Positions 1 to 64,000 of a stretch of DNA of 64,000 nucleotides are shown piece after piece (within the stretch, counting starts at the first letter, position 1; each line of letters opens with the position of its first letter). The stretch is from a bacterium. GTDB taxonomy: Bacteria; Electryoneota; Electryoneia; Electryoneales; Electryoneaceae. The notes under the pieces are model-generated. The model ran no database searches and had not been told where the DNA came from. It saw only the letters and a list, made by a program, of their open reading frames with translations. The DNA is taken from positions 1 to 64,000 of the forward strand of contig JAHLLH010000006.1 of the NCBI GenBank assembly GCA_020444265.1. Reading direction: 5' to 3'. The position numbers were made by a program, and so were the translations under genes.

Positions 1-64
1 TGAAACACAAAAACGTTGCTTAACTCCCTGTCCACCAAAACGGGGGAAGATCAATAAGCAGAAC

Positions 65-88
65 GCGTCAGGTCTTCTGACCTGACGC
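65..88. repeat. Perfect 10-bp palindrome, GTCAGGTC family
   Basis: The arms GCGTCAGGTC and GACCTGACGC enclose the loop TTCT. The core GTCAGGTC and the following CAAC resemble the palindromes at about 26788, 28396 and 51869, so I place it in the same dispersed family. It has no T-tract and lies beyond the terminator of the first gene. Confidence 0.7.
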
Positions 89-156
89 AACCGTCACATC
101 TTGACAACATGAGAGGCGGGCTGACACGACCGCACGACGATGTCAGTGGAGGCTGA

Positions 157-178
157 AACCCGGGTCAAGCCCGGGATT
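157..178. repeat. CCCGGG palindrome, CGGGTTT-flanked family
   Basis: Two CCCGGG arms (159-164 and 170-175) flank a 5-base spacer. Read on the minus strand the right arm is followed by TTTCAG, the same flank as the palindromes at 28354 (CGGGTTTCAT) and 45850 (CGGGTTTCAT). It may be a degenerate member of that family. Confidence 0.5.
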
Positions 179-204
179 ACAGACTGGCTTGCGAGTGTGC
201 TGAC

Positions 205-234
205 AACAAAAAAGGGGCCGCTTACGCGGCCCCT
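205..234 (-). terminator. Intrinsic terminator of the first giant surface-protein gene
   Basis: GGGGCCGC (214-221), loop TTAC, GCGGCCCC (226-233). On the minus strand the stem is followed by a T-run (complement of 208-213). It lies about 30 bases after the stop codon at 261. The paralogue at 8004-15008 has the same stem with a different loop. Confidence 0.85.
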
Positions 235-260
235 GAAGGAAATCCTTCATCATTCCGGTA

Positions 261-3200
261 TTACTTCACGAGGACCATCTTACGCATCTTCGTGAAGCCC
301 GGGGTCTCCAGACGGTAGAAGTAGACACCACTGGCGAGTCTCGACGCATCGAAGCTCACATTGTGGTAGCCAGCCTGCATCTGACCATCGACCAACCGCG
401 CCACTTCCTGTCCAAGCATGTTGTAGACGGCCAGCTTGACATTCTGGGTTGCAACCAGGTCAAACTTGATCGCGGTGCTCGGGTTGAAGGGGTTCGGGTA
501 GTTCTGGTGCAGGGCATACTGCATCGGCAGCACATCTTCTTCAACACTGGTGTCGAGGAAGATCATGTCGACGGTCACTGCGGTATCCGCCATGTGCGGA
601 CCAGTGATCACGACCTGCGCAGTAACGTTTTGGCCATCGACCGGGTTGAAGCCCGGATCGGCAGCAAGATCAACCGTCACTGTGATGTTGGCCGATTCAC
701 CTGGCAGGAGGATGCCTGTGCCCGGATCGACATAGAGCCAGCTCTGGAGGGTCATGCCTTCGTAAATGTCGACCATGTCGGCAATGCCGGTACCCTGGCC
801 AAACAGCACGAAGTCAAGACCACCAGACCAGTCATGTGTACCGGTCATACCAACAACACCGTAGCTACCATCACCGTAAAGAGTGACGATCGGGGTGCTG
901 GTCCACGCCATCGTGGTCGGATTGTATCCGTAGATCCCAACCGGACCTGCTGTCGGGCTAGCGGAGAACGCACCGTAGATGGTGTTACCGTTCGGATCGT
1001 TCGGGACATACATCATCGCGTACGGGTAGCCACCCGGAGCAGGCTCACCAAGCGCGGTGTTCTGGGAGGTGCTAAGGTTCAGCATACCCCAGGCACTCTG
1101 CTCGTAAGCGTTCGCCCAGTAGACAATACCATTGTCATAATCATACGCGAGGCCCCACGCATCCTGACCAACAGTACCAATGTTGGTTGCGTTTGAACCA
1201 TCAGGCATGAACTGGTAGATGGCGCCGTTCGCAGCAGCCGTCATCACGAGGCCGGTTGTCGGATCGTACTCGATCTCGTTCCACCACTGAGTACCACCGG
1301 TGCTCGGGGTGTGAGTTTCGAGCAGGTTGCCCGAGAAATCGAACTCGTAGATGCTGTACGGAGCGTTGAACTGCATGATGTAGCCGCTGGTACCATCAAT
1401 CCAGGCACTCAGGTTATCCTGTGCACCGGAGATGGCATCGGCATCGAAGGTATCCAGCAGGTCCCAGGTCTCGTCGAGTTCGGAAACTGCGACGGGGCCA
1501 CGTTCCACTGCGGACTGCTTCGAGGTCTGGTAGTACGGCAGATCAGCAACTTCCGTAATGTCGCTCGGACGGACATTCTCCGGATAGGAACCGACGATTT
1601 CGTTGGCGCCGTTCAGGATGTTCACAGAAGCGGTGAACTCCATCGAGCCGCAACCATCGTTCGCAAGTTCAAAGCTCGAGCTGACCGGATCCGTGTCGTT
1701 GATGTTGATATCCATCGACAGGGTGGTCGGATCGACTGCCGGAACCGGCTTGACCATGACCATATCGCCCATGTCCATTTCGCCGTCCGCCGGGACATCC
1801 TGGTCCTCATAGGAGAGGGTCCAGAAGTTGTCGTGATGGAACTCGATGGTGTGCAAGCCAGCAAGCATTTCAACTGCAAAGCTGCCGTCTGCACTCGAGA
1901 CACCCATCATATGACCATCAGCCCAGATTTCCGCACCGATTACCGGCGGGCCATCATCGGCACAGTCATGCAGCACACCGGTAACCATACCGTATGCCGG
2001 CGGCACGACGCCGTAGAGCTCGAGGTCATCAAATGTGACACCCGTGTAGCTGTTCACGCTACCATCGGTACCATGGAACCAACGGAGCATAATGGTGCTG
2101 CCGTTGTAGGCACCCAGCGGGAACATCACGAGCTGCCATGTGTTCGCATCATCAGTAAAGCCAGGCTCACCGTTGGGCATACCAACGATGGAATCATCCG
2201 GATAACCGCCAACCGGATCAATCACTTCCCAGCTGGCACCTTCATCCGTGGAGATCCAGACGTTGTAACCATCCCAGCTGTTCTCATAATCGAGCCAGTG
2301 CCAGTACGCGGCAAGGGCGCCATCCGAGCTCACCTGGAAGGGAACGGTCATCTGTACGTAGTTGTTCTGGCTGTTGTCGTAGTTACCGGTCAGACCGGTC
2401 GACCAGGCATTGTCGCCTGTGTGCGCAGTACCCGGACCAGCGGTCGGCATACCGTGCGCCCAGACTCCGTCGCTCTCCATTTCGTTCCACTCACCATCTT
2501 CGAACGAGGTCGCAAGACCCGGATCGCCGACGAGAAGCAGGAGGGCTTCAGACATGCCGGATTCGTTCGGGACTTCGTCGTACGCAGTCACTGCGAACGC
2601 ATAGAAGCCTTCCGAATCCATCGTGGCCTGGTAGGAGGTCGTTTCGGTGGTACCCAACATAACCGGTTCCGCACCGCTGACCATGTAGACGTTGTAACCG
2701 GCCAGGTCGACCAGTTCACTACCGTCAGCATTGACATCCGGAGCCGTCCAGGTCAGGTCAACAACAAGACCATCGTTGGTCGCTGCAAGATCAGCCGGAG
2801 CAGCTGGCGCCATACCATAGGTGGCCAGTGTAACATCACTGTAGTTCGAGGTGATGTCATCTCCGCCTTCAGGATCGGTCACGACAGCGTTGGCACGGAA
2901 GGAATACTCTGTGCCTTCGTTTTCGGAACCAAGCGTCACGAAGTAGAAGTTGCCTTCGATCAGTTCGTCGTTCGCCTGGGTCCAATCGGTACCGTTGGCG
3001 GAATATTCGACGTTGAAGCCGACGAACTCATCAAGCTCGTTGTCCGTACCGAAGTAAGGATGCGGAGCTTCAAAGCTCGAGCCCTGCAGACCCCAAACCG
3101 GAAGCTGGGAGGAGAGGGTGATCGTCTGATCAACCTGCTTCTCAGCATTTACCGGCGTCGGTGTCAGCACTGCTGCCATCGGAGCGCCACCAGTCGGCGA

Positions 3201-6200
3201 GTAGAGGACCGACGCGCGAATCAGCGGATCGCCGCTCGTGCTGTTGGTCCAGGTATCACCACCATTGGTGCTGAGGTAAAGCGCTGAGTGATCGTTGGTA
3301 CCGTCAAGGCAGACCGGTTCCTGACCAGCTTCAGGCGTCACATTGTAGAAACCAATGTAGAATGTGGAAGTAACTGCAACACCCGGAGCGACTTCGACGG
3401 TCGGATCTTCCTCAGAAGGAGTCATCTCTGCGGAGGTCCAGACCAGCTCACCCGGGACGCCAGCATTGTCGTTGAAGACACCGATCACGACAGGCTGATG
3501 GGATTCATCCCCAGCAGGCCACCACTGATCGAAATCGTCAAAGACGAGGTAACGGATGTCGGATGCGGCAACAACGACATTCTCACCAGGTGCTGTAAAC
3601 TTCGCAGCAAACCAGTAATCAACCGTGTAACCGGGGTTCCAACCCGTTGCATCGTTAATGGTGCCATCATCAAGCTGCAGGTAGTCGGACTCGACCAGCG
3701 AGCCAGGCTCGGACAGCGTCAGGCTGACACCAACATCCGATGTACCGTCCGCGCTGATGATGTTCGGCGGAGTGGTCGGATCGATCGGGTTCAGGGCGAT
3801 GTCTTCCGAATGGACGTAACCGTCGCCTTCGACAAAGTCGACTGCGTCAAGTGCGCCATCTTCATAACCAGTCGCACGGAAGGTCAGATCCCACGGACCA
3901 TCTGTCTGGTCGACGAGACGAACTTCGTAGTGACCGTTCGCATCGGAAATACCGCTGTACTCAGCACCGGTAGCGCTGACGGCGTTCACGATCGCGCCTT
4001 CAACCGGCGAATCGGTCGTTGCATCGGTAACAATACCGTCGAGGGTACCGTAGTCGATCTGCAACGGGAAGAACATGATCCCATGGCCATCAACAATGCT
4101 GGCATGCGGGTAGGTCAAACCAACAGTACCTTCGGCATTTTCAACACCGATGGTCACACCTGTGTCACCAGACCAACCAGTGGCAGATGTATTGTAGTAC
4201 ATGTACGAGGTGCTGGTGGCCGGATCGAGAACAACCTGGTAGTCCTTCTCGTTGTTGGCCGGACCGGGGTAGTTACCCACGTGCCACTGGATGTAGACGA
4301 GTTCGTTTTCTTCGTCGAACCAGTACCATGCATCTTCCGTATCCGAGTCACCCGGATCCTGGTCGCGCCAGTACGGAGCGACTGTCGCGTTCGGAGTCGA
4401 GGTCGACGGAATGGTACCAGAAAGGCCACCATTGTCGTGGATGAAGCTGACCCAGCCGTTCGGGCTGACAGAGAATTCGCTGTAGCCAACACCGTAGTGA
4501 GTAAAGCTCCAACCATCCGGCATCGGAAGCAGCGGGGATTCGCCATCATCCGTCAGGTTCAAGGCAGTACCCGAACCATCTTCCGACGGGCGAATGTCCA
4601 ACCAGGTGTAATCCGTCTCTTCAACCGCATACAGACCGGAAGGAGTCGGATACGCCGGGGAGGCTTCAGACCACTCGAGATACATCTCGTTGTAGTCATA
4701 GTCCGCCGCAACCTGGACCTGGTACAGGGTACCGTTGTTCAGGCCGGTGACCATGTAGGGCGAGCCTTCTGCAACGTCTGCAAGAAGTTCACCATTCAGC
4801 ATGAAGCGATAGCCGACGAGGTCAGCAATATCATCCAGGCTGTTGTTCTGAATCGCATCCAGACGACGCTGGAGAACGACCAGCTCGTTGGTCATCTCGT
4901 TACGAACACGAACCGACTTGGCATCGGTGGCGTCTCCGAGACGCTCGAGGGTGTTCTGGCGGAATTCGATGCCACGAATAAGTGCTGGCGGCTCCGCGTG
5001 GTTCGCGGGAGGATCGAAATCAACACTGACACCACCATCCATCGACACGACCGTATTAATGGTCGGTGCGAGGATTTCAGGCATCATAAGTTCCACAGGA
5101 TCCATACCGGTCGCAACTTCAACCTGCATGGTCGCATCGTGGTAACCCATGGAGCCAACGGGGTTGTGGGTCATGTAGAAGTTGTAGGTGGAGGCCACAA
5201 CACCGGTGAAGCTGAAGTTACCGGAAGCATCGGTGATGGCAGTCTGACCCGCACCAACGATGGTCACAGCAACGCCGGCGACCGGGGTGTCAGGCGTATC
5301 CGCCGACATCACAGTACCGGTAAAGTCGACTTCATCTGTGCCCGGTTCGAGCGCGAAGTCGAAGGTGAATGCATCACCATATGCAACGATCTGCGGACCT
5401 GCGAAACCAGCATCAAAGCCTGGTGCCGTCACATTGATGTTGTACTCACCCGGGGCAACCGTCGTGCTGTAGAAACCAGCTGCGTCGGTCGCGAGGGTCG
5501 CAACGACTTCTTCAGTACCGTCAACCGACACAACAACTTCAGCACCTTCGATCGGCGCTTCCGTGCTTGCATTGGTGACCGTACCGGAGAACATCGGCAT
5601 CGCGCCTACGCTACGCAGCTCGACATCATCGATGTAAACACCGGGGTACTGACCGCTACCATCGGAACCAAAGACGAAGCGAATCATCGTCTCCATTCCG
5701 TCAAAGGCGCTAAGATCAAACGCCACGTAACGCCATTCAGAATTGTTACCAGAGAAACCACGGACATCATTCCCGATACCATCAACATCGGCATCGTTGT
5801 AAGCTCCGGGCAGGAACGGATCAATGATTTCCCACGTAGCGCCACCGTCTGTGGAAGCTTCTACGTTGTAACCATCCCAGCCGCTCTCCGTATACATCCA
5901 TTCCCAGTATGCGAACATTGAAGGCGCAATTGGGACAAAGGAATCGACGAGCGTCAGCGTGTCATCCGTGCTGGCAACGTAATCCTCGACGAGGTTCGTA
6001 CCGAAAAGGTTCGTGACCGAATGGGCTTCCGCCGGTCCGTCCACAAAGTCTGGGACGCCGTACTGCCACATCGGGGATTCCAGGTTGGTATTAACCACCC
6101 AGTTGTCGGAACCAGATTCGAAATCATCTCCAACGGTGACAGCTGGGAAGGCATCCATCGAGATGTCGATCGTGTTCGCACCAGCAACAACTTCGACAGC

Positions 6201-7217
6201 TTCAGCATTGTAGGTGAAGTAGCCCGTTGCTGCGGCGGAGACATCGTAGCTCGCCGAGAAGACGTCTGCGATGCTGTAGGTACCGTCAACACCACTTGTG
6301 GTGGTGTATGGGCCAACTGTGACCGTCGCACCCTCGATCGGGGCTTCGGTGCCAGCGTCGGTAACCGTACCAGAGATGGAGGCATCCGCTGCCAACAAGC
6401 TGAACTCAATCACGAGATCATCAAAATCTGCGGGAAGGAGGTCGCCATTGTTGTAGCACCAGGAGAGACCAACGCTACCGTCAGCATTTTCAATACCGAT
6501 GGTGGCGGAGTTCACGTCGAAGGTTTCACCGACGATATCGTACTGCAGAACAATACGACCATCATCATACATCAGGACCTGGGCTGTGACATAGTCTTCA
6601 GCACCAGACGCGCCGTACTCGGTGTAACCAATGAGCGAGATCACGAGGTAATCGTTGGAACCATCGTTCATCATCTCATAGTAAATCGAGGATTCGACGT
6701 CGGTGTCACCGAAGTTCATGTCATCCCACATCCAACCGATCAGGTTGTTGGGAGACGAGGCGTTCGGTATGTCCTGGTTGCTGAGGCTTGTGTTACCAGC
6801 AGAGAAGGTAATCATGCCATTACCAGCAACGTAGAATTCCGTGTTTGTCGCACCGTAGAACGGGAAGTCAAAACCGATAGCAAATGGACCGACTTCGCCG
6901 TCATCAGACGGACCCGGGTCAACCATCGTGCCGGTTCCCGTAATGTCGATCCAGCCATAGGTCGGACCATCGGGCTCGTTGCTGTCGGTATAAACATAAC
7001 CGAACGCATCCGGGCCGCCAGTTTGATCCAACTCGTTCGTACCGGGATTACGTGCATCCCACCAAGCCTGCTCCTGCTCAGTCATTTTCTGACCATTTTC
7101 CGCTTTCGTGATAACGCTTGATTCCCAAGCCTTATCGCCTTGCATAGCGAAACCAGTCGCCGACCAAGCGAAGAGGACCAGCACGACGAGACTAAAAAGC
7201 CATGCACTCTTACGCAT
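261..7217 (-). CDS. Giant multi-domain surface protein with type IX-like sorting domain (paralogue A)
   Basis: A 2,318-residue protein. I start it at the ATG at 7217 because a signal peptide (MRKSAWLFSLVVLVLFAW) begins there and AGGAG lies 7 bases upstream; an ATG at 7337 in the same frame lacks this. In order I see a nidogen-like beta domain, five carboxypeptidase-regulatory-like (GTVTDAGT-type) beta modules, two MAM-like jelly-roll domains, fibronectin-III-like modules, one of them with a charged helical insertion at about residues 740-800, and a propeller-like repeat region at about 1890-2140. The end is a C-terminal domain with NYPNPFNP near 2240 and a final KMRKMVLVK. Such ends direct FCB proteins through the type IX system. 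No catalytic motif is visible, so adhesion or matrix is a guess. It is a paralogue of the next gene. Confidence 0.9.
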   Translation of the reverse strand: MRKSAWLFSLVVLVLFAWSATGFAMQGDKAWESSVITKAENGQKMTEQEQAWWDARNPGTNELDQTGGPDAFGYVYTDSNEPDGPTYGWIDITGTGTMVDPGPSDDGEVGPFAIGFDFPFYGATNTEFYVAGNGMITFSAGNTSLSNQDIPNASSPNNLIGWMWDDMNFGDTDVESSIYYEMMNDGSNDYLVISLIGYTEYGASGAEDYVTAQVLMYDDGRIVLQYDIVGETFDVNSATIGIENADGSVGLSWCYNNGDLLPADFDDLVIEFSLLAADASISGTVTDAGTEAPIEGATVTVGPYTTTSGVDGTYSIADVFSASYDVSAAATGYFTYNAEAVEVVAGANTIDISMDAFPAVTVGDDFESGSDNWVVNTNLESPMWQYGVPDFVDGPAEAHSVTNLFGTNLVEDYVASTDDTLTLVDSFVPIAPSMFAYWEWMYTESGWDGYNVEASTDGGATWEIIDPFLPGAYNDADVDGIGNDVRGFSGNNSEWRYVAFDLSAFDGMETMIRFVFGSDGSGQYPGVYIDDVELRSVGAMPMFSGTVTNASTEAPIEGAEVVVSVDGTEEVVATLATDAAGFYSTTVAPGEYNINVTAPGFDAGFAGPQIVAYGDAFTFDFALEPGTDEVDFTGTVMSADTPDTPVAGVAVTIVGAGQTAITDASGNFSFTGVVASTYNFYMTHNPVGSMGYHDATMQVEVATGMDPVELMMPEILAPTINTVVSMDGGVSVDFDPPANHAEPPALIRGIEFRQNTLERLGDATDAKSVRVRNEMTNELVVLQRRLDAIQNNSLDDIADLVGYRFMLNGELLADVAEGSPYMVTGLNNGTLYQVQVAADYDYNEMYLEWSEASPAYPTPSGLYAVEETDYTWLDIRPSEDGSGTALNLTDDGESPLLPMPDGWSFTHYGVGYSEFSVSPNGWVSFIHDNGGLSGTIPSTSTPNATVAPYWRDQDPGDSDTEDAWYWFDEENELVYIQWHVGNYPGPANNEKDYQVVLDPATSTSYMYYNTSATGWSGDTGVTIGVENAEGTVGLTYPHASIVDGHGIMFFPLQIDYGTLDGIVTDATTDSPVEGAIVNAVSATGAEYSGISDANGHYEVRLVDQTDGPWDLTFRATGYEDGALDAVDFVEGDGYVHSEDIALNPIDPTTPPNIISADGTSDVGVSLTLSEPGSLVESDYLQLDDGTINDATGWNPGYTVDYWFAAKFTAPGENVVVAASDIRYLVFDDFDQWWPAGDESHQPVVIGVFNDNAGVPGELVWTSAEMTPSEEDPTVEVAPGVAVTSTFYIGFYNVTPEAGQEPVCLDGTNDHSALYLSTNGGDTWTNSTSGDPLIRASVLYSPTGGAPMAAVLTPTPVNAEKQVDQTITLSSQLPVWGLQGSSFEAPHPYFGTDNELDEFVGFNVEYSANGTDWTQANDELIEGNFYFVTLGSENEGTEYSFRANAVVTDPEGGDDITSNYSDVTLATYGMAPAAPADLAATNDGLVVDLTWTAPDVNADGSELVDLAGYNVYMVSGAEPVMLGTTETTSYQATMDSEGFYAFAVTAYDEVPNESGMSEALLLLVGDPGLATSFEDGEWNEMESDGVWAHGMPTAGPGTAHTGDNAWSTGLTGNYDNSQNNYVQMTVPFQVSSDGALAAYWHWLDYENSWDGYNVWISTDEGASWEVIDPVGGYPDDSIVGMPNGEPGFTDDANTWQLVMFPLGAYNGSTIMLRWFHGTDGSVNSYTGVTFDDLELYGVVPPAYGMVTGVLHDCADDGPPVIGAEIWADGHMMGVSSADGSFAVEMLAGLHTIEFHHDNFWTLSYEDQDVPADGEMDMGDMVMVKPVPAVDPTTLSMDININDTDPVSSSFELANDGCGSMEFTASVNILNGANEIVGSYPENVRPSDITEVADLPYYQTSKQSAVERGPVAVSELDETWDLLDTFDADAISGAQDNLSAWIDGTSGYIMQFNAPYSIYEFDFSGNLLETHTPSTGGTQWWNEIEYDPTTGLVMTAAANGAIYQFMPDGSNATNIGTVGQDAWGLAYDYDNGIVYWANAYEQSAWGMLNLSTSQNTALGEPAPGGYPYAMMYVPNDPNGNTIYGAFSASPTAGPVGIYGYNPTTMAWTSTPIVTLYGDGSYGVVGMTGTHDWSGGLDFVLFGQGTGIADMVDIYEGMTLQSWLYVDPGTGILLPGESANITVTVDLAADPGFNPVDGQNVTAQVVITGPHMADTAVTVDMIFLDTSVEEDVLPMQYALHQNYPNPFNPSTAIKFDLVATQNVKLAVYNMLGQEVARLVDGQMQAGYHNVSFDASRLASGVYFYRLETPGFTKMRKMVLVK

Positions 7218-7947
7218 GTTGTTACTCCTGTTAGCAATACCTGTACCTGTGCTCCTATGGCGGTTCATGACGTTTACTTCCGACCCCTTGTCAATTCCCC
7301 GCCCAAAATTGTTTTTACTTGCAGACGTTCCCTTCAAGCACCTCCTGGGTTTGCCCCACTGTTTCCGTTGTTGCCTGTATGAAAAACCTCCTCCAACTCG
7401 GAAAGGGCGTTACTGACCGATCAATCGGCAGCGTACGCCCATGCGAGGGTGTTTACTAAATCGAGCATACTCCATGGCCAAACTTGTCATCCAAAGAAGG
7501 CCAGTGTTGGGGATAGCGGCCCACGGCATTTTCCCCGTTGCCCACGTCAACCGTCAGAGAGTTCAATTGGAATCCGCGAACCTGTTTTAGACAGAGTCCG
7601 GACCAGACTGGAGAGAAACAGTGCAGGTAAGCAAATCAGGTATGCAGTTCAAGCAAGCAGTGCAGGTAAGCAGTACGTAAGTAGCAGTTCAGTGTTGCAG
7701 ATCAAGTCAGCAAAATGCCAGTCATGGCTCAAGTAGGTTCAAAATAGGAGGGGGTTAATTTATGAGTCAAGCAAGTCAAGCAGAATTCTAATTTTCACCA
7801 CGCAATTCTAATGATACGTGCTCTCTGTGGAGACGCATAAGAATCAAGCTTTTTATCACTTTTTTCACTTCTCCCTACCCCTGCTTTTTAAGCGCATTTA
7901 GCTCTGTTTTGAGCAACCTTAAACCAAGAGACAGGGTCTAAAAGAGA
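7218..7947. other. Intergenic region with short degenerate direct repeats
   Basis: About 730 bases between the two giant genes, presumably holding the promoter of the first (minus strand). It contains two exact copies of a 15-mer beginning CAGTGCAGGTAAGC (7619-7633 and 7658-7672) in a stretch rich in AAGCA and CAGTTCA words up to about 7790, then AT-rich sequence. No convincing gene is seen. I could not define a promoter. Confidence 0.6.
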
Positions 7948-7977
7948 TAGAAAAAAGGGGCCGCGCGAGCGGCCCCT
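7948..7977 (-). terminator. Intrinsic terminator of the second giant surface-protein gene
   Basis: GGGGCCGC (7957-7964), loop GCGA, GCGGCCCC (7969-7976), followed on the minus strand by a T-run (complement of 7951-7956). The stem equals that at 214-233, which suggests that the terminator was copied together with the gene. Confidence 0.85.
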
Positions 7978-8003
7978 GAAGGGTATCCCTTCCAAACGAG
8001 CTC

Positions 8004-11000
8004 TTACTTCACGAGGACCATTTTACGCATCTTCGTGAAGGCAGGAGTCTGCAGACGGTAGAAGTAGACACCACTGGCGAGTCTCGACGCATCGAAGCTC
8101 ACGTTGTGGTAGCCAGCCTGCATCCGACCATCAACCAACCGCGCCACTTCCTGTCCAAGCATATTGAAGACGGTCAGCTTGACATTCTGGCTTGCCACCA
8201 GGTCAAACTTGATCGCGGTGCTCGGGTTGAAGGGGTTCGGGTAGTTCTGGTGCAGGGCATACTTCGCCGGCAGCAGATCATCGTTCTCGCCCGCAGTGGT
8301 GAAGACCATGTCAACGGTGACAATGGTATCAACCATCTTCGGACCAGAAATAATGACCTGTGCTGTGACATTCTGACCGTCGACCGGCTGGAAGCTCGGA
8401 TCGGCAGCGTGATCAACCGTCACCGTGATGTTTGCAGTTTCACCCGGCAGCAATGTACCGAGGGAAGGATCGACCGACAGCCAGCTCTGCAGCGTGCTGC
8501 CTTCGTAGATGTCGACCATGTCAGCAATACCGTCACCCTGGCCAAACAGGACGAAGTCGAGGTTGCCGGACCAGTCATGTGTACCGGTCATACCAACAAC
8601 ACCGTAGCTACCATCACCATAAAGGGTAGCAATCGGGGTGCTCGTCCAGGCCTGAGTCGTCGGGTTGTATCCGTAGATCCCAACCGGGCCAGCCGTCGGT
8701 GAATCCGAGAATGCACCGTAAATGGTGTTCCCATTCGGATCCGTCGGGACGTACATCATCGCGTATGGGTAGCCACCCGGAGCAGGCTCACCAAGCGCGG
8801 TGTTCTGGGAGGTGCTAAGGTTCAGCATACCCCAGGCACTCTGCTCGTAAGCGTTCGCCCAGTAGACAATACCATTGTCATAGTCATACGCAAGGCCCCA
8901 CGCATCCTGACCAACAGTACCGATGTTGGTTGCGTTTGAACCATCAGGCATGAACTGGTAAATGGCGCCGTTCGCAGCAGCCGTCATCACAAGGCCGGTT
9001 GTCGGATCGTACTCGATCTCGTTCCACCACTGGGCACCACCGGTGCTCGGGGTGTGAGTCTCAAGCAGGTTGCCCGAGAAATCGAACTCGTAGATGTTGT
9101 ACGGAGCGTTGAACTGCATGATGTAGCCGCTTGTACCATCAATCCAGGCACTCAGGTTATCCTGTGCACCGGAGATGACATCGGCATCGAAGCTGTCCAG
9201 CAGGTCCCAGGTCTCGTCGAGTTCGGAAACTGCGACGGGGCCACGGTCCACTGCGGACTGCTTCGAGGTCTGGAAGTACGGAAGATCAGCAACTTCCGTG
9301 ATGTCGCTCGGACGGACATTCTCCGGATAAGAACCGACGATTTCGTTAGCTGCGTTCAAAATGTTGACCGACACGGAGTAGTCCATCACTCCACAGCCAA
9401 CGTTTTCAAGCACGACAACGTCACTCACCGGATCTGTATCACCCAGAGGGATGGTCATGGCGAGGGTTGTGGCATCAACGTCGGCTTCCGGTTTGGTCAT
9501 GACCATGTCGCCCATGTCCAATTCACCATCGGCCGGGACATTCTGATCCTCGTAGACAAGGTCCCAGAAGTTGTCGTGATGGAACTCGATGATGTGGCTA
9601 CCGGCAATCACTTCAACTGCAAAGCTGCCGTCCGTAGCCGAAACACCCATCGCACGGCCATCGACCCAGATATCGGCACCGATCACTGGAGCGCCATCAT
9701 CTTCACAATCATGCAGAACACCAGTGACTGTGCCGTACTCAGGCGGCTGTACGCCGTAGAACGACATGTCATCAAGCGCTGCACCGTAATTAGCCACGGA
9801 GAGCCAGTCAGACGCATGGTAGAAGCGAACGTAGATTGCTTCACCTTCATACGCGCCGAGTGGGATGATCACTTGCTGCCATTCGTTGCCCTGACCGGTA
9901 AATCCGGGCTCAACGACATTCTCGCCACCAAGGCCGCGAACATCTTCAACCGGATAGCCACCAGCCGGTTCCACGATTTCCCAGGTCGTACCGTCAACAG
10001 ACACCTTGACGTTGTAGCCATCCCAGGTATTTTCGTAGTCGAGCCAGTGCCAGTAGGTCAACATCGAGCCTGCATGCTCGACCACCAGTGGTGCGGTGGT
10101 TTCGAGGTTGGCATGCTCATCGACATCACCGTGATCACCACCGAGGACAGTTGCCCAGACGTTATCGCCCGTGTGCGCTGCCTCCGGACCTGCTGTTGGA
10201 GCACCATGCTCCCAGACCATATCGGCGACCAGTTCATTCCATTCACCAGTTTCGAAACTGGTTTCAATGGAGGGATCGCCCGCGAGAACGATGATACCAG
10301 CAGAGACGGCAGAAACGTTCGGGACCTCATCTTCCGCCGTCACCACGAAACCGTAGAACCCAGCGGCTTCCATCGTCGTGGAGAAAGTGGTCGTTTCAGA
10401 GGTACCGACCAGTTCAGTTTCCTCCCCAAGCAGCCAGACACTGTACTGCTCGAGGTCCACCAGCTCGGAACCATCAGCATTGACCGTCGGAGCAGTCCAG
10501 CTCAGGCTGATTTCAAGACCATCGGCTTCGCCTTCAAGCGCGGTCGGTGTGCCTGGAGCCATGTTGAAGGTCGCTGTGGTCACATCGCTGTAGTCGGACG
10601 TAATGTTGTCGCCGCCTTCAGGATCGGTCACAACTGCGTTTGCACGGATCGAATACTCCGTGTCCTCATTTTCAGAGCCCATCTCGAGGAAATACATCGG
10701 TCCCGAAATGAGTTCCTCATTCGCGACGGTCCAATCGGTACCGTTCAGCGAATACTCAACGTTGAAACCAACGAACTCGTCCAACTCGCCTGCGTACGGC
10801 AGGAAGTGCGGGTTGGCCGGTGCGGCGGTACGCTTCATCAGACCATGAACCGGGACACTGTAGGACAACTCAGTGTTTGCCTGCTCTGTCTTGACATTAT
10901 CCTCACCTGGAGAGACGCTGGCCACGACCGGAGTAGTACCACCGACCGGGACATACATCACCGACGCGCGGATGAAAGGATCACCGCTGGTCGACAGGTT

Positions 11001-14000
11001 CCAGGTAGAACCGCCGTCCACGCTTGTGTAGAGAACATCGTTGTCGTTGCTGCCATCCAGCGAGAGTGGTTCCTGACCAGCTTCCGGGGTAACATTGTAG
11101 AAACCGATGAAGAAGGTGCTGGAAACACTGATGTTCGGCATGACTTCGAGAGTCGGATCTTCCTCGGACGGGGTCATCTCGTCGGAGGTCCAAACCAACT
11201 CACCCGGCATGCCGCTGCCATCATCGTTGAAGACACCGATCACGACGGGCTGATGGCTTTCGTCACCTTCCGGCCACCACTGATCGAAGTCGCTGAAGAT
11301 GAGGAAACGAATATCAGACGCCTGGAGCTGGACCCCTTCGCCTGGGACATCAAACTTCGCGGCGAACCAGTAATCGGAGGTATAGCCCGGGTTCCAACCT
11401 GTTGCATCACCAACGATACCATCGTCGTGCTGCAGGTAATCCAACTCGACCAACGCACCCGGCTCGCCAAGGACGACCTGGATACCATTGTCGTAGTTGC
11501 CATCAGCCGAAAGGATGCTTGGAGGGGTGCTCGGGTCGATGGCAGTCATGACCACGTCTTCGACATGGACATATTCTTCACCTTCGTCCCAATCGACATC
11601 TTCCACCGTCACATCGAGATAACCAGCTGCGCGGAATTCGAGGGTGTAGGGAGCATCAAGCTGATCCGCTTCCAGAACCTCGTAGAAACCATCTTCATCC
11701 GAAACAGCCGTGTACTCGGCACCTGAATCGCCCATTGCAGTGACAACCGCGCCATCAACAGGATTGCCGGAGTCTGCATCGGTGATGGTACCCTCAATGT
11801 TGCCGTACTCAGCTTCGGAGAGGTAGATCCGGACTGCCGCACCATCCGCAGCCGTCTCGATCGGGAGCACGAGTGCTTCCGTACCGTCAGTATTCTCAAT
11901 ACCGATTGAGTTGATGGTGTTGGCGTTCCAGCCGTTTGAAGCAACGTTGTACTGGAAGGTCATGGAGTTATCATCACCATCCAGAATCAACTCGTGCAGA
12001 TAGGTGTCGGTTTCATCACCGTAGTATTTCACGTTGTAGAGAACGATGTAGCGGTTGTTCTCTTCATCGTGGTAACCCCAGATCGCGAGGCCATCATCTG
12101 CAGCTTCAACATCCGTGTCTTCGTTGAAATGAGCGATCAATGCATTCGGTTCAGTCGTTGATGGCAGTGTCAGGCCGATCGAACCACTGGTACCGTTTGT
12201 GAAGCTGACCCAGCCATTTGAGCAGGCCGCGATTTCATCGTAGGTCGTTCCGTAGAACGTGAACGAGAAACCATCCATGCTCAAAAGGCCGCTGTTGGCA
12301 TCATCACCCTCATCCAGCAGCATCGTACCGCTGCCGCCTTCGGACGGACGAATGTCAACCCATTCGTAGTCGGTGTCTTCCACCAGGTAGGGAGGTGTGC
12401 TGTTCGGACGTGCTACCACAGGATCAGAGAAGCTGAGGGATTCAGTGTTGTAGTCGTAGTCCGCAGCAATCTGGAAGGAATACTGATGACCGTTCGTCAG
12501 GTCACCGACGACGACCTCGGTATCATCCACCAGGTCAGGCATCACTTCGCCGTCCACCATAACCAGGTAACCAGCGAAATCACTGATTTCGTCAAGACCA
12601 TTTTCGCTGCCCATCTCGACGATCTCAAGACGACGCTCAAGGATGGCGAGTTCAGAGCGAACGACATTGATCTTCGCGAGGGTGGCGGGATCAAGGTTGC
12701 TGCCAAGGCGACGAAGCATGTCGCGACGTGTCTCGATGCCATTACGAAGTGTCGGCGCATCATCATGGTTTGCCGGCGGATCCCAGGTAACAGTTACCTG
12801 GCCGTCACCCGTGCTGGCCATGACATTCTGCGGAGCAAGAATTTCCGGCATGTAGAGGGTCAACGGCAGGTTGTCACCGTCAATCACGACACCGGTCAGG
12901 GTCACATCATGATAACCCATCGACCCAATCGGGTTGTGGGTGATGTAAACCGTGTAGGTACCAGCAGGGATGTCCGGGCTGAGGCTGAAGGAACCGTCTG
13001 CACCGGTAAATCCAGTTGCGCCGGAACCGACAACATTAACTACTGCACCAACAACCGGAGTTTCTTCCGTATCCGCAGACATCACGGTACCGGCGACGGT
13101 CACGATTTCTTCCTGGGCTTCCAGGCTGAAGTCGACCGTGGTCTCCTGGTCGAGGACAATCTCGACGTCGTTGGTGATCGCGTCAACAAAACCAAACGCA
13201 CCACCCTGGACATCGTAGGTGCCCGGAGCGACGTCGATCATGTAGGAACCATCTTCACCCGTCGTGCCTGTGGCAACAATCGTCGCCGGCTCTTCCTGGG
13301 TCAGGACGGTTACCGTCGCTTCGCTGATGGGGGTAGTACCATCTGCTTCGTAAACATGGCCAGCCAGGGTACCACCAGGCATGCTGACAGTCCAGGAAGT
13401 CATGTTCTCAGGGAAACCGAAGTCGCTACCCTGGTAGAGGGTATACCCAACGGTACCATCTCCACTCTCGAAACCAACTGTGTGGCTGCGAGTGTAGGGA
13501 TCCTCCTCGTCCATGTACCCTGCGACGTTCTCGAGGTTGAAGTTGACAGCACCCGTGTTGAAGTCGAGCACGATCTGGGTCGTCGGGCCGGAATCATCGG
13601 GGCTGTTATAGAAGATCACATCATCCCAGGAGATGACCAGCTTGCCATCTACAACTTCGAAGAAAACATGACCGCTGACATCTTCGGCGGGGTCCAGGTC
13701 GGCTGCCAACGGAGCGAGCACGCCATTCGGGGTGCTGGTGTTGGGCATCACGCCGGTGAAGATCGTTCCCGTACCCAATTCCTCACCAAAGGCGGCCCAG
13801 CCGTTCGAGTAAACTTCAATCTGGCTGTACGTTTCACCGTACCAGGTGAAGTCACCCAGACCCAGGTCCGCAAACACGAGCGGGTCATGGTCGTCATCGC
13901 CGAATTCGAAGTCAGTCGCTGACTCGGAAACTTCGATCCATTCGAACGACTCGAGTTGCTCGAGAGTGTAGTTCAAAGTCGCATCGTAAACCGCGTAGCC

Positions 14001-15008
14001 GAACCAATCGAGCTCATCCGCGGGATCACGCGCTTCATTCCCAACACCATCGATCGTGGAAACGGAATAGACAACAGTATCTGTGGTCGAAACGAATGTA
14101 GCCGGGATCAACGCGCTGAACTCATTGTCATTACCCGTTGCTGTCATTTCGATATCGGTCAGCTCTGTGATGCTGCCGTTCGCATAGTGCCCGTAGCTCA
14201 GGGTCACAGAGGCGATGGAGACATCATCAGTCGCAATCGCGACAACTTCTTCATCCGCACCTTCATAGCCAACGATCGGACCGGAGGTCAATTCAATCTC
14301 CGGACCTTCCAGGTCGAGCGGTCCATCGTTACCAATCACAGTAACGTTGTCCAGCGCCCAGAAGTAGGGCCATGAATCGCCATCGTCGTAGACAAAACGA
14401 AGCATGAACTCATCGTTGGCAACGAAATCGGTTAGTTCAAGCGTGTAGGGATAGGCTTCGACATCAGTATCCCAGGTTTCCGCGACCAGCCAGGTGGTAC
14501 CACCATCGAGGCTGTATTCAATGTTTGCCGAGTCGGCGGAAACAAAGTTGTAGTAGGTATCGAATTGCAGGAAGACGTAGTCATACCCGGTCGCATCCAT
14601 CGTGGGTCCGGTCAGGATCTCACGGAGGTGGACCCCCGAACCAGCAAAATCGGAGTCGACCCACATATAGGGTGCGTCTTCACCATCTTCGAAGTAAGAA
14701 TGGTAATCGTTGTCATCCGGGCCACCGGTGTTGTCCGCCGTGCTGTACCAGGTATGACCATCATCATCGCCATCAGTGATGGTCCAGCCGGTAAGATCGT
14801 CGAAACCGGTTGAATAGATAACATCTTCGTCAAGTTCATCGAGGGACCAGTGCTGCATCCGCTCGGACGACATCACTTTAAAGTGCTGCCGTGCGTTCGC
14901 GATTTCTTCTGCCTTCGCCTGCTCAGGTGTCAGCGGTGCTGCTACTGACACACCACACCAGATAAAGGCAAGCAGAAACAACGCGATAATTGCTGTGTTT
15001 TTCCGCAT
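8004..15008 (-). CDS. Giant multi-domain surface protein with type IX-like sorting domain (paralogue B)
   Basis: A 2,334-residue protein. The start is the ATG at 15008: AGGGAG stands 7 bases upstream and a signal peptide (MRKNTAIIALFLLAFIWCG) follows. The layout parallels paralogue A: MAM-like/jelly-roll N-terminus, nidogen-like beta domains, carboxypeptidase-regulatory-like modules, fibronectin-III with a helical insertion at about residues 750-815, propeller-like region and a C-terminal sorting domain (NYPNPFNP near 2256, ending KMRKMVLVK). From about residue 1885 to the end it is almost identical to paralogue A; the N-terminal parts are clearly diverged and differently arranged, with an extra domain rich in DDG-type acidic turns. 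A surface adhesin or matrix protein is an inference; no enzyme motif is visible. Confidence 0.9.
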   Translation of the reverse strand: MRKNTAIIALFLLAFIWCGVSVAAPLTPEQAKAEEIANARQHFKVMSSERMQHWSLDELDEDVIYSTGFDDLTGWTITDGDDDGHTWYSTADNTGGPDDNDYHSYFEDGEDAPYMWVDSDFAGSGVHLREILTGPTMDATGYDYVFLQFDTYYNFVSADSANIEYSLDGGTTWLVAETWDTDVEAYPYTLELTDFVANDEFMLRFVYDDGDSWPYFWALDNVTVIGNDGPLDLEGPEIELTSGPIVGYEGADEEVVAIATDDVSIASVTLSYGHYANGSITELTDIEMTATGNDNEFSALIPATFVSTTDTVVYSVSTIDGVGNEARDPADELDWFGYAVYDATLNYTLEQLESFEWIEVSESATDFEFGDDDHDPLVFADLGLGDFTWYGETYSQIEVYSNGWAAFGEELGTGTIFTGVMPNTSTPNGVLAPLAADLDPAEDVSGHVFFEVVDGKLVISWDDVIFYNSPDDSGPTTQIVLDFNTGAVNFNLENVAGYMDEEDPYTRSHTVGFESGDGTVGYTLYQGSDFGFPENMTSWTVSMPGGTLAGHVYEADGTTPISEATVTVLTQEEPATIVATGTTGEDGSYMIDVAPGTYDVQGGAFGFVDAITNDVEIVLDQETTVDFSLEAQEEIVTVAGTVMSADTEETPVVGAVVNVVGSGATGFTGADGSFSLSPDIPAGTYTVYITHNPIGSMGYHDVTLTGVVIDGDNLPLTLYMPEILAPQNVMASTGDGQVTVTWDPPANHDDAPTLRNGIETRRDMLRRLGSNLDPATLAKINVVRSELAILERRLEIVEMGSENGLDEISDFAGYLVMVDGEVMPDLVDDTEVVVGDLTNGHQYSFQIAADYDYNTESLSFSDPVVARPNSTPPYLVEDTDYEWVDIRPSEGGSGTMLLDEGDDANSGLLSMDGFSFTFYGTTYDEIAACSNGWVSFTNGTSGSIGLTLPSTTEPNALIAHFNEDTDVEAADDGLAIWGYHDEENNRYIVLYNVKYYGDETDTYLHELILDGDDNSMTFQYNVASNGWNANTINSIGIENTDGTEALVLPIETAADGAAVRIYLSEAEYGNIEGTITDADSGNPVDGAVVTAMGDSGAEYTAVSDEDGFYEVLEADQLDAPYTLEFRAAGYLDVTVEDVDWDEGEEYVHVEDVVMTAIDPSTPPSILSADGNYDNGIQVVLGEPGALVELDYLQHDDGIVGDATGWNPGYTSDYWFAAKFDVPGEGVQLQASDIRFLIFSDFDQWWPEGDESHQPVVIGVFNDDGSGMPGELVWTSDEMTPSEEDPTLEVMPNISVSSTFFIGFYNVTPEAGQEPLSLDGSNDNDVLYTSVDGGSTWNLSTSGDPFIRASVMYVPVGGTTPVVASVSPGEDNVKTEQANTELSYSVPVHGLMKRTAAPANPHFLPYAGELDEFVGFNVEYSLNGTDWTVANEELISGPMYFLEMGSENEDTEYSIRANAVVTDPEGGDNITSDYSDVTTATFNMAPGTPTALEGEADGLEISLSWTAPTVNADGSELVDLEQYSVWLLGEETELVGTSETTTFSTTMEAAGFYGFVVTAEDEVPNVSAVSAGIIVLAGDPSIETSFETGEWNELVADMVWEHGAPTAGPEAAHTGDNVWATVLGGDHGDVDEHANLETTAPLVVEHAGSMLTYWHWLDYENTWDGYNVKVSVDGTTWEIVEPAGGYPVEDVRGLGGENVVEPGFTGQGNEWQQVIIPLGAYEGEAIYVRFYHASDWLSVANYGAALDDMSFYGVQPPEYGTVTGVLHDCEDDGAPVIGADIWVDGRAMGVSATDGSFAVEVIAGSHIIEFHHDNFWDLVYEDQNVPADGELDMGDMVMTKPEADVDATTLAMTIPLGDTDPVSDVVVLENVGCGVMDYSVSVNILNAANEIVGSYPENVRPSDITEVADLPYFQTSKQSAVDRGPVAVSELDETWDLLDSFDADVISGAQDNLSAWIDGTSGYIMQFNAPYNIYEFDFSGNLLETHTPSTGGAQWWNEIEYDPTTGLVMTAAANGAIYQFMPDGSNATNIGTVGQDAWGLAYDYDNGIVYWANAYEQSAWGMLNLSTSQNTALGEPAPGGYPYAMMYVPTDPNGNTIYGAFSDSPTAGPVGIYGYNPTTQAWTSTPIATLYGDGSYGVVGMTGTHDWSGNLDFVLFGQGDGIADMVDIYEGSTLQSWLSVDPSLGTLLPGETANITVTVDHAADPSFQPVDGQNVTAQVIISGPKMVDTIVTVDMVFTTAGENDDLLPAKYALHQNYPNPFNPSTAIKFDLVASQNVKLTVFNMLGQEVARLVDGRMQAGYHNVSFDASRLASGVYFYRLQTPAFTKMRKMVLVK

Positions 15009-15711
15009 GCATAAACTCCCTGTTGCGTGTAGCGAATCAAGTGTAAACCGTTCTTCATGACGAATCCCGTAAAGCAACCAGTGTCAAGGATTCGCCTTGT
15101 CCCATCATGCGATTTTTGTGATCCCCTCCTTTTGCTTGGTTACCACTGCATAGTCATGCCGGACCAGAGTGGTCCGGTTATAATCCTCCTCCTGCGCTGT
15201 CGACATGACAGAGCACAAGAATGGACCTAAGCGTCCTGCAATGGAATAGAGATCTGCGGGGTGCACCGGATGGACAAACAGGGGGTTGGTGCGCTTCTCA
15301 TCCCAAAGAAACCGTGCAAGTGCGCAAGAGATCCGGGGGGGGATATAATCCCCTCAAGTAAACCGTATCGTTGTCATCCCAGATGGAGGCTAAGCTCCAA
15401 GCGATTCTTCAAAATATCAGAGGCCTGCGGGGGAGTCAAGCAGGAGCGGCCCAGTCAGCCATAAAATCCCTAAACAGGCATGGAGAGTCAAAAAAACTGT
15501 TACCGCCTCAACCCCAATTTTAACCATTGACGTAAACGTCCAAACTCCCCCACATCAGCTTTGATAGCACCCTATCATTAATGGATGATAGATTGTGGTC
15601 TTGATGCATTTTCACCCATGCGGTTTTATCAGAGCCAAGGGAGGCTCTGCCTCCACCAGGGGGGTATCGTTCACATTGGGTGAGTCAAACATTTTATTGC
15701 GGTGTAACAGA
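15009..15711. other. Intergenic region with three small palindromes
   Basis: About 700 bases upstream of paralogue B. I see three hairpins: CCGGACCA-GAG-TGGTCCGG (15159-15177), CTATCAT-TAATGG-ATGATAG (15572-15591) and GGAGGC-TCT-GCCTCC (15640-15654). The last has the 3-base loop typical of the dispersed palindromes elsewhere in the window. No supported gene is present. The promoter of paralogue B should lie here, but I cannot place it. Confidence 0.5.
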
Positions 15712-15742
15712 GAAAAAAATCGGCCACCCTCCGGGGAGGATG
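15712..15742 (-). terminator. Probable terminator of the amylase gene
   Basis: CACCCTCC (15725-15732) and GGAGGATG (15735-15742) pair with one G-U. On the minus strand the stem is followed within 5 bases by seven T (complement of 15713-15719). It lies about 30 bases beyond the stop codon of the amylase gene. Confidence 0.7.
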
Positions 15743-15770
15743 ACCGTAGAAAACCTGCCATCTAAGCTGT

Positions 15771-18700
15771 TCACTTCAACAGAATCATCTTCCTCATCGA
15801 CTGGTAGGAACCCGCCTCGAGGCGGTAGAAGTAGACACCCGATGCGAGCGCCCGATCAGCATCCGAACGGCCATCCCAAATCAAGCTGTGTTCCCCAGCC
15901 CCCAGTGGTTCATCCACCAGAGTGCGAACATTCTGCCCCAGCACATTGTAGACAACCAGCCGAACATTGGAGGTGGCAGGCAGGGCGAAACGGATGCTTG
16001 TCGCCGGGTTGAACGGGTTCGGATAATTCTGGTCAAGTCGATAGGATGCAGGTAGAGTGGCACGTTCCGGCGCATCTACACTAATCAGCTCATTCGAAAT
16101 AGCGAGGACCACACTCTGGTAGGGCTCGAGATCAAGATTCAGCATGCCAAGATCGCTGCCCGCCATCTGATCATGCGTGTCGCCAAGCAGCTCGTTGAGG
16201 TAATACTGCTCACCCGAGCTGATCTCCCACTCCTCGGTGGGCAGGGACAGCGAGACATTCGACAGAGTCTCGTCCCGGAAATTATGCAGAACCACCACCG
16301 GCGTTTCACCAGGCTGGTAACGCGCATAGGCATAGACATCATTCGGACGCGAATTCGTCAGGAATTCGATATCCGGTGAGGTCAGCGAGGGCAAGGTCCG
16401 CCGAGCCCAGACCAGCCTGTACGTCAAATCATAGATTCCATATCGATGAATATGCTCGAAGGGGAGACGACGGGTTGGTTCCCCATACTCCTGTCCGGCG
16501 TAAATCATCGGCACACCCGGGATGGTCATCAGCAGGCTGGTCGCCAATTTGGTCTGTTCTGGTGTGTGATTGGCGATGAAACGGTCCTCGTCATGATTCT
16601 CGAGGAATCGGAATGGCAGTTTGTAAGGCTCAAAGCCATCGCCCGCGTTCACGACAGCGTCATGCAGCTCACTTGGACGAGGGTCACCATCAAACATGGT
16701 GATCAGGCTGCGGCTCGCTTCGTGGTGCAGGTACCAATCGTAGACGAGATCAAATCGATTGTCGAAATAAACCTCTTCACGCGCATTTGCTTCGCCAAGC
16801 AGCAAGATTTCCGGACGGATGGTCTTCAACCGTTGCCGCCACTCGACCCAGAAGTCGGGGTGACGTTCCTGCACACCCCACGCGACATCGCAACGGAAGC
16901 CGTCCACATCGAAATTCTCCACCCACCATTCGCTGGTTTCGAGGAAATATTCGGCGGCTTCATCGTTGTCGAGGTTCAGGTTCGGCAAGGTTGCCCAGTT
17001 GAAATAATACTGATAGTTGCCGTCCGGATCGCGCATGTACCAGTCGTAGTAATGGGAAAACTCGTCGTAAATTACCGTATTCTGGAAAAAGGGATGCGCG
17101 AGTGCGGTATGGTTGTAAACGAGATCAAGAACAATCTTGATCCCCTGATCGTGAGCGGCCTGCACGAGAGTTTCGAAGTCCTCGAGGGTGCCGAAATCGG
17201 GATGAATGTTTCGGTAGTCCGTGATCTCATAGCCATGCCCGGTCGGCCCTGGGTAGATCGGGGTAAACCAGATGGTATTGATGCCGAGGAAAGAGAGACC
17301 GGGCAGTGCGTCAATCGCGGTTTGCAAGGTGAAGTTCTCGTCAAACCCGCGTGGATAGATCGAGTAGACGATGGCGTCCTTGATCCACGACGCCGCCTCA
17401 TTGGTGTGAAAAGCATGCACCGAATCGGGGGTGACTGTGAAGAAGGTTTTCGCGTCCGTTTGATGACCGCTCTGGCTGACCAAGCTTACCTGAACGTAAT
17501 ACTCACCCGTGATGGTGGGGGCTGTGCAGGTGGCTACTGCTGAATTGGCGTTGTTAATGGTCAACGGTGCAGGATTGCCATCCGGTGTGAACCAGGTGAA
17601 ATCGAGTCCTTCCCCATCTGGATCGACACTTGCGGACGCATCAAATGTCACCGTCGTGCCTTCAACCGTTGCCGCAATGTGAGGTTCCGGGCGATGATCC
17701 ACGACAAGCTTATAGATCATCTGAGTGGTAAAGCTTGATTCCTCCCCTTCCGTTGCCTCAGCACGGAAATAGTTCAACCCTTCCTGCACCTCGACATCGA
17801 GACGGAAGGTATCGGTGACGGCCTCAAATGTCCAGCTTTCAGACCCACCCTGATAATCGTGGGTCAGGACGATGGTTCCCTCTTCCACAAACTCGGCCAG
17901 CCCAACAATTTCCTGCTCGGGATGGGTGGTGGTTCCCCCACCCGTGAGGAGACGAACCACCGGACCTTGCGACCCAACATTGGCGCCAATTTCTTCGGGA
18001 CTGATCAACGCAAAGCCACGTCCGATATTATCGAGGGACGCATGGTTGTCACCGCTGAAATAGCCAAAGAGCTTCTTCTGAATCAGCTCCTGGTCCACAA
18101 AGAGCGCATCGAAGGCATCTGGATCGGCCGCATCGTCGCTTCCACCATGCGCTGCATCAATTTCCCAGGAATGGCCGACGGTCCCTTCGGGTCCATCGAG
18201 GAAGGAATAGCCCCCGAAGTACCAGGGGTGGTTGTAGCTACCAAGACCAGCTTCGAGCTCTGCCACCGGTATGGTGAAACGGAAAAGGTTGTCCTCCAGA
18301 GCTGTCATGTCGATGGTGAAGGCGTTTCCGGTTTCAAACGGCTGCCGGGAGGAAATAATCTGGTTGTGAATCTCCTCGCTGTAATCAGCAGATGTCGGAT
18401 CGGCGAGGATCATCTGTAGCCCGACCCCGTTCCATTCCGGGCTGGCCATCTCGGTTGCTACACCGGCCGGATCGACCGGGGCGCCCAGCAGATTGTCGGA
18501 AATCTGAAGCAGGACACGGGTTTCCGGTTCAATTCGGGCCAGCCCGACCTCAAATCCAATCGAATTTCCACCTTCGACCTCTGTCATCCGGAACGAGGTT
18601 AAATCCGCAGCCCCCCAGAGATTCTCGGGGTAACGATAGCTGCCGGGACCGACATCATCGCCGGGCAGGTCAACGGAGAGGTAGCCATCCGCCGGATCAT

Positions 18701-19706
18701 GGAAGGCAATGGTCATGCGTTTGGTCACATCCAGCCCGGCGTCGTCTGTAGCGTTCATCTCGACCTGGTGAATCCCCTCCTCGAAGGCAAATTGACGGAA
18801 GAGCAGGTTGAGGCTCGAGACCCAGGTAAAATCTGCTTCCGTGCCGTCGATTGTCATCCTCGGATCATCCATCAATCCCTCTTCCGCATAGCCTGAGAGA
18901 CGGACGTATGCCTGAAAGGTGATCGATGTATCCCAAGGAACCACACGCTGATCAACCGGCCGGACCTTGACAAAATTCGGCTGGGTGTAAGGTTGCATGT
19001 CAATGATGGAATTATCCTCGTCCACCCCTTGCGAAACCGGATTGTCCGGATCCTTGATCCAGACATCGCCATTCACTACAAATTTGTAGAGATTCTGACC
19101 GAGTGGAAGAGTGCGCTCGTAGATATAGTAGCCGTATTCCTCACGGTAGATCATGCGATCTTCGCTGGTGGACCAGTTATTGAAGGGACCAGCGATGTAG
19201 ATGTCTTCGATATCCTCTTCCTGCACACTCATCCGTTCGCTTCGCGGATCACAGACAAAGATGTAGGATTGCTCTGTGACTATCGGGGTGTGAAGCAGGA
19301 CATGGTAGTCCTCACCATCATTATCATCGACATTCCCCGGAATCCCAAAATTGAAATCAATGGAGGAGATGGTTTCGGTGGTTGTGATGGTCAACGACCA
19401 GATGGCATCACCGAGCGGTTCCATCATGGTGGACAGGCTGTTTGCACCAACCGTCGAGCCCTCGATCCACATCTCTTCGGGGGGAAGCTGCCAAGCGCCA
19501 CCCCCTGCATCCACGCCCCATTGCAGGGCAATCTGGGCAGAAGAAGCAGGTAAGGTGCCTTGGTGGGCATCATAATAGATGGTCACACTCTGACCCGGTT
19601 CCACAACATGTGGGGTGGTCCAGGTTACACTCTGTCCGCTTGCGGCACAGGCTGCCAGCAGCCCGAAGCTCAGCAGCAGCATCCGTCGTCTGATTGATCC
19701 ATGCAT
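15771..19706 (-). CDS. Secreted multi-domain alpha-amylase (GH13) with sorting domain
   Basis: A 1,311-residue exported enzyme expected to cut alpha-1,4-glucans at the cell surface. The ATG at 19706 starts a signal peptide (MHGSIRRRMLLLSFGLLAAC); the frame opens upstream only with TTG. In order: starch-binding-like beta domain, CBM48-like module (IYIAGPFNNW), a beta-sandwich resembling the glucodextranase C-terminal domain, a PKD-like module (ASVDPDGEGLDFTW), the GH13 barrel and a sorting domain with NYPNPFNP. GH13 signatures are intact: VYNHT near residue 864, the nucleophile Asp in GFRCDVAW near 935, the acid Glu in LLGEANA near 971 and NHDED near 1039. The neighbouring gene encodes starch-binding-like modules. 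Whether the product is an endo-amylase, neopullulanase or maltogenic enzyme cannot be told. Confidence 0.92.
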   Translation of the reverse strand: MHGSIRRRMLLLSFGLLAACAASGQSVTWTTPHVVEPGQSVTIYYDAHQGTLPASSAQIALQWGVDAGGGAWQLPPEEMWIEGSTVGANSLSTMMEPLGDAIWSLTITTTETISSIDFNFGIPGNVDDNDGEDYHVLLHTPIVTEQSYIFVCDPRSERMSVQEEDIEDIYIAGPFNNWSTSEDRMIYREEYGYYIYERTLPLGQNLYKFVVNGDVWIKDPDNPVSQGVDEDNSIIDMQPYTQPNFVKVRPVDQRVVPWDTSITFQAYVRLSGYAEEGLMDDPRMTIDGTEADFTWVSSLNLLFRQFAFEEGIHQVEMNATDDAGLDVTKRMTIAFHDPADGYLSVDLPGDDVGPGSYRYPENLWGAADLTSFRMTEVEGGNSIGFEVGLARIEPETRVLLQISDNLLGAPVDPAGVATEMASPEWNGVGLQMILADPTSADYSEEIHNQIISSRQPFETGNAFTIDMTALEDNLFRFTIPVAELEAGLGSYNHPWYFGGYSFLDGPEGTVGHSWEIDAAHGGSDDAADPDAFDALFVDQELIQKKLFGYFSGDNHASLDNIGRGFALISPEEIGANVGSQGPVVRLLTGGGTTTHPEQEIVGLAEFVEEGTIVLTHDYQGGSESWTFEAVTDTFRLDVEVQEGLNYFRAEATEGEESSFTTQMIYKLVVDHRPEPHIAATVEGTTVTFDASASVDPDGEGLDFTWFTPDGNPAPLTINNANSAVATCTAPTITGEYYVQVSLVSQSGHQTDAKTFFTVTPDSVHAFHTNEAASWIKDAIVYSIYPRGFDENFTLQTAIDALPGLSFLGINTIWFTPIYPGPTGHGYEITDYRNIHPDFGTLEDFETLVQAAHDQGIKIVLDLVYNHTALAHPFFQNTVIYDEFSHYYDWYMRDPDGNYQYYFNWATLPNLNLDNDEAAEYFLETSEWWVENFDVDGFRCDVAWGVQERHPDFWVEWRQRLKTIRPEILLLGEANAREEVYFDNRFDLVYDWYLHHEASRSLITMFDGDPRPSELHDAVVNAGDGFEPYKLPFRFLENHDEDRFIANHTPEQTKLATSLLMTIPGVPMIYAGQEYGEPTRRLPFEHIHRYGIYDLTYRLVWARRTLPSLTSPDIEFLTNSRPNDVYAYARYQPGETPVVVLHNFRDETLSNVSLSLPTEEWEISSGEQYYLNELLGDTHDQMAGSDLGMLNLDLEPYQSVVLAISNELISVDAPERATLPASYRLDQNYPNPFNPATSIRFALPATSNVRLVVYNVLGQNVRTLVDEPLGAGEHSLIWDGRSDADRALASGVYFYRLEAGSYQSMRKMILLK

Positions 19707-19755
19707 CACACACCCCGTTCGCAAGGGATTGTCCAACAATTATCTGACCATTACA

Positions 19756-19787
19756 ATCGAGGGGAGAAGCAGCCTCCTCCCCTCGAT
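19756..19787 (-). terminator. Hairpin after the starch-binding-like gene
   Basis: An 11-bp perfect stem, ATCGAGGGGAG (19756-19766) with CTCCCCTCGAT (19777-19787) and a 10-base loop. It lies 46 bases beyond the stop of the gene ending at 19833. The following minus-strand sequence (TGTAATGG) has only a weak T-tract, so termination is likely but not certain. Confidence 0.5.
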
Positions 19788-19832
19788 CCAGAACATGTTC
19801 GATACCATCCGGGAGATGGGCAACAGGATGGT

Positions 19833-21389
19833 CTATTTCACCATCTGCATCTTCCGAACTGCGTTCCACTTCCCAGCATCCACCCTGTAGAAGTAGGTGC
19901 CGCTTGCAACACGGCTACCATCAAAGACAAAGGCATGCTGACCGGGATTGACCGTCCCGAAGTTCCGCGAAAAGACTTCACGGCCCTGCAAATCAAAGAC
20001 GGTAACCTTGACCGGAGCCGCTGTGGGCAGGTTAAACTCGATGGTGGTCGTCGGGTTAAACGGGTTCGGGTAATTCTGCGCAACCCGGAAGCGGTTAGGC
20101 TGGTTGGATGGATCACCTTCCTCGACATCGTTCCAGTCGGGATAAAGCATCAGCACCCAACGGGTGTAGAGCCCATCGTTTACCCCGAACGTGTCGACCA
20201 CCGCAATTTCGGTCACATCGTTGCTCAGGGTCAGGTTGTGATCGTGCTCGGAACGTGCTTCTGCATCAAGACCGTTGATCGCGTACTTGTACGCCTGCTC
20301 GAAGACCGTTCCAGCCGGGAAGGTGTGGGAGAAGGTATAGAATGAATCCGCTGCAGTTTCATCTCCATTCTCACCATCATCCCACAGCTGATCGCCATCG
20401 GTAAATTCCGCACCCCACGGCCAGTCATTGAAGTTGCCGGAAATCTGGAAGCCGGAAATCGGATCGACCAGCACGTCACCGGTGTGTACATCGACAATGA
20501 AGGAGTCCGGATCGGCCCATTTGAGGTAGGCAGGACGAGTGTCGACGGTGAAGGTGACGGTAATATCGTGCTCGGTCACCTCATTAAAATCGATGTCGCT
20601 CCAGAAAACCTCGTCCAGGTCAACTTCCCCGTAGCCGTTCTCGTCGGTATCCTCTTCCCCGCCGGTCACCACGTAGAAGCGATTGCCACCGTGGGTCGGT
20701 TCATCGGGCAGTTCCCAGAGATCGCTGGGACTGGTTTCCCAATCCTGCACGATCACAAACTTGTACTGAATGTCATCGCCTATGATCACGTTGTCGAACT
20801 GGAGTTCGAGGTGATAGATGTTCGAGTCTTCCGGGTCGACCACCAGTGGGTTGGTTGTGCCACCCCACTGGAGCGGGACGGTATCTCCGCGCAGAACAAC
20901 AGCGTCCGTCTCCGGATCAAATGCGCCTTGGAGAAGCTGCACCGCCATGTTGACGGTAAACGTCACCTCGATATCGGTCGCTTCGCCGGAGCCGTCATCA
21001 TCGGCGAAGAAGACGACGGGAAGGGTGATGGGGTCATCGCCATCAATCGTGTAGCTGCGCTGGATAAAGGGGTCGATGATATTGCCTCCATCTCCATCGA
21101 GCCGAACCACATATTTAAATTCCCGGGTGCCGGTCTCGGTATCGCTGGCCGTTCCGGTGTAGATGCCATCACTGTCGGCATCATTCAGCAGGAAGTCCTG
21201 CCCGCTGCCCCACTGGCCCCAATCGTTGAAATTGCCGCGAACACATACCTGGTCCGCTTCCGGATCGAAATTGCCACGGAATATCTGGACATTCATGTTT
21301 ACATTAAAGGTCACCTGCACTGCCTCAGCCAGGCCGCTGCCCAGCACCAAGACTGCAAGGATCAATACCACTCGACCAACGTTCTTCAT
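19833..21389 (-). CDS. Secreted protein with three starch-binding-like modules and sorting domain
   Basis: 518 residues with a signal peptide (MKNVGRVVLILAVLVLGSG) and a Shine-Dalgarno AAGGTGAGG 5 bases before the ATG. Three consecutive modules of about 110-140 residues each start with VTFNVNM / VTFTVNM / VTFTVDT and contain RGNFNDW or SGNFNDW, the carbohydrate-facing signature of CBM20/CBM48/SusE-like folds. The end is a sorting domain (QNYPNPFNPTTTIEF to MQMVK). There is no catalytic domain. It sits directly upstream of the amylase gene on the same strand, so a surface starch-binding partner of the amylase is the simplest role. That is inferred from fold and position. Confidence 0.85.
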   Translation of the reverse strand: MKNVGRVVLILAVLVLGSGLAEAVQVTFNVNMNVQIFRGNFDPEADQVCVRGNFNDWGQWGSGQDFLLNDADSDGIYTGTASDTETGTREFKYVVRLDGDGGNIIDPFIQRSYTIDGDDPITLPVVFFADDDGSGEATDIEVTFTVNMAVQLLQGAFDPETDAVVLRGDTVPLQWGGTTNPLVVDPEDSNIYHLELQFDNVIIGDDIQYKFVIVQDWETSPSDLWELPDEPTHGGNRFYVVTGGEEDTDENGYGEVDLDEVFWSDIDFNEVTEHDITVTFTVDTRPAYLKWADPDSFIVDVHTGDVLVDPISGFQISGNFNDWPWGAEFTDGDQLWDDGENGDETAADSFYTFSHTFPAGTVFEQAYKYAINGLDAEARSEHDHNLTLSNDVTEIAVVDTFGVNDGLYTRWVLMLYPDWNDVEEGDPSNQPNRFRVAQNYPNPFNPTTTIEFNLPTAAPVKVTVFDLQGREVFSRNFGTVNPGQHAFVFDGSRVASGTYFYRVDAGKWNAVRKMQMVK

Positions 21390-21467
21390 AGGTGCCTCAC
21401 CTTTTCAACTCCGTGCATCCAGTTAGCAAGGGCTGGAAGATCAACTCTGCCCCATCGCTCCGTTTTT

Positions 21468-21481
21468 GGGGTTTAAACCCC
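21468..21481. promoter_or_regulatory. Perfect 14-base palindrome GGGGTTTAAACCCC, possible operator
   Basis: GGGG-TTTAAA-CCCC lies 79 bases upstream of the start codon of the starch-binding-like gene (minus strand). A perfect two-fold palindrome at that distance could be a repressor or activator site. No regulator is encoded nearby, so this is only a candidate. Confidence 0.3.
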
Positions 21482-21542
21482 TGCTGTAAAATAGGAACAC
21501 CCTCAGGCTCGCGCCAAACCACCTCAATAGCCTGTGCAAAGT

Positions 21543-21573
21543 AAAAACGCCTCCCTGGATGGGAGACGTTTTG
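21543..21573 (-). terminator. Terminator of the ATP synthase operon
   Basis: AAAACG-C-CTCCC (21544-21555), loop TGGAT, GGGAG-A-CGTTTT (21561-21572): an 11-pair stem with one mismatch. On the minus strand it runs into TTTTTACTTT. It lies 26 bases after the atpC stop. Confidence 0.85.
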
Positions 21574-21598
21574 ATCAAGCACGATGTTTCTGGGAGAG

Positions 21599-22003
21599 TT
21601 ACGATCCGGCGATGGCCAAACGGTTCATCGCACGGGCCAGTGCGGCACGGGCACGTTCCGTGTCGAGGTCCGGCTCAGGATCTGCCAACCTCTTCTCCGC
21701 ACGCTCACGCGACTGCCGGGCGCGTTCAATATCTATCTTTGTCTTCTCTTCCGCCGTTTCCGCGAGTACCACGACCTTGTCACCATGGACTTCCGCCATG
21801 CCGCCGGAAGTGGCAAAGATTAAATCGGCGCCATCTTCTTTTTTGCCCTCGATCACGCCCACCTGAAGTGGAGTAATGAAAGGGGTGTGGCTCGGCAGAA
21901 CGCCGAAGGAGCCCTCACGACCCGGGGCGCGAACATGCTTCATCGGTCCGCTGAAAACAATCCCGGACGGGGAAGTGATTTCGAGTGTGAAACTGTCTGC
22001 CAT
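21599..22003 (-). CDS. atpC: F-type ATP synthase epsilon subunit
   Basis: 134 residues, the usual length for epsilon. It forms part of the central stalk and couples rotation to catalysis, with an inhibitory C-terminal helix pair. The N-terminal beta sandwich is recognisable (LEITSPSGIVFSG, GSFGVLPSHTPFITPL), followed by an Arg/Glu-rich helical end. I use the ATG at 22003 (MADSFTLEI), which is preceded by AAGGTGAG; a second ATG at 22021 lacks a ribosome site. It is the last gene of the operon, separated from atpD by 244 bases that hold palindromic repeats. Confidence 0.95.
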   Translation of the reverse strand: MADSFTLEITSPSGIVFSGPMKHVRAPGREGSFGVLPSHTPFITPLQVGVIEGKKEDGADLIFATSGGMAEVHGDKVVVLAETAEEKTKIDIERARQSRERAEKRLADPEPDLDTERARAALARAMNRLAIAGS

Positions 22004-22026
22004 CTGGCTCACCTTTTCCATGCTGG

Positions 22027-22235
22027 GGTTCCGGTCCTATTCACCGGAATCAAACCCATTCGGGTGCCCTGGCTTGTCATGCAAACCGGGTTTCAGTAAC
22101 ACAATTCATCGGTGTTACCGTTTAGCATGTTGTATCAGACACCTGCGTCTGACACTTCATTCGCGCCCCCGGCGCGATCATCCATCAGGCTCAGGGACCT
22201 GACGGAACAGCTGTCGGGTCAGGAGGCCCGACAGA
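22027..22235. repeat. Palindrome cluster between atpD and atpC
   Basis: Successive hairpins: TTCCGGT/ACCGGAA near 22029-22049, TCAGAC/GTCTGA near 22138-22155, TCGCGCC-CCC-GGCGCGA (22161-22177) and CTGTCGGG/CCCGACAG (about 22210-22233). The third is the same stem as at 28573-28589. The stretch CTGACGGAACAG that precedes the fourth is shared with the palindrome at about 28396. No gene is seen here. Confidence 0.7.
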
Positions 22236-22247
22236 ACTCCACCCGCT

Positions 22248-24036
<1,789 letters not shown>

Positions 24037-24129
24037 CAATGCGTCCCGTGCTACTCTGTCCCCCTGCCGGCCTGGCCAGGGTTCCAGATTCGGTAACGAG
24101 TGCAGCTACACGCCACCCGTCACCGGACT

Positions 24130-24152
24130 CCTTGACCGAAAATCAGTCAAGG
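24130..24152. repeat. Hairpin after atpG
   Basis: CCTTGAC (24130-24136) pairs with GTCAAGG (24146-24152) around a 9-base loop. It lies 64 bases beyond the atpG stop, with no T-tract on the minus strand. It could slow polymerase or protect the upstream message. Confidence 0.45.
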
Positions 24153-24215
24153 GACAAGGATGAGCCACCACTTGACCCTGTCAGCCTATCCCCGTCCAAT
24201 TCCTTCTCAAATCGG

Positions 24216-25094
24216 TTACCCGAGCGCTTCTGCACCGGTCACCACTTCGAGAATCTCGTTGGTAATCGCAGCCTGACGTGCCTTGTTGTACTCAAGGGTC
24301 AAGCTCGCAATCAGATCGGTGGCGTTGTTGGTCGCGTTCTCCATCGCATTCATCCGTGCTGCATGTTCCGCAGCGAAGGACTCCAGCAAGACACGCCACA
24401 ACGTCACATTGGCATAGAGCGGCAGGACAGAATCGAGCACCGTCCGCTCATCCGGTTCGTAGATGTAATCGGTCGGGTACTTCTCCTCGCTTGCGAGTTC
24501 CGGCACGATCGGGAAGAGCTGTTCAACCACCACTTCCTGCGTGACCACATTTTTAAACTCGTTGTAGACGAGGTAGACCCGGTCGAGTCCCTCTTCGACC
24601 ACATGGCCCTCTTCGTAGAGTTCACGAATGGCGCCACCGATCGAAAGAACCTTGCCAAATTCGAAATCACGGCTCAGGCCGATGTGGTGCTGGATGAAGT
24701 CACCGCCGCGTTTCCGGAAGTAATCGTACCCCTTCCGTCCAATCGCGATCAGGCGTACTTCTTCCGTCTCACCCTGCATCTGCTCGATGATCTTTTCGGC
24801 CTGTCGGCAAATGGCAGCGTTAAATCCGCCTGCCAGACCGCGGTCGGAGGTGACGACCACGATGCCGACTTGCTTGGGTTCACGGACCGCCAGCAACGGG
24901 TGGGCATTGGAATCCGTCCGTGCAGCCAGGTCCTGGATGAGCTCTTTCAGGTGATCCGAATAGGGCCTGGCAGCGAGCATCTGGTCCTGGGCACGGCGCA
25001 GCTTGGCGGCCGAGACCATCTTCATCGCGCGCGTAATCTGCTTGGTGTTGGTCACCGTGCCGATACGGCGCTTGATTTGCTTCAGTGAAGGCAT
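24216..25094 (-). CDS. atpG: F-type ATP synthase gamma subunit
   Basis: 292 residues, the rotating shaft of F1. The conserved N-terminus MPSLKQIKRRIGTVTNTKQITRAMKMV is split here as MPSLKQIKRRIGTV then TKQITRAMKMVSAAK, and the family C-terminus is visible as MENATNNATDLIASL and YNKARQAAITNEILEV. Start at the ATG at 25094. It follows atpA by 63 bases. Confidence 0.96.
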   Translation of the reverse strand: MPSLKQIKRRIGTVTNTKQITRAMKMVSAAKLRRAQDQMLAARPYSDHLKELIQDLAARTDSNAHPLLAVREPKQVGIVVVTSDRGLAGGFNAAICRQAEKIIEQMQGETEEVRLIAIGRKGYDYFRKRGGDFIQHHIGLSRDFEFGKVLSIGGAIRELYEEGHVVEEGLDRVYLVYNEFKNVVTQEVVVEQLFPIVPELASEEKYPTDYIYEPDERTVLDSVLPLYANVTLWRVLLESFAAEHAARMNAMENATNNATDLIASLTLEYNKARQAAITNEILEVVTGAEALG

Positions 25095-25157
25095 ATGCGT
25101 CCACGTCCATCATGACGGCACGGCAGAGCCTTCCTGCCGTCCGTACATGGATTGGCC

Positions 25158-26669
<1,512 letters not shown>

Positions 26670-26784
26670 TTACCCTCTTCAGAGCGGCGCACAAGGCGCC
26701 TGGGGTTCAGTTAGTCAAACATCATGGATGGACATCGGTCCATCACCGCTCATCCCCTCGTTCCGCTGGGTTTCCTGCTTCTGT

Positions 26785-26842
26785 CCCGTCAAGTCTCCCG
26801 ACCTGACGACCTTACGGTCAGGACTGGAGACCTGACCGAACC
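26785..26842. repeat. Nested palindrome between atpH and atpA
   Basis: An outer stem GTCAAGTCTCC / GGAGACCTGAC (one G-U) encloses an inner stem CCTGAC / GTCAGG. The right side continues CGAAC, like CCTGACGGAAC at 28396. It is a more elaborate member of the GTCAGGTCTCC family and sits within the ATP synthase operon. Confidence 0.7.
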
Positions 26843-26869
26843 CAGCTTACGACGGGCAGCTTACATCTT

Positions 26870-27403
26870 TCAGGCGCTCAGGCGACGCCGGATTTCTGTG
26901 ATCGAACGTGCAACACTACCATCGATAATCCTGTCGGCGTAACGCAGACGGAAACCGGCAATCAGCTCCTCGTCCACCTTTGTCGTCAAGATCACGTTGC
27001 CACCCAGACGGTCAGTGAGCATGGCTTTAAAAGGTGCCAGCTCATCGTCCCCAAGGGCGACAGCAGTTGTCAGTGTCGCGCGGACAATCCCGCGCTGCTT
27101 GTCATGGAGATCCCGCAACGCAGGAATGACATCAAACAGCACCTCTTCACGCTTCTTCTCGAGGAGCAGCTTGAAAAACTGCGTCACAACTTTGGGCAGC
27201 TTCCCGAAGAGCTCGTCGACAAGCTCGTAACGGCGGGCCTCAGGCACACGCCGTCCGCGCCAGAAGGCGAGGAAGCTCGGGTCTTTTTCGAGCGGCGCAA
27301 TCGTCTCCTCAAACACCGTCACGACTTCGTCCGCAACTCCCTGGTCGCTTGCGGCGCTGTACAGCGCTTCGGCGTACCTGCGCCCCAGTCTCGGATCTCT
27401 CAC
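26870..27403 (-). CDS. atpH: F-type ATP synthase delta subunit
   Basis: 177 residues, the peripheral-stalk cap joining F1 to subunit b. The family N-terminus is visible (RLGRRYAEALYSAASDQG) and the C-terminus carries DRIIDGSVARSITEIRRRL, the usual delta ending. It starts with GTG at 27403, overlapping the atpF stop as GTGA, so translation is probably coupled. Confidence 0.94.
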   Translation of the reverse strand: MRDPRLGRRYAEALYSAASDQGVADEVVTVFEETIAPLEKDPSFLAFWRGRRVPEARRYELVDELFGKLPKVVTQFFKLLLEKKREEVLFDVIPALRDLHDKQRGIVRATLTTAVALGDDELAPFKAMLTDRLGGNVILTTKVDEELIAGFRLRYADRIIDGSVARSITEIRRRLSA

Positions 27404-27975
27404 GAGGGCTTCTCCACCTGTTCAAGCCGTCTCTGGATGATGCGAAGGTGGTCTTCCTTGGCGAAGCTTTCGCCGATGGCAGCCGATGCAATCGACGATG
27501 CCAAATCGGCTACTTCGGCACGGAGTTCCGCCGAGACCTTCAGCTTTTGAGCCTCGATCTCTTCCTTCGCACGCGCCAGCAGCTTGTTTCCTTCCTCGGA
27601 CGCTTCCGCCTTGGCCTGGTCGATGCGCGTCTGCGCCTCTTTGTCCGCCTTGGACAGACGTTCCGCGATCTCCTGCGAGGCGGTGGTCAGCTTCTGCTCG
27701 TACTCCTTCAGAAGTTTTTCCGCCTGCTCCCGATCACGCTGCGCCTGCTCGATTGCGCCGTGAATCTTTTCCTCTCGTGCCTCGAGGCCCTTCACAATCG
27801 GCCCCCAGGCAAACTTCCAGAGGATCAGCAACAACAAGACAAACGTTATGAGGGTGTAAAGCGTGCTGCCCGGCTCGAGACTGATCAAGCTCCCAAGACC
27901 ACCACCCTCTGAGGCCAACGCTGCCATTGGCAGGGCCAACAACGCGGGAGCGACGAGGTATCTGGCGTTCCTCAT
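27400..27975 (-). CDS. atpF: F-type ATP synthase subunit b
   Basis: 191 residues, the peripheral-stalk dimer. I start at the ATG at 27975 (MRNARYLVAPALLALPMAAL) with GGGG 7 bases upstream; the frame also opens with TTG at 28002. An N-terminal signal-like helix is followed by the membrane anchor (STLYTLITFVLLLLILWKF), then about 120 residues of charged coiled coil. A cleavable-looking leader before the anchor is unusual for subunit b but seen in some lineages. Its end overlaps atpH by 4 bases. Confidence 0.92.
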   Translation of the reverse strand: MRNARYLVAPALLALPMAALASEGGGLGSLISLEPGSTLYTLITFVLLLLILWKFAWGPIVKGLEAREEKIHGAIEQAQRDREQAEKLLKEYEQKLTTASQEIAERLSKADKEAQTRIDQAKAEASEEGNKLLARAKEEIEAQKLKVSAELRAEVADLASSIASAAIGESFAKEDHLRIIQRRLEQVEKPS

Positions 27976-28003
27976 CACGTTCCCCAACTTCGTTGGTGTC
28001 AAC

Positions 28004-28231
28004 CTACTTGAGCGCGATCAACATGCAGATGACGGCGTTGAAGAACGCCACACCTTCGATCAGCGCCGCCGACACGATCATCGGGGTGAAGATCTTGCCC
28101 GAGGCTTCCGGCTGACGTGCGATTCCGTCCATGGCGTTACCAGCGATGCGACCAATACCGACCGCCGCTCCCAAGGTCACCAAACCGGCGCCCAACGCCG
28201 CTCCCAGATACGCGAGGCTCAATCCTTCCAT
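28004..28231 (-). CDS. atpE: F-type ATP synthase subunit c (proton-type)
   Basis: 75 residues, two transmembrane helices around the ARQPEA loop (residues 38-43). The ion carboxylate is Glu59 in ALIEGVAFF. Against sodium-type rings, the side chains used for sodium are missing: the Gln of helix 1 is Ile26, and the Ser-Thr following the Glu is Gly-Val. The ring is therefore expected to carry protons. GAGGGAG precedes the ATG. The 384-base gap upstream, towards atpB, is filled with palindromes. Confidence 0.96.
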   Translation of the reverse strand: MEGLSLAYLGAALGAGLVTLGAAVGIGRIAGNAMDGIARQPEASGKIFTPMIVSAALIEGVAFFNAVICMLIALK

Positions 28232-28349
28232 TGCTCCCTCTCAAATCGCTTGTGGATGGCTCGTTTGGCCCTCCACCGTTCCCGATGTGTTCGTGATGGC
28301 CGCTCAACTTGAGAAAACCATCACCCTTTTGTGTACTACAACTCTATGT

Positions 28350-28612
28350 CTGGCCCGGGTAATCTTGCTTGCCCGGGTTTCATCACGTTCTCACCCCTGT
28401 CAGGTCTCCGCTTCGCTAAGGACCTGACGGAACCTCTAAACCTCTATGAGGTCGATGGGCTACGCCCATCCTCGCCGGACTCAAGATTCCTGCCTACATC
28501 TGATCCGACCGTGTGGCCCGACTTTCTCGCAAGTCGGGTTTATTCATCAGTCAACCCAATCTTCACACCTCTTCGCGCCTGTGGCGCGATACACGGGCAA
28601 GATGCCCGTGCT
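28350..28612. repeat. Cluster of six palindromes between atpB and atpE
   Basis: In order: CCCGGGTAA/TTGCCCGGG (28354-28377) followed by TTTCATC; GTCAGGTC/GACCTGAC around a 14-base loop (about 28396-28430) followed by GGAAC; GATGGGC-TAC-GCCCATC (28454-28470); CCCGACTT/AAGTCGGG (28517-28538) followed by TTTATTC; TCGCGCC-TGT-GGCGCGA (28573-28589); CACGGGCA-AGA-TGCCCGTG (28592-28610). Members of these families recur elsewhere in the window. No gene lies in this 384-base gap. Confidence 0.85.
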
Positions 28613-28615
28613 ACA

Positions 28616-29680
28616 CTAATGCGGGTGAATCGATGATGCTACAAACAGACTTCCCAGCATGACGAAGACATATGCCTGCAGGAAGGCGACAAACAGCTCA
28701 AGCATGCTGATCACCACCGCACCCGGTACTGCCGCGAGGGCAACTGCCGGCACGAGGATCAACGCCATGAACACGCCAATAACCGTATGCCCCGCCAGCA
28801 TGTTGGCGAAGAGACGAATTGTCAGCGCGAAGTGCTTCACAAACAACCCGAAAACTTCAATGGGGAAGAGGATCGGCGCGACAAAGATCGGCACGCCATG
28901 TGGGACAAACGTCCCGAGGTACTTGATGCCGTGATGCTTGATCCCGGCAAAGAAGACGGCAAGCAGAGTGGCGATCGCGAGACCGGCAGTCACACTCACA
29001 TTCCCGGTCGGGGTCGTTCCCCAGGGAATCATGCCGAGCAGGTTACTGAAAAGAATCAGGAAGAAAAGAGTCAGGAAGAAGGGCAACCATTTGCGTCCCT
29101 CCTCCTTGCCCATGTTGGCGTAAACTACTTCATCACGCACGAAGAGGATCAGCACTTCAAGGAAATTCCCGAATCCGTGCGGTACATCGCCCTTTTTAAT
29201 CCGGCCGGTCGTCGGAATGACCAGGAAGATGGCCAGCAGAGCAGCGATGATCAAACCGATCATGTGCTTGGTGATCTGGAATCCTTCGCTGTATTTCTCG
29301 CCCAGGAAGGAGAAGTCACCCTTGATGAAGGGAAGCGGAATCTCGTAGCCAAGCAGGGAATAGTTGGAACCATCCAGCAGGTGGTGGGACAGGTACCCCA
29401 TCACATCCCCGCCGCCCCCATGTTCCTCGCCGTGACCCGCCGCAGCATGGTCATCATGGCCTTCGAGGCCCTCTTCCAGATGTCCTTCGACTGCCTCGAG
29501 CTCCTGGTGGAGCTCACTCTCGCCGTGGTCGCTGGTAGCCTGGTGATCCATCTGGGTTTCATGGGTGGTCGCCTCATGGCCGCTCTTTTCATGACCGGCT
29601 TCCTGCCCCGAAGGGTTTGCCAAGGTCATGCCAGCAGCAAGCATCCAGACAATCGCCAGCAGCGACAGCCGTCGCATCAT
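28616..29680 (-). CDS. atpB: F-type ATP synthase subunit a with His-rich N-terminal extension
   Basis: 354 residues. The start ATG at 29680 overlaps the stop of the gene before it as ATGA. A signal peptide (MMRRLSLLAIVWMLAAGM) is followed by about 65 residues rich in His, Glu and Asp (for example GHDDHAAAGHGEEHGGGG), then the usual membrane protein. The essential Arg sits in LTIRLFANMLAGH near residue 287, and the C-terminal helices carry ELFVAFLQAYVFVMLGSLF. The product forms the proton half-channels with subunit c. The His/acid-rich stretch should face the periplasm and could bind metal; this is an inference. Confidence 0.96.
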   Translation of the reverse strand: MMRRLSLLAIVWMLAAGMTLANPSGQEAGHEKSGHEATTHETQMDHQATSDHGESELHQELEAVEGHLEEGLEGHDDHAAAGHGEEHGGGGDVMGYLSHHLLDGSNYSLLGYEIPLPFIKGDFSFLGEKYSEGFQITKHMIGLIIAALLAIFLVIPTTGRIKKGDVPHGFGNFLEVLILFVRDEVVYANMGKEEGRKWLPFFLTLFFLILFSNLLGMIPWGTTPTGNVSVTAGLAIATLLAVFFAGIKHHGIKYLGTFVPHGVPIFVAPILFPIEVFGLFVKHFALTIRLFANMLAGHTVIGVFMALILVPAVALAAVPGAVVISMLELFVAFLQAYVFVMLGSLFVASSIHPH

Positions 29681-29970
29681 CCCTGTCCCCGTTTCACCGT
29701 GCGCATCGCCGCTACGGTAACAATGATCAATGCGGCCACATAGGCCGTTACCATACCAAATGCTGTCGGCGTGGCATCCCAGCTCAACACTTTCCACGCA
29801 ACAGCCATAAACCCTAAGCCCAGAAGCAATTTAGCGGCAAAAGCAGCAGTCACCCTTGTGAATACCTGCTCGAACTTTTGCGTACGAAGAGGCGGAAGGA
29901 TCAAGATGATCCCTACCCCCGCCATCACCGCGGCCGCAACCAGGAAGTAGACAAACTGAAGCAGGCTCAC
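29677..29970 (-). CDS. Small AtpI-like membrane protein
   Basis: 97 residues with three predicted membrane helices (LLQFVYFLVAAAVMAGVGII; FAAKLLLGLGFMAVAW; AYVAALIIVTVAAM). Its place just before atpB matches the ATP synthase I-chain family, thought to help assemble the c-ring or import magnesium. It starts with GTG at 29970, overlapping the upstream stop as GTGA, and its own stop overlaps the atpB start. The call rests on position and topology more than on sequence. Confidence 0.75.
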   Translation of the reverse strand: MSLLQFVYFLVAAAVMAGVGIILILPPLRTQKFEQVFTRVTAAFAAKLLLGLGFMAVAWKVLSWDATPTAFGMVTAYVAALIIVTVAAMRTVKRGQG

Positions 29971-30260
29971 TCTCTATCCTCGGATGAATCCTCGTGCTGC
30001 TTTCGTTCCTGCGCGTCCGCGTATTGCTTCACTCTCAACACCACCCAGACTGTTCCGCCAGCCGCCCCCCAGAGGGCACCAATCACCAGCAGAAGCGGGT
30101 AGGTACCAAATAGACCGTCCAACCATCTGCCGAACAACGTCAGCACGATCACCGATAGCGCCAGAGTGATCGCTGTCTGCATTGCCAGGTCCACCCAACC
30201 GCCGTAGCTCGCACGGTCTTCTTTGCCATCTCGACGCGGCCTGACTCCGGGCAATTTCAC
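29967..30260 (-). CDS. atpZ: AtpZ/AtpI-family protein
   Basis: 97 residues with two membrane helices and the FGRWLDGLFGTYPLLLVIG signature typical of AtpZ (putative F0F1-ATPase subunit). A charged C-terminus (ERKQHEDSSEDRE) follows. It starts with GTG at 30260, three bases after the bactofilin stop, and ends overlapping the next gene, so the two small genes and atpB are probably translated together. AtpZ/AtpI proteins are reported to assist assembly or ion supply of the synthase. Confidence 0.8.
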   Translation of the reverse strand: MKLPGVRPRRDGKEDRASYGGWVDLAMQTAITLALSVIVLTLFGRWLDGLFGTYPLLLVIGALWGAAGGTVWVVLRVKQYADAQERKQHEDSSEDRE

Positions 30261-30263
30261 CAG

Positions 30264-30722
30264 CTAGCCCGCATTGCCCGAACGTTTCTTCTCGCCGTCG
30301 TCCTCGGCCAATGTGATTCGCGAGGAGATTTCCGGCGTGCCGCGATTTTCGCGACGCTGCTTCCGCAAACGCTCCACCGCCTCATCACCCATTGTGCTGG
30401 TGCCGTTGAAGACCGCACCCTCACTGACCAGCAGGCTGCCGGTTGCCAGGTCGCCCTCGAGCATCGAGGAGCCTTCCAGCACGACACGACGACGGGCGAT
30501 CACGGTCCCCGAGACACGTCCACCGAGAATCACTTCATCGGCTTCGATGTCACCGGTGACACGTCCATGTTTGCCGATCGACACCGCTCCACCGCAGATC
30601 AGGATACCGTTAAAGGTGCCATCCACACGCAGGGAACCATCCAGTGTAAAGGATCCCTCAAGGACCGCATCTGCACCGATGATCGACGAAAGAGCTTCCG
30701 GGTTCTTCTTATTGGACGACAT
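30264..30722 (-). CDS. Bactofilin (polymer-forming cytoskeletal protein)
   Basis: 152 residues. The central part is a right-handed beta-helix of short repeats (GSLRVDGTFNGILICGGAVS; GRVTGDIEADEVILGGRVSG), flanked by charged tails, as in BacA/BacM/CcmA. The product is expected to polymerise without nucleotide and to localise cell-wall enzymes. I start it at the ATG at 30722 (MSSNKKNPEAL) because GGAGAG precedes it. It overlaps the M23 peptidase gene by 14 bases and stops 3 bases before atpZ. Confidence 0.93.
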   Translation of the reverse strand: MSSNKKNPEALSSIIGADAVLEGSFTLDGSLRVDGTFNGILICGGAVSIGKHGRVTGDIEADEVILGGRVSGTVIARRRVVLEGSSMLEGDLATGSLLVSEGAVFNGTSTMGDEAVERLRKQRRENRGTPEISSRITLAEDDGEKKRSGNAG

Positions 30723-31566
30723 TGTTCTCTCCTCGTTTGGGCAGCAGGGCAAGCGGATCGACCGCCCTCCCATTGACCCGCACCTCGAAATGGAGGTGTG
30801 GCGCCGTGCTGATCCCCGAATTGCCCGACAAGGCGATCGGGGTGCCCGCCTGGATTCGATCTCCCGGGCGAACCAGCAGCAGCTCGTTGTGACCGTAGAG
30901 GGTCATCAGCGACGCGCCATGATCGAGAATGACACGGTTGCCGTAACGCGGGGTCCAATCCGCAGCAACAACGGTTCCAGCCGCCACCGCACGAATGGGT
31001 GTTCCACGCGGCACCGCGATATCGATGCCGGCATGACTCAACCCCGGATCGATCGGCGCACTCTCGTACTTCCTTGTCAAAAAGCCTTCAACCGGCCAAC
31101 GGTCCGGCAGGGTCAACTCCTGCCCTTTCTGAACCTTCGGCATAAACTCCAGCGCATCGTCCAGCGAATCCAGCGAAACGTCCACCGGAATCCAGGGCTT
31201 GTCCTCCTGGCCCGATGGCAACTCCTCCTCGACCGCTTCACCCGCTTCAAGGATCCGTTCCAGGTCCGCACCCTCAGTCAGGCTGCGTTTGACCTGTTCA
31301 CTGAAACGCTGTAATTCACGAAGTTGAGACTCGATGCGCTGCACCCGTCCAACCTCGGCGCGCAAATGCTGGTTCTCTTCAAGAAGTTGATCCCGCTCCA
31401 GCGCACGTTCCGAAAGGTTCGCGTAGAACAGGACCCCAAGTACAAGGGCTACGAGCAGGAAGACACCCGCCCCCAGTAGAAAACCAAAAAGGGCGGGGCT
31501 GACATAGTATTCCCGGGCACGTCCATCCCCCGGCGGATACCACAAAAGGTGATGCTTTCTACGCAA
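30709..31566 (-). CDS. Membrane-anchored M23-family peptidase
   Basis: A 285-residue protein expected to cut peptidoglycan cross-links. No ATG exists near the beginning; I choose the TTG at 31566, with GGGGAG 7 bases upstream, giving the family-like start RRKHHLLWYPPGDGRARE. A membrane helix (FGFLLGAGVFLLVALVLGVL) is followed by about 60 residues of coiled coil and a LytM domain with HAGID and HLHFEV, the two zinc motifs. An alternative TTG lies at 31587. The pairing with a bactofilin is a known arrangement for cell-shape enzymes. Confidence 0.9.
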   Translation of the reverse strand: MRRKHHLLWYPPGDGRAREYYVSPALFGFLLGAGVFLLVALVLGVLFYANLSERALERDQLLEENQHLRAEVGRVQRIESQLRELQRFSEQVKRSLTEGADLERILEAGEAVEEELPSGQEDKPWIPVDVSLDSLDDALEFMPKVQKGQELTLPDRWPVEGFLTRKYESAPIDPGLSHAGIDIAVPRGTPIRAVAAGTVVAADWTPRYGNRVILDHGASLMTLYGHNELLLVRPGDRIQAGTPIALSGNSGISTAPHLHFEVRVNGRAVDPLALLPKRGENNVVQ

Positions 31567-31677
31567 TCGCCGTCTCCCCAACCCCAACGGTTGAACCGCA
31601 AATGTAAGTACGCACTACCTTCGAGTCAACGGCGGACCTCCGGTTGGAGACCCGGAAAACCTGTCCAGATAAGCCGC

Positions 31678-32403
31678 TCAAGCCTCTCTCCGCCGTCTAG
31701 CTATGTCAAATAAAATCACGGCTGCCGAGGCAGAAACCGAGAGGCTCTCGACCTCATTTGCGAGCGGAATTTGTACAAAACTGTCACAAACTTTACGGGC
31801 TCTTTGTGACAAACCTTTCCCTTCGCTCCCAATCACCAGGACAGTCCGATCATCCCAACCATGTGTCCACAGGGACTCACCCGATCCCCCTGTCGCTCCG
31901 TGGATCCACCAGCCCTCTTTTTGCAGACGGATCAAGGCATCCGACAGGTTGCCCACCTGGATAACCGGAAGACGAGTAATCGTCCCTGCAGAGGTTTTGA
32001 GCACGGTGTCAGTCAAGGGTGCGCTTCGTCTCGATGGCAGAATCAGGCCATCGCAGCCCGCCGCGAGTGCGGAACGTGCCACCGAACCGACATGGTGCGG
32101 ATCGGTCACCTCGTCGAGCGCGATCAGCAGGCCATGCTGCACCGGAATCGCCTTGCCCAGGTCCTTCAGCTCACGCAATTCCATCGGAGCCGCTTCCGCG
32201 ACCACTCCCTGGTGGTTGCCGGACCCGAAGGCCTTCTTGGCAACGTTGGGCGGGACACGGTCCACACGGACCTTCCGCTTTTTCGCTTCGGCGATAATTT
32301 CGCCGATGATCCGCCCCTGTGTCCCCAGCGCCACCTGCACTCGCTGCACCGGCTTCCCCGACTGCAACAGCTCCAGCACCGGTTTTCGTCCAATGACTCG
32401 CAT
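31678..32403 (-). CDS. rlmB: 23S rRNA 2'-O-methyltransferase, TrmH/RlmB family
   Basis: 241 residues. A SpoU substrate-binding N-domain is followed by a SPOUT (trefoil-knot) methyltransferase: motif 1 DEVTDPHHVGSVARSA, motif 2 VLVIGSEGKGLS, motif 3 IPLANEVESLSVSASAA. The target by homology is the 2'-OH of G2251 in 23S rRNA. Motif 3 has Ser where Asn is usual (SLNVS). The ATG at 32403 is preceded by GGATAGG and, within 35 bases, by a palindrome. Substrate assignment between RlmB and related enzymes is from family resemblance. Confidence 0.88.
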   Translation of the reverse strand: MRVIGRKPVLELLQSGKPVQRVQVALGTQGRIIGEIIAEAKKRKVRVDRVPPNVAKKAFGSGNHQGVVAEAAPMELRELKDLGKAIPVQHGLLIALDEVTDPHHVGSVARSALAAGCDGLILPSRRSAPLTDTVLKTSAGTITRLPVIQVGNLSDALIRLQKEGWWIHGATGGSGESLWTHGWDDRTVLVIGSEGKGLSQRARKVCDSFVQIPLANEVESLSVSASAAVILFDIARRRREA

Positions 32404-32886
32404 GCCTATCCAGTGTAGGCCGGATTCTTGAATCCGGCGATGTTCCGGCACCGCCGGAACGTTCCATCTGAAGAGGTGTCAGGCGCCAACGGCGCCTACT
32501 CAGAGTGCCGGATTCAAGAATCCGGCCTACATCCCACCACCGACCTCGCAAGCTACAGCTTGTCAAAGCGCTTGTGAAAATATTAGGAATTCCTAACCAT
32601 CAAAATCGAGCCCCGAAACCTCGAGGGCTCCTCCTTGCTCTCTTTGTGAAAGATGGCGCTAATCGTTGTGATTAATGCCGTTCGCATGCTTGATCCTGTC
32701 AGGGTTCATTTTTCTGCACCGAGGGTGCGAGGGAACGCGTATCCCCCTCAACGATTCAACCTTTTCACACCATTCCGTTCCTCTCCGACAACACCGTCCT
32801 CGACACCAGGAATAGTCAGACCCTGCCCTTGAAGCATGCGGAGTAATCGTAACGTACGGATGATCTACTGCGCTGAAGCACGATGC
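32404..32886. other. Intergenic region with an inverted palindrome pair and no ORF
   Basis: Four stems come first: GCCGGATTC-TT-GAATCCGGC (32419-32438), GTTCCGGC-ACC-GCCGGAAC (32442-32460), AGGCGCC-AAC-GGCGCCT (32481-32497) and a second, inverted GCCGGATTC/GAATCCGGC (32507-32526). The rest, about 32530-32886, has no convincing gene on either strand but ends in a plus-strand terminator, so it may be transcribed as RNA. Confidence 0.6.
32419..32526. repeat. Inverted pair of GCCGGATTC palindromes (REPIN-like)
   Basis: The outer palindromes are inverted copies: GTAGGCCGGATTCTTGAATC on the plus strand at 32416 and again on the minus strand from 32530. They enclose two other 3-base-loop hairpins. 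Two inverted REP copies with a spacer form the layout of REPIN elements mobilised by RAYT transposases. Confidence 0.7.
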
Positions 32887-32925
32887 CAACGGGCACCTTC
32901 TCACTGAAGGTGCCCGTTGTGTTTT
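32887..32925 (+). terminator. Strong plus-strand terminator without an upstream gene
   Basis: CAACGGGCACCTTC (32887-32900), loop TCACT, GAAGGTGCCCGTTG (32906-32919), then TGTTTTATC: a 14-bp perfect stem. No plus-strand coding sequence lies upstream; both neighbouring genes are on the minus strand. It could end an unrecognised small RNA, or serve as a hairpin after the minus-strand gene ending at 32962 despite lacking T there. Confidence 0.7.
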
Positions 32926-32961
32926 ATCGCTCTATTGGCAGTTCAAACTGGCATTGCAGCC

Positions 32962-33927
32962 TTATTCTTCCCACAAAACCGTATCTCCACAAACCGCTTC
33001 CAGCGATTTTTTAATTTCATTTTCCACGTGAGTCACCTCGTCCACAAAACCCATTCGGTTCCATGGGAACTGTTTCTCTTGCCAGGGATCGAGCGAATCA
33101 CGAAGGGAAACGACATACTTGCGGGCGGCCCACTTCAACGAGTCACAATTCTTCTCGGCCGTATAAAACCCCATCAAATTGCTCAAGATGGTCTGACTGT
33201 GGGGGTAGGACTTCAGAATCTCAAGGTTGATCTCTTTCGAATAGCGAATCCAATAGGTCCCGACCTTCCAATTCATCGCAGATTCTGCGATCAGGTAGGT
33301 GTCCAGAGCTGTTTCAACGGGTGAATAAACAATTGGTAGCGGGCCGTCAATCGCAATCAGCTTTCCTTCTGGTGGAGGTGATTCCCAACAACCAAGCGAT
33401 ACCAGCCATGCGGAATCATCATCTGGTATCTTCAATGTTTCTGCTGGAAACTCGAAAGAGTACTCCCATTTGTAATTCGGGTAAGTATCCCCAACTGAGG
33501 TGGAGTCTACCCCCATTTTTACCTTTTCATAGACTACTTCACCTGTTTTTGCAGATTCCTTTTTCCACCAAAAGTATGGTTTTATGTCGCCCCAATCCAT
33601 TGTTAAGTAAGCTGGTACAGGGGGCTTTAACCGACCTCCATAACGTTGAAACTTTGCAGTAAATCTAATCTCCCGTTCTCGTAATTCCAGATCCGGATCA
33701 AGCTTAAGATCTTTAAAGATCATAACTCCTGGATAGGCTCCGAATCGTTCCTCATACTCCTTGACAATTCCTGGGAAAAAACTCGGCCAACCACCTGAGG
33801 CAATCCGTAGTTCGATCTTCATTCTTCCCAGTGAATCAGCTTCCCAGGGAACATCTTCGCCCTTGGCCGTTGTGGCTAGAAACACCAAAACGATGCTGAC
33901 AATTGTGATTGTTCCTTTTCGTCCCAT
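32962..33927 (-). CDS. Exported protein of unknown function
   Basis: 321 residues with a signal peptide (MGRKGTITIVSIVLVFLATT). I use the ATG at 33927, with GAGG 6 bases upstream; in-frame ATGs at 33939 and 33951 are also possible. The mature part has beta-rich, aromatic stretches (WGDIKPYFWWKK, YKWEYSFEFP) and a helical C-terminus with Cys residues (KNCDSLKW, EAVCGDTV). I recognise no domain. The DNA is visibly richer in A+T than the flanking genes, which may point to a different origin. It is divergent from the metallo-hydrolase gene. Confidence 0.75.
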   Translation of the reverse strand: MGRKGTITIVSIVLVFLATTAKGEDVPWEADSLGRMKIELRIASGGWPSFFPGIVKEYEERFGAYPGVMIFKDLKLDPDLELREREIRFTAKFQRYGGRLKPPVPAYLTMDWGDIKPYFWWKKESAKTGEVVYEKVKMGVDSTSVGDTYPNYKWEYSFEFPAETLKIPDDDSAWLVSLGCWESPPPEGKLIAIDGPLPIVYSPVETALDTYLIAESAMNWKVGTYWIRYSKEINLEILKSYPHSQTILSNLMGFYTAEKNCDSLKWAARKYVVSLRDSLDPWQEKQFPWNRMGFVDEVTHVENEIKKSLEAVCGDTVLWEE

Positions 33928-34014
33928 TGTCGTCCTCATTCTCTCCCGCTCCATTGGATCATCCCTCCTTCCAAAATACATTGTCAAGATCAGATTCCAA
34001 CATCGGACCCACTC

Positions 34015-35721
34015 ATGGCAAAACTGACCTTCCTCGGCGCGGCACGGACGACCACCGGCTCGAAACACCTGCTCAGTTGGCAGGGGGATAAGCTGACAAG
34101 GCGTCTGCTCGTTGACTGCGGCATGTTTCAGGGCATCAAGGAACTGCGTTTGCGGAACTGGGACCCGTTCCCGGTCAACCCTGAGATCATCGATGCCGTC
34201 ATCCTGACCCACGGCCACCTCGACCACTGCGGGTATTTGGCAAGACTGGTGAAGATGGGGTTTGATGGCCCCATCTACGGCACCCCTGCCACGCTCGACC
34301 TGGCGGAACTGATCCTGCGGGACAGCGCGCACATCCAGGAAGAAGATGCCAAGCATGCGAAGAAGTTTGCCTACTCGAAGCACGAGAATCCGCAGCCGCT
34401 CTACACGGAAGCGGATGTCGAGAAGGTCATTCCCCTCTTCCAGCCGCTGGACTACAACAAGTCCTATCCGCTACTGGAGAACCTGACCGTCCGCTTGCAC
34501 CACTCCGGCCACATCCTCGGGTCCGCCTTCATCGAGGCGACGGTCGAGGAAGATGGCAAGCCGATCCGTGTCGTCTTCAGCGGCGATGTGGGCCGTTACA
34601 ACCAGCCCATCCTGCAGGACCCCGAACCACCGACCGGTGCCGACTACTTCCTGCTCGAGGGCACCTATGGGAACCGTACCCACGACACTGCCGACCCCCT
34701 GACCGAGATTGCCAATGCGGTTAACCGGACGGTAGAGCGTGGCGGTACTGTGGTCATTCCGGCGTTTGCCGTGGGACGATCTCAGCAGCTGCTCCACTAC
34801 CTCGCGCAACTGCTCGATACGGGGCGTATCCCATCGATCAACATTTACCTCGACAGCCCGATGGCGGTGTCGGTGACCCAGAAGACGGGCAAGTACAAGG
34901 AGGAGCTCGACCTGCAGACGCTGCTCGGCGTGCAGCAGGAGAAGATTTTCAAACGGTCCGAGATTCATCTGCTCTCGAAGCGGGAAGAGTCGATGAAGCT
35001 GAATGATGAACCGGGACCGTCGATTATCATCTCCGCCTCCGGCATGGCGACTGCGGGACGCATCCTGCATCACCTGAAACGGAAACTGCCGAGCGAAAAG
35101 AACACCGTCCTGCTGGTCGGCTACCAGGGCGAGGGGACTCGTGGCCGTACCCTGCTTGAAGGTGCAACCGAGGTCAAGATTCACGGGCAGCTAATCCCGG
35201 TGAAGGCGGAAATTGTCAACATGTCCTCGCTCTCGGCGCATGCCGATTACACCGAGATGTTGCCGTGGCTGAAACGGATGGTGCCGCCGGCAAAGACCTT
35301 CCTCGTGCACGGCGAAACCGAAAACCTGGAAGCCTTTAAGGAGCGTCTTGAGGCGGAATTAGGCTGGGCGATCGAGATTCCGACCCTGGGACAGGAAATC
35401 GAGATCACCCCGATTGATCCAGCGGCCCGTACCCCGATCAAGGTGACCCCGGTGCCAAGGCCCGCCGTTGCACCAAAACCAACTCCCACTGCCGAAGCGC
35501 TGGTGGTGGTCGCACTCGACAAGGAAATCACCCTGCCAGGTGGACTCACCTCGAGCAGGATCTTCCAGGGTCCCTTGGATGATGCCCTCATCGAACGGAT
35601 TCTCACCCAGACCACCGCACGGGATGTGATGGTGTTGGGGAACGGGGATGGCGTGGACAGCAGCCAATTGTCGAAGCTGGTCGAGGGTGGACGATCCGTG
35701 TGGACCTTGGGACGAGTGTAG
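34015..35721 (+). CDS. Beta-CASP metallo-beta-lactamase-fold ribonuclease-like protein
   Basis: 568 residues. The metallo-beta-lactamase core has THGHLDH (residues about 65-71), a later His (HHSGHILGSAF), the Asp of FSGDVGR, and His motifs of the beta-CASP/RMMBL part (SAHADY, LVHGE). This is the family of bacterial RNA hydrolases such as TTHA0252 and of archaeal CPSF homologues. The last 90 residues after a Pro-rich linker (VPRPAVAPKPTPTAEA) form an extra domain I do not recognise. RNA cleavage is likely by family; the substrate is unknown. Confidence 0.9.
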   Translation: MAKLTFLGAARTTTGSKHLLSWQGDKLTRRLLVDCGMFQGIKELRLRNWDPFPVNPEIIDAVILTHGHLDHCGYLARLVKMGFDGPIYGTPATLDLAELILRDSAHIQEEDAKHAKKFAYSKHENPQPLYTEADVEKVIPLFQPLDYNKSYPLLENLTVRLHHSGHILGSAFIEATVEEDGKPIRVVFSGDVGRYNQPILQDPEPPTGADYFLLEGTYGNRTHDTADPLTEIANAVNRTVERGGTVVIPAFAVGRSQQLLHYLAQLLDTGRIPSINIYLDSPMAVSVTQKTGKYKEELDLQTLLGVQQEKIFKRSEIHLLSKREESMKLNDEPGPSIIISASGMATAGRILHHLKRKLPSEKNTVLLVGYQGEGTRGRTLLEGATEVKIHGQLIPVKAEIVNMSSLSAHADYTEMLPWLKRMVPPAKTFLVHGETENLEAFKERLEAELGWAIEIPTLGQEIEITPIDPAARTPIKVTPVPRPAVAPKPTPTAEALVVVALDKEITLPGGLTSSRIFQGPLDDALIERILTQTTARDVMVLGNGDGVDSSQLSKLVEGGRSVWTLGRV

Positions 35722-35736
35722 CTGAGGTTCGGGGTG

Positions 35737-35760
35737 GCCCGGGCACTCCGTTGCCCGGGC
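35737..35760. repeat. GCCCGGGCA palindrome
   Basis: GCCCGGGCA (35737-35745) pairs with TGCCCGGGC (35752-35760). The TGG before and CTT after follow the frame of the palindromes at 28354, 28517, 45850 and 51716. It lies 16 bases beyond the metallo-hydrolase stop and could act as a terminator-like hairpin. Confidence 0.6.
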
Positions 35761-35828
35761 TTGCCCGCCTGGGGCTGGTTTCAACCCCCGCCTATAAACT
35801 TGACCATCCAGGAACGAGTAGACATGCA

Positions 35829-35859
35829 CGCTTGGGGGGCGGGGCACCCAAGCCACTTG
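35829..35859. repeat. 31-bp dispersed repeat, copy 1
   Basis: A 31-base element starting CGCTTGGGGGG and ending CCCAAGCCACTTG, with CTTGGG/CCCAAG arms. The reverse complement of 51814-51844 matches it at 29 of 31 positions. Confidence 0.7.
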
Positions 35860-35941
35860 TGGTCCGACTCATCAAGTTCCTGAGCTGATCGCCCGATGAG
35901 TACGATGAGGGGTGGTTTGTCGTTGATGTGAAGGAGGTGGT

Positions 35942-37177
35942 GTGGTTCGTCGAGGGCTGCTGGTCGTTCTGGGACTGTGGATCACATGCTGGAGCTCCGC
36001 CCAGATCATGGACGGTCCCATCGACCTTGACCCAAAGCCACGTCTGGGTGGCACTCTCGATTTGACGACAGGGATGGCTGGGGAAGACTCGCAGTTTGCC
36101 ACCAATGAGCTCCCCCCGAACCATCGTGATCCGCATATTTTGCTGCACGAGTTCAACCTGATCTACTTCGCGCCGATCGATGATGAGTTTTCCATCGAAG
36201 CGCGGTTGCGGATCGACAGCCGCGGCGATGGCAACCCTGGCGATCCTTATCTGCCGTTGATCGTCCTGAACTGGATCCCGCTGGACTATACCTATTTCTT
36301 CAGCGTGGGCCGTTTCCCTACCCCTTTCGGCCTGCATCCGGCGAAACAGCTTCAGCGTGACCGAACCTTCATCGCCCAGCCCCTTCCCTGGGGCTATTTC
36401 CTGCCACTTTCTGAAACCCGAGGATACTTTCCCGGACTCGCTCGGACTGGTTACCGAGTCAATGATATGGGTACAACCACCCTCGGCTTTGAGGCGCTCT
36501 CGACAGGAATTCGATACGATTGGTGGAACAAAGCCGGTAGCCGTTTCGCTATCGCCCTGACCAATGCCGCCCCCTCCAGCCCGGACGGGACCGTCGATCA
36601 GCTTTCCTCGGCGCTTGTCATGCGGTACTCTTTTCTTACGTCCGAGCAGGTTGAGATCGGATTCTCCACTGCCTGGGGCTCCTTCATGGAGCAGGACCTG
36701 ACCATCGACCCCTTTTTGCGAGATACGGAGCAGTATCGTCAACTCGCCTTCGGTGCAGACTGGACCATGACGGAAGGGATGCTGACGTTGAGCGGGGAGA
36801 TGATGGGGAGCCAGTGGATTGTGCCAAGATATGCGGGCGGGCAGTTCTTTGCTGCATCGGGCGATTTGTCCAAACCGACCCCGGTCAAACCTACCCTCTT
36901 CGGCGGCTATGTCGATGCACGGTTTGATTTCCCGACCAGGTACCCCGTCTTCGCCGCAGGCCGTCTCGAAACCCTCCAGTTTTTCCAAATGGATGATCCC
37001 GTTTTAGGCGAGAAGGTTCAGTGGAGGCGGGACATCATCCGTTGGACCCTTGCCGCAGGTATGGAACTCACTCCCAGCTTACATCTCAAGGCCAGCTTCA
37101 GCGACCAGTCCAAGGTGGAGGAACCGATTCCTCTCAGGGATTGGGCAGCACGGGTGATGCTGACGGCTCTGTTTTAG
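35942..37177 (+). CDS. Predicted outer-membrane beta-barrel (porin-like)
   Basis: 411 residues starting with GTG at 35942, preceded by AAGGAGG. A signal peptide (VRRGLLVVLGLWITCWSSA) is followed by alternating amphipathic strands with many Tyr/Trp/Phe, strong turns and a final Phe, the pattern of barrels inserted by BamA. Features such as FSVGRFPTPFG and LEALSTGIRYDW-like strands recall porins and phosphate-selective porin-type proteins. Substrate is unknown. It follows the metallo-hydrolase on the same strand after 220 bases that hold two repeats, so I do not assume one operon. Confidence 0.8.
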   Translation: MVRRGLLVVLGLWITCWSSAQIMDGPIDLDPKPRLGGTLDLTTGMAGEDSQFATNELPPNHRDPHILLHEFNLIYFAPIDDEFSIEARLRIDSRGDGNPGDPYLPLIVLNWIPLDYTYFFSVGRFPTPFGLHPAKQLQRDRTFIAQPLPWGYFLPLSETRGYFPGLARTGYRVNDMGTTTLGFEALSTGIRYDWWNKAGSRFAIALTNAAPSSPDGTVDQLSSALVMRYSFLTSEQVEIGFSTAWGSFMEQDLTIDPFLRDTEQYRQLAFGADWTMTEGMLTLSGEMMGSQWIVPRYAGGQFFAASGDLSKPTPVKPTLFGGYVDARFDFPTRYPVFAAGRLETLQFFQMDDPVLGEKVQWRRDIIRWTLAAGMELTPSLHLKASFSDQSKVEEPIPLRDWAARVMLTALF

Positions 37178-37266
37178 GCGATACGGTTACCCGTTCAACA
37201 CTCCAGGGACGCATCGACGTTGGGAGTGGAAATGCGGTGCCGAGGCACGCCAATAAGGGTTTGAGT

Positions 37267-37614
37267 TCAGGCAGGAAATCGGAACTTGAACCCAGACCAA
37301 TCGTTGTCGAGGCTGACGAGGAAGGGCCCACCGAATTCATTTTCATCCAGCATGGCATGCATGATATCGTCACGATTGACTTCAGTTGAGAACAATTTGC
37401 TGGATTTCTTCGGGAAGGCGATGACGAGAATCAGCGGACGGTTTTCGTTACGGACCATCTCGATGGCGTGATTGAGCTGGTCCCGGGTCTGAACAAACGC
37501 GACCAGCCCACCGAAACCAGAATCGACGGATTCGAGACCGTGATCAATCCCATCCGGGGCGTGAAGCACCTTCAGCGATCCAACCTTATCCAGTTTCAGC
37601 TTCTGCCAGTCCAT
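37267..37614 (-). CDS. DUF3052-like protein
   Basis: 115 residues, start ATG at 37614 (MDWQKLKLDKVGSLKVLHAP) with GGGG 7 bases upstream. The sequence follows the DUF3052 pattern: an N-terminal strand LKVLHAPDG, a central VAFVQTRDQL, then LILVIAFPKKSSKLFSTEVN-type strand and NRDDIMHAM, and an end LDNDWSGFKFR. The family has no settled function. It follows the nucleotidyltransferase gene by 16 bases on the same strand, the last of five closely spaced genes. Confidence 0.75.
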   Translation of the reverse strand: MDWQKLKLDKVGSLKVLHAPDGIDHGLESVDSGFGGLVAFVQTRDQLNHAIEMVRNENRPLILVIAFPKKSSKLFSTEVNRDDIMHAMLDENEFGGPFLVSLDNDWSGFKFRFPA

Positions 37615-37630
37615 CGAGAACCCCGTATCG

Positions 37631-37924
37631 CTAAAGCAACACTTTTCCGTCCCGCTCAATGCGCTTCCGCATCTCGCCGGTCGCGACGGCCCATTCTGTG
37701 ATGTCGACATTGAAGGGGAGTTCGGATTGGGAAAAGGCGTCCAGCAGGGTACCCATTGTTTCAAAGGGGAGTTGCTCTTTGTTCATCAGGCAAAGGTCGA
37801 GGTCGGCTTGTTCTTTCGCCTTGCCTGTTGCACGGGGTCCGTATACACGGATTTGCAAATCGGGAAGGTATCGTTCGAGGATCGCGATCACGATCTTCAT
37901 CTCGGCCGGGGTTAAATCGATCAT
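37631..37924 (-). CDS. MNT-type nucleotidyltransferase domain protein
   Basis: 97 residues. The minimal nucleotidyltransferase fold is visible: RVYGPRATG (normally GSxxxG) and the metal site ADLDLCL, then LPFNVDITEWA and the tail RIERDGKVL typical of the HI0073 group. Such proteins are usually encoded next to a HEPN-domain partner and act as AMPylating antitoxins; no HEPN gene is adjacent. The Ser to Pro change in the GS motif may reduce activity. GAGGAG precedes the ATG. It lies 26 bases after the anti-sigma kinase gene. Confidence 0.85.
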   Translation of the reverse strand: MIDLTPAEMKIVIAILERYLPDLQIRVYGPRATGKAKEQADLDLCLMNKEQLPFETMGTLLDAFSQSELPFNVDITEWAVATGEMRKRIERDGKVLL

Positions 37925-37950
37925 GCTCTCCTCGACGATTCTGCTACTGC

Positions 37951-38370
37951 TTACGTATTGTTCGAATACTTCTTAATCAGTTCCACCTGGGTTCCTGTTT
38001 TGCCGGGGGTGACATTGACCTCGTCCATCAGGTGACGGATGATCAGCAGGCCGCGACCGGATTCGGCGAGGAGATTTTCAGGGTCGGTGGGGTCGGCGAC
38101 TTCTTCGACCGCAAAGCCATCCCCCTGATCGGTCACCTCCATCCTCAGATCGGAGGACCGTTCCTCGAGGACGATGGTCACCGTCTTTTTGATGTCCCCA
38201 CCATTGCCATGCAAGATCGCGTTATTCACCGCTTCTGAGAGGGAAATGGCGATATCGTCGCGTTGATCCTGGGTAAAACGCAACTTGGCGATGCGTTCCT
38301 CGGCAAAGGCATCCACTTCGACCAACCGTTCGGGGTCGGAAGGGATCACCAGCTTGGATTTGACACTCAT
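37951..38370 (-). CDS. Anti-sigma-factor serine kinase, RsbW/SpoIIAB type
   Basis: 139 residues with a GHKL ATPase fold: N box EAVNNAILHGN, G1 DQGDGF, G2 GRGLLIIRHL. In partner switching it binds either a sigma factor or a STAS antagonist, which it phosphorylates. Its ATG overlaps the stop of the phosphatase gene (ATGA). The phosphatase and STAS partners are adjacent; a sigma factor is not in the window. Confidence 0.93.
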   Translation of the reverse strand: MSVKSKLVIPSDPERLVEVDAFAEERIAKLRFTQDQRDDIAISLSEAVNNAILHGNGGDIKKTVTIVLEERSSDLRMEVTDQGDGFAVEEVADPTDPENLLAESGRGLLIIRHLMDEVNVTPGKTGTQVELIKKYSNNT

Positions 38371-39776
38371 AGGTGTTTCACCACAATTACCGTCCGATCG
38401 TCGAGGTCACCGTGTCCACGGTTATAAGCAACCGCTTCTCGTTCAATGGCCTCAGCAATCTCCTTGGCGGATTCGCCGGCTCGCTGTCTTACCAGCGCTT
38501 CGATGCGCTGGTCTCCAAACTCTTCGCCCCCTTCACCGCCTGCTTCCGTAATCCCATCGGTATACATCACCAGGATGGCACCCGGTTCCAGGTCAGCGTT
38601 GGCCTCAAAATAGACCGCGTCCTCCAGCACTCCCAGAAGAGGTCCGCCAGTCTGCAACCACACCGCACGGCCATCCGCATGCAACAGTAAAGGCGGATTG
38701 TGGCCCGCATTGACGTAGGTGAGCCGCCCGGTCAGTCGGTTCAACACGCCGTAAAAAGCGGTGACAAAACGGTCGGCCCCGGTCGATCCATAGAGGAACT
38801 TGTTCAGCTCCACCATTACGTTCTTGATCGAGTAGAGGGTTTCGACCCGCGCCCTCAAGGCGGCGCGAAGCCCGGACATCACCAATCCCGCCGGGACCCC
38901 TTTCCCGGCTACATCCGCAATTACCACACCAAGATCGGAGGGGGTAATCGGGATGAAATCGAAATAGTCCCCCCCAACACTACTCGAGGGGACATTCAGT
39001 CCTGCTATATCATATCCTTCAAAGAGCGGCGGCTGATGCGGCAGCAGGTTCTTTTGAATGTCGTGGGCAATTTCCAGCTCACGTTCCGCTGCCTGTGCTT
39101 CCATCAACTCCTTGTGAAGCTGGGCACGATCCAGGGTGATGGCTGCATAGCTGGCAAGGTTCTCCAACAGCCGCAGACTGCCTTTTGGAAAGGCGGCGAC
39201 ACGGTCCGATTCGAGATTAATCGCCCCGATCACCTCCCCCTTCGAGAAAATCGGAACACTGATCTCGCTGCGGGTCGCGTCCCGTGCCGAGATGTACCGT
39301 TCATCGAGCAGCACATCGTCAACCAGTTCCGCTTTCCCCCTGGTGATCACCCATCCGAGAATGCCCTCGTCGATTTTCTGACGGAAACGATCCTCGTCAA
39401 CAATCACAGGGTACCCGCGTGTCACCTGGGCACGGATATCCCGTAATCCCTGTTCATCATCCTGAATGAGAAAGATCCCGGCTGCATCGTAGGGAACCGC
39501 AGATTGGAGGCCATCGAGGATGGCTTTCAGCACTTCCTCTTCATCCGCAGCTCCCGCCAGCAGCATTGCGGTCGTTCGAAGTAACTCGAACTCTACCCGC
39601 ATCTCTTGTCCGCGCAGGTTTTGTGCCAACAGCTCCTGCAACGGTTCAAAACGGTCAAGGAGCAGCTTGCACTGCTCGGCTGTCAACCCTTCCGCAAGCC
39701 CTTTAACCAGTTGCTTACGAAACTGCGACAGCTCCTTGCGGGTGAGGTCGAAATCGTCCGAAAACTGTCTGTTCAC
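38367..39776 (-). CDS. GAF-domain SpoIIE/RsbU-type protein phosphatase
   Basis: 469 residues: an N-terminal helical part, a GAF sensory domain (about residues 65-220, with PYDAAGIFLI and SEISVPIFSKGEVIGAI), a coiled linker and a PP2C phosphatase of the SpoIIE/RsbU type with GGDYFDF, IADVAGKGVPAGL, NAGHNPP and DDRTVIVVK. It should dephosphorylate the STAS antagonist. I prefer the GTG at 39776, with GGAG 6 bases upstream; a GTG at 39860 would add 28 low-conservation residues and overlap the STAS gene by 35 bases. The stimulus is unknown. Confidence 0.92.
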   Translation of the reverse strand: MNRQFSDDFDLTRKELSQFRKQLVKGLAEGLTAEQCKLLLDRFEPLQELLAQNLRGQEMRVEFELLRTTAMLLAGAADEEEVLKAILDGLQSAVPYDAAGIFLIQDDEQGLRDIRAQVTRGYPVIVDEDRFRQKIDEGILGWVITRGKAELVDDVLLDERYISARDATRSEISVPIFSKGEVIGAINLESDRVAAFPKGSLRLLENLASYAAITLDRAQLHKELMEAQAAERELEIAHDIQKNLLPHQPPLFEGYDIAGLNVPSSSVGGDYFDFIPITPSDLGVVIADVAGKGVPAGLVMSGLRAALRARVETLYSIKNVMVELNKFLYGSTGADRFVTAFYGVLNRLTGRLTYVNAGHNPPLLLHADGRAVWLQTGGPLLGVLEDAVYFEANADLEPGAILVMYTDGITEAGGEGGEEFGDQRIEALVRQRAGESAKEIAEAIEREAVAYNRGHGDLDDRTVIVVKHL

Positions 39777-39825
39777 ACGCTTCTCCACACCCAGCTCGCT
39801 CGTACGGTCAAGCTTTGCCGTTCGT

Positions 39826-40167
39826 TCAGTCGCTAAAGGAGGCGATCGCCGATTCGACACTATCGTATGAGCTGAAGACCTGTACCAGCTTGGTAATCAT
39901 GAGTAGCGATTTGATCTTGTCGGTGACTCGGGCGAGCTTCATTTCGCCACCAGCATTCTTCACCGTGGTCAAACCACCAATCAGGATACCGAGGCCGGAG
40001 GAGTTCATCCAGTCCACCTTGCCCAGGTCGACAATCACCTTGGTCACTCCAGCGTCGAGCGACTTCTTAAGTTCGTCACGAAACAGTGTCGCATCCGGGC
40101 CACCCATGATCTTGCCCTTCAGTTCAATGACAACCACACTGCCATGCTGTTCTGACTTCAGTTTCAT
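39826..40167 (-). CDS. STAS-domain anti-anti-sigma factor
   Basis: 113 residues, the SpoIIAA/RsbV fold. The phosphorylatable Ser lies in WMNSSGLGILIGG. AGGAGCAGG precedes the ATG. First gene of the module with the phosphatase and the anti-sigma kinase; when dephosphorylated it should bind the kinase and free a sigma factor or another target. Confidence 0.93.
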   Translation of the reverse strand: MKLKSEQHGSVVVIELKGKIMGGPDATLFRDELKKSLDAGVTKVIVDLGKVDWMNSSGLGILIGGLTTVKNAGGEMKLARVTDKIKSLLMITKLVQVFSSYDSVESAIASFSD

Positions 40168-40330
40168 CGCCTGCTCCTATCGGAAGGTTATGCGTAAAGT
40201 CGATACATCAATATCCCATGAAGAACGGGTAAAGTAACGATCCACTCTGGGACGTACAAGGCGTTTCCGAGCGTTCAGCGGGGTCGATATCCTACCCGGA
40301 GCCTCCCATAAATCAGACTCCCTGATCCCA

Positions 40331-43000
40331 TTAGCGTAGCAGGGTCACCCGACGTGAAACCGTCTTCCCTTCTGCCTGAACTCGTACAAAGTATGTGCCA
40401 CTGGCCACGTTCTCTGCACTCCACAGTACACGATTTGCTCCAGGATTTAGATCCCACATTGCTACCTGCCTGCCGAGCAAATCATACACTCCAAGTGTTG
40501 CCTTCCCGTGTGGGATCCCCACATCCACCGTCAAACTCGGATTGAAGGGATTGGGGTGGGTGGCCAGAGTGATGCGGTCCGGAAGCGAAGTCGGATCATC
40601 TTCGGGCGCATCGAGCAGGATGGTGCAGTAGGCAATCAGGCGTTCCACAAACTCGTACCTGGGCGTAAACCGTGTTTCTGAATTGATCGCTTCGATGCCG
40701 AAGGACATAACCACGGTACGATACCCATGACCAAGCAGATCACCATGGGACACGACCAGCGGATGGTCGCCGAACTGGCTGGTGTATTCGGCAAGGGCCA
40801 GATTGCCCAGCGGAACCATGCCATCCACCTGCTGAGGAGCCGCCGCACCGATGATGAAGAGGCTGTCGTTGTCCGCAATCCTGCCGGTCTCGGCGCTTTT
40901 CACGATGGTGCTCGAAATGTTCATCTGTCCCGGTTCAACATGGAAGAGGTCGGCCAGAATGTCCTGATCCCCATTGTCCATGATGTTGTCACCGCTCAGC
41001 ACCATCGCACTCCCACCCGACAGGTAAGACTCAATGCTTTCGTACTGGCTGGCATCCAGCACACTCTCCGTGCTGTTACCGGAACTCCAGAAGACGAGCT
41101 CAACCGTGTTGATCGTATCGCCAGGCAACCCCTTCTCTGGAATCGACCAGACATAGGGGATATACCCATCGGTGCCTGGGTAATGGCCAAACGCACTCCG
41201 AATCGTCTCAATGATATCTTCGTCCCCATCCTCGCTGATCAACATGGCCTTGGAACGAACCACCCGGAAGCCCACGTTGTACTCGTCATCATCCGCGATG
41301 GTCACATCTTCCGTCGCACTGAGGTAGGGTGCATGATCGGGCACAGCCGTTAAACGATACTCACCTGGAAGTGCCTCGATGTAGTAAAGATTGTTACCCG
41401 GATCGGTATGAGACTCACCCGTGCGCGGAGGTTCAACGTCGAGCTGCTCCCAATAAACCGTGGCAGGCACATGTTCGAGAGTCTGGCTGTCGCGAACGAC
41501 ACCGAAAATCGAACGGCCAGCCACCGCTGTAACCGCCACCTCGAGGGTATCGTTTTCGGGCCGTTCATCGTTCTGGGTGGTGACAATAAGTTGGAGGGTA
41601 TGCTCCCCTTCGGAGGGGGGTATCCACGATTCCGGGAAGGTGATCTCTCCCGTTTGTCCAAAGGGAATATGACCGCCAACGGAGCTGAACGTACCGCCCG
41701 GAGCATTCAGCTCGACCGTTACGATCTGATCCGGAGGAAGTAATCCAAACAGCCCACCATTTGCGACACGAACTGTTATTGGTGTCGGGTTACCCACCAC
41801 AACGGGCCAGGAAACTTCGGGACTGAGAACATCCATTGCAACAGCATCAATCTGCACATCATCAAACTCGAACATCGATTCGAGCACATACCATTCGAGG
41901 TAGGCGCTGGTCCAGGATTGATCGTCCGCCCACTGCCCCTCGGTCCCGGGCAAGCCGGCATCATCATCGAGGTGCACCTGTTCGAGCAGGTACTCAATCA
42001 CCTCGATCATATTGTCGTAGCTCTCCTGGTCGCCGAGCACACGGTGGATCGCCGCCCAGGCATGGCCATACCAGACGGTCCACGAGTTGTTCCAACTTCC
42101 TGGCCCGGAATAGGTATCCATGAATTCGGAAACGGTCGGTATCCATGCCGCACCTGCTTCCGGATCATCCGTGTAGAGTGCGGTAACCACTCCCCACATC
42201 GCGGTGCCCCCGGACATCGCCCAGGTTTCATTACTGTTCAAGCGGTTCGGGCTGGCATCAATCCAGTTCTTGACGCTTGTCGCAATTTCCTGGGAGGCAT
42301 CGATCCACTCCTGGTTGTTACGATAAACCCCATAGAGGTAGAGCGCCCCGGCACCGAATCCTGCCGACAATGGATTGAGCTGCACACCGGTGCTACTCCA
42401 TGTCAGACGCCAGTTGTCCAAGTAGCGTGCGCAAGAATCGCCATAGGCGATATAGGTCTCGTCGTAGCCGAAGGCTTCCGTGAACTCCATCGTTGCCACA
42501 AGCCCCCAGCCACAGTTGTGAACACGATAGTAATTGGGATTACCACCCCCTTCTTCCAGGTAGGCAGGGAAATTCAGCGTATAGACCCAGGCGTTTTCGA
42601 CATAATCCCGGAACCGATCGAGATCACCTGTCATGCTGGCGTACCAGGACCAGTCACGTAGTGCTTCCTGGGTATTGTCGGTCTGGATGATGTTCCAGTT
42701 CGAAGTTGATTCCCCTTCGCGCTGACCACCAAGGTTGGGACCATCCTCGGTAACCTGAAACTGGGTCAGCCAGTTGAGGGTGGCGAAGTACTCGAGTGTA
42801 CCGATGTAGTCATCCAGCTCATCGAGCTCGTTGGTGACACGCAGTGGTCCGACCGGCATGCTGTCGGCACGGAGTTGAGCTTCCGCCTCGGCCTGCTCAA
42901 GAGGTACATAGGGTGTTGCATTCAGTGCAGCCGGGACGAGGAACAGCACCATCAACCCTGCTTTTGCCATCCATCGCATCATCTCATCGCGTCGTTTCAT
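40331..43000 (-). CDS. Secreted multi-domain protein with alpha/alpha-barrel-like part and sorting domain
   Basis: 889 residues. ATG at 43000 with GGGAGG 5 bases upstream and a signal peptide (MMRWMAKAGLMVLFLVPAAL). Residues about 60-390 are helical with repeated Trp/Tyr motifs (WGLVATMEFTEAFGYDETY, GTAMWGVVTALYTDD), as in (alpha/alpha)6 glycan-active or lyase-like folds, but I see no proven catalytic set. A CARDB-like beta domain, a carboxypeptidase-regulatory-like module and a glutamine-amidotransferase-like Rossmann part (MLISEDGDEDIIETI, SGGSAMVLSGDN) follow, then a sorting domain (HPNPFNPSLTVDV to RVTLLR). It may be a surface glycan-processing protein. The function is uncertain. Confidence 0.82.
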   Translation of the reverse strand: MKRRDEMMRWMAKAGLMVLFLVPAALNATPYVPLEQAEAEAQLRADSMPVGPLRVTNELDELDDYIGTLEYFATLNWLTQFQVTEDGPNLGGQREGESTSNWNIIQTDNTQEALRDWSWYASMTGDLDRFRDYVENAWVYTLNFPAYLEEGGGNPNYYRVHNCGWGLVATMEFTEAFGYDETYIAYGDSCARYLDNWRLTWSSTGVQLNPLSAGFGAGALYLYGVYRNNQEWIDASQEIATSVKNWIDASPNRLNSNETWAMSGGTAMWGVVTALYTDDPEAGAAWIPTVSEFMDTYSGPGSWNNSWTVWYGHAWAAIHRVLGDQESYDNMIEVIEYLLEQVHLDDDAGLPGTEGQWADDQSWTSAYLEWYVLESMFEFDDVQIDAVAMDVLSPEVSWPVVVGNPTPITVRVANGGLFGLLPPDQIVTVELNAPGGTFSSVGGHIPFGQTGEITFPESWIPPSEGEHTLQLIVTTQNDERPENDTLEVAVTAVAGRSIFGVVRDSQTLEHVPATVYWEQLDVEPPRTGESHTDPGNNLYYIEALPGEYRLTAVPDHAPYLSATEDVTIADDDEYNVGFRVVRSKAMLISEDGDEDIIETIRSAFGHYPGTDGYIPYVWSIPEKGLPGDTINTVELVFWSSGNSTESVLDASQYESIESYLSGGSAMVLSGDNIMDNGDQDILADLFHVEPGQMNISSTIVKSAETGRIADNDSLFIIGAAAPQQVDGMVPLGNLALAEYTSQFGDHPLVVSHGDLLGHGYRTVVMSFGIEAINSETRFTPRYEFVERLIAYCTILLDAPEDDPTSLPDRITLATHPNPFNPSLTVDVGIPHGKATLGVYDLLGRQVAMWDLNPGANRVLWSAENVASGTYFVRVQAEGKTVSRRVTLLR

Positions 43001-43091
43001 ACCTGCCTCCCTCAGTGGTCGATATTGAAAGCTATCGCACGAAAGGTCTGCTGGCAATGATGGGACCTGCCATTGCCGACATATCACCCGA

Positions 43092-43109
43092 CGGGCTACC
43101 TTAGCCCGC
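43092..43109. repeat. Short palindrome just before glnE
   Basis: CGGGCT-ACCT-TAGCCCG ends at the base before the GTG start codon of glnE. No Shine-Dalgarno sequence is visible there, so the hairpin could hamper or control ribosome access if the GTG is right. Confidence 0.4.
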
Positions 43110-45725
43110 GTGAGTGACTCCCTTGGACAATGGCAGGCCGCACGTCTCGATGCGGCCTTCGAGAGCTACCCTGATCCCCGCACTCTTCAGCTGCGGATGG
43201 AACGTCTCTCCCGTGCCTATCCCTCTGCCCTATCGATGCTGTTGGAAGGGAGCGACGATGACCGAGAAGGATTGCTTGCCCTTTTGACACTTGGCGACGC
43301 TCCTGTTGAGGAAGCGATCCGTCACCCACACCTCCTCCCAATGCTGCTGGACCGGAGGAATCTGCACGAACCCTTTGCCGAGAATCCACCCCCCCTGCCG
43401 AACCTGACACGATGGAAACGGCACCTCTGGCTGAAGTTGTTGCTGCGTGAACGACTTGGGATTGCAGGCTTCCAGGAGACGGCCTCCGGCTTTGCAAGGC
43501 TCGCCGATGAGACCTCGGCACTGGCAATGAACGCCTTGCCAACCGCAGCTCCCTTGATCCTCTTCGCGATGGGAAAATGGGGAGGTCGTGAGTTGAATGC
43601 TTCCAGCGACATTGACCCGGTGTTCTTCGCCCCCACCGACAGCCGCAGCGAGGAGGTGGATCGCACCGTGCGAAGTTGGGCAGGCCTGCTCTCGGGAGGT
43701 GAAACAGGCGATGCGATCTACCCGGTCGACCTTCGTCTGCGTCCAGAGGGGGCCTCTGGCCCGTTGGCCTGCAACCTGGGGGAAGCGGAACGTTATTTCT
43801 TCCAGCGAGCGGCACCCTGGGAACGAATCGCCTACCTGCGTGCCCGTCACCTGCTCGGCCCTCTTCCCGAATGGTTTGGGCAGATGCTCGACCAGTTTCT
43901 CTTCGGATCGTCCGATCCTCGGGAACGCGTCGGGGAAGTCGCACGGGCATTGCGGAATGTGCATACTTCCGCACGGGATCGGGACCTGAAGCGATCTCCC
44001 GGCGGGATTCGTGATGTCGAATTCCTCGTTGCCTCCTACCAGCTCAGCGAAGGGCATCATAATGCTGAGCTGCGTCACGGAACCATTCTCGAGCTTTTGG
44101 AACGACTCGACGCATCCGGTAGCCTGACCACCGATCAGACCGCGACCCTACGTGAGGGTTACATCCTGCTGCGCAATGCCGAGCATGCGTTGCAGGCGGA
44201 GGAGGATCGTGCGCAATTTATCCTCCCCGACCCCGGAACCGCTTTACAAAAACGGCTTGCCTGGGCAGTACGTCTCGCTCCCGATGAATTGGAGAAAACC
44301 CTCTCCCGGTCCATGAAGGGGATTGAGGCGATTGTCGAGGAGCTGCTTCTCGCGGATTCTCCCTCCATGTCGGTTGGGACTGCCTTCGTCGATCCTCAAG
44401 CGGAAGTGATGATTGGGATGGCGCAGGCAGCTCCGAAACTGAACCGTGAAGCGCAGACCATCCTGCGTCGCCTGACCGGCCCATGGGGTTCCCCTGCCAG
44501 CCTTTTTGATGCCAGCCAGCTGGAGCAAGCGGATGACCCCGGAGTGTTGCTGTTAAGGTTGGAATCATCGGTCAATGCCTATGGTGGGGCACGATCCTGG
44601 AAACAGGCGTATGGCGGCAACCAGGATTTGCAGCGTCGCATCACACGAATCCTGCGGTTCGGAAAACGGTTGCTGGATGAGGCAACCCCGCGTCCCTACC
44701 TCTGGGAACAGATCGGGAACGTTCCAGAATCACTATCTCGACCGACAAAAGCCACAACCACCACCCTCTCCGATTGGCTGGGGAACCGTCTCTTTCTGTA
44801 CGGGGACCGTTTCATCGACGGGTCCGCTTCCGTGGATGAGCTCACCGCAGGGTGGACAGCAACGGTAGACGAAGTTATTCAGACACTCGGGGACGATTTC
44901 TTTACTCATAATACGCCCCCGATTGCACTCTTTGCGATGGGCAAATGGGGTGGCGGGGAACTGGCACCGGATGCCGACCTCGACCTGATGTTTGTCTGTG
45001 GAAATGGGGATGGCAGTGCGGTAGCATCAGCGGTGCAGAATGCAACTCGCTGGATGCAGGAGGCCTCCCTCACGGGACGACTGCTGCTGGATGCCCGTCT
45101 TCGCCCCGAGGGCGGTAGCGCCCCGATGGTGATCACACTTTCCCGTCTGGAGGACTACCTCACCACACGTGCGCAACCCTGGGAACGGATGGCGCTGGTG
45201 CGTGCACGGTTTATCACGGGCGACACAGAAATCGGCCAGCAGGCGATGCGAATCCTGCAGACATTCAGCACCACACCCCCTGACCCATCTCAGGTCAAGC
45301 AGATCGAGATCGCGAGACGAAAAGCGGCAGAGTTAAGCCGTCCGCGTCACGGTATCCTGCGCCTGAAAAAAGGTGTCGGTGGAATGATGGATTTCGAATT
45401 TGCAGCCACGCTGCTCGGATGGAAGCGTGGTCTACCCAAAGGTGAGTGGTGGCATGCGCCGATAGCGGCACGTTTGGAAGAACTCGCGGCGGACAAAGAT
45501 TCCCTTCTTATAGAAGCGGCGGAGGCTTATCGTGAGCTACGGCGATGGGATATGGTAACACTTCTCGCTAGCGGGCACCGTCGCGGTGACATTCGCACCG
45601 AGGGCGAGGAAGCCGAACGATTTGCCGACGCGGCGGGAATCGAGGTCGACGAAATCAGCAGACGGTGGAAGGAGATTTCCGCGTTGGGACGGGAGGTACT
45701 TGAGTTGGGGTTGAAGCAGGAGTAG
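43110..45725 (+). CDS. glnE: Glutamine synthetase adenylyltransferase/deadenylylase
   Basis: 871 residues, shorter than the roughly 945 of the E. coli enzyme but with both nucleotidyltransferase halves: GKWGGRELNASSDID near residue 153 (deadenylylating half) and GKWGGGELAPDADLDLMF near 610 (adenylylating half). Each half has the downstream DLRLRPEG / DARLRPEG strand. It tunes nitrogen assimilation by adding or removing AMP on glutamine synthetase. The GTG at 43110 is the first good start; no ribosome site is obvious. Neither glnA nor a PII gene is nearby. Confidence 0.93.
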   Translation: MSDSLGQWQAARLDAAFESYPDPRTLQLRMERLSRAYPSALSMLLEGSDDDREGLLALLTLGDAPVEEAIRHPHLLPMLLDRRNLHEPFAENPPPLPNLTRWKRHLWLKLLLRERLGIAGFQETASGFARLADETSALAMNALPTAAPLILFAMGKWGGRELNASSDIDPVFFAPTDSRSEEVDRTVRSWAGLLSGGETGDAIYPVDLRLRPEGASGPLACNLGEAERYFFQRAAPWERIAYLRARHLLGPLPEWFGQMLDQFLFGSSDPRERVGEVARALRNVHTSARDRDLKRSPGGIRDVEFLVASYQLSEGHHNAELRHGTILELLERLDASGSLTTDQTATLREGYILLRNAEHALQAEEDRAQFILPDPGTALQKRLAWAVRLAPDELEKTLSRSMKGIEAIVEELLLADSPSMSVGTAFVDPQAEVMIGMAQAAPKLNREAQTILRRLTGPWGSPASLFDASQLEQADDPGVLLLRLESSVNAYGGARSWKQAYGGNQDLQRRITRILRFGKRLLDEATPRPYLWEQIGNVPESLSRPTKATTTTLSDWLGNRLFLYGDRFIDGSASVDELTAGWTATVDEVIQTLGDDFFTHNTPPIALFAMGKWGGGELAPDADLDLMFVCGNGDGSAVASAVQNATRWMQEASLTGRLLLDARLRPEGGSAPMVITLSRLEDYLTTRAQPWERMALVRARFITGDTEIGQQAMRILQTFSTTPPDPSQVKQIEIARRKAAELSRPRHGILRLKKGVGGMMDFEFAATLLGWKRGLPKGEWWHAPIAARLEELAADKDSLLIEAAEAYRELRRWDMVTLLASGHRRGDIRTEGEEAERFADAAGIEVDEISRRWKEISALGREVLELGLKQE

Positions 45726-45812
45726 CAGTCAGATGGGTGGTGTGGTTATCGCAGATAGCCACGCCTGCATTCTTTATCGAGAGCGCTCCCCTGATTGGAT
45801 CACAGAATGCGA

Positions 45813-45936
45813 GCATGGCAAGCTTCGCTTACCATGCCACCCAGGCTGGCCCGACACTTCAGTGTCGGGTTTCATCGGAAGTCTTGAGCCGAGAAAGCAT
45901 CCACAGTCCGAAGAGACCCGACACTAAAGTGTCGGG
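45813..45936. repeat. Hairpin and inverted pair of CCCGACACT palindromes (REPIN-like)
   Basis: A hairpin GCATGG-C-AAGC-TTC-GCTT-A-CCATGC (45813-45837) is followed by CCCGACACT-TC-AGTGTCGGG (45850-45869) and an inverted copy CCCGACACT-AA-AGTGTCGGG (45917-45936). The two copies share flanks (TGGCCCG before; CGGGTTTC or CGGGTCTC after, each read on its own strand) and enclose 47 bases. They lie between the convergent ends of glnE and the next gene. Confidence 0.85.
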
Positions 45937-45945
45937 CCACATTCA

Positions 45946-46377
45946 TCACTTGCTGATGATGAAGTCCCTCGCCCCTTGACGATCCAGCAGCAGTTCCGGG
46001 GTTCGTTCCCAAGTGCGAAGCTGGAAACCTTCCGAGGGCGAAAAGTACCTCCACTCACCACGTTTGCTACGGCTGAAGAAGTTCAGCCCCGCCTGCAACG
46101 AGCGAGACTCATCGAGGGCATCTCCGCGCGGGAATACGGAGTAAGCAGGAATCCACTGCGGACGATCCTGGGTGGTGGTCATCAGTTTGTGAAGCAACAT
46201 TTTCGTTTCCTGTTGCTCCAGCATCTGCTTGACATCGGTCTCGACAAGCAGCTCGATCGGGAACGATCCTGAGCGATTCTCCTGCTTTTCAGCGAAGGTC
46301 GTGTCCGGTTCAGCATCGGAGGCTACCGCAAAGAGGGGCAACGCCATCACCATCAGCACAATCATCATCGCTTTCAT
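45946..46377 (-). CDS. Small exported protein of unknown function
   Basis: 143 residues, signal peptide MKAMMIVLMVMALPLFAVAS, AGGAGG before the ATG. The mature part has a Gln/Glu-rich helix (DVKQMLEQQETKMLLHKLM) and ends in a charged stretch. No domain recognised. Its 3' end lies 10 bases from the REPIN-like pair. Confidence 0.75.
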   Translation of the reverse strand: MKAMMIVLMVMALPLFAVASDAEPDTTFAEKQENRSGSFPIELLVETDVKQMLEQQETKMLLHKLMTTTQDRPQWIPAYSVFPRGDALDESRSLQAGLNFFSRSKRGEWRYFSPSEGFQLRTWERTPELLLDRQGARDFIISK

Positions 46378-46490
46378 CCCAACCTCCTGACCAACACAAC
46401 CGGCTTTTCTATTCTACGTACAAGAAGCGAAAAGGTTCAAATCGGTCTCCCTGCTCGCCAGAGAAATTCTGGTGCCCTCTTCTTGAAGCA

Positions 46491-46527
46491 GCAAACGCCC
46501 GACAGCATATGGCCGCTGGGCGTTTGC
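46491..46527. terminator. Hairpin after the 46572 gene
   Basis: GCAAACGCCC (46491-46500) pairs perfectly with GGGCGTTTGC (46518-46527) around a 17-base loop. It lies 44 bases after the stop codon of the minus-strand gene at 46572. There is no T-run on either strand, so termination is uncertain. Confidence 0.45.
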
Positions 46528-46571
46528 AACAACTCGAACAACAGGTATAGAGAGGAGTTTCTCTCGCCGCC

Positions 46572-48080
46572 TCACAAGGTCCATGAAAGGGTGAAGGCGA
46601 AGGTCACTCCAGCAGAGGTGATCTGGGCAGTTTTCAGCTCGCCTTCATCATAGACCAGCAGTACGGTCTGTTTCGGGAAGCCAGCGAAGCCGATCTGGCC
46701 ACGCAGGGCCACATCCGGTGTCAGCAGGACCTCCGCACCGACATCCACCCCGACCCCGTAGACCGTAGCATCGCTGCCCTCTTCAACGTTCGGATCATCG
46801 AGGAAATCTGTATCGATGAAATCGACGCCGATTCCGCCAAATTTGACGGTCCAGAAGGCGGCAAAACGACGGAAATAATACTTCTTCCTGATGCCGCCCA
46901 TGCCCTGCCAGACGGTCATGTTTTCAACAGGGACCAGGCCACCTTCCATCACCAGGTAGAGCTCGCTGATGCCAACAATCCAGGCGGTGTTGTACTCGAG
47001 CTGGAGACCGATGTTCAGCTTATTGCCTTCTGCATCCGGTGGGAGAGCGAAAACGACGTTCGGATCGAGGAAGTTGAAGGAGATTCCCTTGATCGCGTCG
47101 AAGCCCTCCGCCTTCCAGGGAATGATGCCGACCATCGGGGCGATGTTGATGCCAAACTTCGCATCCTCGATTACCTGGTCGCCTTCGCTGACACTGCCTA
47201 TCAGGACCTGCGCACGGCTGCGGGTTTCCTCGATCTTTCGCACCTTTCCGAAGGCTTCCATCTCCTGCTTTTTGCCCTGCATGTCCAGCGACCAGACCTT
47301 GTAACGTCGGTCCATACGGACACCAAAGTTCTTGCCTAGGTCGAAGCTGAAGCCGTGGAAATCGGTGTCAGTCGCTACAGATTTAAGCGAGAACTGGTCC
47401 ATCTGACGGATGCGGGTCTTCATCTGCTCGTAAACCCCTTCCATCGCCGACTGGAAAGCACGTTCTTCCTTGTCCGATTCGCTTTCGCCTAATAGCGCGG
47501 CCGCGGCAAGGGTCTTGAACGCCCCCAGCATCCCGCCGATGTCATTGGACGATCCGGTGACCGTGCCAATCTTCTTCTTGGTCGAGGTCCGGTAGATGTC
47601 AATGTGCGCATCAATATGGAACTCGTAGCGATGCCCACCCTTTTCCTGCTTGATCTTCTCGCGTTTCACCTTGGTGATGGTGGGAACGAAGGCGAACCCA
47701 TTGGCGACTGCCGCTTTCAGGTCATCCAGGGTGACACGTGCCTCCCCGATCCGTCCATCGGGTTCCTTGCGAAGCTGCACCAATTCCTGTGCATGTTCGA
47801 GCATGTAGCCATCGGCATCGGCGAGGAAGGTATCAATCTGCCCCCCGGCTGCACCGAGGTCGATGAAATCGAACCGTTCGAAGGTGGTGACAAAGGTTTC
47901 AAGGAATTTGTCGCGTGCCCATTTTTGCCGTTTCCGATCCAGATGATCAAAGTCTTTGGCATTTTGGGTCTCGAAGACAAAGAGGGTTTTCTTCTCAGAT
48001 CGCTGGAGCTGCGCCTGGGCGGGCAGTGCCAGTGTGATAACCATCAGCAAAGTGAAGCCAGCCAGCAGACCGCGCCTCAT
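46572..48080 (-). CDS. Predicted outer-membrane protein, CsgG/FlgT-like N-part plus barrel
   Basis: 502 residues, ATG at 48080 with GGGAGG upstream and signal peptide MRRGLLAGFTLLMVITLAL. The first 300 residues are mixed alpha/beta (TLFVFETQNAKDF, ETFVTTFERFDFIDLG, DAHIDIYRTSTKKKIG, then YKVWSLD-type strands with a small beta domain), resembling CsgG/FlgT-like envelope proteins. The last 200 form aromatic beta strands ending FAFTLSWTL, as in outer-membrane barrels. The function is unknown. Confidence 0.72.
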   Translation of the reverse strand: MRRGLLAGFTLLMVITLALPAQAQLQRSEKKTLFVFETQNAKDFDHLDRKRQKWARDKFLETFVTTFERFDFIDLGAAGGQIDTFLADADGYMLEHAQELVQLRKEPDGRIGEARVTLDDLKAAVANGFAFVPTITKVKREKIKQEKGGHRYEFHIDAHIDIYRTSTKKKIGTVTGSSNDIGGMLGAFKTLAAAALLGESESDKEERAFQSAMEGVYEQMKTRIRQMDQFSLKSVATDTDFHGFSFDLGKNFGVRMDRRYKVWSLDMQGKKQEMEAFGKVRKIEETRSRAQVLIGSVSEGDQVIEDAKFGINIAPMVGIIPWKAEGFDAIKGISFNFLDPNVVFALPPDAEGNKLNIGLQLEYNTAWIVGISELYLVMEGGLVPVENMTVWQGMGGIRKKYYFRRFAAFWTVKFGGIGVDFIDTDFLDDPNVEEGSDATVYGVGVDVGAEVLLTPDVALRGQIGFAGFPKQTVLLVYDEGELKTAQITSAGVTFAFTLSWTL

Positions 48081-48327
48081 GATGCCTCCCTTAGATAGGT
48101 AGTCTAATGCTCCACAAACTCCCGACATCCCCAAACATCGTTGTCATCTCTGTCATCCCCAGCGCGATAGGGTGCTAAGCGCCCTTGTGTCCGAAGGACA
48201 CCACCAGCGCGTCGGGGATCCCCCTGATTCTCGCACTCTTTCAGGGGATGCCCGACGCTCGCGGGTTCCCTTCGGTCACGATCCGGTTGGCACCGGATTG
48301 CGAGCTGGGCATGACACTCTTTTTCGG
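48081..48327. other. Intergenic, low-information part
   Basis: Between the 46572 gene (start 48080) and the asd gene (end 48452) lie about 370 bases. The part up to 48327 contains imperfect repeats of the GTCATCCC / GGGGAT kind, which look like degenerate dispersed repeats. No gene or clear signal is supported. Confidence 0.4.
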
Positions 48328-48452
48328 TGTCGCTGCGAGGAACATCGTGACGAAGCAGTCTCACTCCACTCGCTTTTTCAAAGCTGCGCGCAACGAGCAG
48401 GAAACCCGGTTGAGTGATACGAGATTGCTTCACTTTGTTCGCAACGACACCC
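48328..48452. repeat. GTCATTGCGAGGA-type dispersed repeat pair
   Basis: The left arm GTCGCTGCGAGGAAC...GACGAAGCAGTCTC and the right arm GAGATTGCTTCAC...TTGTTCGCAACGAC form a large imperfect inverted repeat. This motif (classically GTCATTGCGAGGA...GAAGCAATCTC) is known as a dispersed palindromic repeat in many unrelated bacteria. It ends at the asd stop. Confidence 0.6.
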
Positions 48453-49429
48453 TATTTCACTTTCTCCCACGCTTCCAAAATCTGGAGCGCGTTGGTCGCG
48501 GCACCTTTGCGCAAATTATCCGCGACCACCCAGAAGAGGATACGGCTTTTATCTCGTGGGTGGATACGGACACGTCCGATTACCACATCGGGACGGCCCG
48601 CGACATCGAGAGGTGTCGGCGCGGCATTTGGATCTTCACGTACCTCGAGGCCTGGTGCGTCCCGAAACACACGATGGACCTCGTCGCGAGTCACCTCACG
48701 TCCTACCTTCACCTCAACCGCTTCCCCATGCCCAATAGCAACCGGGACACGAACCGCCGTGGCACTGACTGGGATATTCTGTCCGAGAATTTTCGGCAGC
48801 TCCTCGATAAACTTCACTTCTTCCGTGAACCAACCTTCATTATTTACCGAACCCACCATCGGGATCACATTGCCCTCGATGGGTCTCGGGAAGGGATTCT
48901 CGACGGTAGTGATGCCCTGAATCTGGTCGCTCCAGGCATCCATCGCTCCCGCCCCGGCCCCGCTTACCGACTGGTAGCTGCTGACCATCACCTCGACCAG
49001 GCCGAAGGCGTCACGCAAAGGATTAACCGCGACGGCAAGCTGTGTGGTGGAACAATTGGGAGTGGCAACGAGGTGATCTGCTTTCTCAAGCGTGTCAACA
49101 TTCACTTCCGGCACAACAAGGGGTACATCATCGTCCATCCGGAAGGCTGAACTCTTGTCGATGATGCGAATCCCCGCTTTACGCCATGCGGGAACGAGAG
49201 TCTTGGCGATGGAGTTGGGCAAGGCGACGAGGGCATAATCCATGCCCTCAGGAATTGCTTCCGGGATCGCTTGGACGGTTACCTTCTGCGTTCCGCGATG
49301 CAGCGTTTTCCCCTGCGATCCGTCGCTGGCATAGGCTACTACCTCATGCTCAAGCCAGGGTTCGGCCCCCAGCAACTCGAGCAACGTCTTCCCCACCAGT
49401 CCTGTCGCACCCACCACCGCGATACGCAT
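48452..49429 (-). CDS. asd: Aspartate-semialdehyde dehydrogenase
   Basis: 325 residues. It reduces aspartyl phosphate to the semialdehyde for Lys/Thr/Met and diaminopimelate. The NADPH-binding start VVGATGLVGKTLLELL, the catalytic Cys in TPNCSTTQ and the acid/base His in RVPVAIGHGE are intact. ATG at 49429. It stands alone, divergent from the lipoprotein gene at 49770. Confidence 0.96.
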   Translation of the reverse strand: MRIAVVGATGLVGKTLLELLGAEPWLEHEVVAYASDGSQGKTLHRGTQKVTVQAIPEAIPEGMDYALVALPNSIAKTLVPAWRKAGIRIIDKSSAFRMDDDVPLVVPEVNVDTLEKADHLVATPNCSTTQLAVAVNPLRDAFGLVEVMVSSYQSVSGAGAGAMDAWSDQIQGITTVENPFPRPIEGNVIPMVGSVNNEGWFTEEVKFIEELPKILGQNIPVSATAVRVPVAIGHGEAVEVKVGREVTRDEVHRVFRDAPGLEVREDPNAAPTPLDVAGRPDVVIGRVRIHPRDKSRILFWVVADNLRKGAATNALQILEAWEKVK

Positions 49430-49769
49430 CAGCGTCCATCTCCCAGATTATTCACCGTTGCCGTCAAAGATAGGACGGACAAGTGTCCATTGTGTAAAAG
49501 ACGGCGAGTATCAAACTCCGACCCGAGGCGCGCGAGCAATTGGAGGTTTCTCAAAAAGAATTACCCTCTTTATGGATTAGTGGGCGCGGAAAACCTATTA
49601 TCCTTTTATCATGAAATAGGTAGCCTTTCGTCCACTTTGTACTATAATTCACATAACGGTACGATCAAAGGGTCGTTCGTTCACTTGTGTAGTTGTGGCT
49701 TACACATGTTTCCTTGTTCCAGAGTGAGGTATACCCGATCACCTGCTGGAATGAGGTTGGGGGTGAAAC
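49430..49769. promoter_or_regulatory. Divergent control region with a consensus -10 box
   Basis: 340 bases between asd (minus) and a lipoprotein gene (plus). TATAAT at 49643-49648 is a perfect -10 hexamer for the plus-strand gene; no matching -35 is evident. The rest is AT-rich with no ORF. Confidence 0.35.
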
Positions 49770-50384
49770 ATGAAGAGAAACATCCTTCCATTTGCCATCT
49801 TCCTCTCTCTTCTCATGCTGTTCGCTATATCCTGCGATAATGGTGAGAACCCGGAAGAGTCCATCGAGAATCCACTTTCATCTCTTGAAGAGGGTGGCGA
49901 GGCCAATCCTGACGACTCAGAAATTCCCGTCATGATCAACCCGAATCGACCTTACTACGATGTGGTCGTGGTTGATATTGACCTTTGGGAAATCTGCCTG
50001 AACCTCAATCGCGCACGGTATCATTGCAACTCCTACACCGGCCATCTCTGGTATCAGGTTGGATCGTTCGTTTTTGAAGGCACAGCGACAGCTGTCTACA
50101 ATCACGCATTAGACCAACTGACTGTAACCGCATTGGACAGCGGCTGGGATCGCGGACACATTATGTATGGGCTGCAGTTTACCGAGGGGACAAACGATAT
50201 GTACGGCTCCTTTTGCTACTACGAGTTTCCTCGACGTACGAATGGTATCAATGCCTGGCTGGCCCAGGGGACTCTCGGCCCGCACACCTTTAATGGGACA
50301 GAGGAAGCCGCGAAACGACCCGTCGGCCCAGTCGCGATGGAACATCCCAAAAAGGCACGCTATTTCAGCGAGCTTAGCGAGTAG
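49770..50384 (+). CDS. Lipoprotein of unknown function
   Basis: 204 residues. The signal sequence ends in the lipobox LFAISC, so Cys22 should be lipidated. An acidic spacer (EESIENPLSSLEEGGEAN) leads to a beta-rich, Cys- and Tyr-containing domain. No family recognised. It is followed after 56 bases by the solute-binding lipoprotein gene on the same strand. Confidence 0.8.
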   Translation: MKRNILPFAIFLSLLMLFAISCDNGENPEESIENPLSSLEEGGEANPDDSEIPVMINPNRPYYDVVVVDIDLWEICLNLNRARYHCNSYTGHLWYQVGSFVFEGTATAVYNHALDQLTVTALDSGWDRGHIMYGLQFTEGTNDMYGSFCYYEFPRRTNGINAWLAQGTLGPHTFNGTEEAAKRPVGPVAMEHPKKARYFSELSE

Positions 50385-50440
50385 CCAAGTCCTCATGGAC
50401 TGTATCTCGATGGATCCGCTTTCTTGTTCGAGGGGGAACT

Positions 50441-51688
50441 ATGTACCGGCGTTACCCAATGCTCTTTTTGTTGTTGACGATCCTGCTTGTTGGTTTCAGT
50501 GCTTGTGATGATGAGGATGATCCAAAGGAGGAGCGGTCTACCATCCAGATTGGTGCTTTGATTCCGACGAGCGGGGATTACGGCATCCAAGGGATGAACA
50601 ACCTCGCTGCACTCGAACAAGCCGTGCTCGACATCAACAGCGAACGAAGTGCCCAGGGCAGCTCGATCCGTTTCGAGCTGGTCTCTGCGAATACAAGCAC
50701 CGATCCGGAAGAAGCCCGCTCCCAACTCGTTTCCATGCTGTCTCAAGGTTTACGCGGCATTGTTGGCCCATTGACCAGTGCTGAACTATTGAACACACGT
50801 GATGCGATTAATGCATCCACCAGCATCCTGATCAGCCCGAGCAGCACCATCACCGAGCTCGCTGTCGCCGGAGACAATATTTATCGTGCGGTAACAAGCG
50901 ATGAAGTCCTTGTTCAGGCCCTCCTCGAGGTGATGGCGTTAGACGGCATCGAGCAAGTGGCTACGATCTACCGTGAAGACAGTTGGGGAGAATCGATAAA
51001 CGCGTTGCTGGCAACCCAGGCATCAACCGCAGGGGTTGATTATCTGGGCGGTGCAAGTTACTACGCCTACCGGAACTCCCTCTTTATCGAAGCGTGTGAT
51101 TCGGTTGAAGCGATGGTTCAGCCCCTGATCGAGGGAGGCAGCAGCGAATCCATTGCAGTCGTTCTCGTCTGCTTCGATGAGGGAACACCCATCCTTAGAG
51201 TCGCCTCCAACTACACAACAAGCCTGGGGATTCTGCGCTGGTATGGGTCCGATGGTTTCGCCAATAACGGCTACCTGGTCGGGACGGATAGTGTGTCGAC
51301 AACGGCCTCGTTTGCAGCATCGGTCCAGTTTACCGCCCCGGTCTTTGGAGTCGTGGAGAATGAACGTTACCTGTCCCTTGCCCAGCAAATTGAGGTAGAA
51401 ACAGGGAACACTCCCGGCATTTATCCGATCGTGACCTACGACTCCTTCATGCTCCTGGCCAACACCCTCGCCGAGGTAGGTGAAGCTGCTTCGCTCAATG
51501 TTTTTAAAGAGCGACTCGTGCTGAATGCATCCGAGTATGACGCCATCACAGGCGACATGATGCTGGATGAGAATGGCGACCGGGCAGAAGGTGACTACTA
51601 CTTCTGGACCGTGATGGAAAATGGCGGCAGCTACAGCTGGGAACACACCCGGACACGTCATGCAGATGGCACCATCACGGACGAGTAG
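50441..51688 (+). CDS. Solute-binding lipoprotein, branched-chain amino acid receptor family
   Basis: 415 residues with signal and lipobox (LLLVGFSAC), then the periplasmic-binding-protein type I fold of LivJ-like receptors (IQIGALIPTSGDYGIQGMNN, RGIVGPLTSAEL, VATIYREDSWGES, GIYPIVTYDSFMLL). The strand motif GALIPxSG is the family hallmark. GAGGGGGAAC precedes the ATG. The permease and ATPase genes expected beside it are absent, so it may serve transport elsewhere or act as a sensor. The ligand is unknown. Confidence 0.87.
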   Translation: MYRRYPMLFLLLTILLVGFSACDDEDDPKEERSTIQIGALIPTSGDYGIQGMNNLAALEQAVLDINSERSAQGSSIRFELVSANTSTDPEEARSQLVSMLSQGLRGIVGPLTSAELLNTRDAINASTSILISPSSTITELAVAGDNIYRAVTSDEVLVQALLEVMALDGIEQVATIYREDSWGESINALLATQASTAGVDYLGGASYYAYRNSLFIEACDSVEAMVQPLIEGGSSESIAVVLVCFDEGTPILRVASNYTTSLGILRWYGSDGFANNGYLVGTDSVSTTASFAASVQFTAPVFGVVENERYLSLAQQIEVETGNTPGIYPIVTYDSFMLLANTLAEVGEAASLNVFKERLVLNASEYDAITGDMMLDENGDRAEGDYYFWTVMENGGSYSWEHTRTRHADGTITDE

Positions 51689-52184
51689 TTTTGTAACGGT
51701 TCAATCAATCTGGTAGCCCGATTCAGTTGTGAATCGGGCTTATTCATGTATAGATCGATCGTTGAATCTGGGTCACACAGGTGGCACGGGCAAGACAAGC
51801 ATGGGCACCCTCTCAAGTGGCTTGGGTGCCCCGTCACCCAAGCGAAGCATCTCAGCACTGCAACGTGTCCGTCAGGTCTCCGCGTTGCTAAAGACCGGAC
51901 GGAACAACGATTGTAGCACGGGCATCCTGCCCGTGCATCGCGTCGCCAGACGCGACCGGGAGAGACTTCTGGGGCCAGGTAACCAGGTCCAACCTCTTTG
52001 CGGGGAACGCCATCTGCGAAGGCGTAGCATGGGCAGGATGCCCATGCCACACGCTCGCAACGACATCAACCCAGAAAGGCCGAGGTTCGCGCACCTTCCA
52101 CACGTCTGGTAGCTGGATCCCTGGTCAACTCGCCAAAGGCGAGTAAAGCCTGGGATGACACGATGGCACAAACTCGGAAGTTGG
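51689..52184. repeat. Repeat-filled gap: palindrome cluster
   Basis: Elements in order: GCCCGATTCA-GTTG-TGAATCGGGC (51716-51739) followed by TTATTC; the 31-bp repeat copy 2 (51814-51844, inverted); a GTCAGGTCTCC-type palindrome (about 51869-51903); a two-hairpin element GCACGGGCA/TGCCCGTGC (51916-51936) plus TCGCGTC/GACGCGA (51938-51955); and GCATGGGCA-GGA-TGCCCATGC (52027-52047). No gene is seen between the binding-protein gene and the acyl-CoA dehydrogenase gene. Confidence 0.8.
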
Positions 52185-52189
52185 TTAGC

Positions 52190-52230
52190 AGAGATAAGAA
52201 ACCCGGGTCCGGCGACTGCCGGACCCGGGC
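52190..52230 (-). terminator. Terminator of the fatty-acid/acyl-CoA dehydrogenase operon
   Basis: CCCGGGTCCGGC (52202-52213), loop GACT, GCCGGACCCGGG (52218-52229): a 12-bp perfect stem, followed on the minus strand by TTTCTTATCT. It lies 28 bases after the stop of the last gene of the operon. Confidence 0.8.
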
Positions 52231-52257
52231 CATTTCAACACATGCTGAAGAAGCCAT

Positions 52258-53415
52258 CTAGCTGTTCTTCTGCGCTTCCTTGATCAGGTGGCGGGCGATG
52301 ACCATCCGCTGGATCTGGTTTGTGCCCTCGTAGATCTGGGTGATCTTGGCATCGCGCATGTACTTCTCGACCGGGTAGTCACGCATATAGCCGTAGCCGC
52401 CGAAGATCTGGACCGCATCGGTGGTGACCTTCATCGCGACGTCGGAAGCATAGACCTTGCACTGTGCCGATTCACGTGAATAGCTCTTCACGCCACCATC
52501 GATCATGCGGGCGGTCGCATAGAGCATAGCACGGGCCGCTTCGACTTCCGTCGACATGTCGGCGATCATGTTCTGGATTGCCTGGAATTGGATGATCGAC
52601 TGGCCGAACTGCTCGCGCTGACGGGCATACTGCACCGACAGGTCGAGTGCGCCAGCCGCGATACCGAGCGCCTGGGCGGCGACACCGGGACGGCTTTTGT
52701 CGAGGGTCTTCATGGCGACCATGAAGCCTTCGCCTTCGCGACCAAGCAGGTTCTCAGCGGGGATTTCGCAATCCTCGAAGATCAGCTCACGGGTGGCCGA
52801 GGCACGAATGCCCATCTTGTCCTCTTCCTTGCCGTAGCTGAAGCCGGGGGTGCCATCTTCGACAATAAACGCCGAGGCGCCACGTGTCCCCTTGCCCGGG
52901 TCGGTGTTGGCAACGATGGTGTAAATCTTCGCCGCGCCACCATTGGTGATGAACACCTTGGTGCCGTTCAGGATGTATTTGTCACCCTTCTTCTCGGCGC
53001 GGGTCTGGATCGCACCAGCATCGGAGCCGGCGGAAGGTTCGGTCAATCCGAAAGCGGCGAGGGCTTCGCCGGCAGCGAGACGGGGCAGGAAGCGTTTCTT
53101 CTGCTCCTCATTCCCGCTGATGATGATCGGGAAGGTGCCCAGCGCGCTGGCGGCGACGGACAATGAGATGCCGCCGCAATACTTTGACAGCTCTTCGGTC
53201 ACCAGAACCAGGTCGAGGATGCCTCGTCCGAGACCGTCATACTCTTCCGGCACCCAGAGTCCATAAAAACCAGCGTCCGCAAAAACTTTCACCAAATCCC
53301 AGGGGAACGTTCCATCGCGATCGTAATCCGCTGCGACGGGACGGATCTTTTCCTTGCCGATCCGACGTGCCTGTTCCACTAGCTCTTTTTGAAAATCATC
53401 CAGGAAATAATCCAT
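52258..53415 (-). CDS. Acyl-CoA dehydrogenase
   Basis: 385 residues, an FAD enzyme of the short/medium-chain acyl-CoA dehydrogenase family: it makes the 2,3-double bond of acyl-CoA, passing electrons to ETF. Visible signatures are FGLTEPSAGSDAG, RELIFEDCEIPAENLLG, the FAD-contact QIFGGYGYMRDYPVEK and the catalytic Glu region IYEGTNQIQR. I prefer the ATG at 53415, with GAGGGG upstream; an ATG at 53427 overlaps the rnc stop. The chain-length preference is unknown. Confidence 0.92.
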   Translation of the reverse strand: MDYFLDDFQKELVEQARRIGKEKIRPVAADYDRDGTFPWDLVKVFADAGFYGLWVPEEYDGLGRGILDLVLVTEELSKYCGGISLSVAASALGTFPIIISGNEEQKKRFLPRLAAGEALAAFGLTEPSAGSDAGAIQTRAEKKGDKYILNGTKVFITNGGAAKIYTIVANTDPGKGTRGASAFIVEDGTPGFSYGKEEDKMGIRASATRELIFEDCEIPAENLLGREGEGFMVAMKTLDKSRPGVAAQALGIAAGALDLSVQYARQREQFGQSIIQFQAIQNMIADMSTEVEAARAMLYATARMIDGGVKSYSRESAQCKVYASDVAMKVTTDAVQIFGGYGYMRDYPVEKYMRDAKITQIYEGTNQIQRMVIARHLIKEAQKNS

Positions 53416-53423
53416 GGTTCCCC

Positions 53424-54185
53424 TCATTGAGTTTCGGTTTTGATGCCGAAATGGTCCACAGCGACCTTCGCGGCCTGCTGCTCCGCTTGCTTCTTGCTCC
53501 GACCTACCCCGAAGCCGACAACTTCGTCACCAACCAGCACCTCGATGTGGAAGGTTTTCGCATGGTCCGGGCCTTCCTCGGACAAAACACGGTATTGGGG
53601 ATGACCCAGCGAGTTGCCCTGCACATACTCAAGCAGAACACTCTTGAAGTTCTTTTCCTTGTCGTGGACAAGGTGGCTGGCCAGGTCATCAGTGATGAAG
53701 TCACGGACAAAGGTCCGTGCCTGTTCCAACCCACCATCGAGATAGATCGCTCCGACTACCGCCTCGAGGGCATCCTCGAGGATACTGCGACGGTTCCGTC
53801 CCCCGCTGCGTTCTTCGCCAGCGGACAACTGAAGGTAACCCCCCAACCCCATCTTGCGACCCTTGATCGCAAGTTGACGTCCCGAAACCGCGAGACTCTT
53901 GAGACGGGTGAGGTGGCCTTCGCGTGACTGCGGAAACAAATCGTAGAGATGTTCCCCAACAATCAGGTCAAGAACCGCATCCCCGAGAAATTCGAGACGT
54001 TCGTTCGCAACTTCTCGCGATTCGCCCGTCTCGAAAATGATACTGCGATGTTTGAGGGCGTGATTCAGCAAATCCCGGTCTCGAAACTGGTAGCCAATCA
54101 GCTCCTCGAACTGCTTCAGACTGCGCTGCGCGCCAGGACGTGGCTCCTCGGGTTCCCGTCGTTTAAGCCAGGAAAACAACCCCAC
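53424..54185 (-). CDS. rnc: Ribonuclease III
   Basis: 253 residues. The RNase III domain has the signature NERLEFLGDAVLDLIV and the second acidic pair in EDALEAVVGAIYLD. A C-terminal dsRNA-binding domain is present (FKSVLLEYVQG, AEQQAAKVAVDHF). It starts with GTG at 54185, preceded by GGAGAGG. It lies 17 bases after fabF, a frequent neighbour in bacterial fatty-acid clusters, and cuts double-stranded RNA such as rRNA precursors. Confidence 0.96.
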   Translation of the reverse strand: MGLFSWLKRREPEEPRPGAQRSLKQFEELIGYQFRDRDLLNHALKHRSIIFETGESREVANERLEFLGDAVLDLIVGEHLYDLFPQSREGHLTRLKSLAVSGRQLAIKGRKMGLGGYLQLSAGEERSGGRNRRSILEDALEAVVGAIYLDGGLEQARTFVRDFITDDLASHLVHDKEKNFKSVLLEYVQGNSLGHPQYRVLSEEGPDHAKTFHIEVLVGDEVVGFGVGRSKKQAEQQAAKVAVDHFGIKTETQ

Positions 54186-54202
54186 GGAACCTCTCCTCTC
54201 GC

Positions 54203-55444
54203 TTAGTTGTCGACGCGGCGAACCACGAGGGTCGCGTTGTGCCCGCCAAATCCGAAGGTGTTCGATGCTGCGATTCGTACATCCCGTTTAACAGCTTTGT
54301 TCGGAACGTAATCGAGATCGCAGTCCGGATCCGGTGTTTCATAGTTGATCGTCGGTGGCACAACCCCTGTCTCGGTGGCCCTGACACTCGCGAACAACTC
54401 AAGAGCTCCCGCAGCACCCAGCAGGTGCCCGGACATCGACTTGGTCGAACTGACCACCATCTCGCGAGCATGATCACCAAAGACCTGCTTGATCGCGGCG
54501 GTTTCGTTCTTGTCGTTCAGCTCAGTCGAAGTACCGTGCGCATTCAGGTAGTCCACCTCATCCGGCTGGACCCCTGCGTTCTTCAACGCAATCCGCATGG
54601 CACGTACCGCACCCTCCCCTTCCGGGGCCGGGGCAGTCAAATGATAGGCATCACCGGTAAAACCATAGCCCAGCATCTCCGCAATCGGCTTGCCGCCGCG
54701 TGCGAGCATGTGTTCTTCGGTTTCCAGCACGAAGCTAACACCGCCCTCGCCCATGACGAAACCGTCACGGTTGAGGTCGAAGGGCCTCGACGCAGTTTCC
54801 GGTGCATCATTGCGTGTCGAAAGGGTTGTTGCAGCATTGAAGCCGCCCAATCCTGCCGGAGTAACCGGTGCTTCCGAGCCGCCTGTAACAACGACATCGC
54901 AATCGCCGGCACGCAGATGCATCATGGCAATGCCAATAGCATGGGTGCTTGTCGAGCAGGCCGATTGAACCGCGTAATTCGGACCTTTGAGGCCCCAACG
55001 GATCGAAATCTGCCCGGCCGCAATGTCCCCGATCATCATCGGAATGAAGAGGGGGGACACACGATTGGGACCATCCCCGTTCAGCTTGAGGATCTGGTCT
55101 TCGAAGGTCTTCATGCCACCAATCCCGGAGCCATAAACGACCCCGACACGGTCTTTGTCAACCTTCTCAAAGTCGATACCCGAGCTGTCTACCGCTTCCA
55201 CCGCGCTCGCAACAGCGAACTGGCAGAAGAGGTCCATCCGCCGGGCCTCCTTGCGCTCCATGAAGTTCAACGGATCAAAATCCGGAACCTGGCACGCAAA
55301 GTGGGTTTTGAAAGCGGATACATCAAACCGGGTAATCTCGGACGCTCCACTGCGTCCCTCGACCATACCGTCCCAAGTCGCCGCGGCACCAACGCCCAAC
55401 GGCGACATGACACCCATGCCGGTGACGAAAATTCGTTTCGACAT
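54203..55444 (-). CDS. fabF: 3-oxoacyl-ACP synthase II
   Basis: 413 residues. The start is ATG 55444 (MSKRIFVTGMGVMSPLG) with AGGCGG upstream; the frame is open to 55474. Catalytic Cys in SACSTSTHAIG, His in NAHGTSTELND and His in MSGHLLGAAGA. It condenses malonyl-ACP with acyl-ACP during chain elongation. It follows acpP by 19 bases. Confidence 0.96.
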   Translation of the reverse strand: MSKRIFVTGMGVMSPLGVGAAATWDGMVEGRSGASEITRFDVSAFKTHFACQVPDFDPLNFMERKEARRMDLFCQFAVASAVEAVDSSGIDFEKVDKDRVGVVYGSGIGGMKTFEDQILKLNGDGPNRVSPLFIPMMIGDIAAGQISIRWGLKGPNYAVQSACSTSTHAIGIAMMHLRAGDCDVVVTGGSEAPVTPAGLGGFNAATTLSTRNDAPETASRPFDLNRDGFVMGEGGVSFVLETEEHMLARGGKPIAEMLGYGFTGDAYHLTAPAPEGEGAVRAMRIALKNAGVQPDEVDYLNAHGTSTELNDKNETAAIKQVFGDHAREMVVSSTKSMSGHLLGAAGALELFASVRATETGVVPPTINYETPDPDCDLDYVPNKAVKRDVRIAASNTFGFGGHNATLVVRRVDN

Positions 55445-55463
55445 GTTTACCGCCTGAGGCTGC

Positions 55464-55706
55464 TTAGCCGTCAATCTTACCGTTCAGATACTCAAGCGCC
55501 GAGCCAACGGTCTGGAGCTTGTCGGCATCTTCATCGGGAATCTCAATACCGAACGCTTCTTCGAACGCCATGACGAGTTCCACGGTATCGAGGGAGTCGG
55601 CACCGAGGTCGTCGATGAAGGAAGCTTCCGTCGTCACTTCAGCAATGTCCACACCGAGCTGCTCAGCGATGATTTCTTTTACCTTCTGGACGCGATCTTC
55701 AGCCAT
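55464..55706 (-). CDS. acpP: Acyl carrier protein
   Basis: 80 residues, acidic. The phosphopantetheine Ser lies in [22 protein letters not shown] precedes the ATG. It carries the growing acyl chain and lies between fabG and fabF, as is usual. Confidence 0.97.
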
Positions 55707-55787
55707 CGTTCTCTTCCTTTGTGTAAATGTTTTGCTATGACAATGTTTCTTTTTCGTCGTAACTCAGTATATAACCGTCAACAGCAG

Positions 55788-56531
55788 CTACATCACCATG
55801 CCGCCGTCAATGTGCACTACTTGACCCGTAACAAAGCTCGCATCTTTGGATGCGAGGAAAGCCACCACTCCGGCCACATCATCCGGTGAGCCGGGACGGC
55901 CCAACGGAGTAACCTGCAAAAAGGCTTCGCGTGCCGCAGTTGGCAGGACGGCAGTCATTTCGGTTTCAATGTAGCCCGGGGCGATCGCATTGACCGTAAT
56001 CCCGCGCGGCGCAAGCTCTTTTGCGGTCGATTTGGTCAGGCCAATCAAACCTGCCTTGGAGGCTGAATAGTTCGCCTGTCCGGCATTGCCCATCACACCA
56101 ACCACGGATGCGACATTGACAATCCGTCCAGCTTTCTGCTTCATCATCTGACGCGTTACACCACGTGTGCAGAGGAAGGCGCCCTTCAGGTTGACCTTGA
56201 TCACCAGGTCCCAATCCTCTTCCTTCATCCGCATCAGCAGGCCGTCACGCGTGACCCCAGCATTGTTCACCAGGATATCGATCCGTCCGAATTTCTCGAG
56301 GATCTCGGCGACCGTCTTCTCGACTGATTCGGCATCCGACACATCTGAAGCAATCGCGATGGCATCGTACCCCTGAGCCTTAAATTCCTCGGCGGTCGCC
56401 TTTGCGGTCTCTTCCATGATATCATGAATCACGAGGGTCGCACCTTCGCGTGCAAGACGCTCGGCGATAGAGCGGCCGATCCCTCGTCCGCTGCCTGTCA
56501 CCCAGGCGATCTGTCCCTTGAGTCCGTCCAT
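55788..56531 (-). CDS. fabG: 3-oxoacyl-ACP reductase
   Basis: 247 residues, short-chain dehydrogenase with NADPH motif TGSGRGIGRSI, the NNAGV motif and the Ser-Tyr-Lys set (VASVVGVMGN, NYSASKAG). It reduces 3-oxoacyl-ACP. GGGAG precedes the ATG. In line with fabD and acpP. Confidence 0.96.
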   Translation of the reverse strand: MDGLKGQIAWVTGSGRGIGRSIAERLAREGATLVIHDIMEETAKATAEEFKAQGYDAIAIASDVSDAESVEKTVAEILEKFGRIDILVNNAGVTRDGLLMRMKEEDWDLVIKVNLKGAFLCTRGVTRQMMKQKAGRIVNVASVVGVMGNAGQANYSASKAGLIGLTKSTAKELAPRGITVNAIAPGYIETEMTAVLPTAAREAFLQVTPLGRPGSPDDVAGVVAFLASKDASFVTGQVVHIDGGMVM

Positions 56532-56559
56532 CCTCGTTCTCCCGAGTCGGATGATGCGT

Positions 56560-57486
56560 TTAAGCGTTTCGGTATGCGTTCAACTCGTCCACTGTGCCCA
56601 CCCCGATGACCGGCAGGCCCTTCGCAATTCGTTTGTTCAAGCCCTGCAACACTGCACCCGGGCCCACCTCGATAAACCGCTCGACACCATCACCAATAAT
56701 CGCTTCAATTGTCTCAACCCAGCGAACCGGGTGGGTGAGCTGTTCGATCAAACGTTTCTTGATCACATCCGAATCCGTCGTCGGCCTCGCTGTCACATTC
56801 TGGTAGATAGCCACGCTAGGTGGACGGAACGGTGTCTTCTCCAGCTGTTCGGCGAGCTTCTCCGCAGCAGGAGCCATCAGGGGTGAATGGAAAGCGCCGG
56901 AAACATTGAGCTGCAGGGCACGTTTCGCCCCTGCTTCCTTCGCCAACTCCATCGCTCGATGCACCGCCACAACATCGCCTGAAATGGCGACCTGGCCGGG
57001 TGCATTCATGTTCGCAGCGACCACCACCTCATTCTTGGTGGAAGCGCTAGCGCACACCTCTTCAACTTTCTCAATAGCCAGACCGATGATCGCAGCCATC
57101 GTACCAGGCCGTTCATCACCCGCATTTTGCATCAGTTCGCCACGCAGGGCAACGACGGCCAGCGCATCGTCAAACTGAAGCGCACCGGTCGCGACCAACG
57201 CTGAGTACTCACCCAGGCTGTGTCCTGCCGCGGCATGGATGTCAATCCCACGCGGGCTGAGCAGCAGCGAAATGATTACTGAATGAACAAAGATGGCGGG
57301 CTGAGTGACTCGGGTCTGGGTCAGCTCCTCAACGGGGCCTTCGAAGCAGATTCGCTTCAAATCGAACGGCAGGATATCGTCAGCACGGTCAAACAGTGCC
57401 TTCGCCATACCTTCGGTTTCGTACAGATCCTTCCCCATACCAACGTATTGGGAAGCCTGTCCCGGAAAGATGAATGCGGTTCTCAT
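56560..57486 (-). CDS. fabD: Malonyl-CoA:ACP transacylase
   Basis: 308 residues. FIFPGQASQYVGMG starts the protein; the nucleophile Ser lies in GHSLGEYSAL and the His in SGAFHSPLM. It loads malonate onto ACP. It lies 38 bases after fabH and 28 before fabG. Confidence 0.96.
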   Translation of the reverse strand: MRTAFIFPGQASQYVGMGKDLYETEGMAKALFDRADDILPFDLKRICFEGPVEELTQTRVTQPAIFVHSVIISLLLSPRGIDIHAAAGHSLGEYSALVATGALQFDDALAVVALRGELMQNAGDERPGTMAAIIGLAIEKVEEVCASASTKNEVVVAANMNAPGQVAISGDVVAVHRAMELAKEAGAKRALQLNVSGAFHSPLMAPAAEKLAEQLEKTPFRPPSVAIYQNVTARPTTDSDVIKKRLIEQLTHPVRWVETIEAIIGDGVERFIEVGPGAVLQGLNKRIAKGLPVIGVGTVDELNAYRNA

Positions 57487-57524
57487 CCGGTTGGTGCCCC
57501 TTTAGTCGTGCTTTACGACCGTTT

Positions 57525-58529
57525 TTACCACTGGATAGCGGTCGAACCCCAGGTAAAGCCCGCGCCGAAGGCAACACAGAGGATGATGTCCCCTTTTTTC
57601 AACAGTCCCTTCTCGTTCGCCTCGTCCAGCGCGATCGGAATGGATGCTGCGGAGGTGTTGCCGTACCGCTCAATGTTGATATAAACCTTGTCGTGATCAA
57701 GCTTAAGACGTTTGGCAGTAGCATCGATGATCCGCAAATTGGCCTGGTGCGGAATCAGCATGTCGATGTCATCTTCATGAATGCCGGCACGATCCAGCGC
57801 TTCAACCGCCGCGTCGCCCATAGTCTTCACCGCTGCCTTGAAGACTTCGTTGCCCGCCATGTGAATGGTGAACAGCTCACTTGGCAGGTCACGGTTCTTC
57901 GGGGGGTGGAGCGATCCGCCACCGGGACCATACAGCAGGTGGTACAGCTCACCATTGCTGCCCGTATAGGTGGACAACACGCCCCCCTCATCGTCGCTCT
58001 CACGAGGTGCCACGACTGCCGCACCGGCACCATCGCCGAAGAGAACGCAGGTGGAACGATCCTCGTAATTGGTTATGCTGCTGAGAATCTCAGCACCGAT
58101 GACGAGGACATTTTTTGCCTTTTGCCCACGAATCAGCGCATCGGCCATCTCGAGGGCATAGAGGAACCCACTACAGGCGGCGGAGATATCGAAGGTGGAG
58201 GCATTCACCAGACCGAGCTTCGCCTGAACGAAGTTGGCGGCGGCGGGAAACTTCATATCGCCGGTAACGGTACCGATAATCAGGTAATCAATCTGGTCAG
58301 GAGTCAGCCCGGCATTTTCGATCGCCTTATGGCCCGCCTCTGAGGCAAACTTGGACAAAGGGGTTCCAGGCTCAGCGATATGCCGTGTCTTGATCCCGGT
58401 CCGTGTCGTAATCCATTCATCCGTGGTATCGACCATCTTCTCAAAATCAGCGTTGGTCAATAACCTTTCGGGAACTGCACGTCCGGTACCGATGATGCGA
58501 CATACAGGAGGCAACTTCTTAGGGTTCAT
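57525..58529 (-). CDS. fabH: 3-oxoacyl-ACP synthase III
   Basis: 334 residues. I start at ATG 58529 (MNPKKLPPVCRIIGTG), preceded by GGGG at 9 bases; GTG 58544 is an alternative. The Cys-His-Asn set is intact: ISAACSGFLY, IPHQANLRI, RYGNTSAASI. It starts fatty-acid synthesis with acetyl-CoA or a similar primer. The start overlaps the plsX end by 11 bases. Confidence 0.95.
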   Translation of the reverse strand: MNPKKLPPVCRIIGTGRAVPERLLTNADFEKMVDTTDEWITTRTGIKTRHIAEPGTPLSKFASEAGHKAIENAGLTPDQIDYLIIGTVTGDMKFPAAANFVQAKLGLVNASTFDISAACSGFLYALEMADALIRGQKAKNVLVIGAEILSSITNYEDRSTCVLFGDGAGAAVVAPRESDDEGGVLSTYTGSNGELYHLLYGPGGGSLHPPKNRDLPSELFTIHMAGNEVFKAAVKTMGDAAVEALDRAGIHEDDIDMLIPHQANLRIIDATAKRLKLDHDKVYINIERYGNTSAASIPIALDEANEKGLLKKGDIILCVAFGAGFTWGSTAIQW

Positions 58530-59544
58530 CAATCGTTTCCCCACGTGCGAAAGGGTTGCTCAGCCAGACTGCCCGGCGAGTCTTGAACACGCAGTCACGG
58601 ATCGCTTCGACCGCATGACCGTGTACCATCTTGCTCGCCCAGCGCATGGCTCGTGCCACAGCACCCGCTGTCGAGCGGCCATGGCCAATGACCACGGTTC
58701 CATCCACACCAAGCAGAGTCGCGCCGCCATAGCGACGATAGTCGAGGTCTGCCAGGGCGCCATCCCCGGTAACACTCAGGCCGGTTCCGGTAAGTCGATC
58801 CTGGAGCATACCCGGGATCGCCTCGGTGAATTTGAGCAGCACATTTCCAACAAACCCGGTGGTGACAATCACATCCGCCCGGTCTTCGAAAATGTCTCCC
58901 CCCTCGATGTTGCCAATAAAGTTCAATGGGCTGCGTTGCAGCAGCTTGTAGACATCCCTGGACCGCTCATCGCCCTTGTGGCTTTCGGTGCCGATGTTCA
59001 GCAGGCCGACACGGGGTTCGTTAATCCCGTAGACCCGTTCCACAAACGCCGACCCCATCGCTGCAAACTGCAGCATGTGACCCGACTTCGGATCGGGTGT
59101 CGCCCCTACATCAACCATAAACCCCATCCCTTTTTTACGGGGAAGGGGAACACCGAGAGCAGGCTTGTTGATCCAGCGAAGACGGTCGACAAAGGCACGG
59201 CACGCGCCGACAACCGCCCCAGTATTGCCCATCGAAACAAAAGCGTCCACCAGCCCGGCGGACAAATCCTTCGTTGCTCGGACAATCGAACTGTTTGGCT
59301 TGGATGTCAGCGCTTCATGCGGCAGATCATCCATTTCGATCACCTCAGGGGCATCGACAATATCGACCGCATCCGAGGGGACATCGAGTTCTTCCAACGC
59401 CTGTCGCAGTTCCGTTTCCGGGCCATAGAGCACGGGACGAAACTGTACCTCAGAGCCCGGCGCCGTCCCGAGAGCATCCATCACCCCCTGGACAACGACA
59501 CGCAAGCCGGGTTCCCTGCCGGCTGCATCGACGGCGATTCTCAT
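58519..59544 (-). CDS. plsX: Phosphate acyltransferase
   Basis: 341 residues, makes acyl-phosphate from acyl-ACP for phospholipid synthesis. It starts MRIAVDAAGREPG, slightly off the usual VDAMGGD, and has the family strands FVSMGNTGAVVG, VDVGATPDPKSGHM and GFVGNVLLKFTE. It follows rpmF by 48 bases, as in many bacteria. Confidence 0.94.
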   Translation of the reverse strand: MRIAVDAAGREPGLRVVVQGVMDALGTAPGSEVQFRPVLYGPETELRQALEELDVPSDAVDIVDAPEVIEMDDLPHEALTSKPNSSIVRATKDLSAGLVDAFVSMGNTGAVVGACRAFVDRLRWINKPALGVPLPRKKGMGFMVDVGATPDPKSGHMLQFAAMGSAFVERVYGINEPRVGLLNIGTESHKGDERSRDVYKLLQRSPLNFIGNIEGGDIFEDRADVIVTTGFVGNVLLKFTEAIPGMLQDRLTGTGLSVTGDGALADLDYRRYGGATLLGVDGTVVIGHGRSTAGAVARAMRWASKMVHGHAVEAIRDCVFKTRRAVWLSNPFARGETIDEP

Positions 59545-59592
59545 CGAATCATCTTTCGTCTCACGCAGTCCTCCGGCGCAGTCCGAACAAGA

Positions 59593-59775
59593 TTACTTGT
59601 TACGGGTGGGACCGACAGTACGGCCCTTGTACTGCCCGCATTCGGGGCAGACGCGATGGGGTTTGTGGAAGGCGCCACAGTTCGGGCAGGTGACCACATT
59701 CCCAGGCTTCAGGGCATCATGGGCGCGACGCTGTTTCGATCGCGAACTACTTGTTTTTCTTTTCGGGACAGCCAC
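59593..59775 (-). CDS. rpmF: 50S ribosomal protein L32
   Basis: 60 residues, starting with GTG at 59775. MAVPKRKTSSSR is the family start, and four Cys form the zinc ribbon (CPNCGAFHKPHRVCPECG). It lies between yceD and plsX, the standard arrangement. Confidence 0.97.
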   Translation of the reverse strand: MAVPKRKTSSSRSKQRRAHDALKPGNVVTCPNCGAFHKPHRVCPECGQYKGRTVGPTRNK

Positions 59776-59786
59776 GGTTCCAGCCT

Positions 59787-60287
59787 CTACTCTTGTGAAT
59801 CGTTGTCGGCAGCATCCGCCCCTGGACCATACTCAGCAAAGTGCTCGCAGGTGCCTTCGTTCCAATCGGTGTAGCAGAATGGACAAAGACCCTTACAATC
59901 ATCTCTGCATAACATCTGCAGGGGCAAATCCAGGAGGATCGCTTCCACAATCTCCTGACTCAAATCCGCTTCCGTACCATTCGAGCCGACAAACACCAGC
60001 CCTTCGGCCTCTTCCTCATCACTGTCCTCTGGGTCACGTCGCAGGATTTCAATGCGAGACGTAACATCAAAAGGACGATCGAACTCGGCTGCGCAACGGT
60101 CACAGGTGTAGTGACCGGTGGTGCGGATCTCGAGACGGACATCAACCAGCGTATCCTCGTCATCCGCGGTCCCCTTGACAGCGACCGGAGATACAAAGAC
60201 ATCTGTGTCCAATCCGATTTCACCCGGATCGAGCGTTTCTTCGAGGGCGTTGATCCCCTCGTGCAGCGACGGAAGACGGAGCTTCAT
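59787..60287 (-). CDS. yceD: DUF177/YceD-family protein
   Basis: 166 residues, ATG at 60287 (MKLRLPSLHEGINALEETLD). The family Cys pairs are visible (TCDRCAAEF near the middle, CKGLCPFC near the end). In plants and bacteria the family is linked to 23S rRNA and ribosome maturation; it always sits before rpmF. It is the first gene of the fatty-acid cluster here. Confidence 0.92.
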   Translation of the reverse strand: MKLRLPSLHEGINALEETLDPGEIGLDTDVFVSPVAVKGTADDEDTLVDVRLEIRTTGHYTCDRCAAEFDRPFDVTSRIEILRRDPEDSDEEEAEGLVFVGSNGTEADLSQEIVEAILLDLPLQMLCRDDCKGLCPFCYTDWNEGTCEHFAEYGPGADAADNDSQE

Positions 60288-60985
60288 AGACCTGCAAACG
60301 TAACAAAGAGCACCGCTGGGAGCAAGGGCGGGACATGCATCCGCCTCCTGAACCGGGACCCACCCGAAGTCGAGTGACTCAGACAGGTTCAAGCGGAGAA
60401 ACCAACGACCGCCATTTATGAATGTAATCGACTTACAACATTACCGGCTACTGGGGTAAGCCCATTACATAACCGGTTGTTTCTAAAGCGATTACTTCCA
60501 AAAGCGGGCGAAGTATAGGCACACGATCAGGTGCGAGTCAATGGGAAAGGAGTTTTCCATCTGTTCGGAGCACAGTCTTCCTTTTCAGCATGCTCACGCT
60601 GAAAAAGACTGAATCTATGAGTTCGGGTTGCGAGATTGTCACAATGGAATCCATTCATTAGTGGACGGCTGGCGAACTATTCTTTGTTGCCCTGTATTAT
60701 TAGCTAAGCCTAAGTATCGGTGATTTAGACTCCCCTACATCTCAGGAATGATCAAATTAGTTCATACTGAGAATAGAGTTAGTCTTGGTATGACATCCCC
60801 TCAGCAACTCCCTGGCTATGTGGAATTAAACATGATCGCGGTTGCAGCGCACAGCTTTACGTGCTTCTCGCTTATAATATTTTTGCTTATACAATGAAGC
60901 GCGAACCTTCCCTGGAAGGCAGCTGTCATTGTCTCAAGTGAAATCCGCGCCATAAACTATATTTGCATGCTTCCGGGGGGAAATC
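60288..60985. promoter_or_regulatory. AT-rich divergent control region with a long hairpin
   Basis: About 700 bases between yceD (minus) and the ELWxxDGT-repeat gene (plus), less GC-rich than the coding DNA. A long hairpin, AGTCT...TTTTCAGC-ATGCTCAC-GCTGAAAA..AGACT (about 60575-60610), sits in its left half. TATAAT at 60873-60878 is a possible -10 box for the plus-strand gene. No ORF supported. Confidence 0.4.
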
Positions 60986-63799
60986 ATGTCATATGGAAAA
61001 AGTATTGTCCTCACCTTCATCGCAACCATTCTGTTATCCGCTCCTGCCTGCGCCGGTGACTCTATCCTCATCTGGGAAGATGCTGATAGTTGGAGTTTAA
61101 GCGAAAGCGGCGATGCACTACCGTGTGGTGACAACTACTTCTTCGTTCTAAACGAGGATACGTATGGTGCTGAGTTGTATATCACGGATGGAAGCGGAGG
61201 ATTTTGCACAACCCTTGTCAAGGATATCAATCCGTCTGGAGCCAGCGATCCCGAATATGGAGTGATACTGAACGGAGTTCTCTATTTCGCTGCCGACGAT
61301 GGGACCAATGGTATCGAATTATGGAAATCGGATGGCACGGAGAGCGGCACCACTCTTGTGAAAGACATCATGTCAGGCTCCAGCAGTTCCAATCCGGAAG
61401 GATTGACTCTCTTCGACGGCAAAATCTATTTCGCCGCCGATGGCGGAACAGATGGCGCTGAACTCTGGGTAACGGATGGCACCGAAAGCGGCACCCAACA
61501 GGTCGCTGATATCTGTTCAGAATCCGGATCCTCATCTCCGACCTGGCTGACCGAATGCAATGGGACACTCTTTTTTAACGCTAGCGATGGATCCAATGGC
61601 TACGAGCTTTGGAAGACGGATGGGACGGAGAGTGGCACCGCCATGGTGAAGGATATTGAATCTGGCAGTAGCAGCTCCAATCCCACCAATCTTGCAGATG
61701 TAGACGGTACCCTCATTTTTTATGCCAACGGCCAACTTGCCTGTTCGGACGGTACTGAGATCGGGACAGACTATCTCGAGGATTCTGGCGCTGAATCCCT
61801 CTTCGCGGGGGGGGATGAGTACTGCGTTTGGGATGGGTATTACTATTTCGACGGTATGAGTGACGAGGAAATACCACAGCTTTGGCGTACTGATGGTACC
61901 CCATCCGGGTCCGGCCCTGTCTCAGAAGACTTGTTTTTGGAATTCATGGGCGAATCCATGTATGCCACTGACACTAAGCTCTTTTTCGTGGCTTCGGATC
62001 CTGCATATGGTTGCGAACTACGGGTTACGAACGGTTCAACGATAAGCCTGGTAGAAGATATTACACCCTCCGGTGACTCCATGTTTATTGGTTTTGTAGT
62101 CATGAACAATACGCTTTACTTCGCGGCATATGACGGCATGAACGCCTACATCTACCGATCCGATGGTACGTCAGCAGGGACCTATGATTTCACTGACCCT
62201 ACAGGAACGGCTATGGCTTCGGGGAATCTCGTCGACTGTGGCGACATTCTCTTGTTCGGATATCTTGATACCGACGGTGAGCTCACAATTCACTGTTATT
62301 CATGGGCTCCCAATCCCCAAAAAAGCCTTGATCGCAACAAGTGGAGAATGGTCGGTATTCCGGTAAATGTGACTGCGGATCAGACTGGGGATAGTTTCTT
62401 CCAGAATGACTTAGGTGACGCTGCTCCAAATGGCAGCAACTGGTGCATGTCGCAATGGAGCCCTGAAAACGACTGCTACATCCGTCTTTGTGAAACCGAC
62501 TCGGATGGCTCAGACCATGGCGATCCCGAAGTTGTCACACCTGGCCAGGGTTATTGGATTATTCAGGACGTATATGATAGCGCGACCCTGGTAGTTGATG
62601 ACGATCAAGAAGTGGGTATGTGCGTGGAGGACGATGAACCACCAATGGTTCTTATTAACAATCCTTCGGAGGAACCGGAGTACAGGGGTTTGACCATGAT
62701 GGCAAATCCCTTTATGCAGCCTTATGAAATGATGCACAGTTGCTTCATTACGAGTAGTTCGCCTGAAGTAATTATGATTGAAGACTTCATTGCAATTGGC
62801 GGCTGCAACGCCAACATCTATACATGGGATCCGAATGCCGGTGCTGCTGGCCAGTATGAGACTGTTGCCATTTCAGAAGCCATCCTTGATCCATGGGAAG
62901 GATTCTGGTTCGAGGAATATGAGCCAATTAATGAATTGATATTCTGTTTTCTCTCAGACTATTGGTACGATGATTTGGGGAGCCATCCTGAAAAAATGGG
63001 GGATGATTTCGCCCGTACAACAGACACGGCATCCTCCTGGACCTTGGATCTGCCCGTCCGGTCTGTGGATGGCGCCTTCCTTGATGAGTATAACCGTATA
63101 GGTGTCGGCGAAAACTTCGATGACTCATTCGACCAATATGATGGTAGCGAATTCAACCCGATGGGCGGGCGTTTTGTGCAAGCCTATTTTGATCATCCAG
63201 AATGGTCAACCCAAACGGAAACCTTTACCTTCGACCTGCGCAGTACCGATTTCACAAATGGTCCCAAGGAGTGGGACTACACCGTTCGTACCTGGCGTTT
63301 AGGCAACCGTGAATTCGAGATCGTATGGCCAGGTATTTCCGACGTCCCCACCGAGTACCAGTTCACCTTGATCGACAACAGTACAGGCGCACCAGCCGAG
63401 ATGGACATGCGTGACCGCAGCAGCCTCCGTTTCCAGACCGGCCCGCACACGGGTGACTACGAGCTCCACAGCTGGACCATCCGTGTCGAGAAAACCTTCA
63501 TCACTGATACACCCGAGATCACCCTGGTGCCAAGCAGCTATGATTTCCAGTCGCCCTACCCGAACCCGTTCAATCCGACTGCCATGCTGACCATCGCCCT
63601 GCCTGAAGCAGGCGACCTCACGGTGCAAGTCTTTAATATGCTGGGGCAGCAGGTGGCAATCCTCGCTGACGGCAAGGTCAGTGCGGGTTATCAAAAATTT
63701 GTCTTGGATGCGACATCGTTGGCGAGTGGCACTTATCTGGTAAGGGCACAAGTTCCGGGAGAACTGAATGTGACAAAGCGGATTCAACTGATCAAATAG
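60986..63799 (+). CDS. Surface protein with ELWxxDGT repeats and sorting domain
   Basis: 937 residues, ATG at 60986 after GGGGGG, with signal peptide MSYGKSIVLTFIATILLSAP. Residues about 30-430 hold repeats of roughly 47-50 residues built on GxELWxxDGTxxGTxxVxDI (GIELWKSDGTESGTTLVKDI, GAELWVTDGTESGTQQVADI, GYELWKTDGTESGTAMVKDI), probably a beta-propeller. A beta-rich middle region follows, then a sorting domain (YPNPFNPTAMLTI to RIQLIK). It may bind ligands at the cell surface. Five further genes in the window carry similar endings. Confidence 0.88.
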   Translation: MSYGKSIVLTFIATILLSAPACAGDSILIWEDADSWSLSESGDALPCGDNYFFVLNEDTYGAELYITDGSGGFCTTLVKDINPSGASDPEYGVILNGVLYFAADDGTNGIELWKSDGTESGTTLVKDIMSGSSSSNPEGLTLFDGKIYFAADGGTDGAELWVTDGTESGTQQVADICSESGSSSPTWLTECNGTLFFNASDGSNGYELWKTDGTESGTAMVKDIESGSSSSNPTNLADVDGTLIFYANGQLACSDGTEIGTDYLEDSGAESLFAGGDEYCVWDGYYYFDGMSDEEIPQLWRTDGTPSGSGPVSEDLFLEFMGESMYATDTKLFFVASDPAYGCELRVTNGSTISLVEDITPSGDSMFIGFVVMNNTLYFAAYDGMNAYIYRSDGTSAGTYDFTDPTGTAMASGNLVDCGDILLFGYLDTDGELTIHCYSWAPNPQKSLDRNKWRMVGIPVNVTADQTGDSFFQNDLGDAAPNGSNWCMSQWSPENDCYIRLCETDSDGSDHGDPEVVTPGQGYWIIQDVYDSATLVVDDDQEVGMCVEDDEPPMVLINNPSEEPEYRGLTMMANPFMQPYEMMHSCFITSSSPEVIMIEDFIAIGGCNANIYTWDPNAGAAGQYETVAISEAILDPWEGFWFEEYEPINELIFCFLSDYWYDDLGSHPEKMGDDFARTTDTASSWTLDLPVRSVDGAFLDEYNRIGVGENFDDSFDQYDGSEFNPMGGRFVQAYFDHPEWSTQTETFTFDLRSTDFTNGPKEWDYTVRTWRLGNREFEIVWPGISDVPTEYQFTLIDNSTGAPAEMDMRDRSSLRFQTGPHTGDYELHSWTIRVEKTFITDTPEITLVPSSYDFQSPYPNPFNPTAMLTIALPEAGDLTVQVFNMLGQQVAILADGKVSAGYQKFVLDATSLASGTYLVRAQVPGELNVTKRIQLIK

Positions 63800-63829
63800 G
63801 TGCTGTCATAACATCAAGGGGAGAGTTTT

Positions 63830-63934
63830 ATGTCAAGTGTTTTGCGGCCTTACGAGCCACCCTCTTTAGAAGAGATCCTGCAGCTCGATGAATCTTTGCA
63901 CGGATGGTCAGAAGGAGAACCTGGTCCGCCGTGA
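63830..63934 (+). CDS. 34-residue peptide, possible RiPP precursor
   Basis: A 34-codon ORF, ATG at 63830, with GGGGAGAG 6 bases upstream and its stop at 63932-63934. It begins 30 bases after the surface-protein stop and is followed by a strong terminator. The peptide is MSSVLRPYEPPSLEEILQLD followed by ESLHGWSEGEPGPP. Tyr8-x2-Pro11-x-Leu13 matches the lasso-peptide leader motif YxxPxL, but the Gly expected four residues on is Leu and the Thr before the core is absent. The Gly/Pro-rich end could be a core. It is an unproven peptide; the modifying enzymes would lie beyond the window. Confidence 0.5.
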   Translation: MSSVLRPYEPPSLEEILQLDESLHGWSEGEPGPP

Positions 63935-63961
63935 TTTATCTAGTCCTGTTTGCTGCAGAGG

Positions 63962-63996
63962 AAAAACAGGCAGCCACATGGCTGCCTGTTTTATAA
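63962..63996 (+). terminator. Strong intrinsic terminator at the right end
   Basis: AACAGGCAGCC (63965-63975), loop ACAT, GGCTGCCTGTT (63980-63990), then TTATAAAA: an 11-bp perfect stem. The left side begins AAAAACAGG, so it may work in both directions. It ends transcription after the 34-codon ORF. Confidence 0.85.
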
Positions 63997-64000
63997 AAGC

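Follow-up and report, generated by a model that had tools for sequence, protein, structure and literature searches.

A GTAG-footed two-hairpin repeat of an Electryoneota genome as a probable REP element with a matching RAYT clade in other phyla

GTAG-tagged palindromes constitute a superfamily of repetitive extragenic palindromes (REPs; PMC3733652) characterized by a GTAG or GTGG foot, a perfect stem of 6–13 bp and a loop of 2–4 bases, by many copies that fall into subfamilies through complementary changes, by sites between co-directional and convergent genes, and by the presence of several families per genome and of RAYTs flanked by REPs. Complementary changes kept in REP palindromes were already seen by Nunvar et al. 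in 2010 (PMC2817692), and Di Nocera et al. (2013) reported some species with GTAG REPs without a cognate RAYT (PMC3733652). In vitro, group 3 TnpA-REP enzymes cut single-stranded REPs built of GTAG, a perfect stem of 8 bp and a loop of 3 nt; cutting suffers from changes in GTAG, depends decisively on one loop base, and is affected or nearly eliminated by a stem mismatch (PMC8266576). The repeat described here shares the superfamily features listed above and differs in its regular second GC-rich hairpin and mosaic neighbours. The group 3 REPtrons, of which Stenotrophomonas Sm is an example (PMC8266576, PMC2817692), likewise have a GTAG foot, a loop of three bases and a perfect palindrome of 8 bp, and inverted REPs on both sides of a RAYT that carries the HUH motif and the tyrosine; their loop is GCT instead of the TCY seen here, and the RAYT clade discussed below (the L050 clade) has a longer N-terminal part (...LPHW...YAVTFRLAD...) and belongs to a lineage that spans phyla. 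GTAG-20 of Opitutus terrae, one of 24 published families and mostly GTGG-footed, may be related.

Three copies of the element lie in the window, the 64,000-nucleotide stretch of DNA that was analysed (Table 1). The first-pass annotation had described their sequences correctly, with coordinates off by one or two bases (GTAG lies at 28614 rather than 28612, copy 2 at 51913-51955, and copy 3 at 52027-52050). Copies 1 and 2 have the form GTAG CACGGGCA TCY TGCCCGTG Y A TCGCGYC n(3-4) GRCGCGA and as single-stranded DNA fold into two hairpins each, of which hairpin 1 is a 9-bp GC-rich stem closed by the three-base loop TCY, within the literature description of a REP as a short GC-rich palindrome with a loop of 2–4 bases. 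Copy 3, read in the TCC-loop orientation, is GTGGCATGGGCATCCTGCCCATGC followed by a second hairpin, TACGCC...GGCGT, unrelated to that of copies 1 and 2. Single-stranded DNA folding yields z scores of -6.3, -6.6 and -5.0 for copies 1, 2 and 3, each better than all 200 shuffles. Copy 1 starts two bases beyond the stop codon of an ATP synthase A-chain gene, while copies 2 and 3 share the space between genes for a periplasmic binding protein and an acyl-CoA dehydrogenase, where they form an inverted pair whose feet are the outer ends, 138 bp apart (51913 and 52050). This arrangement, a single pair within the window, resembles the REPINs of Bertels and Rainey (2011, PMC3116915).

Table 1. Positions of the repeat copies and other REP-type palindromes in the window, and loci in other genomes at which RAYT relatives lie in frame within host genes.
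Feature	Position	Strand	Remark
Copy 1	28571..28614	minus	foot GTAG at 28614-28611
Copy 1 hairpin 1	28611-28591	minus	GCACGGGCA-TCT-TGCCCGTGT
Copy 1 hairpin 2	28589-28573	minus	TCGCGCC-ACA-GGCGCGA
Copy 2	51913..51955	plus	foot GTAG; convergent genes on either side
Copy 2 hairpin 1	51916-51936	plus	GCACGGGCA-TCC-TGCCCGTGC
Copy 2 hairpin 2	51938-51955	plus	TCGCGTC-GCCA-GACGCGA
Copy 3	52007..52050	minus	second subfamily; foot GTGG
Copy 3 hairpin 1	52047-52027	minus	GCATGGGCA-TCC-TGCCCATGC
L164-type REP	51817..51843	plus	GTGGCTTGGGTG-CCCCGT-CACCCAAGC; same palindrome flanks L164
L032-type REP	32415..32438	plus	GTAGGCCGGATTCTTGAATCCGGC; family flanking L032
L032-type REP, second copy	32507..32530	minus	GTAGGCCGGATTCTTGAATCCGGC; opposite orientation
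L033-type REP	45917..45940	minus	GTGGCCCGACACTTTAGTGTCGGG; family flanking L033; further palindrome copy at 45850-45869
GTRG-footed hairpin	51713..51739	plus	GTAGCCCGATTCAGTTGTGAATCGGGC; structure scan
GTRG-footed hairpin	28513..28538	plus	GTGGCCCGACTTTCTCGCAAGTCGGG; structure scan
GTRG-footed hairpin	35734..35760	plus	GTGGCCCGGGCACTCCGTTGCCCGGGC; structure scan
L232-type module	28399..28433		GTCAGGTCTCCGC...GACCTGACGGAAC; same palindrome flanks L232
L232-type module, second window copy	51871..51905		7 bases upstream of copy 2
valS-insert loci	1903-5910 (L215, G046)		L215, L216, L217, L218, L219, L235, L237, L238, L240-L243, L246
Other in-frame host: valS, different site			L236; named by eye
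Other in-frame host: DinG-type helicase			L245, L247-L252; most named by eye from sequence
Other in-frame host: etfB-like gene			L244; named by eye from sequence
Other in-frame host: DUF1156-type methylase			L239
Other in-frame host: Eco57I-type methylase			L256, L258, L261
Other in-frame host: hsdR			L220
Other in-frame host: end of TetR-like gene			L221; named by eye from sequence

The home genome (4.33 Mb in 19 contigs, assembly 94% complete) contains 30 exact matches to the 14-base core GTAGCANGGGCATC, compared with 0 for the reversed control. With up to three mismatches allowed, the 24-base hairpin has 82 matches on both strands (reversed control, 0), which reduce to about 45 distinct copies, since a palindrome is matched on either strand; the copies are dispersed over many contigs, as REPs are, and are fewer than the more than 100 given as usual for REP-rich genomes (PMC2817692). 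A working list of 47 copies was compiled with up to four mismatches over the genome stretches examined. The home copies carry the GTAG/GTRG tetranucleotide at one end of the palindrome, although the mismatches allowed in the search left the foot free to vary. Copy 3 and two further copies (L026 and L025) form a GTGG subfamily, united by the foot, by a C-G to T-A change and by similar second hairpins. Overall, the unit consists of a GTRG tetranucleotide, a perfect 8-9 bp hairpin with a TCY loop, and a second GC-rich hairpin that varies with subfamily and neighbour. In 19 of 47 copies the GTAG foot is immediately preceded by the end of an L232-type palindrome, CCTGACGG, and in 23 of 47 another palindrome apparently starts downstream, giving a mosaic of abutting palindromes like the BIMEs of the literature.

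Two arrangements of longer repeats were also observed in this genome. Four REP copies stand head-to-tail with a unit of about 296 bp at G000:C4:223056-223967 (L206, L008), most of them adjoined by a GGCCCCGGATCAAGTCCGGGGTGACACCG palindrome. In the window itself, two very large adjacent minus-strand genes of 2358 and 2357 codons (261-7337 and 8004-15077) form a repeat with a spacing of about 7.74 kb and 71-94% identity in blocks, and the first of them (261-7337) bears a Por-type secretion C-terminal domain.

Forty-five of the 47 copies are intergenic, although 84% of contig C4 is coding. Under crude gene calling with a simple codon-based caller trained on contig C4, 33 copies lie between co-directional genes, 12 between convergent genes, none between divergent genes, and 2 overlap a predicted gene; for the overlapping copies, L030 and L177, in-frame insertion was considered and the idea dropped, their frames being unconvincing. 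Hairpins rich in GC that follow genes, in some cases with a convergent gene beyond, might be intrinsic transcription terminators whose common sequence arose by chance or spread. This reading was rejected for want of T-runs, which follow hairpin 1 in 0 of 47 copies and hairpin 2 in one and are absent on the opposite strand; the long identical sequence found across phyla also counts against it, and its probability is considered negligible. The position of most copies on the 3' sides of genes likewise fits a structured or cis-regulatory RNA kept for transcript folding (mRNA stability or attenuation), as do the several changes that amount to G-U wobbles and the frequent transcription of REPs (PMC3733652). 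Orientation relative to neighbouring genes is, however, nearly free (20 same, 13 opposite), Rfam and tRNA searches of the window returned no match, the same 24-mer occurs over many phyla beside RAYTs, and the unpaired foot and the loop stay constant at RAYT-flanking copies whose stems differ. A function in RNA is accordingly regarded as very unlikely.

The paired differences between the window copies had been taken in the first-pass annotation as evidence for selection on structure rather than drift, a claim that is partly supported: it fails for hairpin 1 within the home genome, but hairpin 2 covaries there and hairpin 1 covaries strongly in other genomes. The difference between TCGCGCC/GGCGCGA and TCGCGTC/GACGCGA in hairpin 2 is truly paired. 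The C-G to T-A change of the third copy is also real and paired; copy 3 nevertheless belongs to a different subfamily, having a GTGG foot and an unrelated second hairpin, and its change is common to only two other copies of the same subfamily and therefore represents one event. Counted genome-wide, hairpin 1 has 3 compensated cells against 14 broken and 14 one-sided wobble cells, all 3 compensated cells being one change type confined to the second subfamily; the home search is slightly biased against compensated changes because the mismatch limit charges each of them twice. In a selected set of 17 home copies none of the pairing measures for hairpin 1 exceeds the shuffles. Hairpin 2 of the home copies has 9 compensated, 13 wobble and 15 broken cells, or 7 compensated and 11 broken among distinct variants, and its pairing of 237.5 exceeds the 226.5 ± 1.9 obtained by exchanging right arms at random between copies (0 of 2000). 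Part of the hairpin 2 variants are wholesale replacements, such as CGCCATC...GATGGCG in L002, rather than stepwise changes.

Across other genomes, 196 elements were collected by GTRG, a left arm within two mismatches and TCY, with the right arm ignored; a control with scrambled foot and loop gave 4 hits. Left-arm changes in hairpin 1 are compensated in 117 cells, wobble in 13 and broken in 14, and 55 more cells are broken by a change of the right arm alone. The 82 distinct sequences have double changes at 7 of 8 pairs, and 89.5% of their cells are paired, where shuffles give 78.1 ± 0.7 and slid structures no more than 47%. These sequences are related and their cells are not independent, so that the safer count is 10 compensated kinds at 7 of 8 arm positions. 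Taken over the whole family the hairpin keeps its structure, and copy differences within the home genome are mostly recent spread followed by unpaired decay. Stem subfamilies with complementary changes occur between genomes, and one such hairpin 1 change is found inside the home genome.

The home genome encodes five Y1-type transposases (RAYTs; L031, L032, L033, L164 and L232), and hairpins with GTRG and a perfect stem of at least 8 pairs number 25 against 0-3 in shuffles over 270 kb of contig C4, in several families that include GTAGGCCGGATTCTTGAATCCGGC, GTGGCTTGGGTGCCCCGTCACCCAAGC and GTGGCCCGACACTTTAGTGTCGGG. These three sequences flank resident RAYTs, namely L032, L164 and, with an altered foot, L033. 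L232 (1200-1900, G000:C11:414468) has the palindrome CCGTCAGGTC...GACCTGACGG on both sides, without a GTRG foot and often abutting a GTAG element. Palindromes of four of the five resident RAYTs (L032, L033, L164 and L232) have copies in the window. The pairing of RAYT and palindrome known from Proteobacteria thus holds here for other families. The remaining RAYT, L031 (1370-2145, G000:C10), has long flanking inverted repeats, TTATTAGTGACAGTTACTAATT...AATTAGTAACTGTCAC, and no GTAG, and resembles the TIR-type transposases (TIRYT) of Di Nocera et al.

Among species-representative genomes, 71 stretches contain the exact 24-mer, under the labels Phycisphaerales, Verrucomicrobia, Latescibacterota, Fimbriimonadales, Lentisphaerae, Terriglobia, Chloroflexi, Zixiibacteriota, Deltaproteobacteria, one Calothrix and others; many carriers are metagenome bins, so that single taxon labels may be wrong. 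The 14-base core is absent from all 40 relatives of the home genome examined. At a Latescibacterota locus (L050/L135) a 212-residue RAYT has two inverted copies of the REP (GTAGCACGGGC palindromes) on either side. Nine genomes carry the L050 RAYT or RAYTs 48-57% identical to it, with a Y1_Tnp domain, an invariant HVH motif and a tyrosine before NP that is conserved in complete sequences. About half of this clade (~50% identity) is associated with the same palindrome or stem variants of it: L136-L139 are flanked by either, with stem length and loop unchanged in the variants GCACGGGCG/CGCCCGTGC, GCACGGCCA/TGGCCGTGC and GCTTGAGCA/TGCTCAAGC, while the palindromes flanking L140-L143 are altered, with few or none recognisable near the gene. 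The GTRG foot is present at RAYT-flanking copies in other genomes as well, and loci of other Y1 transposases from the same genomes (L105-L134) have almost no such palindromes.

Searches of the home assembly with the Pfam family, the L050 protein and a nine-sequence profile did not find a RAYT of the matching clade; they gave five partial matches, each with another palindrome. The best of these, and the home RAYT closest to the cognate clade, is L032 (E 1.2e-16 over the C-terminal half), whose own REP is likewise GTAG-footed. A resident RAYT, L032 or L232, rather than a lost cognate one, could have amplified the repeats on a foreign stem, and the L232-type palindromes directly upstream of the foot could have allowed the two to travel together. 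The REP of L032 has, however, a different stem and a two-base TT loop, and RAYTs and REPs are described as co-evolved pairs in which, for group 3, the loop bases are critical (PMC8266576); amplification by a resident enzyme is therefore considered doubtful.

The element has every sequence feature of a GTAG-REP except a cognate RAYT in the same genome, and it is therefore placed as a further member of this known class. The second hairpin and the neighbouring palindromes lie outside the minimal REP of the literature and count against the assignment, as do the missing RAYT of the matching clade in the home assembly and the altered or unrecognisable palindromes at L140-L143. On balance the element is, with high confidence, a GTAG-tagged REP, that is, a non-autonomous mobile DNA palindrome, likely spread by a RAYT that is lost, unassembled or resident. 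In the mechanism proposed, the hairpin would fold when DNA becomes single-stranded in replication, transcription or repair, and an HUH single-tyrosine transposase (TnpA-REP, RAYT) would recognise the GTAG foot, stem and loop, cut beside the hairpin, and move or copy the REP, chiefly to intergenic sites on the 3' sides of genes. With recognition directed at shape, foot and loop, the stem sequence would be free to change provided that pairing is kept; the constancy of GTRG, stem length and TCY loop beside paired variation in the stem is the trace that would be expected of such recognition. As the assembly has no member of the cognate clade, a RAYT now lost or unassembled would most likely have spread the home copies, the alternative being a resident one acting in trans. 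Structure, copy number, location, the flanked RAYTs of other genomes and covariation between genomes are direct observations; movement by an L050-clade RAYT and horizontal arrival are inferred. The home RAYTs each have their own palindrome and none belongs to the L050 clade; the home copies therefore have the appearance of orphan passengers in a REP/RAYT lineage that spreads horizontally.

A separate observation concerns the location of such RAYTs in other genomes. An L050-clade RAYT lies in frame within valyl-tRNA synthetase in 13 Phycisphaerae-type genomes (G045, G046, G057, G062, G071 and eight more of a class survey), after the N-terminal part of ValRS and before TVATTRPET of the editing domain, with translated palindromes (HGQDARAT, GVPPV) at the edges of the insert. 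In nine cases measured the ValRS landmarks are 248-341 residues apart, and in L237 the contig or frame stops before the second landmark. Pfam detects both ValRS halves around Y1_Tnp in L215. The insert-bearing frame is the one valS frame over the cut-off in each of the 12 insert genomes examined, three of which have the ValRS C-terminal part on another contig or frame. The RAYT parts are 51-72% identical between hosts and the adjoining ValRS parts 66-85%; these values are compatible with a single old insertion as well as with several. Other relatives of the RAYT lie in frame in other host genes (Table 1).

Rickettsia palindromic elements are translated in frame within genes, as is the HGQDARAT palindrome in other genomes here; in contrast to those elements and to REPINs, whole RAYT genes rather than palindromes alone are in frame outside the home genome. 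REPs inside genes are already known (PMC3733652). The open-access literature searched yielded no paper on the peptide HGQDARA or on a transposase inside valyl-tRNA synthetase, which is weak evidence, and a limited literature yielded no description of whole RAYTs in frame within genes. With somewhat better than even confidence, these observations are read as one phylum-crossing REP/RAYT lineage whose autonomous form can live in frame in host genes, the home genome holding passenger palindromes only. Under this lineage reading, a RAYT with translated REP remnants would be read through as an insert of ~250-340 residues in what is apparently the only ValRS.

An apparent RNA structure is thereby reinterpreted as a family of mobile DNA for which a transposase clade has been identified. 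Paired stem changes among the repeats of one genome can represent a single subfamily difference and should be counted as events. An identical palindrome of 24 bases connects distant phyla in this family, so that horizontal REP spread becomes testable. If confirmed, the in-frame RAYT in ValRS would be an unusual mobile gene tolerated within an essential enzyme, and the lineage reading, if true, would describe a way to persist in essential genes without splicing.
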